From: a virus
Length of the DNA stretch: 44,672 nt
IMG/VR virus record: IMGVR_UViG_3300044951_001417
Coordinates: 1 to 44,672 of that record
Strand: one strand, 5' to 3'
Shown here piece after piece: positions 1 through 44,672 of the stretch. The number at the start of each line of letters is the position of its first letter. Within the stretch, counting starts at the first letter, position 1. Position numbers and translations under genes: made by a program. Under the pieces are notes generated by a model. The model did no database searches, was not told where the DNA came from, and saw only the letters and a program-made list of their open reading frames with translations.

Positions 1-459
1 CAGGAGCTCCAGTTGCTTGTTGTACCTCGCCGCGTGCTCGTATGCCTCGACGTTCCCGTGAATGGGGATGGGCTCCTTCAGGCGCCAGAAGGCCTGATAC
101 CCGCCGCCCGAGAACACGACGCACGTGGGCTTCGGTACGCCAGCAGGGAGACGCGCCGTGACCAGCTGCTTGATCCGCTCCAGTTCGGCCAGCAGATCAC
201 CCGGACCAGCGTCGATGTCCACATGGAGCCAGTGGACGGCCTCGATGTTCTCGCGCTCGGCCTTCTTGTCCTCAGCCTCGATCACCTCACCCACCGAGAA
301 GTAGAGGTTGCGCTGGCCGTTGTTCTGGGCGATCCAGTCAGCCGCGGCGGCCTCATCTGTGAAGGCCTTCGTCTCGATCCCCTTACGATCGGAGGCGATG
401 GCTGTCAGTACCCACACACGGCCCGGATGGAACTTCTTTAGGAAGCCGATCGAGTTCAT
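1..459 (-). CDS. DNA primase / primase-polymerase, AEP type (3' end cut by window edge)
   Basis: The reading frame stays open from an ATG at 459 to base 1 (153 codons), so only the N-terminal part is present. Residues 78-84 read LHVDIDA, with Asp81 and Asp83 placed like the metal-binding hhDhD motif of archaeo-eukaryotic primases, and residues 117-125 read SGGGYQAFW, the second conserved block of RepB-like and D5-associated primases. In such phages the protein primes replication and often carries a helicase domain further on, which cannot be seen here. The start overlaps the stop of the nuclease gene upstream (ATGA), implying translational coupling. It sits at the end of the visible replication operon. 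The family call rests on these two motifs only. Confidence 0.75.
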   Translation of the reverse strand, partial: MNSIGFLKKFHPGRVWVLTAIASDRKGIETKAFTDEAAAADWIAQNNGQRNLYFSVGEVIEAEDKKAERENIEAVHWLHVDIDAGPGDLLAELERIKQLVTARLPAGVPKPTCVVFSGGGYQAFWRLKEPIPIHGNVEAYEHAARYNKQLELL

Positions 460-908
460 AGATCCCTCAGCTGACTGATCTCTTCGGGTGTGAAGGAATA
501 GGGCAGCTGGCGCCGCCGCAGACAGTCTACCAGAGTTGGAACCTCAAGTCCAGTCGAAAAGTAGAGCTCGGCCCGTTCGATGAGCTGAGCTCGGGTCGCA
601 TGGCACACGACCAGAGCGGCGACCGCCCCATCCAGAAGGAGCCATTCCCGCTTGCAGCGCAGCAGGAACCACGACTGCCCACCAGCGCGCCGCCGGCGGA
701 AGTGCCAGACCCGCTGCTGGGGGGTGAAGTGTTCAATCCGGACGACGGTATCGGCCCCAACCGGCCACGAACGCAGCCACTTGAGCTCGATCCAGCCCTC
801 GATGTAGTTGACGTCGGGCGTCCCGGGCAGGACTCGGTTTTCAACGGCCATCGCCCCAATGGGCTTCAGGAGCTTCACCAGCTCCTGCCGCATGTTGGAT
901 TCGCTCAC
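456..908 (-). CDS. VRR-NUC-like PD-(D/E)XK nuclease
   Basis: A 150-residue protein starting at GTG 908, whose start overlaps the dCMP deaminase stop (GTGA). Residues 28-44 contain PGTPDVNYI followed by EGWIELKW, matching the GxPD...ExK core of VRR-NUC and related PD-(D/E)XK nucleases: the Asp of PDV, and the Glu and Lys of IELKW, would be the metal-binding and catalytic residues. Small stand-alone VRR-NUC proteins are common in phage replication modules, where they act as structure-specific or Holliday-junction nucleases. The C-terminal half is unremarkable. The position between deaminase and primase supports a DNA-metabolism role, but the substrate is unknown. Confidence 0.7.
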   Translation of the reverse strand: MSESNMRQELVKLLKPIGAMAVENRVLPGTPDVNYIEGWIELKWLRSWPVGADTVVRIEHFTPQQRVWHFRRRRAGGQSWFLLRCKREWLLLDGAVAALVVCHATRAQLIERAELYFSTGLEVPTLVDCLRRRQLPYSFTPEEISQLRDL

Positions 909-1429
909 CTCGTGGGCACCGTCAGCGTCTCGACGCCGCCCTCCTTCAGCATCTGCTTGGACGTCTCGTCGATGTGGTAGTGGACTCCGGCGCCGACACC
1001 CGGGAACGGGCGGTCCGAGCCGATGATTTTCACGATGCCCGCCTGAATCAGCGCGCGAGCGCAGTCCGCGCAGGGTGTCGGCATGAAGTTCATGAAGGCC
1101 CAGCAGCCCTCTGTCTTCACACCGATGCGTGCGGCGTTGAAGATGGCGTTCCGCTCGGCGTGCTCCACGAACTGGTACTTCAGCGGGCGTGCCCAGCGGA
1201 CCGGGTCGAGAGTGTTGGTCTGGACCAGCTGGAGACGGCCGTGGAACGCCTCGACTTCGATCTGCTCCCGCTCACGCACGCCGCGGGGGAAGCCATTGAA
1301 TCCCATCGAGACGACGGTCATGCTGTTGGGCTCTACGAGGATGCAGCCGACCTTGGTTGAGGGGTCCTTGGACCAGCCAGCAACAGAATCAGCCAGAGCG
1401 ATCATGCGAGTGAACCACTGGTTATTCAC
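905..1429 (-). CDS. deoxycytidylate (dCMP) deaminase
   Basis: A 174-residue zinc-dependent deaminase that converts dCMP to dUMP. The signature is intact: HAE at 90-92 (His90 zinc ligand, Glu92 proton shuttle) and PCADC at 119-123 (Cys120 and Cys123 zinc ligands). The length is normal for the ComE/dCMP deaminase family. The start is GTG 1429, preceded by GAGGAG with 7-nt spacing and overlapping the end of the upstream gene by 8 nt. Its product dUMP feeds thymidylate or hydroxymethyl-dUMP synthesis, which matters because a TS-fold protein and an hmdU-kinase/pyrophosphorylase homologue are encoded in the same operon. Long inserted segments around residues 52-85 are typical of phage and bacterial dCMP deaminases. 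Confidence 0.92.
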   Translation of the reverse strand: MNNQWFTRMIALADSVAGWSKDPSTKVGCILVEPNSMTVVSMGFNGFPRGVREREQIEVEAFHGRLQLVQTNTLDPVRWARPLKYQFVEHAERNAIFNAARIGVKTEGCWAFMNFMPTPCADCARALIQAGIVKIIGSDRPFPGVGAGVHYHIDETSKQMLKEGGVETLTVPTR

Positions 1430-1799
1430 GACGGAACTCCTCGATCAGGGGGAGCGCAGCCAGCACGCCGGCGAGATCGCCGAAGTTGTCGGCCACTTGG
1501 TGCATCATCTCGGCGAACCGCTGGCCTTTCTCGTTGACCAGCAGGATCTTCTTCCCGTGGGCGTACGCGAAGCCCAACTCGAAGGCGAGATTGGCGTAGC
1601 CCGGGTTGGTGACCTGCATGTAGGCGATCACGATGTCGCAGTCCAGCAAGTTGGCGAGGTCCTGCTGCGTGTAGAACTTCGGATCGTGCAGCTTGTGCTG
1701 GCTGGGGTCGAAGACGTCCGCGTCAGGGCGCAGTCGCCTGACCTCGGTCGCAACGATGTCCTGCCAGTCGCCGAAGCCGCCGCAGAGGTAGATCTTCAT
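1422..1799 (-). CDS. nucleoside 2-deoxyribosyltransferase-fold protein (first of two)
   Basis: 125 residues starting with MKIYLCGGF, the beta1/loop typical of nucleoside 2-deoxyribosyltransferase (NDT) and DNPH1-like enzymes. The C-terminal half has a DIVIAYM strand, a likely catalytic Glu in FELGFAYA (the ELGxA motif), and KKILLV, all characteristic of the fold. I chose ATG 1799 because it overlaps the upstream stop as ATGA; an in-frame start at 1814 lies inside the upstream gene. Family members break or transfer N-glycosidic bonds of deoxynucleosides or deoxynucleotides. In this operon the protein probably acts in nucleotide salvage or in making or removing a special nucleotide. The substrate cannot be read from the sequence. 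Confidence 0.75.
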   Translation of the reverse strand: MKIYLCGGFGDWQDIVATEVRRLRPDADVFDPSQHKLHDPKFYTQQDLANLLDCDIVIAYMQVTNPGYANLAFELGFAYAHGKKILLVNEKGQRFAEMMHQVADNFGDLAGVLAALPLIEEFRRE

Positions 1800-2101
1800 T
1801 GGTGCGTTCCCCATTCGCTGTTGATGTACTCCACGAGCGTCTCGAAGAGCAGGGCGCCCTTCGGGTCGTTCATCTCCGCGGAGCGCTCAGCCTTGCGGGT
1901 CAGGAAGTCGCAGATCTCACTGACCACGACGGAGACTCCCTCAGAGATGAGCCTGCTGGTCTCGATGTCGGCATCAGCGCCACGCCAGCCGTCCTTCCAT
2001 GCGGATTCGAGCCCTCCCACGTGCGGGCAGTCCTCCAACAGGACCCGATTGTGCCGAGCCTGCTGCCCGTCGGCGTAGGCGTTTCGGAGGTCGTCGCTCA
2101 T
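1796..2101 (-). CDS. small protein with Rmf/CrpP-like motif
   Basis: A 101-residue protein of no certain function. The N-terminal 45 residues (AYADGQQARHN, then CPHVGGLESAWKDGWRGAD) resemble the short ribosome modulation factor / CrpP-type pattern: Gly and Ala spaced in a helix, a Cys/Pro turn, then an AWxxGW helix. The remainder is helical and charged. Start ATG 2101 overlaps the polymerase stop (ATGA) and the stop overlaps the NDT-like gene (ATGA), so translation is tightly coupled. Rmf binds ribosomes in stationary phase, and small phage proteins with this motif are usually uncharacterised. The Rmf comparison is motif-level inference. Confidence 0.6.
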   Translation of the reverse strand: MSDDLRNAYADGQQARHNRVLLEDCPHVGGLESAWKDGWRGADADIETSRLISEGVSVVVSEICDFLTRKAERSAEMNDPKGALLFETLVEYINSEWGTHQ

Positions 2102-3981
2102 ACCGCTTCTCCCCAGTTTGGGCCCAACTCAATGTCGACCTTCGACGGGACCCGCAGCGGGATGCAGGTCTCCATGATGTCAGCGATCCGGCGGGCCTGT
2201 GCCCGGTCCTGCACACTCGTGCCGATCTCGTCGTGGACTTGGATGTGGATAGGCTCCCCCGCGGCGTCGATCTCCACCATCGCGAGCTTGGTCTGGTCCG
2301 CACTGCTGCCTTGGATCAAGCGGTTGAGGGCCTTGTGCGTCCACTCGTACTGACCCATCACGTTGACCGGGAACCGGCAACGGCGCCCCAGCAGGGTCGT
2401 GATGAAGCCCCTCAGGGCTGCCCGTCGCTCGCAACGTCGCGCCAGCAGCCGCACGAAGGGGACCGCGTTATCGAAGCGGTCGAACAGGGCCTGCCCTTCC
2501 TGTCCAGCGATCAAGTAGGTCGAGCCGTCGGGCCTGCGTGCCGTGGTCGTGGGAAGCCCGAGGTTCTTGGCGAGCTTGCCGCTGCCCATGCCGTAGCAGA
2601 GCCCGAGGAAGATCGTCTTGGCCTTCTTGCGCTCGATCGAGGCCATGTCGGCCATCATCTGGTGGTTGTCCGTGCTCGGATCGTTCCTGTAGGCGTCCGC
2701 GGCCTTCGTCGCCCCACGCAGCTGCGTGAGCTCGGCGAAGTGGATGAGCATCCGGGGCTCCTGCTGCGAGTAGTCGGCCGCAAGCCACAGCTGGCCCGGC
2801 TCGTCCGGCACGTAGATCGAGCGCCACATCTTGGCGAACTCATCCCGGGCAGGCTGTTGCTGCAGGTTTGGATTGCTGCTCGACGTTCGGCCGTAACGGG
2901 CACCGCTCTGATCACCCTGCTCACGTGTGTGCCGCAGCTGGTTGAATGTGCAGTGGATTCGGCCGTTGACCATGTGCGTCTGCACCGACTTGACGAAGGT
3001 GGTCCGCAGCTTGTTCATCTTCTTGCCGCTCAGGACGAGCTCAGCCACTGGATGGTCGATCTGGTGCAGGAAGTCACTGTCGATTTGGACCTGCCCCGTC
3101 GCCGTGCGACGGAAGCGCACCCCGATCTGCTGCAGGACGGCCTCCAGCTTGACCTTCTTGTTCACGTCGCCCACTTTGAACTGGACGCCCGTCCGGCGCG
3201 TGAGCTCCGCGCAGATCAGCCGCTCCTGTTCAAGGGACCACGTCTCAATGTGGGCCAGCTTGGACTGGTCGATCTTCACCCCACGGCGCCGCATCTTGAG
3301 CAGGACCGGCTGCAGGCGGCTTTCGAGGTCGTAGACCCCCCACAGCTTCTCCCGTTCGATCTGCTCCTCCTGTTTCGCGATGATGTCGACAGCCAGCTTC
3401 GCATCGTCCGCTGCGTACTCGCCCACGTAGCGTGCCGGCAGCTTCCACATGTCCTTCTTGGGGTCCAGACCGTAGTCCGCCGCGGCCCGCCGCAGGAGAG
3501 ACTCACTCTTGCCCAGAAAGCCCCAGCGTTTGGCAATCGAGTCGAGGGAGTAGCTGTTGTGCAGCTCGTAGAGGATAGGATCGGCGATCTGGATGTCCCG
3601 GATGTGGCGGACCTGTGGGAACAGCACACGCTCCTCGGCGAGGAAGTCGAGATCGTACTGGAAGTTGGCTCCTACGATCGTCCCGGGGTACTCCTTCGCC
3701 TGTGAGCGCAGGTAGAAGAGGGTCTGGTCGATCGGCAGGTTGTCCCCGCCGAGGTGCCGGATGGGCAGGTAGTAGGGCTCCTGCCCTTCCAAGCAGAAGG
3801 AGACGCCGACGATGTAGCCACCTGTGCGAACGCTCGGGCCCGTCTTCTTCAGGTGCGGGTCGTACGTCTCGATGTCGATGCCGATCCGCTTGGCGCCCTT
3901 CCAGCTCGGCAGATCGTCGAGCCGGGGAGGGCGCCAGTTCGAGTTGGTCTCGAACAGCGGGAGCTGAAGCCCATTATCCAA
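2098..3981 (-). CDS. family A DNA polymerase with 3'-5' exonuclease domain
   Basis: A replicative DNA polymerase of the Pol I/T7 type. I place the start at TTG 3981, which overlaps the upstream TAA and has GGAG 7 nt before it; longer in-frame starts run through the upstream gene. This gives 627 residues. Exonuclease motifs: DIE at 36-38, GANFQYD at 104-110, and Tyr189/Asp193 (YAADD). Polymerase motif A is DYSQQEPR at 403-410, motif B runs from Arg451 and Lys455 to YG at 463-464, and motif C is HDE at 583-585. There is no 5'-3' nuclease domain. The residue aligned with E. coli Phe762 appears to be Leu459. It lies in the nucleotide-metabolism operon. Confidence 0.93.
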   Translation of the reverse strand: MDNGLQLPLFETNSNWRPPRLDDLPSWKGAKRIGIDIETYDPHLKKTGPSVRTGGYIVGVSFCLEGQEPYYLPIRHLGGDNLPIDQTLFYLRSQAKEYPGTIVGANFQYDLDFLAEERVLFPQVRHIRDIQIADPILYELHNSYSLDSIAKRWGFLGKSESLLRRAAADYGLDPKKDMWKLPARYVGEYAADDAKLAVDIIAKQEEQIEREKLWGVYDLESRLQPVLLKMRRRGVKIDQSKLAHIETWSLEQERLICAELTRRTGVQFKVGDVNKKVKLEAVLQQIGVRFRRTATGQVQIDSDFLHQIDHPVAELVLSGKKMNKLRTTFVKSVQTHMVNGRIHCTFNQLRHTREQGDQSGARYGRTSSSNPNLQQQPARDEFAKMWRSIYVPDEPGQLWLAADYSQQEPRMLIHFAELTQLRGATKAADAYRNDPSTDNHQMMADMASIERKKAKTIFLGLCYGMGSGKLAKNLGLPTTTARRPDGSTYLIAGQEGQALFDRFDNAVPFVRLLARRCERRAALRGFITTLLGRRCRFPVNVMGQYEWTHKALNRLIQGSSADQTKLAMVEIDAAGEPIHIQVHDEIGTSVQDRAQARRIADIMETCIPLRVPSKVDIELGPNWGEAV

Positions 3982-4735
3982 GGAAGCGCTCCATCGCGAG
4001 GCGCCAGTCGCCCGCCTTGATGCGGCCCAGCTGCTTGCGCGCCTCATTGGGCTTTTCGTCCACGAGCGCGCCGACTTCCTGCAGGGGAACGAACACGTGG
4101 CGCGTCCACTTGCTCTTGAGGCCCAACGGAGCACTCAGGGCTGCCGTCATCTCCAGATCGGCGTCCAGACCGCGGGGTTTGGCCTCTCCCGTGCTGTAGG
4201 GGTCTCCAGCGCGATCCTGCAGGGAGTTCTGCATCAGCATGCAGACACGCTCTTCCGGGGCACTCAGGTCCATGTGCTGGATCGTGAGCTTCCCGAGCCG
4301 CTTCCTGCTTGCCAGAGCCAGCAGCTCGTGCAGGATCGACAGCTGCAGCCCCAGCTGGCCGGCGACGCCCACCATCGGGTCCGAGTTCGCCACGACAGCA
4401 TACGACTCCAGCCGTCCCTCGTCCGAGATGACCGACCGCATCACGAGGATGGGCGTGCTGAACAGGAACTGGCCGGTCCCCGTCAGGATCTGTTGGGCCA
4501 CCTGCGGGATCCCCGCTTCGGCGGTCCCCAGACTGGCGTAAGCCTGATGCAGCTGCTTGGCCGGGTTCAGCTTGTACCCGGGCCAGAACAGCAGGCGCTC
4601 GTCGGGCTTCTCGAAGGTCACGCTGACCGGCTGCCGGTAGACCAGCTGCCCGTCCTTGCGCTCACCGCGGGCGTACAGGAGATCCAGAATCGCCGGCATG
4701 GCGGTCTGGAGGTTCCGCGCCTTGATCACTTCCAT
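3974..4735 (-). CDS. thymidylate-synthase-fold protein lacking the catalytic cysteine
   Basis: 253 residues; ATG 4735 is chosen because it lies just inside the end of the upstream gene. The order of segments follows the thymidylate synthase fold: P..V.F..PDERLLF (residues 36-50), KLNPAKQL (55-62), then a hydrophobic strand, DEGRLESYAVVANSD (105-119, with the Ser-Asp pair of TS), GLQLSILHELL (129-139), and the GKLTIQH strand (148-154). However, the Pro-Cys-His/Asn active-site segment is missing: the strand reads STPILVM and the only cysteine is Cys165, downstream. The middle of the fold is also shortened. Classical TS or dUMP hydroxymethylase chemistry is therefore unlikely. It may be a structural, regulatory or altered-chemistry partner of the adjacent hmdU-kinase-like gene. 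Confidence 0.65.
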   Translation of the reverse strand: MEVIKARNLQTAMPAILDLLYARGERKDGQLVYRQPVSVTFEKPDERLLFWPGYKLNPAKQLHQAYASLGTAEAGIPQVAQQILTGTGQFLFSTPILVMRSVISDEGRLESYAVVANSDPMVGVAGQLGLQLSILHELLALASRKRLGKLTIQHMDLSAPEERVCMLMQNSLQDRAGDPYSTGEAKPRGLDADLEMTAALSAPLGLKSKWTRHVFVPLQEVGALVDEKPNEARKQLGRIKAGDWRLAMERFLG

Positions 4736-5535
4736 TGGTAGCTCCTCGTCGGCTTGGTGTTGCGGGCCCACACGTAGAAGAGGCTCACGGCCCGCTGTGC
4801 TTCGCTCATCTCCCATGCTGGGTCGATCGAAAGCAGGGCGCGCATCATGCGGACCGCGGCCTGCTGGTCTTGTGGGCGCGTATGGCTCAGCTGTTGACCC
4901 AACAGGATCCCAACTCCCCCGCATGCAGCGGAGGTCGGAGCAGCCCACGTCATGCGATCCTTGGCCTGCAGGAGCCACCCGGTGCGGCCGAGATCGCAGA
5001 CGATCTCGTACGCCAACGTGGGTGTCAGACCCTTGATGAGCTGGAGGGCTTGCCAAGCCTCAGCCATCGACCCTTCAAGCTGACAGACGACGTCCGGACG
5101 CTCAGGGATCTGCTCCATGATCTTCGCGACCGCTGCGAGTGTAGCAGGTCCTTTGTAGAGTGTCCAGCGCGAATTGAACAGCGGGAAAGTCTGCGGCCCG
5201 AGCGCACTGAGCATCATGCCCGTGTCGTACCCCTGCCTGATCATCATCTCCCGCAGGTACTCCCCGGTTTCGACCCTTCCGAAGCACCTGAAGGCGATGA
5301 TCGCCAGCAGGAGCTTCTCGGGGTCCGAGATCCGGTCCCGGACCGCCGCGCGGAACCAGACGGTCGTTGGATCGTCCTCCCGGCGGATGTTCGGGAACCA
5401 GAAATACCGCAGGCGTGGGTCCTCGGTCAGGTGACCCTTCTCGCCGTACTCCTTCTTGGTACGAACGAGCTCCCGCTCTCTCACGAAGCGCTCGAAGCGC
5501 TCCAGCTCAACGATCGTCGTCTGTGCCGGGGTCAT
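4726..5535 (-). CDS. 5-hydroxymethyl-dU DNA kinase / alpha-glutamyl/putrescinyl thymine pyrophosphorylase superfamily protein
   Basis: 269 residues from ATG 5535 (GAGG 9 nt upstream). The N-terminus carries the hallmark of this DNA-base-hypermodification family: FERFVRERELVRTKKEYG (14-31), a LTEDPRLRYF block (36-45) and FPNIRREDD (47-55). A helix-hairpin-helix-like segment follows (IKGLTPTLAYEIVCDLG, 167-183), then a Gly-rich turn AACGGVGILLG (203-213), and a C-terminal EAQRAV...YVWARN block matching the family's last conserved helix. Known members phosphorylate 5-hydroxymethyluracil in DNA or replace the pyrophosphate with an amino group donor, as in phages with putrescinyl- or glutamyl-thymine. 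Which of these activities applies here is not decidable by eye. It overlaps the TS-fold gene downstream. Confidence 0.75.
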   Translation of the reverse strand: MTPAQTTIVELERFERFVRERELVRTKKEYGEKGHLTEDPRLRYFWFPNIRREDDPTTVWFRAAVRDRISDPEKLLLAIIAFRCFGRVETGEYLREMMIRQGYDTGMMLSALGPQTFPLFNSRWTLYKGPATLAAVAKIMEQIPERPDVVCQLEGSMAEAWQALQLIKGLTPTLAYEIVCDLGRTGWLLQAKDRMTWAAPTSAACGGVGILLGQQLSHTRPQDQQAAVRMMRALLSIDPAWEMSEAQRAVSLFYVWARNTKPTRSYQWK

Positions 5536-5740
5536 TGAGAAACACCTCATCCATGTGCTGCAGGACGAAGAGCTTCAGGGCCTCGCACGCACCCAGCAGC
5601 TCGATGTCGTTCAGGTTCATAAAGGAGACACCCGCGTTCGCCACGCCAACCGTCAGCATGATCGCGCCAGTCGCATTTCGCAGGTTGTCCTGCATGCGTG
5701 CTCGCTGCTCCTCGATCTGGAACTGGCGGTCGTCAGGCAT
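5507..5740 (-). CDS. hypothetical small protein between RNR and hmdU-kinase-like gene
   Basis: 77 residues starting at ATG 5740, which shares a base with the RNR stop (TAATG). I do not recognise a family. It has an N-terminal charged helix (EEQRARMQDN), a small-residue hydrophobic stretch AIMLTVGVANAGVSF (26-40) and an acidic C-terminus ending in GTDDDR. The hydrophobic part is too short and polar-flanked to call a membrane segment with confidence. Its last 29 nt overlap the downstream gene. Tight coupling to the ribonucleotide reductase suggests a role in the same nucleotide pathway, but nothing in the sequence shows it. Confidence 0.65.
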   Translation of the reverse strand: MPDDRQFQIEEQRARMQDNLRNATGAIMLTVGVANAGVSFMNLNDIELLGACEALKLFVLQHMDEVFLNDPGTDDDR

Positions 5741-7467
5741 TATTCACACTCCCGACGTCCGGTCTCGCTGTCGATCCGGCAGGAGGATCCTTCCTCGTCC
5801 GTGCTGGTCAGAATGGCGTTCCGCTTGCCGTCGACGTTGAAGACCGTGCAGCCCTTGACGCCCGCCTCCCATGCCTCGAAGAAGACCGACTGGAACGTGT
5901 CCCACGGCATGGCGCCCGTCAGGTTGATCGTCTTGCTGACTGCGCTGTCGGTCCAGCGGGCAGCGCACTTCAGGACGCTCAGGTGCTCGTCCTTCGTCAC
6001 TTCCGCCGCACGCTTCCCGCGGACACCCAACCGATCGAGGCCGTAATCCTGCAGGTGGACTGTCACCGGGCCGTCCGGGCCCCAGTAGACCCTGTCCTGC
6101 TCGTAGGCGAACACAGGTTCAATGCCACTGCTCACGTTGTCAGCGCACAGGGAGATCGTCCCCGTGGGCGCGATCGAGATCAGGTGGCTGTTCCGGATGC
6201 CGTGCCGGCGGATGCCGTGCCGGAGCTCATCGAGGTCTGAGCGTTGCAGGAAGCCGCTCCGCAGGTAGGACTGACTGTCGTAGGCCGGGAAGGGACCCTT
6301 CTCCTCGGAGAGCCACACGCTCGCCCAGTAGGAGGCCATCATGATCGTCTTGAGGATTTTCTCCTGCTCGATCACGAAGTCCGCGGAGCCATAGGGAAGT
6401 CCGAGGGCTTCGAGGGCATTGGCGAGCCCTGTGACACCGAGGCCCATCCTCCGCTTGTTCTTGGCTTCCTTCTCCTGCTCGTAGAGCGGGTACGTGGCCC
6501 TGTCCACGACGTTGTCCATCGCCCGGACCACGTGCGGGATGTCGCGGAGCAGCTGGTCGTAGTCGAACTGAAAGAGGTACCGGTCGAGCGTCGGGCTGAA
6601 GACCCTCTGCTCCTTGTGCAGGTACTGCACGAGGTTGAACGAGCCCAGCAGGCAGGCGCCGTTGGGCGGCAGCGGCTGCTCGCCGCACGGGTTGGTCGCC
6701 GCGATCGTCTCGCAGTAGGCGAGGTTGTTCATGCGGTTGATCGTGTCGATGAACAGGACGCCCGGCTCGGCCCAGTCCCACGCCGAGCGCATGATGCTCT
6801 CCCAGAGGGCTCTCGCTTGGATCGTGCGGTAGACCTGCCCACCGAAGCGCAGATCGAACGGCTGATCGTCCCTCACGGCCCGCATGAACTCATCCGTGAT
6901 CGCGACCGAGACGTTGAAGCCCTCCAGCTGCCCGAGCTTCCTCTTGGCGTGGACGAACTCCTCGATGTCCGGGTGATCGACCCGCATCACGCCCATCTGG
7001 GCCCCACGGCGATGTCCGGAGCTGGAGACGCAGCGGCAGACCGAGTCGAAGATCTGCATGAAGCTCACCGGACCGCTGCTGGTGCTGCGCAGCTTGCGGA
7101 TCATGGCGCCTCTCGGCCGGAGGGTGCTGAAATCGTACCCGATCCCGCCGCCCATGCGCATGGTCTCGGCTGCGCGCGTCGCGCAGTCCATGATCGAGCC
7201 GTGGCCTTGCGTGAAGCTGTCCTCGACCGTCTGGCTCACGAAGCAGTTGTAGGGCGTCACGTTCTTGGTGGAGCCCATCGCGGACTGGATGCGCCCACCG
7301 GGCATGAAGCGCATGTCCAGCAGGATGTCCCGGAAGGCGTGGAAGTGCTCGTCCGAGTCCTTCAGGGCCGAGGCCACGCGGCTCATGGCCTCACGGAAGC
7401 TCTCGCCCTCGCTCCGGTACTTCTCGGCGTGTAGGGCTTCGCAGAAGGGGTTCTGGGGTCCTGTCAT
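5740..7467 (-). CDS. nrdJ: adenosylcobalamin-dependent (class II) ribonucleoside-diphosphate reductase
   Basis: A 575-residue reductase that makes deoxyribonucleotides for phage replication. Cys75 (YNCFV) and Cys272 (GACLLGSFNL) would be the redox pair, and Cys261 and Glu263 in NPCGEQ the thiyl-radical and general-base residues. Other family blocks are GGGIGYDFSTLRP (106-118), APTGTISL, and GCTVFNVDGKR near the end. The C-terminus retains two cysteines (SCRIDSETGRREC) that fit re-reduction by thioredoxin. There is no ATP-cone domain at the N-terminus and no separate small subunit, consistent with class II, so the enzyme depends on B12 from the host. Start ATG 7467 overlaps the helicase stop (ATGA). 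It is short but complete for a phage NrdJ. Confidence 0.93.
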   Translation of the reverse strand: MTGPQNPFCEALHAEKYRSEGESFREAMSRVASALKDSDEHFHAFRDILLDMRFMPGGRIQSAMGSTKNVTPYNCFVSQTVEDSFTQGHGSIMDCATRAAETMRMGGGIGYDFSTLRPRGAMIRKLRSTSSGPVSFMQIFDSVCRCVSSSGHRRGAQMGVMRVDHPDIEEFVHAKRKLGQLEGFNVSVAITDEFMRAVRDDQPFDLRFGGQVYRTIQARALWESIMRSAWDWAEPGVLFIDTINRMNNLAYCETIAATNPCGEQPLPPNGACLLGSFNLVQYLHKEQRVFSPTLDRYLFQFDYDQLLRDIPHVVRAMDNVVDRATYPLYEQEKEAKNKRRMGLGVTGLANALEALGLPYGSADFVIEQEKILKTIMMASYWASVWLSEEKGPFPAYDSQSYLRSGFLQRSDLDELRHGIRRHGIRNSHLISIAPTGTISLCADNVSSGIEPVFAYEQDRVYWGPDGPVTVHLQDYGLDRLGVRGKRAAEVTKDEHLSVLKCAARWTDSAVSKTINLTGAMPWDTFQSVFFEAWEAGVKGCTVFNVDGKRNAILTSTDEEGSSCRIDSETGRRECE

Positions 7468-8633
7468 ATCTTGATGATCACTTTCTCGGCGGCGCGGGTG
7501 ATTGCGGTGTAGAGCCAGCGCTTGGCATGCTGCCGAAAGGCATCAGACTCATCGACGATGACGAGGCTATTCCACTGGCTTCCTTGGCTCTTGTGACAGG
7601 TCAAAGCATAACCGAACTCGAACTCGTTCGCATCCCTCCGCATGACCCAGTCCGGCTCGTCTCCCTCGAAGAGGCAGCGGTGGGCGAAGACGTCGACCGT
7701 CCAGCTCTCCTCCTCAGGCCGGACCCGCATGCCGACGGGGTCGTTGGGGTCATAGATCTCCTCCACGATCCAAATAGAGCCGTTCAGGAGCCCTTGATCG
7801 TGGTTGTTCCTGATACAGACCAGCCGCTCGCCCACATTCGGCAGGACGCCCTCGAAGCCCTTGAGCTCGCGCGTCCTACGGTTGACACTGTGGCGGGTCC
7901 GGTTGCGGCCCACGATGATCTGGTCGGCAGCGAGCGCCATCTCCGGTGTCAAGTGAGGGACGATGGCCGAGTCGCCGTACGTCCCCGGAGAAAGGCGCTC
8001 GCCCTGCCGAACGCGCGTCGCGAGGTCGATGATGGGGTTGCCGCGGGCCTGCCGGTGGATCTCCGTCAGTAGAATGTCGGGCTGGTGCTCCGTGAAGTAG
8101 CCTCCACCGCGCACAGGGGGAAGTTGTGCGGGATCTCCGAGCACCAGCACTTTGCAGCCGAAATGCAGCAGGTCCTCACCGACCCTGTCGTCCACCATGC
8201 TGCACTCGTCGATGATCACGAGGTCCGTGCGCCTGAGCGGGCTGTCGAGGTTCAGAACGAAGCTCGGCCGCTTCAGGTTGGTCTCCTCATCAGAGATGAG
8301 GGCGTCCAGCCGGCGAGAGGCCGGATCCGTAGGGTCAAGGCCCGCTCGCTGCCGCTGCAGGTCACGCAGCCGCTCGGCACTCTTCCCCTTGGGCGTGTAG
8401 ATGAGGCTGTGGATGGTCGAGGCGCCGTGGCAGCCCTTCTGCTGCAGGACGTGCGCCGCCTTGCCTGTGTAGGCCGCGAAGCGCACCTCCTTGACGTCCT
8501 GCGCGAGGTGCCGCGCGAGAGTCGTCTTGCCGGTGCCTGCGTAGCCGAAGAGACGGAAGACCTGACGGTCCGACTCCTGCATCCATGTACGGACCATCTG
8601 CAGGGCTTGATCCTGCTGGGGCGACCAGTTCAC
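7464..8633 (-). CDS. SF1B DNA helicase, Dda/RecD2-like
   Basis: An ATP-dependent DNA helicase of about 389 residues. From GTG 8633 the motifs run in order: Walker A GYAGTGKTT (30-38), AAYTGKAA (motif Ia), DECSMVDD (motif II), GDPAQLPP (motif III), EIHRQ (motif IV), a CHKSQGSQW motif V block, and YTAITRA (motif VI). This is the Dda/RecD/TraA pattern with a C-terminal UvrD-C2-like end. GTG 8633 is preferred because it follows GAAGGA by 6 nt; an in-frame GTG at 8708 would start inside the 21-residue gene upstream and read through the hairpin at 8653-8673. Likely roles are replication initiation or recombination. It is coupled to nrdJ by ATGA. Confidence 0.9.
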   Translation of the reverse strand: MNWSPQQDQALQMVRTWMQESDRQVFRLFGYAGTGKTTLARHLAQDVKEVRFAAYTGKAAHVLQQKGCHGASTIHSLIYTPKGKSAERLRDLQRQRAGLDPTDPASRRLDALISDEETNLKRPSFVLNLDSPLRRTDLVIIDECSMVDDRVGEDLLHFGCKVLVLGDPAQLPPVRGGGYFTEHQPDILLTEIHRQARGNPIIDLATRVRQGERLSPGTYGDSAIVPHLTPEMALAADQIIVGRNRTRHSVNRRTRELKGFEGVLPNVGERLVCIRNNHDQGLLNGSIWIVEEIYDPNDPVGMRVRPEEESWTVDVFAHRCLFEGDEPDWVMRRDANEFEFGYALTCHKSQGSQWNSLVIVDESDAFRQHAKRWLYTAITRAAEKVIIKI

Positions 8634-8652
8634 TGTTGATCCTTCGAGTTGT

Positions 8653-8673
8653 GGGGGGACGGAGAGTCCCCCC
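8653..8673 (-). other. GC-rich hairpin in the helicase leader
   Basis: A perfect 8-bp stem (GGGGGGAC with GTCCCCCC) around a 5-nt loop. On the RNA it lies about 20 nt upstream of the helicase start and right after the 21-residue gene. No T-run follows on the minus strand, so a complete terminator is unlikely; RNA stabilisation, processing or partial attenuation are more plausible. Confidence 0.6.
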
Positions 8674-8692
8674 GAGAACGTCTGGCGGAAGC

Positions 8693-8758
8693 CTATTTGC
8701 GCATCCACCAGAACAGATCGAGCAGACAGAGAGCGACCAGAATTTCCATACCGTGCAT
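8693..8758 (-). CDS. 21-residue hydrophobic peptide
   Basis: A tiny gene with a near-perfect ribosome binding site: GGAGG lies 7 nt before ATG 8758. The product begins MHGMEILVALCLLDLFWWMRK and stops; it is essentially one hydrophobic helix with a basic end, the shape of a single-pass membrane micropeptide (N-out/C-in by the positive-inside rule). It sits between a small exported protein gene and the Dda-like helicase, with a GC hairpin after it. No homologue is recognised. The strong SD and clean fit in the gap support expression. The function is unknown; membrane-active or lysis-related roles are possible but unproven. Confidence 0.55.
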   Translation of the reverse strand: MHGMEILVALCLLDLFWWMRK

Positions 8759-8821
8759 CGTGTCACCTCCACAGTCGGATCGTGTGAACGGTTATCATCT
8801 CGCCCACAAGGGCCAGCTAAT

Positions 8822-9019
8822 CTACCTGACCGACCAGTCCAGCCCCGTGCCACCACCCCACAGGTCCGCGATGACCGCGTAGACACACTGCGTCACACAC
8901 CAGTTGCACTGGGGATACAGCAGCGCCATCGCGCAATCAGCTGCAGCCGTGCCCGCCACCACAGGGACTGCGGTCAGAAGCAGAACCACGACCAGAAGAA
9001 GGCTAAGGAGCTTTCGCAT
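8822..9019 (-). CDS. small exported cysteine-containing protein
   Basis: 65 residues from ATG 9019, preceded by GGGAGG with 6-nt spacing and overlapping the upstream gene by 17 nt. The N-terminus is a clear signal sequence: MRKLL, a long Leu/Val core, then AVPVVAGTAAA, which offers an A-x-A cleavage site near residue 26. The mature part is short (about 40 residues) with four cysteines (DCAMALLYPQCNWCVTQCVY), suggesting disulfides in the periplasm or outside the cell. It follows another exported protein, so the two probably act together at the envelope. I do not recognise the family; superinfection exclusion or a lysis accessory would fit the location but are inference. Confidence 0.65.
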   Translation of the reverse strand: MRKLLSLLLVVVLLLTAVPVVAGTAAADCAMALLYPQCNWCVTQCVYAVIADLWGGGTGLDWSVR

Positions 9020-9455
9020 ACTGGACCTCCCGCGCAACCCACCGTGCTTGTGTTGGGCTGACGTGCTTGAGCATTTTGGGCAGGAGCACCAACATCAGCA
9101 CGCGGTTGCCCTGCTCATCGCAACGCAGATCCTCCGTGATGACCACCACGCCGGGCGCAGCGGTGTCCAAACTGGTGCGCATGTCGGGGGCACAGCCATC
9201 AATAACAAGGATTCCCCTGTCACGCAACCAGCCACGCCCCGGGATGAACACCTCCAAGGCCCCCGCACTCCGGATGGAAAGCCACCCGCCGGCAGGGAGA
9301 GTCAGGCCGCAACGCAGCCCAGTCCAATCGAGCAGCTCACTGTCCAACCAACCAGCCCACTCCAGTTTGAACTCGCCGTCACTCCAAAGCTCACCGGCGG
9401 TGCAGCTGGAAGCTACGGCAAGCAGCACGAAGGCCACGATCAGCCGTGCGCGCAC
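9003..9455 (-). CDS. exported protein of unknown function
   Basis: 150 residues from GTG 9455, chosen because GGAGG lies 7 nt upstream; longer in-frame starts would lie within the upstream gene in another frame. Residues 1-22 form a signal peptide (RARLIVAFVLLAVASSC); the Cys at its end resembles a lipoprotein box (ASSC) but has Ala instead of Leu/Val at -3, so lipidation is uncertain. The mature domain is rich in Trp, Gly and Leu with four further cysteines. A hydrophobic LMLVLLPKML segment occurs near the end. No family is recognised. It is followed by a second small exported protein, forming an envelope-directed pair inside an otherwise replication-related operon. Confidence 0.65.
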   Translation of the reverse strand: MRARLIVAFVLLAVASSCTAGELWSDGEFKLEWAGWLDSELLDWTGLRCGLTLPAGGWLSIRSAGALEVFIPGRGWLRDRGILVIDGCAPDMRTSLDTAAPGVVVITEDLRCDEQGNRVLMLVLLPKMLKHVSPTQARWVAREVQYAKAP

Positions 9456-9877
9456 CTCAGCACCTCCTCCACCGTATAGCGGACCGGAATGCCCTTCTGT
9501 CGGGCCCTCTCGACTTCCTTGTCCGCTCCCGGGCTTTCCCCCGGGATCCTCAACAGGACGTCGCACACGTCCACCCACTGCAGATCCATCTCCATCCAGA
9601 ACTGGTACGGAGACGGCCGCAGCAGCTCCCAAAAGGCGAACAGGTGCGGCACGAACGGCAAGCAGCCCATCTCGCGCAGCTCGGACCCAGCTTCGAGCGC
9701 CTTCCGGATGTTCGTCAGTGTGTCACCCTGCGTCAGGGGCCCGCTCACGTAGACCTTGGTCGGCTGCGTGGACCGGAAGGCGATCGCGCGCTGCTTGATC
9801 AGCGCGTCGTCCACGCCCTCGCCCACAGCGATGATCTGTGGGTGGGTCGAGAGGTACCGTACGAACTCGTTCAGCAT
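9440..9877 (-). CDS. nucleoside 2-deoxyribosyltransferase-like protein, DUF4406-type (second of two)
   Basis: 145 residues from ATG 9877 with AGGAG 5 nt upstream. The C-terminal 105 residues follow the NDT/DUF4406 fold: KVYVSGPLTQGD (P-loop-like first strand), a helix with NIRKALEAGSELREMGCLPFVPH, then DLQWVDVCDVLLRIPGESPGADKEVERARQKGIPV, where the Ser/Gly-rich loop followed by ADKEVERA matches the SxGaxxEixxA nucleotide-binding and catalytic region. The first 40 residues are an extra helix. Together with the protein at 1422-1799 this phage carries two members of the fold. A nucleotide N-glycosidase or salvage role is likely; the substrate is not visible. Confidence 0.72.
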   Translation of the reverse strand: MLNEFVRYLSTHPQIIAVGEGVDDALIKQRAIAFRSTQPTKVYVSGPLTQGDTLTNIRKALEAGSELREMGCLPFVPHLFAFWELLRPSPYQFWMEMDLQWVDVCDVLLRIPGESPGADKEVERARQKGIPVRYTVEEVLRCAHG

Positions 9878-9939
9878 ATCGTCTCCTGAGAGTTGCGGGA
9901 GGCCCGGCCCACACCGAAGCCAGACCCCCCGGGTGCGGC

Positions 9940-10764
9940 CTAGAACACCTCGTCGGCGTCCTCATCGGCCGCGTGCCGCGGTTCCTGACCAGCGGTGTCC
10001 GCCTTGGCCTTGCCCGAGTCCACCAGACGCTGGCACTCGGCCGCCATCTTGAAGCGCGGATCCGTCGGCGTCAGGAGGGACTTCTGGACGTCGTTCTCGA
10101 CCGCGGCCTGCACGATCGGCACGTAGAACGAGCCCTTGTTGTTCTTCTCGCCCTTGGTCGTGATCATGAGCGTGTGCGCGAACAGCGGCGGGTTGATCCG
10201 ACGTCCGTCCGGCAGAGCCAGCTGGAAGGCGTTCAGGCGACCCATGATCGCCTTGTAGGCCTTGATCTTGGTCGAGGTGAAGGCCATCACGGCCATGCCC
10301 GTCGGCACGTCGCCGTCGCACAGGATGCCGAACACGTAGAACGTCTCCACGAGGTCGTTCCCCATCTCGGTCTTGTACTTGCCGAACTCGGTGCTCTTGG
10401 ACTTGGCGTGCTTGACCACCTCGCTATGGATCGGGTGGGTCGCGACGATGCCGCCGCCCTCGGTGCGCGGGCGCCACTCCACGTACACGTGCTGCGTCAG
10501 GGCCGGCACGAACGTGATCACGTTGTGGAGCTCCTGCGTCACGCTGTTGAACAGCATGCCCGCCTTGGCCCCCTCGATGCCGTCCTGCTGGACCTCGGGG
10601 CTGTTCGGCTGCAGGACGTTGATGAACGGGATCGCGATGTCCTCGTTCGTCTGGTTCTGGAAGCCCTGTCCCGCGAACTCCTCCAGCCCTTGGTAGGCGG
10701 CCATCGCGGTGGAGGTCTCCTCGACCTTCGCCGGAACGGCGTCCTTCTGCTTCTTCTCGGCCAT
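9940..10764 (-). CDS. probable single-stranded DNA-binding protein
   Basis: 274 residues, starting at ATG 10764 with GAGG 8 nt upstream. The middle matches a phage family often annotated as ssDNA-binding: IPFINVLQPNSPEV, GAKAGMLFN, and a YVEWRPRTEGGG strand, with a beta-rich core up to about residue 220. The C-terminus is acidic and ends in ADEDADEVF, like the acidic tail with terminal Phe by which T7 gp2.5 and bacterial SSB recruit partner proteins. The neighbours (Rad50-like ATPase upstream, helicase and polymerase downstream) fit. I rate the ssDNA-binding function as likely rather than certain, since no OB-fold motif can be proven by eye. Confidence 0.6.
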   Translation of the reverse strand: MAEKKQKDAVPAKVEETSTAMAAYQGLEEFAGQGFQNQTNEDIAIPFINVLQPNSPEVQQDGIEGAKAGMLFNSVTQELHNVITFVPALTQHVYVEWRPRTEGGGIVATHPIHSEVVKHAKSKSTEFGKYKTEMGNDLVETFYVFGILCDGDVPTGMAVMAFTSTKIKAYKAIMGRLNAFQLALPDGRRINPPLFAHTLMITTKGEKNNKGSFYVPIVQAAVENDVQKSLLTPTDPRFKMAAECQRLVDSGKAKADTAGQEPRHAADEDADEVF

Positions 10765-10848
10765 TTCACGTACCTCTTCGTTCAGGTTGTTCCGGAGCTG
10801 CTTAACGTCCTCCGGAAGGACGATGGGACTCTCCCCTCGGTCGCACCA

Positions 10849-12075
10849 CTATGCAGGTGTCGCCTTCACCTCGCCGTCCTCGATGATCACCGCGCACTTG
10901 CCGGCGTCGCTCGTGACGGTCTCGATCCAGACCTGTGCGTCCGCTTCCTTCGCCATCTCGGCGACGAGCCGCAGGTTGTTCTCATCCAGCAGGGAGCCAT
11001 CGCGGATCAGCAGGACCCGCAGCTCAGGGTTCATGGCGAGCGCCATCGCCACACTCACGCGCGTCTGCTCGGCGCTGGAGCACTGCTCGAACGGGACATC
11101 CCCGAAACGGACCCCATTCTCGCCGAACGAGAGCCCAGCGACCGGGAACTTGGCCTCGGCGATCATCTTGGCCTTGATCTTGTCGATCTCCTCCAGCCGG
11201 TCCGTCATTCCGTCGGCGATCACCTGCCCCTTCTCGATCCGCAAGCTCAGCTCGTCCCGCTTCTGGTTCTGCCGCACGGCGGCGTTCGTCGCGTCCATGT
11301 GGGTGATCTGCCGCTTCAGGGCCTCGACGTCCGGCAGCTCACCGACCACGGCCTTCTGGGTCTTCGCCAGCTGCAGGCGACTGGCCTTGATGCAGGCCTT
11401 GCGCCGCTCGATTTCCTCCAGATCCGCTGTGATCGACTGCTCCAGCCTGTTGACCTCGCGTGTCGCCGCGGAATGGTTCCTGTGGGCCTCCTCCGCCTTC
11501 TGGAGCTTGTCCATCAGGTCGGACGCGGAGATCTCCCGCTTGGGCGCCCCCGCGACCTCCGGGGTGCCCAACCGTTGGTCATCCAGTTCCCGGATCTTCC
11601 TGTTGATGGCCGTCCGCTCCTCGAACGTCCTCGAACGCTCGATGTCGAGCGCCGTGGTGTCCAGCTTGACGAGCGACCGCAGGGTCTCCAGCTGCCGCTT
11701 GGGCTCCATCCGGCTGAACGCCATCGGGTCGAACGCGATCGCGCCCACCATCTTGTCGAGCATGGCCTGAGGCGTCTTGTAGATCGCGCCATCGGCCGAC
11801 TCGACCTTGAGGGTGGTCCCGGCCTCGGTGATCGAGCGCGTGATCACGAGCCCACTGTCGAGCGTGAGCCGGGAGAAGCCCTTCGTCTGTCCCTTGCGGA
11901 GCGGCTCGCTCGGCATCGCACGCTGGCCGCCGAGAGCGTACCAGATCGCGTCGAGCGTCGAGCTCTTGCCCTGCCCATTGAGCCCACCGACCACCACGAC
12001 GTCCCCGTTGGGCTCGATCGTCAGGGCGCGCAGGCGCTTGATGTTCTCGACTTCCAGCTTCACGATGCGGGTCAT
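10849..12075 (-). CDS. Rad50/SMC-like (RecF-type) AAA ATPase
   Basis: 408 residues from ATG 12075 (AAGGAG 8 nt upstream; ATGA overlap with the previous gene). The N-terminus has an ABC-type head: VKLEVENIKRL, then Walker A GGLNGQGKSST (30-40). The middle (about 150-300) is a coiled coil. The C-terminal lobe has a signature-like CSSAEQTRVS, a Walker B-like LRVLLIRDG, and a D-loop-like LLDENNL. This is the short phage version of SbcC/Rad50 or RecF ATPases, which act in recombination or end processing with a nuclease. The partner nuclease is not adjacent; the metallophosphoesterase at 15875-17473 and the VRR-NUC-like protein are candidates. Gene length is typical for phage members. Confidence 0.85.
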   Translation of the reverse strand: MTRIVKLEVENIKRLRALTIEPNGDVVVVGGLNGQGKSSTLDAIWYALGGQRAMPSEPLRKGQTKGFSRLTLDSGLVITRSITEAGTTLKVESADGAIYKTPQAMLDKMVGAIAFDPMAFSRMEPKRQLETLRSLVKLDTTALDIERSRTFEERTAINRKIRELDDQRLGTPEVAGAPKREISASDLMDKLQKAEEAHRNHSAATREVNRLEQSITADLEEIERRKACIKASRLQLAKTQKAVVGELPDVEALKRQITHMDATNAAVRQNQKRDELSLRIEKGQVIADGMTDRLEEIDKIKAKMIAEAKFPVAGLSFGENGVRFGDVPFEQCSSAEQTRVSVAMALAMNPELRVLLIRDGSLLDENNLRLVAEMAKEADAQVWIETVTSDAGKCAVIIEDGEVKATPA

Positions 12076-12320
12076 GTCCGGTCTCCTTGGTGTGTGCCCT
12101 CGAACGGCGGCCACTGCTCCAGATAGTAGGCGAAGTCCGGGTCCTTGCTGATCAGATCAAATGCCCTGTTGCGGGTGACGGCGATCCGTTCGACAAGGTC
12201 GTCGAGCTCTGGGTAGTCCCAGACCGTCGGCTTCAACCGCACCATCCACACAGGCGGTGGCGGGCTCGGGACAGAGACGGTCTGGGTGCAGCCGCAGCGT
12301 GTTGCCAGTACAGCGCGCAT
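12072..12320 (-). CDS. hypothetical phage protein
   Basis: 82 residues starting at ATG 12320, just before the end of the conserved gene upstream. No known domain is seen. The N-terminal part (MRAVLATRCGCTQTV, then a PSPPPPVW stretch) resembles a common small phage protein with a strand, a proline run and a second strand; the C-terminal half is an acidic helix (DYPELDDLVERI) and an aromatic tail. The stop overlaps the Rad50-like start (ATGA). It is probably made together with that ATPase. The function is unknown. Confidence 0.6.
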   Translation of the reverse strand: MRAVLATRCGCTQTVSVPSPPPPVWMVRLKPTVWDYPELDDLVERIAVTRNRAFDLISKDPDFAYYLEQWPPFEGTHQGDRT

Positions 12321-12324
12321 GGCT

Positions 12325-12867
12325 CTACCCGATCTTCGAGACACGCTGGCGGTGGATCCCGAACAGATCCGCCGGCATGTCCTGCCCGGACGTCAGGAGC
12401 TCCTTCGCCAGTGCCCCGAGCGTCATGAAGTGGACGTTCGCTTCGTCGGAGACGTCGTAGCCCCCGGTGCGCAGGGTCTGGACGATCTCGTCGGCCTGCT
12501 CGTCCTTGCCCTTGCCGAACTCCAGCTTCACGGTGCGCTTGATGACGCCGCCGTGGCCGTTCTCGCGCAGCCAGTTGAGGGAGGCCGTCGGGTTCTCCTT
12601 CGGGATGCTGGCGCGGATGGTCTCCTTGATCTTGACCTTCAGCCCGGAGGTGGTCGTGAAGGTCTCCATGCCGAGTGCCTCCATCTTCTCCGGCAGCGCG
12701 ACCTCGCTCACCAGCCGGAGGTCCTCCTTGGCCTTCTTCAGGGCCTCCTCGGCCTGATTGACGAGCAGCTCGCGCTGCGCCTGCAGATCCGCCAGCTCGG
12801 CCAGCTCCGCGAGCGCGTCCCCACTGGGGTGGTGCATGAATCCTGCGTAGTCGGGCGTGCTTTCCAT
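12325..12867 (-). CDS. conserved phage protein with N-terminal coiled coil, unknown function
   Basis: 180 residues from ATG 12867 (shares a base with the upstream TAA). Residues 20-65 form a coiled coil (ALAELAELADLQAQRELL and onward). The remainder is a conserved phage module seen near recombination genes: LPEKMEALGMETFTTTSGLKV, then ASIPKENPTASLNWLRENG, an FGKGKDEQAD segment, HFMTLGALAKELL, and DMPADLFGIH near the end. I recognise the pattern but know of no established function. Its place between a SNF2-like helicase and a Rad50-like ATPase suggests a DNA replication or recombination accessory role. Confidence 0.7.
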   Translation of the reverse strand: MESTPDYAGFMHHPSGDALAELAELADLQAQRELLVNQAEEALKKAKEDLRLVSEVALPEKMEALGMETFTTTSGLKVKIKETIRASIPKENPTASLNWLRENGHGGVIKRTVKLEFGKGKDEQADEIVQTLRTGGYDVSDEANVHFMTLGALAKELLTSGQDMPADLFGIHRQRVSKIG

Positions 12868-14324
12868 TAGATGACCCACTCCTTGAGCTTGTCACCAGTG
12901 AGCTCACTGGCGATGTCCATTTTGCTCCTGAGCGCTGCCACGATCTGTTCGTCGACCGTGCCGGGTGCGATCAGGTCGATGTAGGTGACCGGGTGTTCCT
13001 GCCCGATCCGGTGTGCGCGGTCCTCGCTCTGCAGTCGATCCGTCAGTTTGAAGCTGTTGCTGGCGTAGATCACGTAGCGCGCAGCCGTCAGCGTCAATCC
13101 CGTGGCCCCCGCAGCGGGGTTCCCCACGAAAAACTTGGCTTCCCCTGCTTGGAACCGCCGCTTGGCCTCGGCACGCTCGGTGTCCGTGGTCTTGCCGTCG
13201 TAGCGCACGGACTGCTTGCCAAGTCGGTCCATGATCAGGTCGATGTCCCGGCGGAACCGGGCCCAGATGATCGTCGCGTGAGGAAGATTATCGCAGATCT
13301 CCTCCAACAAGTCAAGCCTCGGATTCGCATCTCCGAAGGTTTCAAACTCGCACCCCTCATCAGTCGGGACGTAGCCGCAGGTGACCTGCTGCATCCGTAG
13401 GAGCCGAGTGATTGCGAGGGGTGCGGTCACGGTCTCGCCGCTGCTCAGCAGGGCGATGGCGTCCTTCTTGATCTCCCGGTAGACGCGCGTCTGCTCGGGA
13501 CTCATCTCGAAGTAGCGCTTCTGGTACAGCTTGGGCGGCAGGTCGAGCACCTCGTCCTTCGTGACACGGCTCGTGATGTCGGCCAAGCACGTCTTGAGCT
13601 GGTCGAGGTTCTTGTAGCCCACGCACTGCTCGAAGTCCCGGCCCTGCTGCCCGTTGTGGCCCTTGACGAACACGCCGAAGTGCGTCTTGAAGTCGGTGAA
13701 GGATCCGAAGCCGTAGGCCTTCCAGAACGACTCCTCCAGACACTTCAGCTGGGAGTAGGCGTCGAAGGGGCTGTTGGCGATCGGGGTCCCGGTCAGAATG
13801 CGGCGGAACTTGGCGTGCTTGGCGAGCGCGATGGCCCTCTTGGTCCGCTTCGCCCCCGGGGTCTTCAGGTAGTGGCTCTCATCGTAGACGAGGAAGACCT
13901 TCCGGTTGCGTACGACCGCGCTGAGGAAGTCCACGCCCCTCTTGGTCATCATGGCGTCGTAGTTCATGGCGATGATCGACAGACCCTTGTGGAATTGCAG
14001 CCGGCGAGTCATCAGCTGGTGCGTTTGGCTCGCAGCCTTGCTCGACTCCCAGAAACCCATCGCGACCTTCGTCGCGAGCCGCTTGGGCATGTGGACCGGC
14101 ACTTCGTCCGTGATCCAGTTGCGGTGGACTCCATTGGGCGCCAGCACCAGCAGCGTGTCGATCTGGCCCAGCTCGAAGAGCTGCGCCGCGGTGTCGAGGA
14201 TCGCCTTCGTCTTGCCGGTCCCCTGCTCCCAGAACAGGCCGTAGGACGACGTCAGCCCAGTGCGCTCGAAGACCTCGCGCTGGTGGGCGAACGGTGTGGT
14301 GCGGAACTCATATGCCGTAGTCAA
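12867..14324 (-). CDS. SNF2-family (SF2) DNA helicase/translocase
   Basis: About 485 residues. I place the start at TTG 14324, with GGAG 6 nt upstream and a 17-nt overlap with the gene before; no ATG is available near the domain start. Motifs in order: FAHQREV (Q-like motif), EQGTGKTKA (Walker A), LVLAPNGV (Ia), DESHYLK (motif II), LTGTPI (III), then in the second lobe IIWARFRRD, GNPAAGATGLTL (V) and QSEDRAHRIGQ (VI). This is the compact phage SNF2/SWI type that moves on double-stranded DNA and acts in replication or recombination. It is complete, without extra domains. Confidence 0.92.
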   Translation of the reverse strand: MTTAYEFRTTPFAHQREVFERTGLTSSYGLFWEQGTGKTKAILDTAAQLFELGQIDTLLVLAPNGVHRNWITDEVPVHMPKRLATKVAMGFWESSKAASQTHQLMTRRLQFHKGLSIIAMNYDAMMTKRGVDFLSAVVRNRKVFLVYDESHYLKTPGAKRTKRAIALAKHAKFRRILTGTPIANSPFDAYSQLKCLEESFWKAYGFGSFTDFKTHFGVFVKGHNGQQGRDFEQCVGYKNLDQLKTCLADITSRVTKDEVLDLPPKLYQKRYFEMSPEQTRVYREIKKDAIALLSSGETVTAPLAITRLLRMQQVTCGYVPTDEGCEFETFGDANPRLDLLEEICDNLPHATIIWARFRRDIDLIMDRLGKQSVRYDGKTTDTERAEAKRRFQAGEAKFFVGNPAAGATGLTLTAARYVIYASNSFKLTDRLQSEDRAHRIGQEHPVTYIDLIAPGTVDEQIVAALRSKMDIASELTGDKLKEWVI

Positions 14325-14682
14325 AGAACACTCCGATGGTGTGACCGCCGACCGGGTCGACGATGCGCTTGCCCAAGCCCTCGGCCAGATTCCGGCAGCA
14401 GGTCTTACACATGACGAACGGGTCGCTGTCACCGTTGAACGCCGCGAAGCGAAGCTGATCGCCCGGGATGCGGGCCGAGCACACGTCGCACTCGGCGAGG
14501 TGCCCCGGGAAGGGCCCCTTGGAGAGCATCTGCACTACCCCCGTCGCACACTCAGGCAGGCAGCGTGCATCCCACTCCCGGTGCGTCAGGGAGAGCAGGC
14601 AGTCGATGCAGTGCGTGCTCCCGTTGGGTGAGCGCTCCCGCGATACGTTCGAGGAGAAGCAGTTCGGGCATCTGATGCTCAC
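14308..14682 (-). CDS. zinc-ribbon protein
   Basis: 124 residues from GTG 14682, chosen because GGAGG lies 5 nt upstream and the start overlaps the previous stop as GTGA; an in-frame ATG at 14694 is the alternative. Three cysteine pairs or clusters stand out: RCPNC with THCIDC (a CxxC...CxxC zinc ribbon in the first 35 residues), CDVC around residue 70, and CKTCC near residue 95. At least two zinc sites are likely. Such small phage zinc-finger proteins often bind nucleic acid or a host polymerase, but no specific family is recognised. It is translationally coupled to the SNF2-like helicase. Confidence 0.65.
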   Translation of the reverse strand: MSIRCPNCFSSNVSRERSPNGSTHCIDCLLSLTHREWDARCLPECATGVVQMLSKGPFPGHLAECDVCSARIPGDQLRFAAFNGDSDPFVMCKTCCRNLAEGLGKRIVDPVGGHTIGVFFDYGI

Positions 14683-14870
14683 CTTGGCCTCCATAGGACG
14701 ACGAACGTGGTTACGAGCCCAAGGAAGAGCGCCAGCCACAGCAGGCGGTAGGCGCCCTCATACTGCCAGTCACCGCGGGACTGCTGCCGACGGCGAGCCT
14801 TCTCCTGACACCTGCGGTGCCGCTCGCCGCGCTTTGGGCGGTTGCCGATCTGATGGCGCCCGACCTTCAC
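14679..14870 (-). CDS. small single-pass membrane protein
   Basis: 63 residues from GTG 14870, overlapping the upstream stop as GTGA. The first 40 residues are strongly basic (many Arg, Lys, Gln), followed by one transmembrane helix LLWLALFLGLVTTFVVLW and a short basic end. The orientation is probably N-terminus in the cytoplasm. The stop overlaps the zinc-ribbon gene start. No homologue is recognised. It belongs to a run of five tiny genes at the start of the replication operon, the usual place for host-takeover proteins. Confidence 0.55.
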   Translation of the reverse strand: MKVGRHQIGNRPKRGERHRRCQEKARRRQQSRGDWQYEGAYRLLWLALFLGLVTTFVVLWRPR

Positions 14871-15115
14871 CGCTGCAGCCCCTCGAAGTAGGCCGCCGCG
14901 AGCCCGAGTGCCTCGCGGAACCGAATCACCTGATGCGGAGTCCTCAGCTCGGCGCGATAGACCTTGAGCTCATCGCGGCTGACCGAGATCTCGAACGGAC
15001 CGACCGCCTTGTGATCCGACCCGAAGCACGACGCGAAGGTCCGGACCTTGCCGCGTGTCATCGTGGGCCGGTCATGGAAGTAGAAGTCGAGCACACGCAC
15101 AGGCTCGCTCATCAT
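14867..15115 (-). CDS. hypothetical early protein
   Basis: 82 residues from ATG 15115, overlapping the upstream stop (ATGA); a second ATG follows directly and may be used instead. The predicted pattern is beta strand, loop, strand, strand, helix: VRVLDFYFHDR, TFASCFG, AVGPFEISVSRDE, then a C-terminal helix FREALGLAAAYFEG. No family is recognised. Overlaps on both sides show it is part of one polycistronic unit with the small membrane genes. Confidence 0.55.
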   Translation of the reverse strand: MMSEPVRVLDFYFHDRPTMTRGKVRTFASCFGSDHKAVGPFEISVSRDELKVYRAELRTPHQVIRFREALGLAAAYFEGLQR

Positions 15116-15240
15116 GTCACCGCCAGAATGATCCGCCGCGCGGCCCAGAAGTCGAACATGATTGCGAACAGCCAGTAGATCCACGAGAGATTCAGCTTGC
15201 CGCGGGTGATCCGCGAGCCGATAGCGAGGACGATGAACAT
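15112..15240 (-). CDS. 42-residue membrane protein
   Basis: Starts at ATG 15240 with GGAGG 7 nt upstream and a TGATG overlap with the gene before. Two hydrophobic patches, MFIVLAIGS at the N-terminus and IYWLFAIMFDFWAA in the middle, are separated by a basic RGK segment; it is probably a small inner-membrane protein. The function is unknown. The strong SD and overlaps at both ends make it a credible gene despite its size. Confidence 0.55.
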   Translation of the reverse strand: MFIVLAIGSRITRGKLNLSWIYWLFAIMFDFWAARRIILAVT

Positions 15241-15419
15241 CAGACCACCTCCACGTACAGGTCGACCCAGTCCGTCTTGAGGAGATCCCAGTTCACGCCG
15301 ATCACGCGGTACCGAACCTCTCCTCGGGTGAGGTACTCCCCTACCCGCGGGGCTGAGGGGAAGTGGCCGGTCCAGATGGACTCCCCGTCCAGAAAGACAC
15401 GCACCCACTGCTGGCTCAT
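15240..15419 (-). CDS. hypothetical small protein
   Basis: 59 residues from ATG 15419, overlapping the SEC-C gene stop as ATGA. It looks like a compact all-beta protein: [43 protein letters not shown], alternating hydrophobic strands with charged turns. This resembles the small beta-barrel early proteins of many phages but matches no family I can name. Coupled to neighbours on both sides. Confidence 0.55.
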
Positions 15420-15556
15420 GGCTTCCTCCCACAGCATCGCTTGAACTTCTTGCCGCTCCCGCACGGACACGGCTCATTCCGGCCGATCTTCGGGCCCCGG
15501 CGGACCGGGACCGTCTTCGGGTTCAGCTTGTGGAGCAGCTTGGTCAGTGCGTTCAC
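15416..15556 (-). CDS. SEC-C motif mini-protein
   Basis: 46 residues from GTG 15556 (GTGA overlap). The C-terminal half is a clean SEC-C zinc-binding motif: [18 protein letters not shown], with Cys pairs CxC and CC holding one zinc, as at the C-terminus of SecA. The N-terminal 20 residues are a basic helix. Because it contains little else, the protein is essentially a free SEC-C tag. In SecA this motif binds SecB and ribosomes, so a phage copy could target host translation or secretion factors; that role is inference. Confidence 0.7.
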
Positions 15557-15690
15557 AGCGACAGCCCCCCACGGTTCCGAATCCGCTGCATCCAGAGGGT
15601 CAGGCCCACCAAGGAGAAGAAGACCAGCCCGATGGGGAGGACGGCCAAGAAGACGATGCCGTCCCAGATCACCCGGAGTGCGTGTCTCAT
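15553..15690 (-). CDS. small membrane protein, first gene after the early promoter
   Basis: 45 residues from ATG 15690, with GGAG 5 nt upstream. One long hydrophobic helix ([20 protein letters not shown], continuing VGLTLWM) is flanked by Arg-rich ends. It is the first gene downstream of the promoter and structured leader at 15691-15878, so its expression would be the one most directly controlled by that RNA. The stop overlaps the SEC-C gene. No homologue recognised. Confidence 0.55.
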
Positions 15691-15712
15691 GTTGCTCCGA
15701 TCGAGAAGAGAA

Positions 15713-15772
15713 GGGACCCGCTCGCGCCGTGAATGAGCACGGCTGGGGATGCGACTCACCTGAGCGGGTCCC
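15713..15772 (-). ncRNA. leader stem-loop II (11-bp stem with nested hairpin)
   Basis: A perfect 11-bp inverted repeat, gggacccgctc (15713-15723) and gagcgggtccc (15762-15772), encloses a second perfect hairpin gccgtg/cacggc (15726-15743). On the minus-strand RNA the long stem is followed by TTCTCTTCTC, a pyrimidine-rich but not pure U tract, and then by the SD of the first gene. It could be an attenuator/terminator or a regulatory domain. No known riboswitch is recognised. Confidence 0.55.
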
Positions 15773-15782
15773 GAGTTGGGAA

Positions 15783-15839
15783 GGTCGAGGTCCGCGAGAT
15801 CTCCAGTTGCCCCTTACCAGAGAGCCGTAACCCTCGACC
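15783..15839 (-). ncRNA. leader stem-loop I at the predicted 5' end of the early transcript
   Basis: A perfect 8-bp closing stem (cctcgacc 15832-15839 with ggtcgagg 15783-15790) surrounds about 41 nt that can form an inner UCUCU/GGAGA stem around GGTAAGGGGCAACU. It begins within a few bases of the transcription start expected from the promoter just upstream, so the RNA folds from its first bases. Together with stem-loop II it fills most of the 150-nt leader. The D-arm-like TGGTAAGG sequence is not part of a complete tRNA. Confidence 0.5.
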
Positions 15840-15848
15840 CGAGACAAG

Positions 15849-15878
15849 ATGTTACCACGAGTCAGGAAGTGGTGTCAA
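15849..15878 (-). promoter_or_regulatory. sigma70-like promoter for the early/replication operon
   Basis: On the minus strand a perfect -35 TTGACA (15878-15873) and a -10 TAACAT (15854-15849) are separated by 18 bp. The -35 overlaps the last codon of the metallophosphoesterase gene. Transcription would start near 15842 and run left through the structured leader into the replication operon. This is the best promoter match in the window. Confidence 0.7.
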
Positions 15879-17473
15879 GCACTTTCTTTTGCACGCCACG
15901 AGCCTGCATAGAGCGTGATGACGGCGCGCTTTCCGTTCTCGTAAGTCACGATGTGCGAATGGGTCCAGCTGCTCGGCCCGGTGTTGTAGCCCACGTCGAG
16001 CTTGGAGCTCGTGCCGGCCACGTACAGGCCGTCGAGGATCTGGGCGCTGTGGGAATGCCCGATGTTGGCCCTGCGGCCCATCCTACTGAGGGCCCCCGCG
16101 GATCCCCGGGTGCCATTTGGGCCCTCGTGGCCGTGCATCCCGCACTCGATGCCGCCGCTCTTGTCGCGGGCGATCACGAAGCTCTCGTCCGTCCTGAGGA
16201 AGCGGACGGCCTTGTCACAGCCTCGTGCCTGCAGCACCCACTCCAGCAGGTGGAAGGCCTTGTCGGCCTTCAGGAGTGATCGGTAGACAGCCAGCTGGCA
16301 CTCCAGAAAGACGATCGCGTTCGTAGGATCCAGCCTGTAGTCGGCCTCACGCAGCCAGCGCAGCAGGGCGTTGTCGTGGTTGCTCTGGACCACCACGACC
16401 TGTGAGTCCTTCCGCTGGATCTTGGCGACGATCTGCGCCGCCTCACACAGCTCCCGGTCGACGTTGTCCTCGCCCTTGAGGTATTTCAGGTAGTTCAGGT
16501 GGGGATTGCCCCGGTCGTGGTGGTTCCGGGCCCGAAAGTCGACAAGGTCGTGGAGGAAGGTGTGGGTGGGCGCCAGAACGTCCAGAAGCCCTCCCTTGCC
16601 CCACGTGAGCTCCGCCACCTCCGGGTCTACCTGTGCCGCGTGGACGTCCCCGAGGGTCACAGCGAGCACCCTGTGGCCTTTGGTGACCTTCCCGTCGCTC
16701 ACCTTCAGGTCGAGGTCGTAGAGCGTCCCGTCACTTGCCGAAGCGTTGAGCTGTCGGCAGTACCAGTGCCCTTTTGAGTCCACTTCGGCAAGCAGGGCGC
16801 CGTAGGTGTGGTGGAACTCCGCCCGCAGGCCGGCGCGCTTCTGGATGTAGTTCCGCTGGGTCACGGTGCCGGTCGTGTAGATCAGCTTGGTGCCCTCGGT
16901 CTTGCCCGAGGCGACGCTCTCCATCGCGATCTTGCAGTGAGGGAAAATCGCGCTCTTACGGCCCGTATAGGTCTCAAAGCCGGACAAAGGCCTCACTGCG
17001 GTCGGGCTGATGTTGGACTCGCCGCACCAGACGAGGCCCGGCGCGAGCTCCACCCGTTCGTCATTCACGAATGGCAGTATGGCCGGGTCATACCAGAGGT
17101 CCTCGGCGTCCTGCCCGGTCCCGGGCTTGGGCGGAGAGGCCCCATAGGCGGTCTGGTTGTAGGTGAATCGGGAGACCAGCAGCTCAGCCTCGAAGTGCTC
17201 GGCGAGCGCCCGGAGGTTGTGCCAGAACGGGAGGTGGAGCTTGGTGTTGTTCTGGGCGCACGTCAGGATGTAGCGGCGGACAGTGCCCTTCTTGGGCAGC
17301 TTGCGCTGTGTCTCCTTCAGCCCCTCCACCTCTCCCGATGGGATCAGGTGCCGTAGGGCCTTCTGGTAGTCGTTCAGTGTGCCGCGGGGGATCTTCAGCT
17401 CCCGAGAGACCGCACGCCAGCTGCCGAGCCGGAGGTAGGCCTGCAGGATCTCCTCATGTCTGTCGAAGGACAT
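15875..17473 (-). CDS. calcineurin-like metallophosphoesterase with N-terminal HTH, T5 A1-like
   Basis: 532 residues from ATG 17473, overlapping the small membrane protein gene by 20 nt. The first 45 residues contain a helix-turn-helix-like segment (SWRAVSRELKIPRGTLNDY, 18-36). A C-terminal metallophosphoesterase domain carries GDVH (275-278), HD at 308-309, SNHD (364-367), HGHEG (447-451) and GHSH (472-475), which supply the two-metal site seen in Mre11/SbcD-type nucleases. The layout recalls phage T5 protein A1, which directs host DNA breakdown and second-step DNA transfer; similar proteins in other phages are annotated as DNA transfer protein. The A1 link is family-level inference. Confidence 0.75.
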   Translation of the reverse strand: MSFDRHEEILQAYLRLGSWRAVSRELKIPRGTLNDYQKALRHLIPSGEVEGLKETQRKLPKKGTVRRYILTCAQNNTKLHLPFWHNLRALAEHFEAELLVSRFTYNQTAYGASPPKPGTGQDAEDLWYDPAILPFVNDERVELAPGLVWCGESNISPTAVRPLSGFETYTGRKSAIFPHCKIAMESVASGKTEGTKLIYTTGTVTQRNYIQKRAGLRAEFHHTYGALLAEVDSKGHWYCRQLNASASDGTLYDLDLKVSDGKVTKGHRVLAVTLGDVHAAQVDPEVAELTWGKGGLLDVLAPTHTFLHDLVDFRARNHHDRGNPHLNYLKYLKGEDNVDRELCEAAQIVAKIQRKDSQVVVVQSNHDNALLRWLREADYRLDPTNAIVFLECQLAVYRSLLKADKAFHLLEWVLQARGCDKAVRFLRTDESFVIARDKSGGIECGMHGHEGPNGTRGSAGALSRMGRRANIGHSHSAQILDGLYVAGTSSKLDVGYNTGPSSWTHSHIVTYENGKRAVITLYAGSWRAKESA

Positions 17474-17708
17474 ATTTCAACCCCAGCCAGAGGACTCCCA
17501 GAATACCGGCCACGAAGATGCCGACGAGGGTCAGCGTCCCCTTGGACCGGACTGCTTCGCTCGCCCGTCGCCAGTCACGCAGTGACTGGAAGTCACGCTG
17601 CATCTCGATCGGGTCGTGCGTGTCGATGCCCATGCTCGTGAGTGTTTCCTTGACGGTCTGCCGCACAATGTTGTCGATCTCTTCGCGGGAGAAGTGACAG
17701 TCGGTCAT
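17454..17708 (-). CDS. small C-tail-anchored membrane protein
   Basis: 84 residues from ATG 17708. The N-terminal 60 residues are helical and charged, containing MGIDTHDPIEMQRDFQSLRDW, a pattern found in a widespread phage family often located near lysis genes. The C-terminus is one transmembrane helix (LTLVGIFVAGILGVLWLGL) followed by a short basic tail. The topology suggests a cytoplasmic domain anchored in the inner membrane. A role with the holin/lysis module is possible, but no endolysin is visible nearby. The gene lies between a hairpin-containing gap and the metallophosphoesterase gene. Confidence 0.65.
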   Translation of the reverse strand: MTDCHFSREEIDNIVRQTVKETLTSMGIDTHDPIEMQRDFQSLRDWRRASEAVRSKGTLTLVGIFVAGILGVLWLGLKYVLRQT

Positions 17709-17722
17709 TAGGGCTCCTAGAG

Positions 17723-17742
17723 GGGGCAGGAGAGCCTGCCCC
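17723..17742 (-). other. GC-rich intergenic hairpin
   Basis: An 8-bp perfect stem, ggggcagg and cctgcccc, with a 4-nt loop, sits in the 46-bp gap between the 90-residue protein and the small membrane protein. CTCTAGGAG, with the next gene's SD, follows directly on the minus strand. Without a T tract it is more likely an RNA-stability or processing element than a strong terminator. Confidence 0.55.
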
Positions 17743-17754
17743 TTCCGTTCGAGG

Positions 17755-18027
17755 TCAGAACGACTGGATCCGGCCCTTCGTGGCCCAGCGGAGGCCCACC
17801 TTCAGGATCTGGTGCAGGCCGGTCGCGCTCGTCGAGACGGCAGCGCCGAACTGCATCCCCTGTCCGAGGTCACCCGTGGTCAGTGTTCCGACGATCGTGC
17901 CCAAGCCCGCGTTGACATACGGGATGGAGTTGTTCGGGATCCACTTCACGAGATGCTTCTCGACCAGACCGAGCCCCACCACGGGAGCCGCGGCTTTCAA
18001 GAGGTCGAGGAAGGATCCGAGCTCCAT
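17755..18027 (-). CDS. small hydrophobic glycine-rich protein, holin candidate
   Basis: 90 residues from ATG 18027, which shares a base with the stop of the repeat protein (TAATG). It contains a hydrophobic helix LKAAAPVVGLGLVEKHL and a Gly/Thr/Val-rich segment AGLGTIVGTLTTGDLGQGM with LHQILKVGLRW at the end. Two weak membrane-insertion regions are possible. Short, amphipathic, late-operon proteins of this type are sometimes holins or virion-associated, and no family match is certain. It lies directly after the tail genes, the usual place for lysis functions. Confidence 0.6.
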   Translation of the reverse strand: MELGSFLDLLKAAAPVVGLGLVEKHLVKWIPNNSIPYVNAGLGTIVGTLTTGDLGQGMQFGAAVSTSATGLHQILKVGLRWATKGRIQSF

Positions 18028-18473
18028 TACCCGCGCCTCAGATCGGCCAAGGCATTCGCGGCGCCCGACAGCAAGTCGAGGATCGCAGCGTCCTTGTCCG
18101 TCTGGAAGTCACCGGCGGCCACGAGAATGGCCGAGCCGAGGGTGGTGGCCGAGTTGATGTCGCTCACGTCGAGACCGTCCGAGACGGCGACGCCAGCACC
18201 GACCAGCGCGGCACCGACGGCCTGCACCTGCGCCTTGTCGTACGTGGCGCCCGGCAGCAGCTTCAGATCCGCGGCGAAGGAGGCCGCACCCGACAGCATG
18301 TCGAGGAAGGCCGCGTCCTTGTCGCTCTGGAACTCGTCCGCGGCGGACATCAGAGCTGAGCCGAGGGTGATGAAGCTGGCGACGTCCGGCGTCTGAAGCC
18401 CATCACTGACGGCCTGCACCGTCTTGACAGCCTCCACACCGAGATTCCGCGCCTGTTGCTTGTCGTAGGACAT
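18027..18473 (-). CDS. internally duplicated repeat protein
   Basis: 148 residues from ATG 18473, preceded by GGAGG. The protein is two copies of a 50-residue unit: residues 21-70 and 96-145 share 32 of 50 positions, including AVSDGL at the start, TLGSA in the middle, DKDAA, and LSGAA before a final ADL. Each unit looks like a helical hairpin rich in Ala, Asp and Ser. The connecting segment (71-95) is basic and short. No family is recognised. It follows the tail tip gene and a candidate promoter, and is coupled to the next gene by TAATG. It may be a structural or host-interaction protein. Confidence 0.7.
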   Translation of the reverse strand: MSYDKQQARNLGVEAVKTVQAVSDGLQTPDVASFITLGSALMSAADEFQSDKDAAFLDMLSGAASFAADLKLLPGATYDKAQVQAVGAALVGAGVAVSDGLDVSDINSATTLGSAILVAAGDFQTDKDAAILDLLSGAANALADLRRG

Positions 18474-18515
18474 GTTAAGCTCCTCCTAGTGAGGTTGGTG
18501 GTCCAGTTCAGTCTC

Positions 18516-18544
18516 AATCTACCCTACCTGCCGGACCTACGCAA
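18516..18544 (-). promoter_or_regulatory. candidate sigma70-like promoter before the repeat-protein gene
   Basis: On the minus strand TTGCGT (18544-18539) and TAGATT (18521-18516) are spaced by 17 bp, just at the end of the tail-tip gene. The -35 matches only three of six consensus bases and the -10 four of six, so this is weaker than the other two. Its place in the only gap between tail genes and the following small-gene cluster, and the optimal spacing, argue for it. Confidence 0.35.
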
Positions 18545-21521
18545 GCAGGACCCCGTAGCCGGTCTCCCCGGAGGGGCCGGCAACCGAAAAGAACTGATCG
18601 GCGGTCGGGACTTGGGTCACCTGCAGCCGGACGATGTCCCCCGACGTCAGCGCGAGCGTTCCGGTCGTGAGCCCAGCCGGGATGACGTCGACCGCGGTCC
18701 CGCCGTTCACGGTGGCTCGCAGCAGGCCGCTGCTGGGGAGCGCGCTCGCGGTGCTGAAGGTGTAGGTGCCGGTGTCCCCTGTGTAGGTCACAGCTGGGCT
18801 GAGAGAGGTCCCGACTCCCCCGTGGATCATGATCGCGGTCTGGAGGGAGCTCGCAATCGCGAAATCGTGGACGAGGGGGGTCCCCGAGATCGAGGCGCCC
18901 ACCTCGGCCGGCGTGTGCGAGGGGGTGACGGTCACGCGCGCGGTCGCGGGGATCGGATTCCCGGCCCCGAGTGCGACGATGATGTCATTCCGCAGGTGGT
19001 ACGCTGTGGGCGTCGTCGAACTCACGACACTCACCTGCGGCAACGCCACGGCGTCCCCGGCAGGGTCGAGGACCATGTCGAAGTCCATCGTGGGGGTGTC
19101 GGTGAGGTAGTCCGCATCCAGCGTGGTGTCAGCCGTCGGACTGTCCACACGCCACGCCCGCGGAGTGACTGCGAACTTCAAGGCCCGGCTGTCTTCACCT
19201 GAGCGGCCCGTCTCGGTTGCGTAGCCGATGTCCAAAGAGACCGCAGTCACGTCCGCGAAGATCCCATTCAGATGGGGGAACCGTGGGGGCAGCGGCTGGG
19301 CCCAGAGCTTCTCCATCGTGATGGGGATGATGGTGCTGTTGTATGCGGTCCCGTAGGTGTCAAACCCACGGTGCATCATGAAGACGTCGACCTCGTACTG
19401 GTTGTCCAGCTCCATCATGTAGTCGAGGTTCTTCTTGTTCCAGCGGCCCAACCAGCGACCGTCCGGCGCGTCGGGGATCATCCCCACATACCGGCCGATG
19501 AACCAGACCTTGGCACCGGCAGCGTGCTCGGCCTGTGTGGAAGTGAACAGACCGCGATAGACGTTCGCACAGATGTACGAGGTGAAGGGGTAAGCGCCCA
19601 CCGTGAAGGTCTCGAAGCCGATGTACTCATCGTCGATGCGGACAATGTGGAACAGGTTCTCGACCGAGAAGACGTCCCCGTTCTCGGAGCCCAGATCGAG
19701 CAGCACATCCACGTCGGTGTCGACGGTGAACGAGTTGGTGTCGTCAGGCCACCCACTGAGCCCGTACTTGGGCATGGTGGCATGCAGCAGGCCGCGGTGC
19801 ATCCAGTCACTCAGCAGTGTGGAGACACTGAGCTCACTCCGGACGTACGCCGCGGTCAGGGGGCGTGTGGTGCCGGACCGCAGGGCGACTTGGAAGTTGA
19901 TCGTGCCGTCGGTGGGCTGCCGAACGGCATAGAAGAGCCTCGCCTTGTAGTCGGTGTTGAGGTTGAAGTAGTTCCCGTCCGGAGCCAGCACGGCCATCTG
20001 GCGGGGGACCTCGAACACCATGACATCGTCCGCGTCCACCGCCGACACGACCGCCTCGCCGCCTTCCCAGATGGTGTCTTCAGGATCCCCGAACACTCCG
20101 GCGCCGGTGTTGAAAATGTCCTCCACGGCGGAGATGGTCACGACCCCATCCTCCAGCGTCCCGTGGTTGATCTCCCCCACACGGTAGACGATCTCGGAGA
20201 TGCCCAAACCGGCCCAGCTGAGCCGGAAAACAGAGCCGGGGCGAAGCAGGTACGCCGCGCGGTTTGCTTTCAGGGAGACGCGCGCCAGAGGGTAGGACAG
20301 GACGCGCAGATCACGCCACGCGAGGCTGTTCGCGAGCGCCGCATCCTTGACGCCGGGGTAGTAGACCTCGGAGGTGACCAGACCACCTTGGATCAGGTGA
20401 TTGCCCATGTCCTGTGCGACCGCGTACCTCTCCTTGAAGCGATACCCCGCTGATCCATCGGTGTAGCGGAGCTTCACCTGATTGGTGGTCTCCTCCCACG
20501 TCTGCCGGGAGAACTCGGTCAGCTCGATGATGTTGCTCTCGTCCAGCAGCAGCAGGTCCGCCGGGGTGTAGCCCTGTCGGTAGAGGTTGACCGACCACTG
20601 GCCGGCACCGCGGTCGTAGAAGAGCGCGCCGTCAATCTGGCGCGTGATCTCGTCGACGAGCTCGGACGCCGACATCTCACTGTCCAGCAGGAAGCTGAAC
20701 CCGTTCCCCTCTTCTGCCAGTTGGGCTGCTACGGCCCGGAAGTTGAGCAGGTCGATCTCCCCGACGGGGATCTTCAGCCCCCACGAGGTGTCGGTCATGA
20801 TCTCGTAGAGCACGTTCATGGGGTTCGCGTCCTGCCCGTTGACGAGCTCCGCACCCGAGTAGACGCCGGTGCTCAGGGACAGGCCGTCCGGGATGCGCTG
20901 CACGGTGAACGCCCACGGGGCGAGGCTCGGACTGGTGCCGATGTTCCCTCCCTCAAAGACCAAGTAGGACGTGCCCCTGTAGGCGACTCCCTCGGGCTGC
21001 TGGGCCAGCAGGTAGGAATTAGCCGCCTGATCCAGCTCACCACCGTAGAAGGTGCAGTACCCCTCAATGTCACCGGACCCGAACTCTCCTCCCAAAATCC
21101 CCGGCGGATTGTAGGTGCTCCCGTGGACGTAGAAGCGGGTGCCGGAGGCCCACGTCCCCGCGGTCAGGATCTTGTCGTTGATGGTGATCATCTTCAGAAC
21201 GCACCCGGGTCCGCGGCACAGGGCGAACTGAAGGCCCACGAAGAAGGTGTAGCCCGTCGTCAGGGTCACGTCGCTCGAAAACAGGCCTGTGTCGATCTTC
21301 GTGGTGATGGGATCGCGCCGGACCTGCCCGTACCACACAACATTCGCGCCCTTGATGATCACCAGACCCCACAACAGCGGGACCGCACGCCCTTCGGTGG
21401 CCGTCGGGAACGAGAACTCACCATCGCCCGGCGGACGGGCGTTCTCGACCTTGGGCTTCGGGCGCAGCAGCTCCGAAGCGATGAAGGTGCCGAGGAAGAT
21501 GATGAACGTCCACCAGATCAT
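18537..21521 (-). CDS. tail tip / central tail hub protein (J-like)
   Basis: A 994-residue protein starting at ATG 21521 (ATGA overlap). Early residues are hydrophobic (MIWWTFIIFLGTFIASELL), followed by a Pro-linked segment and FPTATEGRAVPLLWGLV, a hallmark of phage tail proteins in the J/gp15 hub family. The middle (about 250-450) has LVDEITRQIDGALFYDRGAGQWSV-type hub sequence, and the C-terminal third contains beta-rich domains likely exposed for host binding. These proteins close the tail tube and contact the receptor. The large size and position at the end of the tail operon fit. The start choice is fixed by the ATGA junction. Confidence 0.75.
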   Translation of the reverse strand: MIWWTFIIFLGTFIASELLRPKPKVENARPPGDGEFSFPTATEGRAVPLLWGLVIIKGANVVWYGQVRRDPITTKIDTGLFSSDVTLTTGYTFFVGLQFALCRGPGCVLKMITINDKILTAGTWASGTRFYVHGSTYNPPGILGGEFGSGDIEGYCTFYGGELDQAANSYLLAQQPEGVAYRGTSYLVFEGGNIGTSPSLAPWAFTVQRIPDGLSLSTGVYSGAELVNGQDANPMNVLYEIMTDTSWGLKIPVGEIDLLNFRAVAAQLAEEGNGFSFLLDSEMSASELVDEITRQIDGALFYDRGAGQWSVNLYRQGYTPADLLLLDESNIIELTEFSRQTWEETTNQVKLRYTDGSAGYRFKERYAVAQDMGNHLIQGGLVTSEVYYPGVKDAALANSLAWRDLRVLSYPLARVSLKANRAAYLLRPGSVFRLSWAGLGISEIVYRVGEINHGTLEDGVVTISAVEDIFNTGAGVFGDPEDTIWEGGEAVVSAVDADDVMVFEVPRQMAVLAPDGNYFNLNTDYKARLFYAVRQPTDGTINFQVALRSGTTRPLTAAYVRSELSVSTLLSDWMHRGLLHATMPKYGLSGWPDDTNSFTVDTDVDVLLDLGSENGDVFSVENLFHIVRIDDEYIGFETFTVGAYPFTSYICANVYRGLFTSTQAEHAAGAKVWFIGRYVGMIPDAPDGRWLGRWNKKNLDYMMELDNQYEVDVFMMHRGFDTYGTAYNSTIIPITMEKLWAQPLPPRFPHLNGIFADVTAVSLDIGYATETGRSGEDSRALKFAVTPRAWRVDSPTADTTLDADYLTDTPTMDFDMVLDPAGDAVALPQVSVVSSTTPTAYHLRNDIIVALGAGNPIPATARVTVTPSHTPAEVGASISGTPLVHDFAIASSLQTAIMIHGGVGTSLSPAVTYTGDTGTYTFSTASALPSSGLLRATVNGGTAVDVIPAGLTTGTLALTSGDIVRLQVTQVPTADQFFSVAGPSGETGYGVLLA

Positions 21522-22324
21522 TGTAGGCTCCCACCAAAGGGGTTGAGGATGGGCACGTAGGGGTAGCCCCCATAGTTGACGGCATTATTGAACTTGGAGA
21601 CGCAGACAGCGAGCGAGTGTGGGCACCCCGCGTAGACGCTCACCACCTGACCCACTGCGCCATCCCCGAAGTCCAGTGTGAGGGTAAGGACGTCGCCGGC
21701 CTGTCCGATGATGAGGCGGTAGTCCACGTCGTTCAGGCTGACGTAGCCCCCCAGAGCCCATCCGGCGCCCTTTGCAGCGAGCAGGCCCGGGACCGTGATC
21801 GTAGAGCCTGTGGCGACTGTGAGCTCGCCGACGTACTTGTGGTCCTCCTTGGAGACCCCACAGTCGCCGGTGTAGAGGACGTGATTGCAGACCCCCTGAT
21901 ACTTGAAGGAGGGGATCGTCTGGCTGAGCGTGGCCTCGGTGGTCAAGCAGGCAAGGGTGCAGACGGTCGCATTCTTGCGGAAGGCTGAGCTCACGACACG
22001 CCCTGACCAGACGTTGTAGAGCTCCGCATCGCCCCGGTGCGCACGGTAAATCGTGAGGAGGATGGGCTGACCGGGCACCATCCCCAAGAAACAGAGCGCG
22101 ATGGGGTCGTCTGCCGGGAGAGTGAGCTCCATGCTCCCCTTCCGGTCGCCGCTGCTGAGCGCGACGGCGGTGTGCGAGATGTTCCGCGGGAGAAAGACCC
22201 CAGCGGAGGACGTGAACTCGTCCTCCGCCGAGGTGTAGCGGTACACGTCGGTCCCCACCACGAAATGGTACAGCTCGACCGGGCGCCCGAGCTCAGTCGA
22301 CAGTTCCAAGGACCCGTAGGTCAT
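21518..22324 (-). CDS. tail protein, BR0599 / DUF2163-like
   Basis: 268 residues from ATG 22324 (ATGA overlap). The C-terminus has the family hallmark: CPHSLAVC then KFNNAVNYGGYPYVP near the end, resembling the C..sl..C...F.N..N..G.P.iP motif of phage BR0599-type tail proteins. Several cysteines (CTLACLTT, GVCNHVLYTGDC) mirror the metal-binding cysteines of the lambda gpL family, which carries an iron-sulfur cluster. The N-terminal half is a beta-rich tail domain. It functions in the tail tip next to the hub protein. Confidence in the family is good; the metal cluster is inferred. Confidence 0.8.
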   Translation of the reverse strand: MTYGSLELSTELGRPVELYHFVVGTDVYRYTSAEDEFTSSAGVFLPRNISHTAVALSSGDRKGSMELTLPADDPIALCFLGMVPGQPILLTIYRAHRGDAELYNVWSGRVVSSAFRKNATVCTLACLTTEATLSQTIPSFKYQGVCNHVLYTGDCGVSKEDHKYVGELTVATGSTITVPGLLAAKGAGWALGGYVSLNDVDYRLIIGQAGDVLTLTLDFGDGAVGQVVSVYAGCPHSLAVCVSKFNNAVNYGGYPYVPILNPFGGSLQ

Positions 22325-24009
22325 TTCTGGACCCCCACGACGTTGACCATGATCTGAGCCACCCCGGGGCGCTCATGCACAAAGGTGGCTTTGTCGTCGG
22401 ACACACGCGACAGCCGCAGAAAGCTCACGGTCTCGACGTCAGCTGCCAACACGGCCGAGGGCCACACAACGTCCACGGTCAGCCGCTCTACCGTATCACT
22501 AATGACCACGGAACTGAGCACCTGACGTGTCAGGATCGTTCCGTTGGTGAGCTTGATCCAGATCGACTTGTAGGGCTCGGCCCCGTTCACAAAGGCCGTG
22601 TACCCGATGTTGACGACATCGAGCGTCGCGCCCCCGGACGAGAGGTTCCCCGCGAGCTCCAGATCAGCGTAGAACGAGGGGAGATAGAACGCCACCTGCG
22701 ACCCGCGGAGCGTGTGCAGGAGCTGCCGCACCTCCCAGATGCGCTGCAGGCTGTTGCCCAAGAAGCCCTTCTGCGAGTGCGCGCGCGCCGAGAGCCACGT
22801 GGAAGACTGACGAAGAGGGCTCACCCCATTGTCGAGACGCTCCACGGCCTTCTCGATGGTGTCGGGGATGAATCCCCCCTCCACGAGGTTGGGTTCGTGC
22901 AGCAGGACCCGAGCGTTGTGTGTCGGGAACGCCGCGGCCGATTCCAGCCCTGAGTCGTTGTCGAGCGTGATGAACTGCATCCGCATGTCCTGTACGTTGA
23001 TCAGGTGGAACTCCCGTTGCGTGGTCGGGTTGGCGTAGGCCGTTCTCAGCGGCATCACGAGGACGCCCGCCGGAAAATCACTCGGCAACGGCGAGCTGAA
23101 GGTCAGTGCATCAGCAGCCACCTCCGTGATCTCCATCGCGGCGTACGTTTGGGCGTCCTCCCAGAGGATGGCCGCGGCTCCGACCCGAAAATCCCCGTAC
23201 GCAGTGTCCACCGTGATCGAATAGGCTCCGGCAGTCGCCGCTGCCGTGAGCGGTCTGCCTTCCCACCAGATGGGGACCCCAAAAACGCGGTCCTGCCAGC
23301 CCAACAGGAGAGCTTGGGCTTCACGCTGGAGATCGCCCTCGTCGAGACGGAATCCCATGTCCAGCAGCTGCCGCGGGGCCTTCCGGATACTGATGCGCTG
23401 CTCGGTTCCGTCCACCATCGTCAGGATGAGCGTCTTGAACTCCAAGACCTCCGACAGGGGGGACTCCGGCTCGTAGGGGAAGACCACCACCCGGCTGCCG
23501 GTGACCGCGACCGTCACCAAGTCGGGCGTGAAGTCGAAGACCAAGCTCCCGTCGATCGTGGACGGCCCCTCCATCACCGCTTGCAGCTGCACCAGCAGGG
23601 AGTGCTGCCGGGGGAGGTCGTAGGGGAGCGTGGGCAGTCCCAGCAGTGAGGTGCCGACGCCCGCGGTGTTCTCGACGCTCAACAGGCGGACGTCCTCTTC
23701 CCGGTAGGCGTTGTAGATCTCCAGATCCCTCAGGACGGTCGAGAGGATGTTCCCCAAGGCCAAGTAGGTGGGGAAGCTGTGGATCCTCTCAAACCAGAAC
23801 TGGTGAATGCTGGGGTCCATGTAGCCGAGGCGGTCCACCGAATGCACGGTGGTGTGGGCATCCCCCGTGACAACCGACGACCCCGCCGCGATGCCGGCCA
23901 AATACCGGCCAGTGCTGGCGGTGGGAGGCAACGGCAGCGTGAACGCCATCTCGTTGGGCTGGTCCCCCATGAGGACCGGAGAGGGAAAGCATCCGACCAG
24001 CGTTGCCAT
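22321..24009 (-). CDS. tail tip-associated structural protein
   Basis: 562 residues starting at ATG 24009 (TGATG overlap with the gene before). It begins MATLVGCFPSPVL and is mostly beta-rich, with segments of distal-tail type (TVAVTGSRVVVFPYE, LTMVDGTEQRISIRKAPR) and a C-terminal domain containing LHTLRGSQVAFYLPSF. The location directly upstream of the BR0599-like and hub genes marks it as part of the tail tip, but no single family could be assigned. A possible equivalent is the distal tail or minor tail protein. The product is large for a lambda gpM-like protein. Confidence 0.6.
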   Translation of the reverse strand: MATLVGCFPSPVLMGDQPNEMAFTLPLPPTASTGRYLAGIAAGSSVVTGDAHTTVHSVDRLGYMDPSIHQFWFERIHSFPTYLALGNILSTVLRDLEIYNAYREEDVRLLSVENTAGVGTSLLGLPTLPYDLPRQHSLLVQLQAVMEGPSTIDGSLVFDFTPDLVTVAVTGSRVVVFPYEPESPLSEVLEFKTLILTMVDGTEQRISIRKAPRQLLDMGFRLDEGDLQREAQALLLGWQDRVFGVPIWWEGRPLTAAATAGAYSITVDTAYGDFRVGAAAILWEDAQTYAAMEITEVAADALTFSSPLPSDFPAGVLVMPLRTAYANPTTQREFHLINVQDMRMQFITLDNDSGLESAAAFPTHNARVLLHEPNLVEGGFIPDTIEKAVERLDNGVSPLRQSSTWLSARAHSQKGFLGNSLQRIWEVRQLLHTLRGSQVAFYLPSFYADLELAGNLSSGGATLDVVNIGYTAFVNGAEPYKSIWIKLTNGTILTRQVLSSVVISDTVERLTVDVVWPSAVLAADVETVSFLRLSRVSDDKATFVHERPGVAQIMVNVVGVQK

Positions 24010-25046
24010 CAGGCGACCTTTTTGTAGGCTACGCCAGCGTTCCAAGACTCCTCGACGTTGCCGTTGGTGTATTGCTTGCGGACCCACGGGAACACCATGT
24101 AGGTGTCAGAGGCCACGGCGATCTCGTCCCCGCCCGTGAAGTAGGCCATGTTGAACAGGGCGATGTCCGGCATCTCGCCCAACCACTTCCACGTGTCGGG
24201 GGAGACCACAGCATCGCGCCAGAGAACGGGGATCGGGATCAGGATCTTGTGGGCCGAGAGCTGCGAACTGCGAGCCCACGCGAGAGCGTAGCCCCACAGG
24301 CCGCAGCGTGCGGCGCCCATGAGCTGGAGCCTCGCCTTGGGCGACGTCTGGCGATCGTTGCCGGTCACGCCGTCCGCGGGGGTGTAGCAGACTCCCCACT
24401 TGCCGCCGCTCACCTGTCCGGCCAGCCCTTCGAGGTGGACGGTGCCCTGATTCGACAGCTCGGTAGCCGTGGAGGCGGTGCATCGGCCGTCCAGCAGGAA
24501 CTGACTGCTCACAGACAGGGGATCGTCGGACAGCGTCGTAGTTGTGGTCCACACGTGGCCGTAGCAGAACTCCCCGCCGGTGTAGTCGTGGGCCTTGACC
24601 AAGTGCCCGAACCCGAAGTGCCGGTACACCCCGTCCGTAGCCATGACCACCACGTAGATGGTGGGCGTGGCAGACCCCCCGTTGGCGAAGAAGTAGTAGG
24701 TGTACGGGCCGGCGTTCGCAGCGCTTTGTCCATTGGTGAAGTTGACCCGGCGCCCAGTGGTGGCCGGGCTGGTCGTGCTGCCGTTGCCGCTGTCATCAGG
24801 GTGCGCGTGCGGCAGGGCCCCGGGAGTGAAGCCCAAGGACTGATAGATGGCCAGCTGGTACATGCTGCCGCCGGTGGCATCCCAACGGAAGCTCACGTAG
24901 CAGCTCCCGTTGTGGACGGTGGCTTGCCGCGTGGTGGGGTTGTTCTCGTCCACGGTCCATGCCGTCGTCGCTTGGGCGACGAAGATGCACAGCTTGTCAA
25001 CCAGATCGGCGACTCCGGTCACTGTGCCCGTCTGATAGTTCGCCAC
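24009..25046 (-). CDS. virion structural protein, tail tip region (first of two adjacent)
   Basis: 345 residues from GTG 25046 with AAGGAG 6 nt upstream. Beta-rich, with many Gly, Thr and Ser. It includes a long Thr/Ser-rich middle and an aromatic C-terminus (FPWVRKQYTNGNVEE). No domain is recognised. Its size and composition resemble the neighbouring 417-residue protein, and both sit between tape measure and tail tip genes, so both are likely virion components, possibly surface or receptor-contacting. Confidence 0.6.
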   Translation of the reverse strand: MANYQTGTVTGVADLVDKLCIFVAQATTAWTVDENNPTTRQATVHNGSCYVSFRWDATGGSMYQLAIYQSLGFTPGALPHAHPDDSGNGSTTSPATTGRRVNFTNGQSAANAGPYTYYFFANGGSATPTIYVVVMATDGVYRHFGFGHLVKAHDYTGGEFCYGHVWTTTTTLSDDPLSVSSQFLLDGRCTASTATELSNQGTVHLEGLAGQVSGGKWGVCYTPADGVTGNDRQTSPKARLQLMGAARCGLWGYALAWARSSQLSAHKILIPIPVLWRDAVVSPDTWKWLGEMPDIALFNMAYFTGGDEIAVASDTYMVFPWVRKQYTNGNVEESWNAGVAYKKVA

Positions 25047-25049
25047 GCG

Positions 25050-26303
25050 CTACTCCTTCACAGCCAAGAAGGCAAAGACGTTGGTGCGGTTGCAGTTCTG
25101 GAACACCCGGTAGGCTTCACCCGCGACGATGATCCGGTCCTGATTGGTGACGCCACCCACACCGCTCGTCCAGAACACACCATGCAGCGACAAGAGCACC
25201 TGCACACTGGGCGAGCTGAACACCACCGAGGCCGGCAGCATCAGCTGGGCAGTCGCTGAGGCCCCGGGGATCGCCAGCATGTTGGCGTTCGCAGTCGAAG
25301 TGGACCCATTGTTCGGGAACACGTCGATGAAGGCCGCCTCAGAGCTGATGAAGATGTCAGCCGCTTCGGCCGCAGCCCTTCCCGCGGGGACACCGCAGGG
25401 GATGACCACCCGGTTCCCGGTCCCGGTGCTCGTCGCCGAGAAGTTGTGGACGTTATACCACTGGCCGTCGACCCCACGCACCTCCATCGGCCCGTTGAGG
25501 TCGGTGCTGGTCGTGACGCAGGGATCCACCAGCCCGCTCGTGATAGTCGACTGACTGTAGGTGCCATTGTAGAGGTTGGTGTGGCCGGCAATCACCATCG
25601 GGTAGGGGTACTCGGACTCCGTGGCAAAGCGATCGCCCCAGCCCAAGTAGGCGTTGAAGTAGCGCGTGTCCACCTTGGCGATGATGAGGATCCTGTAGGG
25701 CGTGATGTGGAACCAGTAGTCGATCGACGATGTGAACAGCAGCAGGTACGCCCCCGTGCGGGCGGCGGCAGTGGCCCCGTCACTGAAGCCGGGAGAGACG
25801 CCCGGCTGATCCACCATGCCCAGACCCGCGGTGTAGCCGGTCATCCCATGCAGCTCCCAGTTCCAGTAGGTGGAGCTGTTGGTGAACGTGCGCCAGCCGA
25901 CGTAGATTTCGTCCGCGCCGTCGCCCTCGCCCATCAGGATCACTTCGCGGTCACTGCCGGTCCAGACTTGGTCTCGCAGCTGGGTCCAGCCGTTGGACGC
26001 GAACGTCACCGTCAGGCTGGCGGAGGTCCCGCCGCCACCGGTGGCGCTGTTGGGGCTGGACGGGTTGACGGTGTAGACCCCGGCGTTGAGTGCGCGCACG
26101 CCAGTGATGACACCGCCGGATACCGTGGTGACTTCGACCGTCGCGGCTACACTGGAGGTGCCGCCGGCCAGCGTGAGGATGTCACCGACAGAGTAGCCGG
26201 TCCCGCCCCCCGCCACCGACACGGTCGCGAGACTGTTGCCGGTGGCAGCGGCAATCAACTTGGCCGACAGGTCCAAGTAGCCTGAAGCTGATCCAGAAAT
26301 CAT
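25050..26303 (-). CDS. virion structural protein with Gly-rich repeat-like domain, tail tip region (second of two)
   Basis: 417 residues from ATG 26303 (ATGA overlap). Residues about 25-50 show a Gly-rich segment seen in phage fibre and tail proteins: VAGGGTGYSVGDILTLAGG, followed by VITGVRALNAGVYTV. The remaining sequence is Ser/Thr/Gly-rich and beta-like, including MGEGDGADEIYVGWRTF. The position immediately after the tape measure suggests a tail component. No specific family is assigned. Confidence 0.6.
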   Translation of the reverse strand: MISGSASGYLDLSAKLIAAATGNSLATVSVAGGGTGYSVGDILTLAGGTSSVAATVEVTTVSGGVITGVRALNAGVYTVNPSSPNSATGGGGTSASLTVTFASNGWTQLRDQVWTGSDREVILMGEGDGADEIYVGWRTFTNSSTYWNWELHGMTGYTAGLGMVDQPGVSPGFSDGATAAARTGAYLLLFTSSIDYWFHITPYRILIIAKVDTRYFNAYLGWGDRFATESEYPYPMVIAGHTNLYNGTYSQSTITSGLVDPCVTTSTDLNGPMEVRGVDGQWYNVHNFSATSTGTGNRVVIPCGVPAGRAAAEAADIFISSEAAFIDVFPNNGSTSTANANMLAIPGASATAQLMLPASVVFSSPSVQVLLSLHGVFWTSGVGGVTNQDRIIVAGEAYRVFQNCNRTNVFAFLAVKE

Positions 26304-28942
26304 GCGATTGCCTGCCTTACTGCGGTGCTGTTCCGTTTCAGCACGTTGATGATGACCTTCTCGCCCTCTTCGGCCTGCATGGCTGCCTGAATCTCAGCCG
26401 GGTCGAAGATGTTCACGATCTTGATCGACGGCATCACTTGTGCAGCAGGAGCGGCCTTCGACTGACCCTGCCGCTGCTGATCCGGGGTGCGTACGGACAC
26501 GTCCTCCCCGGGAGTAGCCCGGAACGCCACGAGCTGGCTGTCAGTGCCTCCAGATCCGCCCACAGTGAACTCGCCGCCGGTCGCGAAGCCGGGCATGCCG
26601 ATCGACTTGAGCCCCGCCATCAGCATCTTCTGGGCGGCCAGCTGGGCAATCTGCTGCAGGACCCCCGAGACGAACTCCCCAATCACGAGCTTCCCGTTGG
26701 TCGAGAAGTCGGTGAGCTGGGCGATCGCGCTCTGGAAGGGCGCCTTGAACAGGTCCCCCACACCGGCGACCGCTTCGCCCTGCTGCTTGTAGGTCGCCGA
26801 GAGCGTCCCCAGCTTCGTAGTGAGCTGGTCGATGGTCAGCGTCCCGGCACGGAACTGAGCCATGATCGCTTCCTCTTGCGCGCGGTAGGACTCCAGCTGA
26901 CCGCCGGTCAGGCTGCCCAGTAGCTCGATCCGGTCGCGCAGCGCAGAGTTCAGCTGCAGGGCTGCGATGTACTCCTGCCCCTCGGCAGAGGCGGCCGGAA
27001 TGCCCTGCTGCTTCAGGTCCTGCAGAGCCTGCTGCAGAATGAACCCCTTCTCCCTCTCAGCCGTGTTCAGCATCAGGAGCTGGTTCTCTTGCGTCAAACC
27101 CTCCACCGCGCTCGCGTAGCCGCTGTTCGCCACGTCCAGCTCGGCCTTCAGCTTGTCCAGTGCCGCGGGATCAACGCCCTTCGTGCGCAGCCGCTCGATC
27201 GCGGCGAGATTCTGCATGTAGGTTTCCTGCGGGCCGCGGATCTGCTCCAGTATGGCCCGCTCCTGCTCCAGCGCGGTCTTCTCCGAGAAGTTCTGCGTGA
27301 CTGCGGTCACGTCAGCCGGTTCGAGCGGCTTCCCCTTCACACTGGCGGCCTTGTTCAGCGCCTCGGCGAGCCCTCTCTCGGTGTTGGACAGCTGCAGCAG
27401 GCGAATCTCTTCGCGCATGTCCGAGAGGTGCGTCTTCATGGGATCCGCCGTCTTCGCGAGGGCGCTCTCGATCCGCAGAGTCTCGTCCGCGTACTGCTGG
27501 GCCGTCAGCTCCGGCTTGATGCGCTGCAGCATGGCAAGCTCAGCCGTGAGCTGCCGCTGCGGGCCCAAGATGCGCTCGATCGCTTCCTTCTCCGCATCCC
27601 GGGCGGCTCCCGCCCGGATGATGGTCGTGATCGAGTTGCGCTCCTCCTTCGTCAGTTCCCGCTTGGCCGCCAGCGCGCCCTGCGCCAGCGCGGCTTCCTC
27701 TGCCTTCTGGGTCTTCGACTTCTCGCCGATCTGGACTTCCTTCTCCAGCTCCACGAGGTACTCCTGCAGGCCCTTCTCTCCCAGCTTGCGGTTCCGAATC
27801 TCCTGCCCTTGGGCTTGGAGTCGCTGCAGCTGCATCTGGTACGTCGCCTCGTCGGTCGCCTCGATCTCATCCTGAATCTTGTTCAGCTTGTCGAAGTAGC
27901 CCACGGTGACCGACGCGGCGGCAGCGATCGCCAGAAGGCCCAGAACGATGGGGTTTCCAGCCAGCAGCGTGGTGATCCCTCCGATCGCCCCCTTGGCCTT
28001 CGTGAGACCTGCCGTCAGAAGCCCGAACTGACCCGCGGCTCCGGCGACGCCCTGCGAGATGCTGGCGAACTTGAGTGCCGAGAACGCCACACCGAAGGAC
28101 ACCACCGCGGTCGTGGCCGTGTTGATGTAGGCGCCCAGTCCGTCCACGACCTTCGCCAAGTTGATGATGTTGGTGGCGAGAGAGGCCGTGACTCCCTTGC
28201 TGTTGTTGAGCTCACCGACCAGCCGGGTGAACGCATCCCCCAGACGGGTGACGGCCTCTCCGACCGTGGGGACGGTCCGCCCGAAGCGGTCGTTGATCTC
28301 GGCCCGGGAGGCCTCGAAGGCCTCGATGATGTCCTTCGCCATGATCTTGCCGTCGGCGCCCATCTTGCGCAGCTCGCCGCGCGTCACGCCGAGGTGCTTG
28401 GCGATGATGTCCGCCACGTAGGGCAGATTTTCGAGCACGGAGACGAGTTCGTCGCCACGCAGCGTGCCGGAGGCGAGACCCTGCGAGAGCTGACGCAAGC
28501 CGCCGGCCGCCTCAGACGAAGACGATCCACCGATCACCACAGCCTTGTTCAGGGACTCGGTGAACTGCAGCAGCTGGGCTTGCGTCCGGCCCAACTCCTT
28601 GCTCGCGAGCGCCACCTTGGCGTAGCCCTCTGCCGTAGCCTGAAAAGACGAGCGAGTGCGCCCCGAGATGGCGTAGAGTTCCGACGTGACCGCCGACAGG
28701 TTCGACGTGTCAGTCGTCACCTGCCGCAGCTTGTTCTGGAGCACGGTGTAGGTGTCGGCCATCTCGATCAGCTGCTTGATGCCGGTAGCAGCAGCGACAG
28801 CAGACAGCGCCAGCAGGGCCTTCTTCATCATGTCGAGCGCCGGGACCGTCCGCCGGGCCGACTTGCCAACATCCTCGATGTTCCGGGCTACGACGAGCGC
28901 GCCCTTCTCATCGACTTGGATTGTGAGGCGTTCAGTTGCCAC
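26300..28942 (-). CDS. tape measure protein
   Basis: 880 residues from GTG 28942 (GAGGTGAGAAG upstream). It sets tail length and is carried inside the tail tube. Evidence: the tape measure domain at about residues 60-260 (IKQLIEMADTYTVLQNKLRQ, then LRQLSQGLASGTLRGDEL and ENLPYVADIIAKHLGVTRGE), a hydrophobic stretch GGITTLLAGNPIVLGLLAIA (about 320-340), long helical coiled-coil sections, and a C-terminal Gly-rich part. It is directly downstream of the tail assembly chaperones and gp10-like gene. At about 0.15 nm per residue the tail would be roughly 130 nm. Confidence 0.92.
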   Translation of the reverse strand: MATERLTIQVDEKGALVVARNIEDVGKSARRTVPALDMMKKALLALSAVAAATGIKQLIEMADTYTVLQNKLRQVTTDTSNLSAVTSELYAISGRTRSSFQATAEGYAKVALASKELGRTQAQLLQFTESLNKAVVIGGSSSSEAAGGLRQLSQGLASGTLRGDELVSVLENLPYVADIIAKHLGVTRGELRKMGADGKIMAKDIIEAFEASRAEINDRFGRTVPTVGEAVTRLGDAFTRLVGELNNSKGVTASLATNIINLAKVVDGLGAYINTATTAVVSFGVAFSALKFASISQGVAGAAGQFGLLTAGLTKAKGAIGGITTLLAGNPIVLGLLAIAAAASVTVGYFDKLNKIQDEIEATDEATYQMQLQRLQAQGQEIRNRKLGEKGLQEYLVELEKEVQIGEKSKTQKAEEAALAQGALAAKRELTKEERNSITTIIRAGAARDAEKEAIERILGPQRQLTAELAMLQRIKPELTAQQYADETLRIESALAKTADPMKTHLSDMREEIRLLQLSNTERGLAEALNKAASVKGKPLEPADVTAVTQNFSEKTALEQERAILEQIRGPQETYMQNLAAIERLRTKGVDPAALDKLKAELDVANSGYASAVEGLTQENQLLMLNTAEREKGFILQQALQDLKQQGIPAASAEGQEYIAALQLNSALRDRIELLGSLTGGQLESYRAQEEAIMAQFRAGTLTIDQLTTKLGTLSATYKQQGEAVAGVGDLFKAPFQSAIAQLTDFSTNGKLVIGEFVSGVLQQIAQLAAQKMLMAGLKSIGMPGFATGGEFTVGGSGGTDSQLVAFRATPGEDVSVRTPDQQRQGQSKAAPAAQVMPSIKIVNIFDPAEIQAAMQAEEGEKVIINVLKRNSTAVRQAIA

Positions 28943-28946
28943 CTTC

Positions 28947-29369
28947 TCACCTCAAGAGCTTGGCCGACCCCAGCTGCCTCGCTGCCGCCTGAATGGCCGC
29001 TGCCGTCATCCCCTTCGGCGCCTGCGCCGAGCTGCCCGCATCCAGAAACCCGATGTACGCCACCGAGTTTGTGATGAATATACCACCTTGGCCGAGCTTG
29101 TAGCTCAGAATGGCGTCCCGACCCTGTTCCAGCGCAGCATTGGTCGCTGCCCCCTTCGAGAGCTTCTTCGCCGCCTCCGTGACAGTATACTCGGCAACCC
29201 CCACACTGACCAGCCAGTTGGCGCGCGCCCGGCCGGTGTCGACCGGGGTCTTCATCACCGCGGTTTGGTCGGCGGCAATCGCGGCCCTTTTGACCGTGAT
29301 GAGGGTGTTCCGCCGGACGGCTTCGGCGATGAGCTCCAAGTGCCGCGCGAACTCTCGGGCTTCTGCCAC
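28947..29369 (-). CDS. HK97 gp10-like putative tail protein
   Basis: 140 residues from GTG 29369 (GGAAGG 7 nt upstream); longer in-frame starts would lie within the T reading frame. The family signature is TPVDTGRARANW (near residue 45-56), preceded by a helix and followed by a beta segment and C-terminal helix. HK97 gp10-like proteins are virion components acting at the head-tail interface or in tail terminator assembly. The location between tail chaperones and tape measure is slightly unusual for that role. It overlaps the end of the G-T frameshift product by 115 nt. Confidence 0.7.
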   Translation of the reverse strand: MAEAREFARHLELIAEAVRRNTLITVKRAAIAADQTAVMKTPVDTGRARANWLVSVGVAEYTVTEAAKKLSKGAATNAALEQGRDAILSYKLGQGGIFITNSVAYIGFLDAGSSAQAPKGMTAAAIQAAARQLGSAKLLR

Positions 29370-30135
29370 CCCGACCCCTTCCGGCTGCCCTCGTGCTTCA
29401 GGAACTCGTGATCGAGCACCCGCACAAGGTAGAGTAGGTCGTCCGTCTGGTCCACATCCAGCTCGTAAGTCCTTGCCCAGTCGAGGATGGCCGCCCACGG
29501 GATCGGATAGACACCCATCCCTGCGGGCCGGCACGTATTCAGGTCCCAGAAGGCCTCGAAATAGAGCTCCAAGCCGAGCTGGAGTTGGGGCGCGTCAGCG
29601 ATCGCCTGAGGCAGCGGCCGACGCGCCCGAAGGGCTGCGACGATGATCTTCTGTTCAATGGGTCCTTGCTCCAGCGCGTAGAGAAGGACCGCCGTCAGTT
29701 TCCCGAGGCTTCCTCGCGCAGACCCTCGCGGAACAGAACCATGCTCTGGGCCTGCTCCCGGATGTCGTCGTAGAGGTCCGGCAGCTTCTTGAACGTCGCG
29801 AGCACGTTCTCCAGCGTGTACGGGAGCAGGGACCCGTCTTCCGCGTGCATCTGGCCCTCGACGAAGGTCCCGTCCTCCTGCACGACCCGCCACCCGAGCA
29901 CCACGGTCTCGGCGTAGGCCTGCTGCATCAGCTGCTCGGCCAGCTCGGGCTCCATCGTGCCGGTCGCGATCGCCCGGCGGTACGGACGGGTCAGGACCTC
30001 GATCTTCTTCTGGAAGGCCTTGTTCGACCCGCCTGCGCGGGCGATCCGGACCTGATACGACCCGTAGTTGAGCCACAGGCCGGTCTGCTCCCGGCTTTTG
30101 TCGGTCTTGAACTGGGAGTACATGTTGCTGCTCAA
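29255..30135 (-). CDS. tail assembly chaperone G-T fusion made by -1 frameshift
   Basis: The G frame (30135-29698) continues into the -1 frame (29698-29255) after the GGGAAAC slippery site at 29698-29704. The product would be about 293 residues: 146 of G plus 147 more. The T part begins LTAVLLYALEQGP and includes PIPWAAILDWARTYELD and YLVRVLDHEFL, typical of second chaperone parts. As with lambda gpG/gpGT, both chaperones help the tape measure assemble with tail tube protein and are not in the virion. The T part has no start of its own. The C-terminal tail overlaps the gp10-like gene. Confidence 0.8.
29661..29690 (-). other. frameshift-stimulating stem-loop
   Basis: Seven bases after the slippery site the RNA can form GGTCCTTCTC paired with GAG and, past a bulged C, AAGGACC, a 10-bp stem with a 9-nt loop. 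A stem at this spacing is the standard stimulatory element for -1 frameshifting, so it strengthens the frameshift call. Confidence 0.65.
29695..30135 (-). CDS. tail assembly chaperone, short form (G-like)
   Basis: 146 residues from TTG 30135, preceded by GAGGAG with 6-nt spacing and overlapping the upstream stop as TTGA; the in-frame ATG at 30123 has a poorer SD. The sequence is helical with VRIARAGGSNKAFQKKIEVL, AYAETVVLGWRVV and FKKLPDLYDDIREQA, typical of short chaperone subunits. The C-terminus ends EEASGN at the slippery site, after which normal termination gives this product and a -1 shift gives the longer form. It lies between the tail tube and tape measure genes, as expected. Confidence 0.8.
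   Translation of the reverse strand: MSSNMYSQFKTDKSREQTGLWLNYGSYQVRIARAGGSNKAFQKKIEVLTRPYRRAIATGTMEPELAEQLMQQAYAETVVLGWRVVQEDGTFVEGQMHAEDGSLLPYTLENVLATFKKLPDLYDDIREQAQSMVLFREGLREEASGN
29698..29704 (-). other. programmed -1 ribosomal frameshift site (GGGAAAC)
   Basis: On the mRNA the zero frame reads TCG GGA AAC TGA, so the heptamer G GGA AAC sits directly before the G stop. It fits the X XXY YYZ rule and is close to lambda's GGGAAAG. After slipping, reading continues at CTG ACG GCG. Its position at the G/T junction of the tail chaperone genes is the conserved one. Confidence 0.8.
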
Positions 30136-30302
30136 GCGGAGCTCCTCTTTTTGATGCCAAGTGCGCGCGCCGTGGTGGGCTTCAGTTCACCCGTCTTTGG
30201 GTCCTTCACGAGAGGCTTCTGACCTCGGTCCACGCGCACTTGGTTGCGGTGTTTCGCTGCTGCGAGGGCCTTCAGGGCCCTGCGTCGTCCGGGGGTACTC
30301 AT
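30132..30302 (-). CDS. small basic protein upstream of the tail chaperones
   Basis: 56 residues from ATG 30302 (TAATG overlap with the Gly/Lys peptide). Highly basic: RRRALKALAAAKHRN, then KPLVKDPKTGELKP and IKKRSSA at the end. The composition suggests an RNA- or DNA-binding or virion-associated role, but no family is recognised. The stop overlaps the chaperone start as TTGA, so the two are translationally coupled. Confidence 0.6.
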   Translation of the reverse strand: MSTPGRRRALKALAAAKHRNQVRVDRGQKPLVKDPKTGELKPTTARALGIKKRSSA

Positions 30303-30364
30303 TACTTGCCCCCCTTGCCACCCTTGCCGCCCTTGGTGCCCTTCTTCCCGCCTCCACAACCCAT
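30302..30364 (-). CDS. 20-residue Gly/Lys repeat peptide
   Basis: A tiny gene with a strong SD: GGAGG lies 7 nt before ATG 30364. The product MGCGGGKKGTKGGKGGKGGK is almost entirely Gly and Lys with GGK repeats, plus one Cys at position 3. Such very basic, flexible peptides would bind nucleic acid or negatively charged surfaces. It lies between the tail tube gene and the small basic protein gene; both neighbours in this gap are also basic. Its role is unknown. The good SD and coupled overlap support it being real. Confidence 0.55.
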   Translation of the reverse strand: MGCGGGKKGTKGGKGGKGGK

Positions 30365-30390
30365 GATGCCACCTCCTTCGGGGGTTTGGT

Positions 30391-30416
30391 GGGGGCCGAC
30401 CCGTAGGTCGACCCCC
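30391..30416 (-). other. intergenic hairpin with cUACGg tetraloop, after the tail tube gene
   Basis: An 11-bp GC-rich stem (one G-U pair) closed by a C(UACG)G tetraloop, an extra-stable UNCG type. It follows the major tail protein gene and precedes the Gly/Lys peptide. No U tract is seen after it. It may protect or process the abundant upstream mRNA or lower downstream expression. Confidence 0.65.
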
Positions 30417-30423
30417 CGTCGAC

Positions 30424-31959
30424 TTACTCCGCGGCGTCCGGCAGGTAGTCCCAGAACACCATCAGGAGCGTGTGGTCCATCGTCGAGACGACCTTGGCGC
30501 CCGAGGCGGCCTCCAGCTCCAGCGGCAGCATGATCGCCTGATCCTGCTCAACCGTGGGCTTTCCGTCCCCCAGCGAGCACAGCGGCAGGTCGATCGAGAT
30601 GCCGGCGTTCGCCTTCACGAGGTGCATGTCCATCGTGATGTCCGCGTTGTTGCGGACCGCTTCGATCGCCGCAACGTCCGCAAAGTAGGCCGACATCTTG
30701 GCGCCCACCTCGAACGTGCCAGCGGTCACCTCGAAGGCCCCCAGCACGCCGACGGCCTTGTTCGCGGAGACGTTGTCGTTCAGTGTGATCGTCAGCTCGG
30801 TCACGTAGGCCATCAGCGGGGTCGGAGCGGCGTCCGTCGTGCTGATCTCGGCCAGCTTGATCCGGGCCACGTCCGAACTCGTGTTGAAGGCGTCCGATTC
30901 CACGAGCGTCGGGCGCGTACCGGTCTTCAGGCCCACCGCCGTGTCCTGCGTCTCGTTGTCGGCCGCCACGTAGCTCAGCGTGGCCGTGGCCTTGTTCGCG
31001 GTCGGGATCGCGATCTCCAGCTCGCTCGGCACGCAGCCCACGATGTACTCGGCCTGCTCGTCGGTCGGGTTGTCGATGTCCGGGAAGCCCAGCGTGCGCT
31101 CGAACTGGTAGGTCCGGCGCACGATGTCGGCCCCGGTCTCGTTCTTGAGCACGCGGCCCACGAAGATCTGGATCGTCTCGGTCGTGCTGGCCTCGGTGAC
31201 CATCGTCAGCTCGGTCTTGTCGAACGTGAGCAGATGGGCCGCGACGCTCCGCACGCGAGCGAAGCCGTTGTTGGCCGCCGTGACGAACTTCTTGCCGACC
31301 GCATCGCCGCCGATGTAGACCCACTCACCCGGGATCAGGCCGATCGTGGTGAAGTCGATCGTGGTGCTCGTCAGTGTCGGGAAGGCGCCCGAAACGACCA
31401 CGTCGATGTCACCGGCAGCACCCTGCACACCCACCTGCACCAGCTTGGCCGTGGCAGGCGGGGTTTCGTTCACGAGGTTCTCGCTCACCAACACCTTGCC
31501 AGAGCTGACCGACGCCACAGTCTTCAGGCCGTTGTTCCCGGTGTTCGTGAAGCCACTCGCGAAGATCAGATCGCCAGCCACGAAGTTCGTGTTGATGCCG
31601 GTGCCCGCGTAGCTGTCATCGGCCGTCGCTACGGCAGTGATCTCGCTCGCGCCACCGAACTCGACCTTCCGGCGCAGGTCAGCGAAGAAGAAGCCCTGCA
31701 TCAGGTCCTGCAGGTTGGTCTGCGTGATGTCCGTCTCGAAGCCGGCGTTGGCTTCGAGGTCGGTCACGACGCCCTTCTTCCGCTGCCGAGAGGGGTTGAT
31801 GGGGTTGCGGGCCACGGTGGTGATGGTCCCCCCGAAGTCCGGGTACGAGTTGGGTTCGCACGGCACCCAGATGGGCGTGGTGGGGAGGACCTTGAAGGTT
31901 TCCTCCTCGGCGACGCGCAGGCCGGTGACGTTGCTGTCGATCTTGTTCAGGAAAGCCAT
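30424..31959 (-). CDS. major tail tube protein
   Basis: 511 residues from ATG 31959 with GAGGTGAA upstream. The N-terminus has the phage tail tube pattern: MAFLNKIDSNVTGLRVAEE, then PNSYPDFGGTITTVARNPI and DLEANAGFETDITQTNLQDL. The rest is beta-rich with Thr and Val. Length is long for a tail tube protein, so the middle probably carries an inserted Ig-like domain (about residues 110-250). It lies between the tail terminator-like gene and the chaperones, the canonical position, and is followed by a stable hairpin. I am confident in the role; the inserted domain is inference. Confidence 0.85.
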   Translation of the reverse strand: MAFLNKIDSNVTGLRVAEEETFKVLPTTPIWVPCEPNSYPDFGGTITTVARNPINPSRQRKKGVVTDLEANAGFETDITQTNLQDLMQGFFFADLRRKVEFGGASEITAVATADDSYAGTGINTNFVAGDLIFASGFTNTGNNGLKTVASVSSGKVLVSENLVNETPPATAKLVQVGVQGAAGDIDVVVSGAFPTLTSTTIDFTTIGLIPGEWVYIGGDAVGKKFVTAANNGFARVRSVAAHLLTFDKTELTMVTEASTTETIQIFVGRVLKNETGADIVRRTYQFERTLGFPDIDNPTDEQAEYIVGCVPSELEIAIPTANKATATLSYVAADNETQDTAVGLKTGTRPTLVESDAFNTSSDVARIKLAEISTTDAAPTPLMAYVTELTITLNDNVSANKAVGVLGAFEVTAGTFEVGAKMSAYFADVAAIEAVRNNADITMDMHLVKANAGISIDLPLCSLGDGKPTVEQDQAIMLPLELEAASGAKVVSTMDHTLLMVFWDYLPDAAE

Positions 31960-31960
31960 T

Positions 31961-32380
31961 TCATTTCACCTCATCGTACTCGAACTCAGCGAGCACGTTC
32001 GTCTGGGTCCAGTGTCCATCAGGTCCTACGTCAACAGCACGCACGTTCCGGAAGATCACCCTCCCCGGCGAGGTCACCTCACCCTCGAACGCATCTCTCG
32101 CTACGGTCGCCAAACTGTCAGCCAGCACCTGTCCGTCGCCAAACTCGGTGAAGATCTGGGCCGTCACGATCCCAGTCCTCCGAAACCGACGATTCCCGGT
32201 CGCCCCACTGAGTGTGGCCTGAAACCCCTGCGTGTGGGCCACAGTCAGGCGGCACCACGCGCCACTGTCCGGGAGCTGGCCGGCGACGTCGTTGAAGAGG
32301 ACAGGAAGACCGGTCGCATCCCACGCAGCCACGAACAGCGCGCAGATCTCATCCCGGGCCTGCTCCCTCGTCGCCGTCAT
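31961..32380 (-). CDS. tail terminator / tail completion protein
   Basis: 139 residues from ATG 32380 (ATGA overlap). The start helix (TREQARDEICALFVAAWDA) followed by VLFNDV, WCRLTVAHTQGF and RFRRTGIVTAQIFTEFGDG matches the phage tail terminator/DUF4128-type fold: a helix, then beta strands around a ring. These proteins cap the tail tube before head joining. It sits between the connector genes and the tail tube gene, the expected position. The stop lies just before the tail tube gene SD. Confidence 0.75.
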   Translation of the reverse strand: MTATREQARDEICALFVAAWDATGLPVLFNDVAGQLPDSGAWCRLTVAHTQGFQATLSGATGNRRFRRTGIVTAQIFTEFGDGQVLADSLATVARDAFEGEVTSPGRVIFRNVRAVDVGPDGHWTQTNVLAEFEYDEVK

Positions 32381-32760
32381 CGCGACACCTCGAACATGTA
32401 GAGCACTCGCTTCTCCGCCGGGCTGATGACCTCGGTCTTGAGGATCCGCCAAGTCATGTCCCGGTCGATGATCGCGTCAAACTCCTCCAGATGATAGCCG
32501 TCATCCGCATCAGCCGCAAACAGGGCGTACTCCGACTCCCGGAGAACCCCCTCTTTCTGCTCGGCGAAGGTGCCCACGAGCTGCGTGCGGGGGACGAAGG
32601 CCGCGGTCCCGGCGACAGTCGCCACCGGATAGGTGCTCTGGCCGCGCCACGGTTTGTCCTGATCCTGCGGATTGGCTCCGTACTGGACGACCGTCACCGC
32701 GCGACCGTTGGCTTCGATCAGACGGGCCGCTGTGGCCGCCAGCTTGATGAAATCAACCAC
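32377..32760 (-). CDS. head closure / head-tail joining protein
   Basis: 127 residues from GTG 32760 (GGAG 7 nt upstream). Compact beta-rich sequence with AATAARLIEANGRAVTVV at the N-terminus, TAAFVPRTQLVG in the middle and DMTWRILKTEVISPAEKRVLYMFEV at the end: the pattern of small stopper/head-closure proteins. It is placed between a DnaT-like connector and the tail terminator, as expected for the stopper. Tight overlaps on both sides support coordinated synthesis of the neck proteins. Confidence 0.7.
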   Translation of the reverse strand: MVDFIKLAATAARLIEANGRAVTVVQYGANPQDQDKPWRGQSTYPVATVAGTAAFVPRTQLVGTFAEQKEGVLRESEYALFAADADDGYHLEEFDAIIDRDMTWRILKTEVISPAEKRVLYMFEVSR

Positions 32761-33352
32761 GGGTCAGCTCCCGGCTCGCGTAACCATCGAGCAGCTCTTC
32801 GAGCCACAGGTCCGCCTGCGGGTATTCCGGCAGGCTCTGACTCAGATTGCCTGTCCCAACCATCGGGCGGCCCGTCTGGTCGCCCGTGGCGTACTTGGTC
32901 GACTCCTTGATGGGCCCGACCTCTTCCGACTTCTCGGTGATCTTGCCCGAACTGACGTTCGTGACCTCACCCGTGACCGGATCGAGGATCCCGTAGTCCG
33001 GAGCCGGAACAGGGGCCAGATCCCGCCCCAGTTGGATCGAAAGAAGGGCGTATTCCGCGATCGCCCGCTTCAGGACGACCGGAACGCCCGTCAGGAGGTA
33101 GTCCTCGTCGGTGTAGGCGTCCGAGCGCGGCCATTCGAGGGCCTGCTGCTGCGACATCTTGTCACCGCGGAACCGGCGCCCGAAGCGCTTGTCGACGTAG
33201 TCAGTTGCTCGGACGATGGCCGCGGTCACAGCCGCCGTGAGCTGTGCGGTCACGACAGTCCCCCGGTCAGCGTGGTAGGCCCTGTACTCGGCCTCGGTCA
33301 TGTAGGCGTTCGAGGTGGTGAGCCCGACGCCTGTTTCCGGAGTGAAAGCCAT
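32753..33352 (-). CDS. head-tail adaptor, DnaT-like connector family
   Basis: 199 residues from ATG 33352 (GAGG 7 nt upstream). Typical family features are SNAYMTEAEYRAYHADRG (a Tyr/Ala-rich start helix), VRATDYVDKRFGRRFRGDK, QALEWPRSDAY, and AIAEYALLSIQLGRDLAP: a helical bundle that sits on the portal ring. Families of this kind are annotated as DnaT-like ssDNA-binding or gp6-like adaptor proteins, although the role here is structural. It precedes the head closure gene. The QALEWPR segment is a reliable family marker. Confidence 0.8.
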   Translation of the reverse strand: MAFTPETGVGLTTSNAYMTEAEYRAYHADRGTVVTAQLTAAVTAAIVRATDYVDKRFGRRFRGDKMSQQQALEWPRSDAYTDEDYLLTGVPVVLKRAIAEYALLSIQLGRDLAPVPAPDYGILDPVTGEVTNVSSGKITEKSEEVGPIKESTKYATGDQTGRPMVGTGNLSQSLPEYPQADLWLEELLDGYASRELTRG

Positions 33353-33356
33353 CACG

Positions 33357-33860
33357 TCACCTCAGAATGCTGAATTTCGTAGGTCCACCCGCCGGTGCGT
33401 GCGTGACTGCAAGGTAACACGCCCGCGCGCCCGCGCCACCGTAGTCCCAAGCAGCGACCTGCCAGTTGCGGAAATAGGTGCCGCCGGGGTTGCCCACATC
33501 GAACAGGACGCCCGTGTCGCCGGTCTTGTTGATGAGCGCGAGCTCCCCAGACGTCAGCTCATGGCTGTGCCATCCGGCAGCGGCGGGCGTCCCGGTGTCA
33601 TTGAAGATCAGCGTCCCGCCCAAATAGATCAGGCGCTGGTAGCTCGCAGCCTTGGTCTTGGTGTAGCCGTCGTGATACCAGTAGAACGTCGCGGCCGAGA
33701 TGACGTCCGTGCCGATGGCCGAGGTGTCGATGGTGGCCTCGCCGTAGGAGTCCCTCGTGTTGAGGTTGTCGAACAGAGAAACCAGCGCCACGCCGTTGGT
33801 GTTGGCCCCGTAGCCCGTGGTCTCGTCTCGGGCGCTGGTGGTGACGGGGTAATTAGGCAC
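33357..33860 (-). CDS. virion protein with beta-sandwich-like domain, paired with the collagen-like fibre
   Basis: 167 residues from GTG 33860, overlapping the fibre gene by 8 nt. It looks like a jelly-roll or beta-sandwich domain ([45 protein letters not shown], then [10 protein letters not shown]), similar in style to structural domains that bind carbohydrate or protein on virus surfaces. No exact family is identified. Since it directly follows the collagen-like protein it is probably a partner or a knob of that fibre. Confidence 0.6.
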
Positions 33861-35619
33861 TGCGCACCCCGGTCAGAGCGAGTGTGACCATCGTGACGGT
33901 AGTCGCGCTGTCCACATTGAACCGCAGGATGTCGCCCTTTGCCACGGCGATCGACAGCGAGCTGCCCTGTGCCTTGGTAGCCGAGCTGATCGCGGGCGTC
34001 ACGATGCTGTCCGCGTCGACCGGCGGGTGGTTCGCGTAGGTGTCCTTCCAAACGTCGACCGTGATCGACCCGCTCTGGTCTGCGACCATCGTCCAGCCGG
34101 TGATCGTCATCTTGAACGGACAGACGTAGAATCCCTTGGCGCCAGTCGTGATCGCGACCCCACCACCGTCGAACGCAACCTGAAGAGCCTCTTCGGTCGC
34201 AGCAACGCCGTCCTTGATCAGCAGGCCATCCACAGTCACACCGGTGTCCGAGTCCGGAATCTCACTGACTGACGGACCGATCAGCCCCATCGTGCCCTTT
34301 ACCTGATTGGCAACGATCCACGTGCTGAAATCGAACCGATCCAAGTCGTAGTCGTAGATCAGTGAGCCAGCGGGGACTGGTACACCGGACTCGTCAAACA
34401 GCCCACCAAAGAACACGGAGGGAAACGCATCCGGCATGTCCATGCCGACGTATACATCCTTGCCGTACAAATCAGCTTGGAGACTGACCGACTCGTCAAA
34501 CTGGGCTGACCCACCAGTGACCTGCAGCGCGATCATCGGGAGCAGCGGGTCCGCAGGCGGGAGGAGAATCTTCCACCCGCGGGAGGCGACGATCTTCTCG
34601 TTGGTCCGATCCCACTGTACCCGCGGAGGTGTAACGAAGGGGGCGACTGCGGGGCCGAACTCGATGTACGGATTCCCGAGCGCGTCACGCGAGTTGATCT
34701 TGAGGTTGTTCGGAGTGAACTCCACGCGATCGAGGGTGGCGTTGTACTCCATCGCTCGGTCTGCCACAGAGCTGAACTTGAGCAGCGGAAGGACCCCCGT
34801 CCCGAGCGCCCCATTCAGCAGCAGGTTGGCCGCCTGCCAGTCCACGATGCCCTGATAATCGAGGTCGTCGGCCACGACGGCGCCCGTGCGTCCGAAGACG
34901 CTCGTGACGCCGCCGCTCTCCGCATCCCACTGGGTGTTGTAGTCCGTCCCGTCGATCTTCTTGAGCACCTGCCCTGCAGCGCCCCCCGTGGGCACGCCCG
35001 GGCCTGCGGCTCCCGGATCACCCTGCGGTCCGGGATCGCCCTGCGGCCCTGCGTCTCCTTGCGGCCCTGCGTCGCCCTGCGGCCCGACAAGCGACACGCC
35101 CGCCGGCCACACCCCGGCTGCTTTGGGCCCAAAGTAGGTGCTCGTGGCCGTGTTCAGGTAGAAGTCGCCGTTGACTCCCTGCGTCGTCGGGTTGACCACC
35201 CCAGAGAGCCACGTCTTGCCGTCGGCGCCAGTCGGCCCGGGGTCGCCTTGCGGTCCGGGGTCTCCCTGCGGACCCGGATCACCCTGCGGTCCGGGGTCCC
35301 CTTGAGGTCCGGGATCGCCCTGCGGCCCGTCGGGGCCCGTCGGGCCCACCAGAACCACGCCCGCCGGCCACACCCCGGCTGCTTTGGGCCCGAAGTAGGT
35401 GCTCGTGGCCGTGTTCAGGTAGAAGTCGCCGTTGACTCCCTGCGTCGTCGGGTTGACGATGCCCGAGAGCCACGAATTGCCGTCTTCGCCCGCCGGACCG
35501 GTCGGTCCGAGCACGGTCGAGGCAGGCACCGTCACGTGGACCACGTCGTCATTCACCGTGACTTCGACTGTGTCTTGGTCGATGACCTTGATCACGTAAG
35601 TCTGGTTGATGATGTCCAT
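33853..35619 (-). CDS. collagen-like fibre protein with repeated modules
   Basis: 588 residues from ATG 35619 (shares a base with the upstream stop, TAATG). Residues 37-70 start [10 protein letters not shown] and two collagen-like stretches follow, rich in GPQGDP triplets. Two nearly identical modules (about 34 residues, [20 protein letters not shown] and [15 protein letters not shown]) flank the triplets. The remaining 360 residues are beta-rich, ending in ALTGVRSA. Collagen-like phage proteins trimerise and form surface fibres. The gene lies between head-neck proteins and capsid-associated genes, so it could be a head fibre or neck whisker rather than a tail fibre. Confidence 0.8.
35095..35196 (-). 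repeat. 102-bp direct repeat in the fibre gene, copy A
   Basis: This stretch is 101/102 identical to 35356-35457 (copy B), 261 bp away. Both copies are in the same frame and encode the WPAG...STATNLYFDG-direction module of the fibre (read on the minus strand as [14 protein letters not shown]...AAGVWPAG). The near identity at the DNA level points to recent duplication or ongoing recombination. Confidence 0.85.
35356..35457 (-). repeat. 102-bp direct repeat in the fibre gene, copy B
   Basis: Partner of 35095-35196, with a single mismatch (a G/A difference in the GPK codons). The interval between the copies holds the GPQGDP collagen-like array, so unequal exchange between copies would remove or duplicate the array. 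Confidence 0.85.
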
Positions 35620-35987
35620 TAGACGGCCCTCCGCGAGACATCACCCTCGACAACCAGCTGGCCATCGAGCCATGTCGACACACGGCCCCCAACCTTCACT
35701 TTCAGGTCATGGACGAGCGTTCCCGGCACGATAGCGGCCGTCATCGCCTCGGTCACGAGCCCAGTCAGGCGATCGTCGGTCCCGTTCACGTCGTCGAGCG
35801 TGAAGTCAGCCGGATCGAGCGAGATCAGCGCCGCGGCGTCGGTCACGTCCGCGTCGATCGCCGGCTTGGCCGTGTACCAGAACGTGTACCCGGTCATCGA
35901 CTTGGGCGTCCCGTCCGCGTTCGTGAACAGGAACTGGATCAGCATGTGATCCCCGCGCTTGACCGTCTTGTTCCACTCGGCAGCCAC
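35619..35987 (-). CDS. virion protein, BppU-N-terminal-like fold
   Basis: 122 residues from GTG 35987 with GGAGG 6 nt upstream. [21 protein letters not shown], then [15 protein letters not shown] and a C-terminal [17 protein letters not shown] follow the pattern of the small beta domain found at the N-terminus of phage baseplate upper proteins and in stand-alone virion proteins (RGDt..l.F...dG.p.dltG....v...., ending in T..G...v..DvtR). It overlaps the fibre gene (TAATG) and probably attaches the fibre to the virion. The link to the fibre is inference from position. Confidence 0.65.
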
Positions 35988-36011
35988 GACGGACCTCCAA
36001 AAGGAAGGGGT

Positions 36012-36031
36012 GGGGCGACCGGCGCCGCCCC
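36012..36031 (-). other. intergenic hairpin with short T-rich tail, possible terminator
   Basis: A 6-bp GGGGCG/CGCCCC stem with an 8-nt loop that can pair further. On the minus strand it is followed by ACCCCTTCCTTTT before the next SD. The tail contains a few T residues, so partial termination is possible, but it is weaker than a standard intrinsic terminator. Confidence 0.45.
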
Positions 36032-36038
36032 TGTTGGA

Positions 36039-36293
36039 CTACGCGATGCTGGTCTGGACCCCGGTGGGGATGATGAGGATCGCATCGTGATCCGCATCCA
36101 CCGTCGCCAGCGCCACCTTCGACTCGAAGTAGTCGCTCGGCAGGTCATGCCCGAGCGCGGCTGCCACCACCGCGGCTTCGGCACTGATCTGCGCCGTCGT
36201 GTGGCCGTCATCGGCATTGATGACCATCGCCCGAATGCCGTCGATGACCTTCGTATGTGTGGCCCTGTAGACCAGATAGACTGCTGCCGCCAT
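36039..36293 (-). CDS. small virion-region protein of unknown function
   Basis: 84 residues from ATG 36293 (GGGAGG 9 nt upstream). It contains MAAAVYLVYRATHTKVIDGIR, an AEAAVVAAALGHDL helix, and an ALATVDADHDAILIIPTG strand region. Alternating alpha/beta pattern, no family recognised. It is located between capsid-associated and fibre genes, so a virion or assembly role is likely. A GC hairpin follows its end. Confidence 0.55.
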   Translation of the reverse strand: MAAAVYLVYRATHTKVIDGIRAMVINADDGHTTAQISAEAAVVAAALGHDLPSDYFESKVALATVDADHDAILIIPTGVQTSIA

Positions 36294-36297
36294 TGGA

Positions 36298-36807
36298 CTA
36301 GACCTCCCGACGGAAGTGGGGTGCCACTTTCGTGATGATGTGACGTGTAACGTCTTGGCCCGTGAGTTCCGCCACCACGTCGACCCGAGGCAGGCCCTCG
36401 GTCGTCCAGTGGCTGTCGTCGAGCACATCGAGCATGCTCAGCGCTTCTTTGATCCCGGTGCCCGGGTGTCCGTGCCTCGCGGCAGGAAGTTCGGGTCCAC
36501 CGGCGTCAGGGGTGTCATGTCCGCCCCCGTCTTCTGTGGGTACCTCGGCAGGCCCTGCCCCAGAGGGCTCCACGTCGCCGACCACTGCCGGAACCGGCGG
36601 CCCGTCGGCAGGGGTCTCAGGATGACGCTCCCCATCGTCGAGGACCTCCGTCTGGTAGTAGACGTTCAGGTAGCGGATCGTCTTCTCGATGGCCGCCGGG
36701 TCACCGGAGAGCTCCAGACGACCGTTCACAAACGAGTGACCGTTCAGAACGACCGTCTGGCCCTTCCGGCCGCCAGTCAGGAACAGAGTCTTGGTGACGG
36801 CTTCCAT
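36298..36807 (-). CDS. virion-region protein with Pro/Glu-rich linker
   Basis: 169 residues from ATG 36807. The N-terminal 55 residues are a compact beta domain (LFLTGGRKGQTVVLNGHSFV, RLELSGDPAAIEKTIRYL), the middle 45 are a Pro, Glu, Gly and Ala-rich linker (ETPADGPPVPAVVGDVEPSG and so on), and the C-terminal 50 form a helical end (IKEALSMLDVLDDSHW...). The two ends joined by a flexible linker would suit a decoration or anchoring role on the capsid. No homologue recognised. Its location next to the capsid gene fits. Confidence 0.6.
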   Translation of the reverse strand: MEAVTKTLFLTGGRKGQTVVLNGHSFVNGRLELSGDPAAIEKTIRYLNVYYQTEVLDDGERHPETPADGPPVPAVVGDVEPSGAGPAEVPTEDGGGHDTPDAGGPELPAARHGHPGTGIKEALSMLDVLDDSHWTTEGLPRVDVVAELTGQDVTRHIITKVAPHFRREV

Positions 36808-36810
36808 TGA

Positions 36811-37383
36811 TCAGACCTTCACTTCGGCCAGCACCACCGGCACGGCGACGGTGTCGGCCTTCAGAGCCACGACGAGCGCCGCAGCCGCGATACCCTCGTG
36901 GGTGATCGCGCCGGTGAACAGCGAAGACAGGTCCACGCTGGTGTCACCGCTGGGCGACGTCACCTTGACCGTGACCGTGCCATCACCGAGCCCGTCCGCG
37001 ATCGAAGACAGGGTCAGGTTCGGCGCGGCGTACGCGGCGTTCGCGATCAGGGGCAGGGCGTTGAGCGCCGTGACCAGCTTCGCAGCGAGCGCATCCAGAT
37101 CGTCCGTGCCGGAACCCGTGACCACAGCCTCCAGCAGGGGGTTGGCCGACTGCGCCGCGGCACCGCGGATCGAGATCGTCCACTTGTAGCCCAGCATGCT
37201 GGCACTGTCGTCGAGCGTTCCTTCGGTCAGGGCCACCGAAGTGGAGCCTGCCCAGCTGGAATCGCCGTTGAAGTAGGCCGTCGCGAAGGTCTTCGCGAGG
37301 GCCGCACTCTCGGCCGAGACAATCAGCGCATTGGCGCTCTTGACCGTCTTGGCCGTGAGGTTTTTCAGGAGATAGAGAGCCAC
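36811..37383 (-). CDS. capsid-associated protein, decoration protein candidate
   Basis: 190 residues from GTG 37383 with GGGAGG 7 nt upstream. Ala, Ser, Thr and Leu-rich; predicted helix and beta segments (SANALIVSAESAALAKTFA, GYKWTISIRG, DGLGDGTVTVKVTSPSGD). It follows the major capsid gene and the UUCG hairpin, a position often held by decoration or head-completion proteins. No sequence family is recognised, so the role is inferred from position only. Confidence 0.55.
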   Translation of the reverse strand: MALYLLKNLTAKTVKSANALIVSAESAALAKTFATAYFNGDSSWAGSTSVALTEGTLDDSASMLGYKWTISIRGAAAQSANPLLEAVVTGSGTDDLDALAAKLVTALNALPLIANAAYAAPNLTLSSIADGLGDGTVTVKVTSPSGDTSVDLSSLFTGAITHEGIAAAALVVALKADTVAVPVVLAEVKV

Positions 37384-37409
37384 TTGCGGACCTCCCGGTC
37401 AGGTGGTGT

Positions 37410-37433
37410 CTGGGGAGCCCGAAGGCTCCCCAG
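37410..37433 (-). other. intergenic hairpin with cUUCGg tetraloop, after the capsid gene
   Basis: A perfect 10-bp stem CUGGGGAGCC/GGCUCCCCAG with a UUCG loop closed by C-G, among the most stable RNA hairpins known. It lies between the major capsid gene and the next gene, with no U tract. It would suit 3' end protection of the capsid mRNA or partial attenuation of downstream genes. Confidence 0.7.
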
Positions 37434-37451
37434 AGGTTGATTCCCCCACGA

Positions 37452-38417
37452 TTAGGCGGGGATGACGCCCGGCGCGACGGCCAGACCCTTCTCGGTGAAC
37501 AGGGCCATGCCCGAGTACCACTTGACGCGCGTGATCCGCTCGTCCTTGGTCTCCGAGGTGCCCACGTCCTCGACCACGATGCCCGCGGCTTCCTCGGCGG
37601 TCAGGCCGGCGACGCCGCAGCAGCGCGAACCGTCGTCGAACGTACCGCAGATGACCGAGCTCGCGTTGGTCGCGTTGCCGTAGGTCTGGTTGATCGGAAT
37701 GTAGTCGTTCTTGAAGACCGGGACCTCCGAGTACGACATGACCTTGGCACCGCTCGGCATTTCGACGACTTCCATGATGGCGGCGCCACCCAGCGCACGC
37801 AGCAGCGCGCGATAGGCCCGACGTTCGCGGGAGTTCATCATGATGTAGTCGGCGTTGCCGTCCTTCGCGGTCACGAGGTCCAGCAGCTCATCGAGGATCG
37901 CGAGCGACAGCGCGCTGCCGTCCGTCGCCGGGGTCGTCTTCTGACCCGACGCGCACAGCAGGAGCAGACCATCGAACTGGTTCGCCGTGCCGCTGTTGCC
38001 GTTGACCATCAGCCACTGGTACAGGCGCCCGCAGTGCTTGGCCTTGCTGGCGACCTGAATCGCGGTCTGGTCGTTGCCGTCCGAGCTCCGGGTGGCCTGA
38101 ATCAGACCATTCACTTCGGCGTCGCCGATGATCGTGGTCAGGCCGCTGGTGTACTGCGTGAAGGTGGCAGCGTTCTTGGCCTCGGCCGAACCGCTGGTCA
38201 GCGGGTTCGCATCGCCCGAGCCCAGAACCGTGCCGATGCCGGTCAGGCCGACGCCGCCCAGCACGTTCTCACGGTTGTAGGCGAGCGCGTTGCCCGAGAT
38301 GCCGTCGAACGGGAACACCTCGAAGATCTGGTTGACAGTGATGACGTCCTCGATGACGCCCGCGACGAGCATGTCCTGCGCCAGCTTGGCGCTTTCCGCC
38401 AGAGTTACGGAAGCCAT
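37452..38417 (-). CDS. major capsid protein, HK97 fold
   Basis: 321 residues from ATG 38417, preceded by GAGGAGG; the longer in-frame start at 38474 lies in the leader. MASVTLAESAKLAQDMLVAG, then the VFPFDGISGNALAYNREN segment, a central AILDELLDLVTAKDG-style helix (the spine helix region), and the C-terminal GVAGLTAEEAAGIVVEDVG with TRVKWYSGMALFTEKG match phage capsid proteins of the HK97-fold group whose N-terminus reads L...AKL.QD.L..GVIE. It lies immediately after the scaffold gene and its own promoter, consistent with very high expression. No protease domain is fused. Confidence 0.85.
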   Translation of the reverse strand: MASVTLAESAKLAQDMLVAGVIEDVITVNQIFEVFPFDGISGNALAYNRENVLGGVGLTGIGTVLGSGDANPLTSGSAEAKNAATFTQYTSGLTTIIGDAEVNGLIQATRSSDGNDQTAIQVASKAKHCGRLYQWLMVNGNSGTANQFDGLLLLCASGQKTTPATDGSALSLAILDELLDLVTAKDGNADYIMMNSRERRAYRALLRALGGAAIMEVVEMPSGAKVMSYSEVPVFKNDYIPINQTYGNATNASSVICGTFDDGSRCCGVAGLTAEEAAGIVVEDVGTSETKDERITRVKWYSGMALFTEKGLAVAPGVIPA

Positions 38418-38527
38418 TTCGTGGCCCTCCTCAGTTGGGTAAAACCTCAGTTCACAACACGAGCACTGCGTCACGCAGCGGGTCGCCCGAACCTTGGATC
38501 ACCCTCGGTGGGCAGAGTCTGGTCCTC

Positions 38528-38556
38528 AGTCTAGCCAAGCGCCAAGCTGGCGTCAA
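38528..38556 (-). promoter_or_regulatory. sigma70-like promoter for the major capsid gene
   Basis: TTGACG (-35, 38556-38551) and TAGACT (-10, 38533-38528) on the minus strand with optimal 17-bp spacing. It lies between the scaffold stop and the capsid gene in the only sizeable gap of the head operon (38418-38558, 141 bp). A transcript from here would carry a leader of about 100 nt before the capsid SD and would boost capsid over scaffold. Confidence 0.6.
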
Positions 38557-38558
38557 GT

Positions 38559-39338
38559 TTACCCGCGCTGACGAGCCGCCAGCCCCGCGGTGATCTTCTC
38601 CCGCGGGCTCATGTCCTCAACCTTGCGCCCACTGGGCGTCGGACGCCCACCCGAGGGGGTCCCGCCCCCACTGGGCTTGTCGCTCTTGAAGAAGGGCAGG
38701 AACTGCTCCTGCGTGCGCATCTCGCCCACAAGCTCCTTGATGGTCATCGGACCGGTCCCAACGCCCGAATAGCGGGGGTTGCCGTCCGGACCCTTGACCT
38801 GCACAACGAAACGGCCATTCTCCTCGGCGACCTGCACCTGCCGCTCCAAGAACGGCAGCACGAGGTCCGCGTTCACGGCGCCGGCCTCGGCGAGCGCCGC
38901 GCGCGCCTCGCTCGTGAACAGGTGCGTGTTCAGGTGGCCCGTCAGGAAGCCGGTACGGTCCTGCAGCCCCTTGATTTCCTTCTGGTGTGCCTCGGCCATC
39001 GCCCGCTGGGCGGCCTGCACAGCCTGCTGGAGCTCTTCGGGACCCTTCTTGCCCTTGGTCGCCTCGGCGATCACCTTCTCGATACCCTGCGCGATCTCCT
39101 CGGGCGTCGAGCCGTAGGTGCTCAGGGCGGACAGATCGACGACCTTCTTCGAGATCGTACGGACTTCGTCGCGCGACTTCGCCAGCGCCCCCTGCAGGCC
39201 CTGAATCGCGCTGACCGCGGACTTCACGCCCGGATCCTCGGCGCGCAGGACGAACTTGCCGTCCTTCTCGGCGTACAGGCCGCGGAAATCCACGGGAACG
39301 CCCTCGATGCTGTCCAAAACCGGCTTGAACTCGAACAT
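38559..39338 (-). CDS. capsid scaffolding protein
   Basis: 259 residues from ATG 39338 with GGAGG upstream. Charged and helical: a basic/acidic coiled-coil section at about 100-150 (PEELQQAVQAAQRAMAEAHQ) follows an N-terminal globular part (LDSIEGVPVDFRGLYAEKDG), and the C-terminus is basic and Pro/Gly-rich (RPTPSGRKVEDMSPREK). This is the layout of phage scaffold proteins, which have helical cores and a basic C-terminal capsid-binding end. It lies directly upstream of the capsid gene. The N-terminal motif AEKDGKFVLR is common in such proteins. Confidence 0.8.
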   Translation of the reverse strand: MFEFKPVLDSIEGVPVDFRGLYAEKDGKFVLRAEDPGVKSAVSAIQGLQGALAKSRDEVRTISKKVVDLSALSTYGSTPEEIAQGIEKVIAEATKGKKGPEELQQAVQAAQRAMAEAHQKEIKGLQDRTGFLTGHLNTHLFTSEARAALAEAGAVNADLVLPFLERQVQVAEENGRFVVQVKGPDGNPRYSGVGTGPMTIKELVGEMRTQEQFLPFFKSDKPSGGGTPSGGRPTPSGRKVEDMSPREKITAGLAARQRG

Positions 39339-39342
39339 GGCT

Positions 39343-39495
39343 TCACGCCTCCTCAGTTTTGCCCTTCACGGGCTTGTCATCCACCAACAGAATGAGCGAA
39401 TCGTCCATGTGCTGGTCGACTCTCTCGGCCATCTCGGGCGACAGCGGCTTTGCTGGCGCCTCAAGAATCTTTCGCATTTCCTCGCTGATCGGCAT
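39343..39495 (-). CDS. 50-residue acidic protein between the MuF-ART gene and scaffold
   Basis: Starts at ATG 39495 with AGGAGG 6 nt upstream, one of the best SD sites in the window. The product begins MPISEEMRKILEAP, has an acidic middle (MDDSLILLVDD) and ends KGKTEEA, with a net charge of about -5. No family is recognised. The gene directly follows the capsid-associated ART protein gene, so it could be an assembly cofactor or possibly a neutralising partner, but nothing in the sequence demonstrates this. Confidence 0.6.
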   Translation of the reverse strand: MPISEEMRKILEAPAKPLSPEMAERVDQHMDDSLILLVDDKPVKGKTEEA

Positions 39496-39533
39496 CGTGG
39501 GCCTCCTCTGTGTAGTCAGTATGGGGCAAACAC

Positions 39534-42500
39534 CTAGTCCCCGTCAACCTCTTCCACGGTGAAGGTGTGGATCCCCTTCACCTTCTGGTAGCCCGTGACC
39601 TTGTACTTGGTCCCCTGCATCAGCAGGACCTCGTATTCCTCCTCGATCGTCGACTGGGCCATGATCATGCGCCCGTTGTGCTGCTTGGCGACGTGGAAGA
39701 CAACCTGCTCACCCTTCTTCCCGATCTTCTGGGCGGCATCGTTCGCGAAATCGCGTGCTACCATCAGGCTGGTCGAGGATGAGCTGTGCGCCGGCAGGGA
39801 GAAGTGGGCGCCCTGCTTGGTCAACAGCTTAATCTGGTCCGCCCTCAATCCGACTCCTCGGTAAACGACCCCGTCATACACCGGCATGGTACTGAGCGCC
39901 TCATTCAGGTGCTCCAGTGCCTGCTTGGGTGGGACCTTGGGCTTGTAGAGGTTGAAGTCAGTCGTTTTGTAGGCCGTCTGCGGCCTCGTGGTGTTCGGGT
40001 TCTGCAGCGTGCTCAGCACGGCATCGTGGTCCGTCCACGTCATGATCGCTTCTTTGTACTTCTTCGGGGCCAACCCGGTCCACGTGTCCTGTTGCGCAGG
40101 GTTCCACCCGCGCCCGGGTGTGCGAGCCGACTGCGGGTGTCTCAGGAGCAGGTCTTCCTGTGAAATAACACGGAGCCCCCCGCCGGGCACATCCTCAACC
40201 AGATCGTCAAGTGGGACACCAAGACGGAAAACGTCACCAGCAATCGGGCCCAACAGGAGATCCTGCTCCGCTCCGGGGAGCTCTCGCATGAAGTCCTCAT
40301 CGAACAGGGGATTGAACTTCTTCCCCTTCGCTCGAATGCGCTCGTCGAGGGACTTCTCAAGTGAGGTTCGGTTGCGCTCCATGTAGGCCGCACGGCGCGC
40401 GTCGATGTTCGACTGCCGGTCGAGCTGGGCCTGCCAATCAGAGGTCTTCGGGGTCTCCGTGGTCTTGAGGCCGTTGCGCAGCTGCTGATCGGCCTTGGCC
40501 CGCTTCCCTTCCAGATCGTCTGACCACAGCTCTTTTTCGTCCAACACATCCTGAGCGGGGTTGGCAGCCACAGTGGGCCGAACTTCGACCGGCTTCGCCG
40601 GCTCCTTCTTGAGGCGAGCCGCTTCGGCCTTCTCGGCCTTGATGCGCGCCTTCTCGGCCTTCTCGGCCGCGACCTTCTTCGTGTAGTCGTCGAACTCTTT
40701 GCGCTTGGCCGCGGCGATGGCCTTCTGCTTCTCCAGTTCGGCCTTGGCCTTGGCCTTGGCTTCGACCTTGGCTGCCCTGACCTTGGCCGCCTCAACCTTG
40801 GCCGCCTGAACGCGAGCCGCTTCGACCTTGGCCGCCTGAACGCGAGCCGCCTCCTTGACTCGCGCAGCTTCGACCTTGGCTGCCTTGGCGGCTTCGATGC
40901 GCGCCGCTTCGAGCTTTTCAGCCTGAACGCGAGCCGCTTCGAGCGTGGCCTCAGCCTTCTTCTGTGCAGCGGCCTCGATTTTGGCTGCCTTGACGCGAGC
41001 CGCTTCGAGCGTGGCCGCAGCCTTCTTCTCGACATCGACCTTCGGCTTCTTGGGGGCAGGATCCTTCGGCTTCTTGGGAGCGGGCGCCGGCAGGTGATCG
41101 ACCTCTTCCAACTCCAAGACGTATGTCCCATCCGGGGTGATGTCCGCCGGCTTGGTCATCCGGTACTTGGTCCCCTTCATCAGCAGCGCTTCCGACTCGT
41201 CCTGCAGGGCGTAGTCCATGATCAGGCGCGAGTTGTGCTGCTTCTTGATGACGTAGACCACGCGCCTTCCGTCGTCGCGCTTGTTATAGATCTGCATCTT
41301 CGACTGAGACGAGCCAGCAAACATGTGGGCTGTCTGGAGCTCGACTGACGCGGAGCTGTGGTGAGGCAGCTCGAAGCTCCCGGCCTCCAAGAGTGCGTCC
41401 AAGTCGTCTGCCCACATCCCGACGCCTCGGTAGACCTCGCCATCGTAGACCGGCATGGTGCTGAGGGCCTGATTCAGGTGCTCCAGCGCGACCTCCGGTG
41501 CGTACTTGGGCTGGTACTTCTTCGGCTTCGAGAGATTCTTGTAGCCGTGCTGCGGCCGTTTCGTCTTGGGGTTCTGGAGGGTGGAGATCGCCGCATCCTG
41601 CCCTGCCCACGTGCGGATGGCGTCAATGTCGTCAGCCGTGGCCCGCAGCTGCCAAACGTCCTGCATTTCGGGCGTCCAGCCTGTGCCGGGCTGCCTGACG
41701 ACGCGCGCGTAGCGCTGCCGCAGCTCGAAGTTGCTCTTGGAGACCAGCCCACGTACGGGATCGTGCTCTATGAGCCTGTCCAGCTGGAAGCCAGCCCGGA
41801 AAAGGTCCGCCGTCTCCCCAGTCAGCAGCATGTCCTGCTGCGCGGGGGACAGGGAACGCACGAAGGCCTCATCCTCAAGCGGGTCAATCAAACCGGCCCG
41901 CTGGACTCGTTCTGCGAGATCTGCCTCCAGCTCCGGCCTGTGGCGCTCGATGTAGGCCTGCCGGCGCTGATCCATCTCCACACGCCGATTCCGCTGGAAC
42001 TCCCAGTCGGACTCAGTTGGGGTGTCGACGGTCATCAAGTCCTCACGGACCGCTTGATCTGCCACGTAGCGCCGGTGCATGAGGTCGCGATCCCACAGCT
42101 CCTTCTCGTCGAGCAGGTCCTGAGGCGCGCGCGTCTCCTTGAGCGCCTTCAGGCGGCTCAGCTCAGCCTGACGGGCGATTTCAGCCTGCGAGCCCTGCAC
42201 CTCTGCATTCAGCTTCGCGATCTTGGCGTCGGCCTCAGTGCGCAGGCGGGCCTTCTCGGTGATCTGGGCCTGCTGGACCTCTGCATTCAGCCGCTTGATC
42301 TTGGCCTCGGCTTCCGCCCGCTGGACGTCAGTTTTGGCCGCGGCGACCTCGTCGTTCAGCTTGGCGATCTTGGTGTCGGCCTCTGCCCGCAGGCGCACAG
42401 CCTCTTCGGCCTGTGCCGCCTTCACTTTCTCGTTCAGCCGCGCGATCTTGGCCGTGTTCGCCTCGCGGAGGCGTGCGATCTCCAGATTCTTCTGGTGCAT

Positions 42501-43721
42501 GGCCCGAATGTCGTCTGTCGTGCCGTACTTGGCCTTCAGCTCAGCGATCGTCAGCTGGCGCCCGTGCAGATCGACGTACTGGTCCATCGCCAGCCCGTTG
42601 CGGAACAGATCGCCGCGAGTGGGCCCAAGGACGTCATCCTGAAAGGACTTCGGCTGCTTGCGCAACCAAGCGTCGTACGTGGTGTCCCCGGGCAGGGTCC
42701 CGACGTTCTCAGCCACCCACTGCTGCCGGCGGCTCTTGATGAGGGCGTTCCGCTCATCGACAGACAGCTGGGACCAAGCCCCCTTGCCGAGTTCGGCCTT
42801 CGCCTCAGCCCGAAAGTCCTTCTCCCGCATCCTCCGGGTCCGTTTGTCCCGCACGAACGGGCGGTCCGGCATCATGGCCTCGATCCCATCCCCGTCCAGC
42901 TTGGCGATCATGACCGTCCGGCAGCGAGGATGGAAGGGAGGGCGCCTCGGCGAGCCTTCAATCCGCGGATGCGGCACGTTCTCCATGTCCCCGCCCACGA
43001 TCAGGGCGTCGTAGTGCCCGTCCCGGGCCCGGCAGATCGGGCTCGTGCGTCCATCGAGCGTGGCGACAGCCATCAGGGCCTGAATCACGTCCGCATTCTC
43101 GACGAACACCTCGGTGCGGGCCGTGTTGCTGGCGTGGTTGACCATCGTGCGGGCGATCGCGTCCGCGTTCTGCCGTGTGAGCTCCTGTGCCTTCATCACG
43201 CGGTTGATGATCTCGGGAGTGCCCTCTCCCTGCACCATGCCTGCCTTCACAGCACCCGAGATGCGCCTGAGATCGGCTTCCTCCAGATCCACGAACCACT
43301 GCAGCAGGTCGGTCGCCATGTCGACCCCGCCGAAGGGCGTCTCGCGAGCGAGCTCCTGCACAGTCGCGACACTCGGGGCCGCAAAGTTGATCTCCACTGG
43401 GACTGCATTCGAGAGAGCCTTCACCGTGGCGTTGATGGTGTTCTCAACGATGTCGTCCGAGAGGCCTCCCAGCTGACTGCCAACGCCCTGAATCAGCGAG
43501 CTGCGCATGCGCTTGATCTCGCCGACCATGTTCTGCCAGCGTTCGGTGGTGAAGTCGACAACCCCGCCCGTCTTCTCCATCCTTTGGGCAATACGGACGT
43601 TCAGCTCGGCGTCCGCCTTGCGCAGCTCGCCGAGGATGTTCTGCACCTCACCCTGCGTCATCCTCTGCAGGTTGACCGTGTGCTGCAGAAGCGAGTCGTA
43701 GAGCTCTTCGTTCGCAGCCAC
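39534..43721 (-). CDS. MuF-type minor head protein fused to two ADP-ribosyltransferase-like modules
   Basis: 1395 residues from GTG 43721. Residues about 150-275 are an SPP1 gp7/MuF head-morphogenesis domain (MVNHASNTARTEVF, TSPICRARDG, HPRCRTVMI). Then come a coiled coil (411-530), module 1 (536-875), an Ala/Lys/Glu-rich helix (895-1045) and module 2 (1058-1393). Each module ends in an R-S-E type mono-ADP-ribosyltransferase fold: VYRGVG (Arg765, Arg1288), HHSSAS / AHSSSSTS, and ESEALLMKGTKY / EYEVLLMQGTKY with ExE at 842-844 and 1362-1364. MuF proteins enter the procapsid, so the transferase parts could be packaged and injected. The target is unknown. Confidence 0.85.
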   Translation of the reverse strand: MAANEELYDSLLQHTVNLQRMTQGEVQNILGELRKADAELNVRIAQRMEKTGGVVDFTTERWQNMVGEIKRMRSSLIQGVGSQLGGLSDDIVENTINATVKALSNAVPVEINFAAPSVATVQELARETPFGGVDMATDLLQWFVDLEEADLRRISGAVKAGMVQGEGTPEIINRVMKAQELTRQNADAIARTMVNHASNTARTEVFVENADVIQALMAVATLDGRTSPICRARDGHYDALIVGGDMENVPHPRIEGSPRRPPFHPRCRTVMIAKLDGDGIEAMMPDRPFVRDKRTRRMREKDFRAEAKAELGKGAWSQLSVDERNALIKSRRQQWVAENVGTLPGDTTYDAWLRKQPKSFQDDVLGPTRGDLFRNGLAMDQYVDLHGRQLTIAELKAKYGTTDDIRAMHQKNLEIARLREANTAKIARLNEKVKAAQAEEAVRLRAEADTKIAKLNDEVAAAKTDVQRAEAEAKIKRLNAEVQQAQITEKARLRTEADAKIAKLNAEVQGSQAEIARQAELSRLKALKETRAPQDLLDEKELWDRDLMHRRYVADQAVREDLMTVDTPTESDWEFQRNRRVEMDQRRQAYIERHRPELEADLAERVQRAGLIDPLEDEAFVRSLSPAQQDMLLTGETADLFRAGFQLDRLIEHDPVRGLVSKSNFELRQRYARVVRQPGTGWTPEMQDVWQLRATADDIDAIRTWAGQDAAISTLQNPKTKRPQHGYKNLSKPKKYQPKYAPEVALEHLNQALSTMPVYDGEVYRGVGMWADDLDALLEAGSFELPHHSSASVELQTAHMFAGSSQSKMQIYNKRDDGRRVVYVIKKQHNSRLIMDYALQDESEALLMKGTKYRMTKPADITPDGTYVLELEEVDHLPAPAPKKPKDPAPKKPKVDVEKKAAATLEAARVKAAKIEAAAQKKAEATLEAARVQAEKLEAARIEAAKAAKVEAARVKEAARVQAAKVEAARVQAAKVEAAKVRAAKVEAKAKAKAELEKQKAIAAAKRKEFDDYTKKVAAEKAEKARIKAEKAEAARLKKEPAKPVEVRPTVAANPAQDVLDEKELWSDDLEGKRAKADQQLRNGLKTTETPKTSDWQAQLDRQSNIDARRAAYMERNRTSLEKSLDERIRAKGKKFNPLFDEDFMRELPGAEQDLLLGPIAGDVFRLGVPLDDLVEDVPGGGLRVISQEDLLLRHPQSARTPGRGWNPAQQDTWTGLAPKKYKEAIMTWTDHDAVLSTLQNPNTTRPQTAYKTTDFNLYKPKVPPKQALEHLNEALSTMPVYDGVVYRGVGLRADQIKLLTKQGAHFSLPAHSSSSTSLMVARDFANDAAQKIGKKGEQVVFHVAKQHNGRMIMAQSTIEEEYEVLLMQGTKYKVTGYQKVKGIHTFTVEEVDGD
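39543..39935 (-). other. ADP-ribosyltransferase-like module 2 (C-terminal)
   Basis: Residues about 1263-1393 of the MuF fusion. It carries VYRGVG (Arg1288), an AHSSSSTS loop (1311-1318) and EEYEVLLMQGTKY (Glu1362 and Glu1364 as the ExE pair). This copy has the canonical Ser-Thr-Ser loop and an E-x-E turn and is predicted catalytically complete. Confidence 0.75.
41097..41498 (-). other. ADP-ribosyltransferase-like module 1
   Basis: Residues about 742-875 of the MuF fusion. VYRGVG (Arg765), HHSSASVE (S-S-A-S instead of S-T-S) and DESEALLMKGTKY (Glu842 and Glu844). The loop varies from the usual Ser-Thr-Ser, so activity may differ from module 2. Confidence 0.7.
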
Positions 43722-44671
43722 TACACACCCATCCCGAGATCCATCGTCTCGTTCTGCAGCAGGGCGGCGTCCGCCTCTGCGTCATAGTCCTCATCCAGCA
43801 GCCCAGCCCGCTTGAGCTCGTTCGTGTAGGCAACGCGCGAGATGGCGCGGTTCTTGAAGCTCTCCACGAGGGCACGCAGGCCTTCTCCGCCCGCGGGGGG
43901 CGCTGCGAAGCTCGTCTTGATGTCCACAGAGCCTCCTGAGGGCTTGCCCATCCACTTGGCGGTCAGTTCGAGCGCCGTTTCTACCGTGTCGCAGAAGCGC
44001 AGTGTGACGTCCTGCAGCGGGCTCGTGGCCTCGGCCGTATCGAGGCTGCGTGCGGTCGCTGTCTCGCGATTGGGCCGCTTCTTCAGGAACTCGGCGCCAT
44101 AGGAGCCCATCTGCTCTTCGAGGTCCTTGATCTCAGTCCGCCCCACACCGAGCGCCACGCCGCTGTGCTCGACGTAATAGGCCCGTGCCTGCGTGTCCGG
44201 CATGTAGATCCAGCGGTGCGGACCTACGACGAGCTTCTGGGTCTCGTCAGTGGCACCTGAGAGGGCCAAGATAGGGAACCGAGCGACCGTGAGACACGCT
44301 CGCTGGTCGCTCATGCTCTGCCAGTGGGCGATGTTCAGGTCGGCGAGGTCCTCGATCGAGGGCTTGCCCAGCATGAAGTCCTTGCGGTCGCTGTAGAAGG
44401 TCACGATCGGGATCTGGTCGATCTCCATCAGGTACTGCTCGACGATCGACCAAACGACCTTGCGCGTCTTGGCCCTGACGGCCTGCCAGAGCGTGACCTC
44501 CACGCCCGAGGGCGTCAGGACCATCTGGCGGATCTGCTCGACCGGAACGATCGCGAAACCCTCACGCCGACTGACCGTCTCGTAGAAGCGCACTTCCTGC
44601 AGCTGCTCCCGGCCATCGACGACCTTCGCCTCGGCAAAGAAGAGCCTCTCCGGGCACAGATGGACCCAGTA
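43721..44671 (-). CDS. portal protein, DUF4055-type (5' end cut by window edge)
   Basis: The frame is open to the right edge (317 codons shown), so the N-terminus is missing. Sequence at the edge reads YWVHLCPERLFFAEAKVV, followed by LWQAVRAKTRKVVWSIVEQYL and VTFYSDRKDFMLGKPSIEDLADLNIAHWQS, which match the DUF4055 portal-like family (PE, then W....PPL.dla.lN..HyqssSD). The rest carries coiled-coil and clip-like parts ending in ADAALLQNETMDLG. It precedes the MuF gene with a one-base overlap (TAG/GTG), the usual portal-MuF order. The stem would form the DNA channel. Confidence 0.8.
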   Translation of the reverse strand, partial: YWVHLCPERLFFAEAKVVDGREQLQEVRFYETVSRREGFAIVPVEQIRQMVLTPSGVEVTLWQAVRAKTRKVVWSIVEQYLMEIDQIPIVTFYSDRKDFMLGKPSIEDLADLNIAHWQSMSDQRACLTVARFPILALSGATDETQKLVVGPHRWIYMPDTQARAYYVEHSGVALGVGRTEIKDLEEQMGSYGAEFLKKRPNRETATARSLDTAEATSPLQDVTLRFCDTVETALELTAKWMGKPSGGSVDIKTSFAAPPAGGEGLRALVESFKNRAISRVAYTNELKRAGLLDEDYDAEADAALLQNETMDLGMGV

Positions 44672-44672
44672 G

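What the first reader, a model, noticed from the sequence alone, without database searches (positions are those of the whole stretch)
39534..43721. MuF minor head protein with two tandem ADP-ribosyltransferase-like modules
Seen: an SPP1 gp7/MuF domain at residues 150-275, then two modules of about 335 residues (536-875 and 1058-1393), each ending in an R-S-E-type ART motif set (VYRGVG; HSS-type loop; E-x-E before LLM.GTKY). Known: MuF proteins associate with the portal inside procapsids, and MuF polymorphic toxins from temperate phages of Firmicutes carry single C-terminal toxin domains; T4 injects the ART Alt. Inference: this phage packages a double ART effector that enters the host with DNA and modifies host proteins or RNA. 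A MuF with two diverged ART copies separated by a long Ala/Lys helix is, to my knowledge, not described.
Basis: partly seen in the sequence, partly recalled or inferred. Interest (0 to 1): 0.87.

Follow-up and report, generated by a model that had tools for sequence, protein, structure and literature searches.

The report
Phage head protein carrying two ADP-ribosyltransferases
A phage known only from metagenomes carries, inside a protein that normally sits at the portal of the virus head, two copies of an enzyme domain that tags host molecules with ADP-ribose; single-copy versions are already known (one relative has been found in purified virions), so this is a new two-copy variant of a known kind rather than a new kind of system.

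Summary
Window 43721-39534 (-) is one 1395-aa ORF directly behind the portal gene: MuF core (Pfam Phage_Mu_F, residues 154-272), a coiled stretch, module 1 (536-876), an Ala/Lys stretch, module 2 (1058-1395). The modules are 47% identical, and each ends in an R-S-E ADP-ribosyltransferase (ART) domain with R, S-x-S and E-x-E intact. AlphaFold2 models of both match the Arg-specific ARTs Vis and Tre1 (VIA Z about 16). A near-identical contig from another metagenome argues against an assembly artefact. The kind is known: MuF-ART fusions are published, and the 1192-aa MuF-VIP2 protein of Stenotrophomonas phage AXL1 was found by mass spectrometry in purified virions. Among 89 related MuF proteins, 16 carry an ART (at least 6 gains or losses); only this phage carries two. 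New here: both modules arose by duplication of one cassette, and each holds a degenerate copy of the conserved MuF C-terminal motif (FQDDVLG..LFR.G), so the protein holds three. Best reading: a virion-carried, Alt-like double ART effector. Injection, activity and targets are inferred.

The parts
39534..43721 (-). whole gene: 1395-aa MuF protein with two ART modules
   Evidence: PHROG 241 head morphogenesis E 1e-83; intact in L002
42522..43721 (-). MuF core, residues 1-400, alignable with whole short MuF proteins of Mesyanzhinovviridae (37-43% identity)
42906..43262 (-). Phage_Mu_F Pfam domain, residues 154-272
42528..42692 (-). MuF C-terminal motif, residues 344-398 (TTYDAWLRKQPKSFQDDVLGPTRGDLFRNG...), the end of short MuF proteins
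   Evidence: motif HMM 86.4 bits
42117..42521 (-). charged coiled stretch, residues 401-535
   Evidence: composition
41094..42116 (-). module 1, residues 536-876 (helical part, motif copy, ART)
41766..41864 (-). degenerate copy of the MuF C-terminal motif in module 1, residues 620-652
   Evidence: 9.3 bits vs best 8.1 of 2000 shuffles; profile-profile together with module 2 E 7.5e-7
41094..41579 (-). ART domain 1, residues 715-876; R765, S790/S792, E842, E844
40551..41093 (-). Ala/Lys-rich stretch between the modules, residues 877-1057
39537..40550 (-). module 2, residues 1058-1395 (helical part, motif copy, ART)
40194..40298 (-). degenerate copy of the MuF C-terminal motif in module 2, residues 1142-1176
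   Evidence: 14.2 bits vs best 8.1 of 2000 shuffles; hhalign probability 92, E 7.5e-7
39537..40013 (-). ART domain 2, residues 1237-1395; R1288, S1314/S1316, E1362, E1364
43721..44671 (-). portal protein (C-terminal part; record ends inside the gene), immediately upstream
   Evidence: PHROG 145 portal E 1e-66
38559..39338 (-). scaffolding protein, next gene downstream
   Evidence: PHROG 206 E 7e-37
37452..38474 (-). major capsid protein
   Evidence: PHROG 212 E 6e-67

Best explanation
The protein is a minor head protein of the SPP1 gp7/MuF family. Its N-terminal 400 residues place it inside the procapsid at the portal (inferred from MuF proteins and the gene order portal-MuF-scaffold-capsid). 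Its C-terminal 860 residues carry two ART modules as cargo, made by duplication of one cassette. The few copies per virion enter the host with the DNA, and the modules transfer ADP-ribose from NAD to arginine residues of host proteins, as T4 Alt does. Both ARTs are expected to be active; because their substrate-contacting ARTT loops differ (YALQDESE vs STIEEEYE), they probably act on different targets or sites. Shown here: gene, domains, catalytic residues, predicted fold, duplication, patchy distribution. Shown elsewhere for a relative: presence in virions. Inferred: injection, activity, arginine specificity, targets.
For: MuF domain and head-gene context; two ART folds matching Vis (Z 16.1) and Tre1 (Z 15.9-16.0) (Foldseek E 3.5e-10); invariant R, S, E, E across 22 aligned ARTs including both modules; E-x-E is the signature of arginine-targeting enzymes such as Ia (PMC7827354); both copies free of stops and frameshifts, dN/dS about 0.46 between them (near saturation); the two modules are sister sequences (support 100/99); MuF-ART relative AXL1 gp16 in CsCl-purified virions, 48 peptides, 117 spectra (PMC9206674); structure search of viral proteins returns head morphogenesis, minor capsid and portal proteins with ARTs, and Alt proteins.
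Against: No activity, virion or injection data for this phage, which is known only from metagenomes. The aromatic residue at position 3 of the ARTT loop is Leu/Ile here, unlike the described R-S-E pattern and unlike the related phage ARTs, so substrate recognition is unusual or weak. The Y-x-x-L-N motif upstream is only partly kept.
Confidence: 0.72

Rival explanations
1. The ARTs act as a toxin or anti-defence effector rather than a takeover switch: the few injected copies disable a defence system or a competing phage or plasmid in the newly infected cell (AcrIF11-like or Tre1-like logic). This shares the delivery route of the best explanation and differs in the target.
For: Nearest solved relatives by profile and fold include Tre1, an interbacterial toxin acting on FtsZ Arg174; phage-encoded ARTs against CRISPR exist (PMC12421852, listed); patchy gain and loss (6-8 changes on the MuF tree) fits an arms race.
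Against: No immunity or eraser gene (ADP-ribosyl hydrolase, macro, NADAR) was found among the window genes tested, as a free toxin might require, though the record is partial and short immunity genes are hard to see.
Confidence: 0.35
2. The ARTs work before packaging, in the producing cell, on capsid, portal or host factors, or protect the packaging apparatus; delivery is not their role.
For: Late head-operon position; PMC9503650 raises protection of portal or terminase as an alternative.
Against: A relative is virion-associated at substantial coverage; most related MuF proteins assemble heads without any ART (73 of 89).
Confidence: 0.12
3. One or both modules are catalytically dead and serve as a structural or binding domain.
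For: Low Pfam scores, module 1 none; non-aromatic ARTT position; duplication could free one copy.
Against: All four catalytic positions kept in both copies while the rest has diverged to 47% identity.
Confidence: 0.15
4. The two-module gene is an assembly artefact.
For: Metagenome origin; modules are repeats.
Against: Modules are only 57% identical in DNA, far too different for a misassembly of one copy, and a contig from another metagenome has the same layout at 99.95% with no gaps.
Confidence: 0.01

Closest known systems
MuF-zincin-VIP2/ART minor head proteins of Pamexvirus and relatives (AXL1 gp16, Xanthomonas phages Mallos and YB23, PaMx28, AAT-1)
   Same: Same kind of MuF core and position behind the portal, C-terminal R-S-E ART, protein of 1000-1300 aa, virion-associated in AXL1
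   Different: They have one ART (about 25% identical to these) and a metalloprotease-like HELGH stretch; this one has two ARTs, no HExxH, and two extra copies of the MuF-tail motif
MuF-VIP2 fusions of actinophages (Microbacterium phage Percival gene 4, Arthrobacter phage Yang gene 4)
   Same: MuF-like protein with C-terminal ART, predicted virion component (PMC7302621)
   Different: Single ART, about 670 aa, very distant MuF part
T4 Alt
   Same: Head-packaged, injected R-S-E ART; profile and structural matches to Alt proteins
   Different: To my knowledge Alt has no MuF domain; it is not a tandem
Polyvalent proteins with multiple ARTs (Tox-ART-HYD2; up to 12 copies, PMC5512222)
   Same: Several ARTs in one presumably injected phage protein
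   Different: Other ART clade (H-Y-D active site), not built on MuF
Vis toxin and Tre1 (PDB 4xzj, 6dre)
   Same: Best fold and profile matches to the ART domains; arginine-type E-x-E
   Different: Bacterial effectors not carried by a virion

Membership tests
MuF (SPP1 gp7-like) minor head proteins | Phage_Mu_F domain | tested here: met
   PF04233, 46.9 bits vs cut-off 29.6
MuF (SPP1 gp7-like) minor head proteins | gene between portal and scaffold/capsid genes | tested here: met
MuF (SPP1 gp7-like) minor head proteins | binds portal, present in virion | not testable with these tools
   shown for SPP1 gp7 (PMC5576092); virion presence shown for AXL1 gp16 (PMC9206674)
MuF polymorphic toxins (Jamet 2017) | C-terminal extension of 100 aa or more with a toxin-type domain | tested here: met
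   two ART domains
MuF polymorphic toxins (Jamet 2017) | carried by a temperate phage | tested here: inconclusive
   no integrase or repressor among the window genes scanned, but the record is partial
MuF polymorphic toxins (Jamet 2017) | immunity gene downstream | tested here: inconclusive
   next gene is the scaffold, about 195 bp further on; no candidate seen
R-S-E class ART, arginine-type | R, S-x-S and E-x-E positions | tested here: met
   both modules
R-S-E class ART, arginine-type | ART fold | tested here: met
   predicted models: Z 16.1 to Vis, rmsd 3.4-3.9 A over 177-179 residues, both modules
R-S-E class ART, arginine-type | aromatic residue at position 3 of the ARTT loop (usual, contacts substrate; not part of the catalytic triad) | tested here: not met
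   Leu839 and Ile1359 by the X-X-phi-X-X-E-X-E pattern; the same review shows SdeA and SidE also lack it
R-S-E class ART, arginine-type | NAD-dependent transfer to arginine | not testable with these tools
   needs an assay
Pamexvirus-type MuF-zincin-ART proteins | HELGH-type stretch between MuF and ART | tested here: not met
   no HExxH in the window protein; present in 11 of the ART-bearing relatives
Pamexvirus-type MuF-zincin-ART proteins | falls in their MuF clade | tested here: not met
   nearest MuF is L011, a short protein without ART, local support 98 (FastTree, long branches)

The most novel reading that the evidence does not exclude
The unit that was duplicated is a cassette of a MuF-tail motif plus ART, so each ART carries its own anchoring tag for the portal or capsid interior, and the phage delivers two ARTs with different targets from one anchored polypeptide. 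If so, the MuF C-terminal motif FQDDVLG..LFR.G is a transferable packaging tag.
Probability: 0.2. Interest if true: 0.65.

Novelty: new variant of a known kind. Interest (0 to 1): 0.42.

Why it matters
It shows that the MuF-ART cargo layout, seen so far with one ART per protein, can be extended by tandem duplication, and that the cargo is gained or lost repeatedly on the same MuF scaffold. The triplicated MuF-tail motif gives a concrete, testable candidate for the element that ties cargo to the inside of the head, an open question for MuF proteins. A phage-delivered enzyme of known fold with unknown bacterial targets is also a direct route to host proteins that phages find worth modifying.

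Tried and rejected
Direct searches for other two-ART MuF proteins: module 2 against 50,697 phage records gave nothing even at E 0.1; whole protein, two-module alignment and ART-pair alignment in IMG/VR returned only near-copies of the same phage; GTDB genomes none. These scans use short conserved stretches and can miss distant relatives, so 'unique' is not claimed. A mixed ART alignment was too diverse for a scan. A weak match of the helical part to bacterial proteasome activator was dropped as a common helical arrangement. An assembly artefact was considered and rejected. A NADAR or other ADP-ribose eraser next to the gene was looked for and not found in the window. Whether the tail motif equals the Ct_MAD domain of PMC5576092 could not be checked (supplement not available).

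Full report
What is there. The window is a 44,672-bp IMG/VR virus record whose head genes run leftwards: portal 44671-43721, the gene in question 43721-39534, scaffold 39338-38559, major capsid protein 38474-37452. The gene has one open frame of 1395 aa, starting at a GTG that shares one base with the portal's stop codon. Its first 400 residues match complete minor head proteins of Mesyanzhinovviridae (37-43% identity) and contain the Phage_Mu_F domain (residues 154-272). Short relatives end about 50 residues after a conserved motif, FQDxVLGxxxgxLFRxGG; here 1000 residues follow.

The two modules. Residues 536-876 and 1058-1395 align over their whole length at 47% identity, with an Ala/Lys-rich stretch of 181 residues between. 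In DNA they are 57% identical, so the duplication is old; neither has a stop or frameshift, and dN/dS between them is about 0.46, with synonymous sites near saturation. In a tree with 23 other ART domains the two are each other's closest relatives (support 100/99), on a long stem. A second contig, from another metagenome, has the same layout with 4 mismatches in 8083 bp and no gaps.

They are ART domains. Module 2 passes Pfam's cut-off for ADP-ribosyltransferase exoenzymes, module 1 alone does not. Aligned with 20 ARTs from related phage proteins, both keep the four invariant catalytic positions: R765/R1288, S790/S1314, E842/E1362 and E844/E1364. The two-module profile finds Vis in the PDB at E 1.6e-4; a wider profile finds Tre1, Vis, SpvB-type and type III effector ARTs. 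AlphaFold2 models (mean pLDDT 78 each, most of the ART part 80-94) align with Vis at Z 16.1 and Tre1 at Z about 16 and by Foldseek at E 3.5e-10. Model coordinates were not at hand, so the NAD cleft itself was not measured. The ARTT loops differ between the copies (YALQDESE, STIEEEYE) and lack the aromatic residue that PMC7827354 describes as usual at position 3, while most related phage ARTs have it (for example SKYPGERE).

A repeated MuF-tail motif. The N-terminal part of each module holds a degenerate copy of the MuF C-terminal motif. A profile made from 77 other MuF proteins, without this phage, scores 14.2 bits in module 2 and 9.3 in module 1; the best of 2000 shuffled sequences reached 8.1. 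Profile-profile comparison gives probability 92, E 7.5e-7, score 40.5, against a best of 19.0 in 100 column-shuffled controls. None of the other MuF proteins examined has a convincing second copy. In the models this part is confident, helical with a hairpin (pLDDT 85-97). What the motif does is not known; that it ties proteins to the head interior is a guess.

How common. I collected relatives from IMG/VR, phage records and GTDB genomes. Of 89 distinct MuF cores, 16 carry an ART, and on the MuF tree the trait needs 8 changes, at least 6 on well-supported branches (FastTree). The nearest MuF to this one, L011, is short and has none. ART is almost the only cargo seen: of 18 complete proteins with 100 or more residues beyond the MuF profile match, 17 have an ART (this count includes near-copies of the window). 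Only the window phage has two. The sample is the set nearest to this MuF, not all MuF proteins.

Comparison with the literature. MuF-ART fusions are established: reviewed as head-packaged Alt/VIP2-family ARTs (PMC9503650), listed among MuF toxins of temperate phages (PMC5576092), and noted in Microbacterium phages (PMC7302621). In the group of the nearest cultured phages, AXL1 gp16 (1192 aa, MuF + VIP2) was found in CsCl-purified virions with 48 peptides and 117 spectra, and its authors point to T4 Alt (PMC9206674). Multiple ARTs in one injected phage protein are described for another ART clade (PMC5512222). I found no description of a two-ART MuF protein in three searches of an open-access library, so absence is weak evidence.

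Mechanism. Best supported is a portal-associated, packaged and injected double ART acting on host arginines early in infection. Shown: anatomy, predicted fold, conserved active sites, duplication. Shown for a relative: virion presence. Inferred: injection, activity, targets, different specificities. The target class (takeover of transcription or division versus defence) cannot be decided from sequence.

Verdict. A sound observation and a reasonable interpretation whose core is already published for single-ART relatives. It is a new variant of a known kind, with the repeated MuF-tail motif as the most interesting new detail.

Noticed in passing
L008 5206-5694 (-), L009 10812-11300 (-), also L014, L023, L028, L030, L042, L099, L106: A NADAR (YbiA-like, COG3236) gene lies on the opposite strand shortly downstream of the single-ART MuF gene in 9 of 16 MuF-ART loci and 0 of 57 loci of MuF without ART (Fisher p 1e-7, but the carriers form one MuF clade, so they are not independent). 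It may be an ADP-ribose eraser paired with the packaged ART.
   Followed up: partly
L008 405-3989 and most related MuF-ART proteins; L007 4368-6197: A metalloprotease-like HELGH/HEMGH stretch sits between MuF and ART in 11 relatives; Bordetella phage CN2 instead has an HEYAH stretch in an N-terminal extension of its MuF protein.
   Followed up: partly
window 4726-5550 (-), 905-1429 (-), 1422-1814 (-): 5-hmdU DNA kinase-like helical domain, a deoxycytidylate deaminase and a nucleoside deoxyribosyltransferase-like protein: the phage may modify its DNA bases.
   Followed up: no
window 33853-35619 (-): 588-aa tail-fibre-like protein with collagen repeats located between head and tail genes.
   Followed up: no
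L126 5998-7545 (+): MuF-ART protein of 516 aa in the genome of Mesobaculum littorinae (Roseobacteraceae), with a very distant ART.
   Followed up: no
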